Source of the DNA: Spirochaetaceae bacterium
Lineage (GTDB): Bacteria > Spirochaetota > Spirochaetia > Treponematales > Breznakiellaceae
Length of the DNA: 7,184 nt
Assembly: GCA_031284085.1 (NCBI GenBank)
Contig: JAITAM010000040.1
Location: 1 to 7,184, forward strand
Reading direction: 5' to 3'
Shown: positions 1-7,184 of the stretch, piece by piece
How positions within the stretch are numbered: the first letter of the stretch is position 1
Layout: each line of letters opens with the position of its first letter
Made by a program: the position numbers and the translations under genes
Notes under the pieces: model-generated
What the model was told of the DNA's origin: nothing
Seen by the model: the letters and a program-made list of their open reading frames with translations, nothing else
The model's database searches: none

Positions 1-41
1 GGTTGATATTGGTCAACGAAACCTACGCCATGGATTGTCAT
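1..41 (-). CDS. 5' end of a minus-strand gene, possibly flagellar (partial)
   Basis: Only the first 13 codons lie in the window, reading MTIHGVGFVDQYQ from the ATG at 41-39 and running off the left edge. The start is well supported: AGAGGT at 53-48 lies six bases upstream. A sigma-28-like element (GTCGATAA at 68-61, minus strand) sits just beyond it. The pattern M-T-I-x-x-x-G-x-x-D recalls, from memory, the N-terminus of spirochaete anti-sigma-28 (FlgM-like) proteins, and sigma-28 control would fit that. Thirteen residues cannot identify a family, so this is a suggestion only. That a gene starts here is much safer than what it encodes. Confidence 0.6.
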   Translation of the reverse strand, partial: MTIHGVGFVDQYQ

Positions 42-60
42 ATTCTTACCTCTTTTCTAG

Positions 61-87
61 TTATCGACAGTCTTATATACAAGCTAA
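61..87 (-). promoter_or_regulatory. sigma-28 (FliA)-like promoter for the partial gene
   Basis: On the minus strand GTCGATAA (68-61) matches 7 of 8 bases of the sigma-28 -10 consensus GCCGATAA. Eleven bases further upstream TTAGCTTG (87-80) matches the -35 consensus TAAAGTTT at only 4 of 8. Transcription would start near 54, which just leaves room for the AGAGGT ribosome binding site. The weak -35 half keeps this tentative. An overlapping TATAAG (77-72) could be a sigma-70 -10, but no -35 is visible at the right distance. Confidence 0.4.
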
Positions 88-93
88 AGAATC

Positions 94-114
94 ATCCGGC
101 TTGTATTGCCGGAT
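94..114. repeat. perfect inverted repeat (7-bp stem, 7-nt loop)
   Basis: ATCCGGC (94-100) and GCCGGAT (108-114) are exact reverse complements around a TTGTATT loop. No T-run follows on either strand, so it does not look like a terminator. It lies about 50 bases upstream of the start of the left-edge gene, just upstream of the putative promoter. An operator or an old REP-like hairpin are both possible. Confidence 0.6.
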
Positions 115-200
115 TAAAAGGGTGAACGCTAAACTCGTATTTTCTCACGTTCATAACCTGAACTATACTAGGAGATCCAGTATTCTGTCAATTATTAAAT

Positions 201-292
201 AAGAGCTTGCGGCTGCTTTGAAAATAAAGACCTGGGGTCAGACCTCTAGTTGCTTCTGTTAGACGAAGAGTCGTACGCCGCTTTGGGATACC
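201..292 (+). repeat. dispersed repeat modules, left copy
   Basis: Two short modules recur elsewhere. AAGAGCTTGCGGCTG (201-215) matches 2291-2305 and 7155-7169 except at the seventh and eighth bases. The stretch 255-281, with core GACGAAGAG followed by CGT and CGCCGC, matches 2236-2264 with two substitutions and a two-base indel. A GGGATACC at 285-292 resembles GGATACC in the right-hand cluster (7102-7108). The modules lie in non-coding spacers and look like degenerate intergenic repeats rather than genes. Confidence 0.65.
229..245. repeat. REP-like flank of the RAYT remnant, left side
   Basis: This stretch is built from GACC/GGTC words: GACC TGG GGTC A GACC T. Its last ten bases, GGTCAGACCT (236-245), recur exactly at 547-556 on the other side of the transposase remnant. 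GGTC-A-GACC is palindromic. Similar GGGGTCAGACC words are familiar next to REP-associated transposase genes in other bacteria (recalled, not searched). Confidence 0.65.
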
Positions 293-296
293 AACC

Positions 297-542
297 TGGA
301 AGAAAATGAACCACAAGACCGGACACTTCTGAGGAGATAGGTTCTATTCGCGAGTAATAACGGACGAACAGGACTTCTGGAATGTGTATAGCTTCGACCA
401 GAACCCTGTTAAAGCAGGGCTTGTAAAAGAACCGCGTGGATGGAAGTATAGCGGAGCGTATCATCGGGAACATAGGATTACAAAGATTATCTCTTTCGTG
501 GATGACACGATTCTGAAGCCAGAACTGAAGATACTCCAATGA
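297..542 (+). pseudogene. REP-associated tyrosine transposase (RAYT, Y1 family), C-terminal remnant
   Basis: RAYTs are single-domain HUH/Y1 nucleases of the IS200-like superfamily that mobilise REP hairpins. This frame preserves the family's C-terminal signature: codons for NHKTGHF at 309-329, GDRFYSRVITDEQDFW at 333-380, NPVKAGLV at 402-425, then WKYSGAYHR, ending in TGA at 540-542. Family members typically read 'TGHfWgdRFYSrvi' here. In this copy the Trp position is TGA (330-332), consistent with a TGG to TGA change. Between FW and NPVKAGLV the spacer also looks a few residues short. Upstream of about 297 the similarity stops and a dispersed repeat begins, so the N-terminal half with its HUH motif is missing. 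It is broken and cannot make an active enzyme. The extent of the 5' end is approximate. Confidence 0.8.
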
Positions 543-546
543 ATCA

Positions 547-592
547 GGTCAGACCTGAGGTCATGTTTTCTAGACCTGAGGTCATGTTTTCT
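547..592. repeat. right REP-like flank plus 21-bp perfect tandem duplication
   Basis: GGTCAGACCT (547-556) repeats the left flank exactly. It runs into two identical 21-bp units, 551-571 and 572-592, each starting AGACCTGAGGTCATG. Each unit holds the palindrome GACCT-G-AGGTC. The pair lies just past the stop codon of the transposase remnant and belongs to the same GACC/GGTC family, so it is best read as the element's downstream REP-like end. Confidence 0.8.
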
Positions 593-697
593 CATGTCGC
601 ACCCTAGCACGGATGCAGAGATAAGAATAACCAAATTTTTTCTAAAAAAATCACCGGCTTTTGAAGCAAAAGCACGGTACAGTCTCATATAAGAGCT

Positions 698-2104
698 ATG
701 CGTACTTTACGAATATTGTTTTTATTGAACATGGTAGGAGTTCTTTATGCTGAGCCGCTTGTGTCATGGAGGGCATTGTGGGCAGGAGCTTTCACTGAAA
801 AGAACATAACAAACCGAGCCGAATTCCGCCTCCTTTTACCGTTTGACCTGACTGTGCGGGCGCAGGTTATTGATCGAAGACCGCCTTTCTTTATGGACTT
901 TAGCGCCGAAACCACCGCCTTCTCAGGCGCTCTTTACCATAAAGCTACCGGTTCAAGGCTTTTATACGGTGCCTTGGACGAATGGGGATTGCCGGCACGA
1001 CTTCGTGATCCGTGGGTAAAATCACTTCCTTTTGTGGACTATCGCAAAGCCACAGGTGCTGATCTTAAAACTGAATTCTCCGCTGCCAAGTCTTCCCAGC
1101 TTGCTCTGCACCTAAGAAGCCCTGAGATTGGCATGCCGGCGCTACACATGAAGGGCTTTTCCACTGTGTTTCTTGACGGCGATATGGATCCGCTGCTGAC
1201 CGGCGGGCTTGATATACTGTTTTCCAAACGCTCAAGTCTAACGGTAGAAGGTTTATACAAAGGCAAAACCCTAGCCGAACGTCCGGCGCGTGCGTGGTTT
1301 TCTGAACTAATGCCATTACCGGAACGGGATTTTCGTATTTATGCTTTGGGTGCGGCTTTCGAGAATCCCTTTCTTGCCTTTGCAGCGGATTGGGCTTATT
1401 CAGAAGCTTTTGCCTTTGGGAAGGACAGCTACGCAAATATCGGTATCCGTATCGGCAACAGACCGTGGCGCTTATCCTTTTCAGTAGACGGTGCAGGGCC
1501 TCGCTATGTAGGCATCGATGGTAATGCGACCGGCGCAGGCTTTAGAGCAGGCGCCCGTTTTGAGTATTACGGAAGGTATTCTGAGTCGCTGCGCCTGAGT
1601 ACCGCCTTACGCAGCGCCGGCATTGCGCAGCCTTTTGAGCGCAGTTCCACTCAAATTTACTACCGCTTCCCCGCAAAAAAAGGCTCCCTTCACCTTTCAC
1701 GTATTTCCTTTGAGGGCAGCCGGAATGCCGCCGATTTAGCTGCTGTACAGGACCGGTATCAGAGCGCACTGACTTTTACATGGGGGAGTTTGCACCTTGG
1801 TTTGTCCGGCAGGCTTGTAAGCATAGCGGCGTCTGAAGCATTACCGATTCCTTTCCCCATACCGGATGCCTCTTTTGCCTTTGACTCTGCCAAAGTAGCC
1901 TGTGAAATAGGCTATACAAAGGGAAAGTTTCAAGCTGCGTTAAAAGCAGCCGCTACCATTGACGAAAAAGAGGAGATACAGTGGGAGCCGGCGCTTTCAA
2001 CGGCTATAAGGCTCGGACCCGGCAAGATAAGTGCTGCACTGAGTTTCGAGGATTTCCCCGGTAAGTTCAGTTATACCATTTCTTGGCGGCTGGACAAAGA
2101 TTAA
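698..2104 (+). CDS. exported beta-rich protein, probable outer-membrane protein (unrecognised)
   Basis: I do not recognise this 468-residue protein. Residues 1-18 form a signal peptide (MRTLRILFLLNMVGVLYA, cleavage likely before Glu19) with no lipobox cysteine, so signal peptidase I should process it. The mature part has no long hydrophobic helix. From about residue 215 onward it is made of short alternating strands rich in aromatic residues and glycine, and it ends in a strand closing FSYTISWRLDKD. That is typical of an outer-membrane beta-barrel, so a surface or porin-like role is inferred. An N-terminal segment around Tyr90-Trp106 (YGALDEWGLPARLRDPW) looks like a conserved soluble motif. 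ATG698 is the only reasonable start: a TGA in this frame lies at 662-664, and Met12 would destroy the signal peptide. AAGAG (691-695) is a weak ribosome binding site, only two bases away. No T-rich terminator follows. The gene stands alone, 276 bases before the BMP gene. Confidence 0.85.
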   Translation: MRTLRILFLLNMVGVLYAEPLVSWRALWAGAFTEKNITNRAEFRLLLPFDLTVRAQVIDRRPPFFMDFSAETTAFSGALYHKATGSRLLYGALDEWGLPARLRDPWVKSLPFVDYRKATGADLKTEFSAAKSSQLALHLRSPEIGMPALHMKGFSTVFLDGDMDPLLTGGLDILFSKRSSLTVEGLYKGKTLAERPARAWFSELMPLPERDFRIYALGAAFENPFLAFAADWAYSEAFAFGKDSYANIGIRIGNRPWRLSFSVDGAGPRYVGIDGNATGAGFRAGARFEYYGRYSESLRLSTALRSAGIAQPFERSSTQIYYRFPAKKGSLHLSRISFEGSRNAADLAAVQDRYQSALTFTWGSLHLGLSGRLVSIAASEALPIPFPIPDASFAFDSAKVACEIGYTKGKFQAALKAAATIDEKEEIQWEPALSTAIRLGPGKISAALSFEDFPGKFSYTISWRLDKD

Positions 2105-2160
2105 CACGCCAGCTCGCCAGCGGGTTTCAATGTTCCGGCATTGTATCGGGAACGGCACAT

Positions 2161-2305
2161 GGCTTTTTGCCTACAGGCCACAGATAGGGGGCAGGGGTTT
2201 GCGACGACTATCGCAAAGTCTTTAGAACAGGCCGTATCTGTTATAGACGAAGAGCCGTGCGCCGCCCCTGAAACAATACCGAAGCTTAGAAAGAGCCTGC
2301 GGCTG
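2161..2305 (+). repeat. dispersed repeat cluster in the spacer before the BMP gene
   Basis: This spacer is assembled from pieces found elsewhere. GGCTTTTTGCCTACAGGC (2161-2178) is the exact reverse complement of 7025-7042. The stretch 2236-2264 resembles 255-281. AGCTTAGAAAGAG (2283-2295) recurs at 7118-7130, and AAGAGCCTGCGGCTG (2291-2305) resembles 201-215 and 7155-7169. A perfect 7-bp hairpin, TTTGCGA/TCGCAAA (2198-2217), sits inside. The region is open in the frame of the downstream gene but is better explained as non-coding repeat. Confidence 0.7.
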
Positions 2306-2316
2306 TGTTTTTGCGC

Positions 2317-2345
2317 TTGTTTCTATTTCTATCTTTTGATATACT
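2317..2345 (+). promoter_or_regulatory. sigma-70-type promoter of the BMP-family gene
   Basis: TTGTTT (2317-2322) and TATACT (2340-2345) are separated by exactly 17 bases. Each matches its consensus hexamer (TTGACA, TATAAT) well enough for a good vegetative promoter. Initiation near 2352 would give a leader of about 29 bases, leaving no room for a riboswitch. It also shows that translation cannot start at the upstream in-frame codons. Confidence 0.65.
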
Positions 2346-2367
2346 CTCTTGTTAAGAACAATCAAAT

Positions 2368-2373
2368 GGAGGA
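2368..2373 (+). promoter_or_regulatory. ribosome binding site fixing the BMP gene start
   Basis: GGAGGA lies seven bases before ATG2381 and is a near-perfect Shine-Dalgarno sequence. It selects ATG2381 over the in-frame upstream codons, which would add 80 residues encoded by repeat DNA. Confidence 0.85.
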
Positions 2374-2380
2374 TTTTTTT

Positions 2381-3496
2381 ATGAAGAGATTTATTCTGAG
2401 TGTTTTACTCTGTAGCCTTACGGTTGTGGCGGCATTCGGTCGGGGACAGCAGAGTGGCAGCGGCTCGACTTCAGGCACGGGTATAACCATTCGGCTTCTG
2501 ACCGATGCAACAGGTATTGATGATAAATCATTCAATGCGGCTGCATGGCGCGGGATTTTGGAATTTTACGGCGATACATGGCAAAACCCAAGTCAGCGAG
2601 GAACTGCCTACGACGTGCTGACTGCCCAAACGCAGGATATGTACATTCCGAATATCAAACAAGTAACGGATGAAGGGTATGATCTTATCACAGTAACCGG
2701 TTTTACCTTTGCCGATGCGCTTGCCGAAGTGGCTAAAGCCAATCCGCAACAGAAGTATCAAATCGTTGATGTTGACTGGGTCAAGCTTTCTAATGTCTTA
2801 GGTGTTTTGTTTGCCGAGCATGAAGGTTCATACCTTGTTGGAGCTGCGGCTGCACTCAAAGCAAAAGCTGACGGTATAGCCAATCCTCGCTTTGGTTTTA
2901 TCGGAGGTATTCCCGGATCAACCATCACCAAGTTTGAAATAGGTTTTATCCAGGGTGTATTGTCTATCCTTCCTAATGCTGGGATCGTTGATTACTATGT
3001 CAACAGTTGGGGCGAGCCGGCGCTTGCCAAAACACAAGCTAAGAACTGGTATGATACCGGTATTTATGCGATTTATTCTGCAGCCGGTGGAAGTGGCAAC
3101 GGCACCATAGCTCAGGCTAAAGAGTACCGAGTTGCCGGCAGGAATGTATGGGCAATTGGCGTTGACTCAGACCAGCATGAAGAGGGGCAGTACAATCCCG
3201 CTGATCCAACTCAGTCTGCGGTACTTACTTCCATGCTCAAGCGTGTTGAGACAAGCCTTTTATACGGCTTGAACGCAATTAAAAACAACACTTTCCGAGG
3301 TGAAGTCATTACTCTCGATCTCAAAGCCGATGGTGTTGGTTATTCCAGAACCAATCCGGCGCTGACTGCCGATATTACTCAGCAGCTCGATCAGATTAAA
3401 CAAGATATTACTTCCGGAAAGATTAAAGTTGCCTCTACTTATGCACAGGCAAAGCAGCTCCCCGGTTTCCCGCAGGATTTGAAAGCACAGGACTAG
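2381..3496 (+). CDS. BMP/PnrA (TmpC)-family nucleoside-binding periplasmic protein
   Basis: This 371-residue protein belongs to the Bmp family (PF02608), whose spirochaete members PnrA/TmpC and BmpA-D bind purine nucleosides for ABC-type import. Family motifs are clear: DDKSFN (47-52), a Rossmann-like two-lobe fold, GFIGG with nearby PGSTITKFEIGF, AAGGSGNG (234-241), GVDSDQ (260-265) and SMLKRVETSLLYG. Residues 1-20 are an export signal followed by a Ser/Gly-rich linker (about 22-34) typical of tethered binding proteins. Surprisingly there is no good lipobox. The only cysteine there, Cys11 after VLL, comes after just ten residues and has Leu at -1, so processing by signal peptidase I after AAFG or VAA is more likely. 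No permease or ATPase genes are adjacent. It is a single-gene unit with its own promoter, ribosome binding site and terminator. The ligand is inferred from the family only. Confidence 0.93.
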   Translation: MKRFILSVLLCSLTVVAAFGRGQQSGSGSTSGTGITIRLLTDATGIDDKSFNAAAWRGILEFYGDTWQNPSQRGTAYDVLTAQTQDMYIPNIKQVTDEGYDLITVTGFTFADALAEVAKANPQQKYQIVDVDWVKLSNVLGVLFAEHEGSYLVGAAAALKAKADGIANPRFGFIGGIPGSTITKFEIGFIQGVLSILPNAGIVDYYVNSWGEPALAKTQAKNWYDTGIYAIYSAAGGSGNGTIAQAKEYRVAGRNVWAIGVDSDQHEEGQYNPADPTQSAVLTSMLKRVETSLLYGLNAIKNNTFRGEVITLDLKADGVGYSRTNPALTADITQQLDQIKQDITSGKIKVASTYAQAKQLPGFPQDLKAQD

Positions 3497-3519
3497 ATTT
3501 AGCAGAACTGTTTAGATTG

Positions 3520-3560
3520 AAAGGATAGAGGGGACACACTATGTCCCTTCTATCCTTTTT
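3520..3560 (+). terminator. Rho-independent terminator of the BMP-family gene
   Basis: The arms 3520-3536 and 3542-3558 form a 17-bp stem with a single G-U pair around a 5-base loop (CACTA). A T-rich tail begins in the right arm and continues to 3560. It begins 23 bases after the stop codon and should end transcription efficiently. Confidence 0.93.
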
Positions 3561-3812
3561 CTATTAAGAGAGCAGCGAAAACACTGTGTATTTTAAGAAA
3601 TAAAGTTGGAAGAAGATTTTATCTTTCATCTTACATGATCCTGGCAAGTATATACGCAGGTATTAGTCGATTGAAGGTTGTTGTTGAATAACATTATAGT
3701 ATATCTTGCTGTTTTACCAGATGAATTCTACCAAAGAGCCGGCGCCAAAGAAATAGCGTAAAAGTAATGAATATGATGAATAATCGCATCAATGCTTCCG
3801 GTGCCATACCGG
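3561..3812. other. non-coding spacer between convergent genes
   Basis: AT-rich DNA between the terminator and the repeats downstream of lspA. No gene with a usable start was found. A 26-codon open stretch (3681-3761) from a TTG has no ribosome binding site. A short hairpin, TCCGGT/ACCGGA (3797-3813), touches the first 23-bp unit. No T-run follows it on the minus strand, so it is a poor candidate for the lspA terminator. Confidence 0.5.
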
Positions 3813-3859
3813 AGTGTGATACCTACACTGCCTAGAGTGTGCCGACTACACTGAAAACC
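3813..3859 (+). repeat. two units of the 23-bp AGTGT-N7-ACAC repeat, downstream of lspA
   Basis: Units 3813-3835 (23 bp) and 3836-3859 (24 bp) both have AGTGT at 1-5 and ACACT from position 13. That is the register and orientation of the large array at 6618-6904. The flanking bases differ from the right-hand units, so these are related but diverged copies. Degenerate traces (CACTAGGTGT, 3866-3875) continue into the last codons of lspA. Confidence 0.75.
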
Positions 3860-3867
3860 GTGCCGCA

Positions 3868-4383
3868 CTAGGTGTCGACCTTTCTGGCACGGCTGCTCTC
3901 AAGCCCTTCAAACACAAGCAGCACAATACAGCCGAATGTTACCGAAAGGTCTGCAACGTTTAAGATGCCAGTCCGCAGGTTCCCTATCCCTACATTGATG
4001 AAGTCTATCACCCTGAATTCATTGAAGAGCCTGTCCGCTAGATTGCCTATCCCGCCGCCGATGATGCAGCTTATGATTGCTACGCGGTAGACTTTGCCTT
4101 CTCGGAACATCAGATGCAAAATACCGATGATACATATAATTATTGGTATAATAAGAAGGAGCAGGTACTTTACATACACATTCCAGTCTGTTCCCATACT
4201 TAGGAATGCACCCGTATTCTCTGCATACCGAAAGATTAAGAGATCGTTCAATAACCGTATCGGCTCCCTACCCGACAAGTATTTTAGGGCGAGCTGCTTC
4301 GTTATCCTATCAAGAGAATAATTTGCAAGAAATATTACTGCCGTCATAATAATGAAGCGCCCTCTGCCTTGTAGTAATTTCAT
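3868..4383 (-). CDS. lspA: lipoprotein signal peptidase (signal peptidase II)
   Basis: LspA is an inner-membrane aspartyl protease that cuts prolipoproteins before the lipidated cysteine. From ATG4383 the protein has 171 residues (family about 160), with four hydrophobic segments near 10-24, 70-92, 100-115 and 148-160. Diagnostic motifs are present: LDRITK with Asp25, ENTGAF with Asn56, GGGIGNLADR (109-118), VIDFI with Asp127 and LNVADL with Asp145. Asp127 and Asp145 are the expected catalytic pair. The start is uncertain. ATG4383 has only a weak TTAGG ahead; ATG4347 would give 159 residues with AGAGGG 12 bases upstream; an in-frame TTG at 4464 would give 198. I chose 4383 because it leaves a normal positively charged N-terminus before the first membrane helix. 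The gene follows the helicase by 90 bases on the same strand and is probably cotranscribed. Confidence 0.92.
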   Translation of the reverse strand: MKLLQGRGRFIIMTAVIFLANYSLDRITKQLALKYLSGREPIRLLNDLLIFRYAENTGAFLSMGTDWNVYVKYLLLLIIPIIICIIGILHLMFREGKVYRVAIISCIIGGGIGNLADRLFNEFRVIDFINVGIGNLRTGILNVADLSVTFGCIVLLVFEGLESSRARKVDT

Positions 4384-4473
4384 GCCTAAAGCATACCATA
4401 GTCTCTCCAAAAAAGAAAGTAGCACGATGCCCTTGTGCAAGCCAAAGCCTGAGCCCCCTTCCAAAAAGACGGC

Positions 4474-6492
4474 TCACTTAAACCCTTTGGGCGCACGGCC
4501 TATGATCCGCAGCGCCGTTTTGTCTATTTCACGCAGGAAAATGCTCGGATACACGTCCATAGTCCACCCATAAAGCCGCCGCTCGGCGCACGAAGTCAAG
4601 TAGAGTTCGTCTTTGGCACGGGTAGCGCCCACGTAAAAGAGCCGCCGCTCCTCTTCAAGCGCCTCTCCGAACTTACTCTCGCGGGGGAATAGGCCCTGCT
4701 CAACCCCAGTTATTACTACCTTCTTGAACTCCTGACCCTTAGTGTTGTGCAGCGTGATAAACGTAACCCTGTCAGGCGATTCCTCGTCGTCATTCTGCTC
4801 ACCACGAGAACGATCTATCTCGGCGTTCTCTAAGAATTCCGCCAGCCCGTTCAGTGTCGCCGGGTATAAACTCATAGCATTTGCCAATTCCTGTAGGTTG
4901 GCGACCCGCTGTGTGCCTGAAACCTCGTCTTGACTCTTATGATAGGTGAATAGGCCGCTGAGCATAATCAGGCTGACCGCACAAAGCGAAAGCCCCTCCC
5001 CCGCAATAATGCCTTGTTCGATGCCGTAGGTACTGTGTTTTATCGCTTGGTCTGCAAGCTGCGAGACCATAGTGCTTGCACCGTCCTTATCAAGTGTCGA
5101 AAAACTCCGGTCAAGAGCCGCCAAGAAGAGGCTAATCCCTGCCTGCGCCTTAGCGGACAGTTTTTCCCGTATCTGCCGTGAGACTGCAATGAGATTGCCG
5201 TCTTGGGCGGCCGCTTCGACAACAATCTTCTTGAGGGAAACCGCACCTATGCCGCGTGAAGGCTTGTTGATAATGCGCCGAAACGCAACCTCATCACGGG
5301 GGTTGACGAGCAAGGACAGCAGCGAGAGAGCGTCCTTTATTTCCTCCCGCTCGTAAAACCGCAGCGAGCCGACAAGCCGATAAGGGATGTTACGGCGGGA
5401 GAATTCATTTTCAAAGTGAAGCGACTGCGCATTAGTGCGGTAAAGTATAGCCCAATCAGCATAGCACCCCCCCTCTTCATAGGAACGTTTAACCAACTCC
5501 GCACAGAAGTTGGCCTCCTCCTGCTGGTTGGGGAGGAAGGCAAGAACCGGGAGGCTCCCCTCCCCCCTTTCAGCATACAAATTTTTACCGAGCCGGCTCT
5601 TGTTGTGAGCGACTACGGACGAAGCCGCCTTTAGGATGTAAGCGGTCGAGCGGTAATTGCGCTCGAGCTTTATTATCTCGGTCTCAGGGAACTGCGAGGG
5701 AAACTCAAGAATGTTCCGCACTTCAGCTCCCCTGAAATGGTAGATAGACTGATCGTCATCGCCTACAACACAGAGGTAAGAAGCGGGGTCATAAATTGCC
5801 TTGAGCAGCTCAAACTGAGCAATATTGGTGTCTTGGTATTCATCTATTAAGATGACTTCGAAGCGGGAACGGAATCCGTCTGCCATATCGGGGTTCTCAC
5901 GGAGTATATCCACCGGCATTTTGATTAAATCCCCGAAGTCGGCGTTGCCGATTCTGCGGAGTTTGTCCTCATAGCGTCTATAGAGTCTGCGGAACTCTTC
6001 CGAGCGATCAATGGCATCTAAGTCGGGATGGTCAGGTCCCATGCAGTAGTCTTTTGCCCGTGCGATTTTGTGAACCACTCCCTTGACCTCTTCTTTTGAA
6101 GCGTTGGTCATTATCGTGGCTAAGAGTGCGGCTTGGTCGTCTTCATTGTATATGACGAAGCGCTCGGAGAGGGGTGCGAACTGGGTGTGGCGGCGCAAGA
6201 ACCAAGCGCCGAACGAGTGGAAAGTTCTGAGCATAGCGCCTGCCGCACGCTCGTCAATCAAGCAGGCGCGCTCGGCCATTTCTTGTGCGGCACGGTTAGT
6301 AAAGGTAACCGCTAATATGGCTCTTGGAGGGACGTTGCACTCTCGGATGAGGTAGGCAATCTTCGTAGTGATGACCCGTGTTTTCCCTGAACCTGCGCCT
6401 GCCAGAATGAGAAGGGGGTTGCCGGTGTGCAGCACAGCTTGTTTCTGCTCAGGGTTAAGGATTTGTAGATAGGGACTTATAATGTCGTACAT
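4474..6492 (-). CDS. pcrA: UvrD/PcrA/Rep-type superfamily 1A DNA helicase
   Basis: A 672-residue 3'-5' DNA helicase that acts in repair and in clearing replication forks. All core motifs are intact: the Q motif around Asn13-Gln16, Walker A AGAGSGKT (31-38), motif Ia AVTFTNRAAQEM (61-72), Walker B DEYQD (217-221), motif III GDDDQSIYHFRGA (244-256), motif IV ERNYRST (277-283), TLHNTKGQEF (580-589) and motif VI EEERRLFYVGATRA (613-626) with arginine finger Arg625. The length is close to Rep (673); the long C-terminal tail of PcrA/UvrD (total about 720) is absent. PcrA, Rep and UvrD cannot be separated with confidence, so the symbol is provisional. Two deviations are visible: Gln587 where Leu is usual (KGLEF), and HF in place of the usual R-W/F in motif III. 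ATG6492 is the natural start, 12 residues before the Q motif, although the ribosome binding site (GAAG, one base away) is poor. Confidence 0.95.
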   Translation of the reverse strand: MYDIISPYLQILNPEQKQAVLHTGNPLLILAGAGSGKTRVITTKIAYLIRECNVPPRAILAVTFTNRAAQEMAERACLIDERAAGAMLRTFHSFGAWFLRRHTQFAPLSERFVIYNEDDQAALLATIMTNASKEEVKGVVHKIARAKDYCMGPDHPDLDAIDRSEEFRRLYRRYEDKLRRIGNADFGDLIKMPVDILRENPDMADGFRSRFEVILIDEYQDTNIAQFELLKAIYDPASYLCVVGDDDQSIYHFRGAEVRNILEFPSQFPETEIIKLERNYRSTAYILKAASSVVAHNKSRLGKNLYAERGEGSLPVLAFLPNQQEEANFCAELVKRSYEEGGCYADWAILYRTNAQSLHFENEFSRRNIPYRLVGSLRFYEREEIKDALSLLSLLVNPRDEVAFRRIINKPSRGIGAVSLKKIVVEAAAQDGNLIAVSRQIREKLSAKAQAGISLFLAALDRSFSTLDKDGASTMVSQLADQAIKHSTYGIEQGIIAGEGLSLCAVSLIMLSGLFTYHKSQDEVSGTQRVANLQELANAMSLYPATLNGLAEFLENAEIDRSRGEQNDDEESPDRVTFITLHNTKGQEFKKVVITGVEQGLFPRESKFGEALEEERRLFYVGATRAKDELYLTSCAERRLYGWTMDVYPSIFLREIDKTALRIIGRAPKGFK

Positions 6493-6617
6493 ACTTCAAG
6501 TCTACCAAATTGCACAAAAAAAGGGAAGTGCAGGCCAGCCTGTGTTAAGTTTTTGGTGCAGGCATCGGGTGCATGATAGGCACTTAATAGGTAGAAACTT
6601 GGCGGAACAGTCGCTAC
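6493..6617. other. spacer between the helicase start and the 23-bp array
   Basis: This stretch should hold the minus-strand promoter of the helicase-lspA unit. I could not find a convincing -35/-10 pair. A run of A residues (6517-6523 on the plus strand) and TTGTGC (minus strand) are present but not properly spaced with a -10. No gene was found. Confidence 0.4.
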
Positions 6618-6904
6618 AGTGTAGGTGGGACACGAGTGCTAGTGTGTCAGATACACTCTCTACAGTGTTGGTGGCACACTCTAAGCAGTGTTGATACCAC
6701 ACTGGCATTAGGTGTAGGTGGCACACTCTCTAGAGTGTGAATATAACACCAGCCTTAGTGTGGATGTAACACCAGCCTTAGTGTGGATGTAACACCAGCC
6801 TTAGTGTGGATAGGACACGAGCCTTAGTGTGGATAGGACACGAGCCTTAGTGTGGATAGGACACGAGCCTTAGTGTGGATGTAACACCAGTCTTAGTGTG
6901 GATT
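6618..6904 (+). repeat. 23-bp tandem array, 12 units plus a partial one
   Basis: Units begin at 6618, 6641, 6664, 6687, 6711, 6734, 6757, 6780, 6803, 6826, 6849 and 6872, with a partial one at 6895. The period is exactly 23 apart from one inserted base (6710). Every unit keeps GTGT at 2-5 and ACAC at 13-16; the bases between vary. The left five units are diverged. From 6734 they become nearly uniform, in two versions: one with GGATGTA between the anchors and ending CAGCCTT, and one with GGATAGG and ending GAGCCTT. The half-sites alternate in orientation every 11-12 bp. The near edge is 126 bases upstream of the helicase start. Function unknown. Confidence 0.93.
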
Positions 6905-6942
6905 GCGTAGTCTAGGCATAGCGGGCATGGGGTGGTACGGAA

Positions 6943-6976
6943 AGAGGGATAGAGTTTCTTAGCACTCTATCCCTCT
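6943..6976. repeat. perfect inverted repeat, terminator-like hairpin
   Basis: AGAGGGATAGAG (6943-6954) and CTCTATCCCTCT (6965-6976) pair without mismatch around a 10-base loop. The bases after it on the plus strand (GTTACTCC) are not a T-run. On the minus strand only CTTTCC follows the hairpin. It could be a weak terminator for a gene beyond the right edge reading leftward, or an independent structured element. It shares GGATAGAG with the BMP-gene terminator at 3520. Confidence 0.6.
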
Positions 6977-7011
6977 GTTACTCCCGGCACCCGCACCGAG
7001 AACTCAAAACA

Positions 7012-7169
7012 GCCTGCGCCTGCTGCCTGTAGGCAAAAAGCCGTATACCTCTCTTGCTTACAACGTGGGAATGTTGGGATAGACTGGCCTGCGCCTGCTG
7101 TGGATACCAACAGCGTAGCTTAGAAAGAGGATGGCCTGCTCCTTGTAGCTTGGAAAGAGCAGGCGGCTG
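7012..7169. repeat. dispersed repeat cluster, right copy
   Basis: GCCTGCGCCTGCTG occurs twice (7012-7025 and 7087-7100). GCCTGTAGGCAAAAAGCC (7025-7042) is the reverse complement of 2161-2178. GTAGCTTAGAAAGAG (7116-7130) is followed by GTAGCTTGGAAAGAG (7145-7159), and the second runs into AAGAGCAGGCGGCTG (7155-7169), the module also seen at 201 and 2291. No open frame with a start and ribosome binding site covers this stretch. Confidence 0.7.
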
Positions 7170-7184
7170 TTTAGAGCAGGGTGG

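What the first reader, a model, noticed from the sequence alone, without database searches (positions are those of the whole stretch)
6618..6904. 23-bp array with invariant, alternating GTGT/ACAC half-sites
In all twelve full units here, and in the two at 3813-3859, GTGT (2-5) and ACAC (13-16) are identical although the seven-base spacers on either side have diverged to many different sequences. A neutral minisatellite should lose anchors and spacers alike. The half-sites are inverted relative to each other and spaced 11 and 12 bp apart, close to one helical turn, so a dimeric protein could bind along one face of the DNA. The alternative is a transcribed chain of small hairpins. Anchors and period are read from the sequence; a binding role is inference.
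Basis: partly seen in the sequence, partly recalled or inferred. Interest (0 to 1): 0.8.

Follow-up and report, generated by a model that had tools for sequence, protein, structure and literature searches.

The report
Palindrome arrays beside HU-like genes
This stretch is one of many 23-base tandem arrays of small DNA palindromes in a Treponema-like genome; arrays of the same design sit directly beside genes for HU-like DNA-binding proteins in spirochetes and in gut Bacteroidales, so the array is likely a docking site for such a protein, which can be tested directly.

Summary
In the twelve units the eight GTGT/ACAC columns are the only invariant ones (96 of 96 cells), though both edge units have lost anchors. 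The layout recurs on 10 contigs of this genome and in 13 of 195 family genomes, this one included.
Anchors are not invariant elsewhere. With the units that led to each array left out, they deviate less than spacers in 19 of 27 arrays and more in 8, among them all four arrays of this genome's second family.
GTGT is not essential: sister arrays with the same plan carry CACA/TGTG, GATA/TATC and other complementary arms. What persists is a palindrome of about 15 bp, repeated every two helical turns or so.
The new lead is a neighbour: genes for HU-like proteins with an Ig-like domain. Of 13 testable HU genes found without using arrays, 11 have such an array within 100 bp, including 6 of 6 paralogs of Parabacteroides distasonis, each with its own palindrome. 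Background: 16 of 708 other genes at the 3' side.
Best reading: likely docking arrays for HU-Ig proteins, plus scattered orphans such as the window's, which has no HU gene. Binding is untested.

The parts
6618..6894 (+). main array, 12 units of 23 bp (unit 5 preceded by a one-base insertion), GTGT-N7-ACAC-N8
6595..6617 (+). decayed edge unit AAACTTGGCGGAACAGTCGCTAC: spacers recognisable, GTGT lost, ACAC changed to ACAG
   Evidence: aligned by eye to the C3 array
6895..6917 (+). decayed edge unit, GTGT kept, ACAC lost
3813..3859 (+). two-unit array, resembling the main array when read on the minus strand; just past the lspA stop codon
4474..6492 (-). pcrA/uvrD-like helicase gene; its start lies 126 bp from the array
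3868..4464 (-). lspA, signal peptidase II gene, beside the two-unit array

Best explanation
The array is a non-coding tandem array of 23-bp palindromic units that is likely a DNA docking site for an HU-like protein with an Ig-like domain, a protein whose genes lie directly beside arrays of the same design in spirochetes and Bacteroidales. Shown: the unit plan (arms of about 4 bp, 7 bp between them, about 8 bp of linker), arms kept better than the rest in many arrays, arm exchange between families with complementarity kept, dispersal through intergenic DNA, and the gene-array adjacency. Inferred: each palindrome is held by one protein dimer; 23 bp, about two helical turns, keeps neighbouring dimers on roughly one face; the protein reads the palindrome by shape as much as by sequence, because close paralogs sit beside unrelated palindromes; and the window's copy is an orphan site served by a protein encoded elsewhere. 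Array growth and loss by slippage or recombination would explain the copy-number variation and the decayed edges. What the bound array does (chromosome organisation, segregation, silencing, or upkeep of a selfish gene-plus-site pair) is not known.
For: phmmer with three HU-like proteins found 8 HU-like ORFs in 69 array loci, all within about 100 bp of the array (two of them, L045 and L079, are HU-HIG proteins for which Pfam lists no DUF4469); an HMM added two Tannerella genes, L039 and L060. Pfam finds DUF4469 together with an HU domain (PF14848 or PF18291) in 10 of 11 proteins run: L083, L094, L064, L252, L219, L152, L130, L186, L089, L044; the 74-aa L060 piece has none. HU genes found without using arrays and with room beside them: treponemes 4 of 4 (L252, L130, L152 at 3', L219 at 5'), P. 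distasonis 6 of 6, 5-43 bp past the stop by TRF bounds, faecal phage-collection scaffolds 1 of 3. Background: 16 of 708 ORFs of 150 aa or more at 3' and 9 of 724 at 5' in five treponeme samples; in two 50-kb P. distasonis pieces with 71 listed CDS the only two arrays of 20-26 bp lie inside genes. Same locus, swapped arms: L335 has CATGATAGCTATCATG-type units and its 58%-identical relative L343, before what looks by eye like the same downstream gene, has CCTCATAGGTATGAGG-type units, 3.9 and 3.7 copies. Among sampled arrays with a significant dyad, arms deviate less than the rest in 22, more in 5, equally in 4 (Wilcoxon p 3e-4). In two Tannerella loci an apparent intrinsic terminator stands between the HU gene and the array, so the array is probably outside that mRNA (by eye). 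Closest solved structure: 4FMR, putative DNA-binding protein of Bacteroides vulgatus.
Against: No HU-like ORF in the window at E up to 10, and in the fetched stretches of this genome's other GTGT array contigs only a 76-aa fragment on C223, not beside the array. Most array loci show no HU gene: 10 of 69 after the HMM, though several loci end close to the array. L331 and L332 have the gene without an adjacent array. Not counted: L240 (contig end), fragments L242 and L245 (no array), and L203, an HU-HIG-like ORF at a contig start with no 19-26 bp array in the TRF list. Short HU-family proteins mostly lack arrays: of 7 hits 5 were looked at, 4 without and L338 with degenerate 23-bp repeats by eye. 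Close paralogs L130 and L152 (76% identical) have unrelated palindromes, which argues against simple sequence recognition. Anchor conservation partly reflects how arrays were found: without the seed units totals are 144 of 1520 anchor cells against 473 of 2850 spacer cells, and 8 of 27 arrays go the other way. HU-linked arrays L328, L329, L330, L333-L335, L343, L089 and own L130 fold better than shuffles as RNA (z -2.6 to -9.5), so an RNA or terminator role is open there. No binding data exist.
Confidence: 0.5

Rival explanations
1. Selfish or neutral minisatellite: palindromic units grow and spread by slippage, recombination or template switching at hairpin arms, and the arms are conserved because the amplification itself needs them. 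No protein reads the array.
For: Many other palindromic arrays with periods of 21-23 bp fill the same genomes (110 of 163 sampled arrays of 2.5 or more copies). Sites occur almost only in arrays: 53 of 59 rows of a one-unit pattern, with 6 outside against 4 for the reversed control. Neighbours of this genome's own copies are unrelated. Anchors are not protected in 8 of 27 arrays without seed units. Private single-base changes hit anchors nearly as often as spacers once the three most diverse arrays are dropped (21 of 1824 against 55 of 3420, p 0.23). Spacer words assort at random in L072 (p 0.21 and 0.27), though not in L082. One spacer inversion is seen within L038.
Against: Does not predict the adjacency to one gene family in two phyla, or 6 of 6 paralogs in P. 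distasonis. With the diverse arrays included, private changes are rarer in anchors (25 of 2040 against 84 of 3825, p 0.008).
Confidence: 0.3
2. REP/BIME-like elements moved by RAYT (Y1) transposases, for which this genome has 34 hits.
For: All 13 array-bearing genomes have RAYT hits against 106 of 182 others (p 0.002; relatedness not corrected). The core of the RAYT flank motif AATCAGGTCAGACCT also occurs in 21-24 bp arrays.
Against: None of the 30 RAYT loci fetched, of 34 hits, carries the GTGT array. G086 and G122 have sister arrays and no RAYT hit (incomplete genomes). Three of six Bacteroidales array genomes have none.
Confidence: 0.1
3. A transcribed chain of hairpins, acting as RNA, for example as a terminator or a 3'-end stabiliser.
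For: Six P. distasonis arrays, L343, L089 and own L130 fold better than shuffles (z -2.6 to -9.5). Arm exchange between L335 and L343 keeps pairing. Between array consensuses the innermost spacer pair 6:12 is complementary more often than permuted (0.485 against 0.316, p 0.0035).
Against: Window array z -0.87 and -1.80, +0.90 for a part; L252 -0.86. No Rfam match at gathering scores in the window. Within arrays there is no covariation. In Tannerella an apparent terminator lies before the array.
Confidence: 0.1

Closest known systems
RepA_N replication iterons of Firmicutes elements (L049, L063, L071)
   Same: The same GTGT-N7-ACAC 23-bp geometry, tied to the gene of a DNA-binding protein (PF06970).
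   Different: Repeats lie inside the rep gene, not past its end; an unrelated protein. That they are iterons is inferred.
REP/BIME elements with RAYT transposases (PMC2817692, PMC3733652; passages read)
   Same: Short palindromes, extragenic, repeated in tandem, with a linked gene for a DNA-handling protein.
   Different: The linked gene here is HU-like, not a Y1 transposase; the period is fixed near 23 bp. A REP-type end tag was not looked for systematically.
Plasmid centromere arrays such as ParR-parC (recalled)
   Same: Tandem sites about two helical turns long, bound by dimers encoded next door.
   Different: No ATPase or filament partner was looked for; a different protein fold; copies scattered around the chromosome.
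HU/IHF nucleoid proteins (recalled), 4FMR as the solved relative
   Same: HU-type DNA-binding domain.
   Different: Fused Ig-like domain, several paralogs per genome in P. distasonis, and a palindrome array beside each of those six.

Membership tests
REP/BIME with RAYT | the same repeat flanks the RAYT gene | tested here: not met
   GTGT array in 0 of 30 own RAYT loci fetched
REP/BIME with RAYT | palindromic, extragenic, many copies | tested here: met
RepA_N iterons | array lies within a RepA_N gene | tested here: not met
   window array lies outside the annotated families; the nearest gene is pcrA
neutral minisatellite | all columns drift alike | tested here: inconclusive
   exactly the eight anchor columns are invariant in the window and anchors are below spacers in 19 of 27 arrays without seed units, but 8 go the other way
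structural RNA (hairpin chain) | folding beyond shuffles and covariation within arrays | tested here: not met
   window z -0.87 and -1.80, no within-array covariation; folding alone is met for several HU-linked arrays
HU-DUF4469 gene with cognate array (proposed here) | HU-like gene directly beside the array | tested here: not met
   none in the window; met for other GTGT arrays
HU-DUF4469 gene with cognate array (proposed here) | protein binds the array | not testable with these tools
   needs EMSA or ChIP-seq

The most novel reading that the evidence does not exclude
HU-Ig proteins and palindromic 23-bp arrays form a widespread chromosomal address system in Bacteroidota and Spirochaetota: each paralog carries its own palindrome array at its gene, recognises palindromes by shape, and scattered copies mark further sites for chromosome organisation or segregation.
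Probability: 0.3. Interest if true: 0.9.

Novelty: new variant of a known kind. Interest (0 to 1): 0.72.

Why it matters
A protein family with a solved structure (4FMR, deposited as a putative DNA-binding protein) would gain a DNA partner that can be tested at once in a cultured gut commensal. If several paralogs each own a palindrome array, bacteria may run parallel systems for marking their chromosomes. The arrays may also explain part of the repeat load of these draft genomes.

Tried and rejected
Rfam on the window: no match at gathering scores. RAYT ends as the source of the array: rejected for GTGT. RNA hairpin chain: not supported for the window. Spacer inversion as the general cause of variation: within arrays only L038 and a near-symmetric pair in L072, so not general. 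Viral contigs with five single HU proteins: no relatives, six short peptide patterns each. One search used wrong control spacing; one search is the right one. One search was meant to leave out seed units but had register slips (252 of 2152 anchor cells against 619 of 4035 spacer cells); one search repeats it in the register. In one search one protein (L094) was read out of frame; corrected. The window fragment 342-539 looks like the C-terminus of the genome's RAYT proteins by eye only; Pfam gives nothing. Papers: DUF4469 gives 0 papers. Searches on tandem palindromes and termite treponemes and on HU families were seen as listings and abstract starts; no listed title or abstract start describes such arrays. 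One listed paper with a single 'HU-HIG' occurrence (PMC11035120) was not opened. Of PMC13067680 passages were seen; they do not mention tandem repeats. A survey of HU/IHF clades is recalled, not read; the identifier tried was not held.

Full report
OBSERVATION. The window is contig C137, from its first base, of a 1.78-Mb, 247-contig genome judged 67.6% complete. The array at 6618-6894 has twelve units. GTGT and ACAC match in 96 of 96 cells, and these eight columns are exactly the invariant ones. Both edge units have lost anchors. The two units at 3813-3859 are real. In the genome GTGT-N7-ACAC-N8-GTGT has 92 strand hits on 10 contigs and none for the reversed pattern. Single-unit matches (AGTGT-N7-ACAC) lie almost wholly in arrays: six of 59 rows fall outside, against four rows for the reversed control.

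SPREAD. A two-unit pattern hits 13 of 195 genomes of the family, this one included; the reversed control hits 5. A stricter pattern with AGTGT hit only this genome among 58. A three-unit pattern hits 59 stretches in public genomes: Treponema MAGs, several Bacteroidales, some Firmicutes, a Methanobrevibacter and others. These were found because they have the anchors, so shared anchors between them prove nothing by themselves. In the three Firmicutes loci tested (L049, L063, L071) the gene holding the array is a RepA_N gene, so those repeats look like replication iterons.

CONSERVATION. I examined 27 arrays: 7 of this genome and 20 of the 59 stretches, chosen mainly for size (only 8 of the 12 window units were parsed there because of the inserted base). 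Anchors deviate less than spacers in 25; L061 and L084 go the other way. Since each array was found by its anchors, I repeated the count without the seed units and edge units: 144 of 1520 anchor cells against 473 of 2850 spacer cells, lower in 19 arrays and higher in 8, namely own C223, C132, C92 and C218 and L061, L067, L082, L084. So the contrast is strong in the window's own family (C3: 2 of 80 against 56 of 150; C234: 1 of 48 against 33 of 90) and in L072 (1 of 256 against 79 of 480), and absent in the genome's second family. Losses spread in places: GTGC in C223, GCAC in L084, ATAC in L061. Private changes are 25 of 2040 in anchors and 84 of 3825 in spacers, and no longer differ when the three most diverse arrays are left out. 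Spacer words come in near-random order in most arrays, L082 being an exception. Within arrays the spacer ends do not covary; between array consensuses the pair 6:12 does.

THE ARMS ARE NOT SPECIAL. The reversed control turned out to be a sister class: CACATAG-N-CTATGTG and variants plus an 8-bp linker in five other genomes, each of another genus. Own arrays on C130 and C132 use GATA/TATC and GTGG/CCAC with the same plan. In samples of five genomes, 110 of 163 tandem arrays of 2.5 or more copies have a period of 21-23 bp (counted; some 21-bp ones may be coding). Of 125 arrays of 19-25 bp, 31 are more palindromic than shuffles at p 0.05. Among 32 of these with a dyad at p up to 0.1 and at least 4 copies, the arms deviate less in 22, more in 5, equally in 4, and one had no non-arm columns and was dropped.

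THE NEIGHBOUR. A gene beside the G073 array proved to be an HU-DNA_bdg + DUF4469 protein. A search of 69 array loci with three HU-like proteins found 8 such ORFs, all at the arrays: L045, L079, L083, L066, L094, L089, L064, L044. An HMM over all fetched DNA added L039 and L060 of Tannerella, the own-genome genes L130 and L152, L252, L219, L186 and others, most with a 23-bp array within about 80 bp and with different palindromes. To avoid circularity I counted HU genes that were not found through arrays and had room beside them: treponemes 4 of 4 (L152 came in through a RAYT search, the others through sampled contigs); P. distasonis 6 of 6; phage-collection scaffolds 1 of 3. Left out: L240 at a contig end, two short fragments without arrays (L242, L245) and an HU-HIG-like ORF at a contig start (L203). 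Other ORFs in the treponeme samples: 16 of 708 at 3' and 9 of 724 at 5'. P. distasonis: two arrays of 20-26 bp in 100 kb, both inside genes, so none past any of 71 listed CDS. One of the six P. distasonis arrays (L333) is weak, with 24-bp steps. Short HU-family proteins mostly lack arrays (4 of 5 looked at).

SAME PLACE, OTHER PALINDROME. L335 and L343 are 58% identical HU-DUF4469 relatives before what looks by eye like the same downstream gene. Their arrays lie at the same spot, have the same period and nearly the same copy number, yet the arms read CATGATA/TATCATG in one and CCTCATA/TATGAGG in the other. This is the clearest sign that a palindromic array, not its letters, is kept. Close proteins may share a palindrome (L064 and L094, 82% identical, both GTGT) or not (L130 and L152, 76%).

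MECHANISM. The likeliest reading is a docking array for the HU-Ig protein, with recognition partly by shape. The model of the L083 protein has mean pLDDT 77 and pTM 0.50 and matches 4FMR first. Against it stand the lack of any binding data, the HU-free window and the strong RNA folding of several HU-linked arrays.

VERDICT. The refuting condition about random neighbours is met for this genome's own copies but not for the array type as a whole; the one about lost anchors is met for the genome's second family. The window's array belongs to the gene-array pair by sequence family and design only.

Noticed in passing
window 342-539 (+): Translation resembles the C-terminus of the genome's RAYT (Y1) transposases, a decayed fragment; Pfam gives no match.
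   Followed up: partly
own genome, 34 hits: An amplified RAYT family, copies flanked by AATCAGGTCAGACCT, many at contig ends; the core of the motif also forms 21-24 bp tandem arrays.
   Followed up: partly
window 551-592: A perfect 21-bp direct repeat, two copies, containing AGACCTGAGGTCATG.
   Followed up: no
L024 (C234) 3710-3970: A GTGT array lies between the larC-like and larB-like genes, so inside a probable operon.
   Followed up: partly
L049, L063, L071: GTGTC-N5-GACAC 23-bp repeats inside RepA_N genes, probable replication iterons with the same unit order in several species.
   Followed up: partly
L335 2205-2322, L343 1994-2122: The whole array is enclosed by a further inverted repeat and folds as one long hairpin.
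   Followed up: partly
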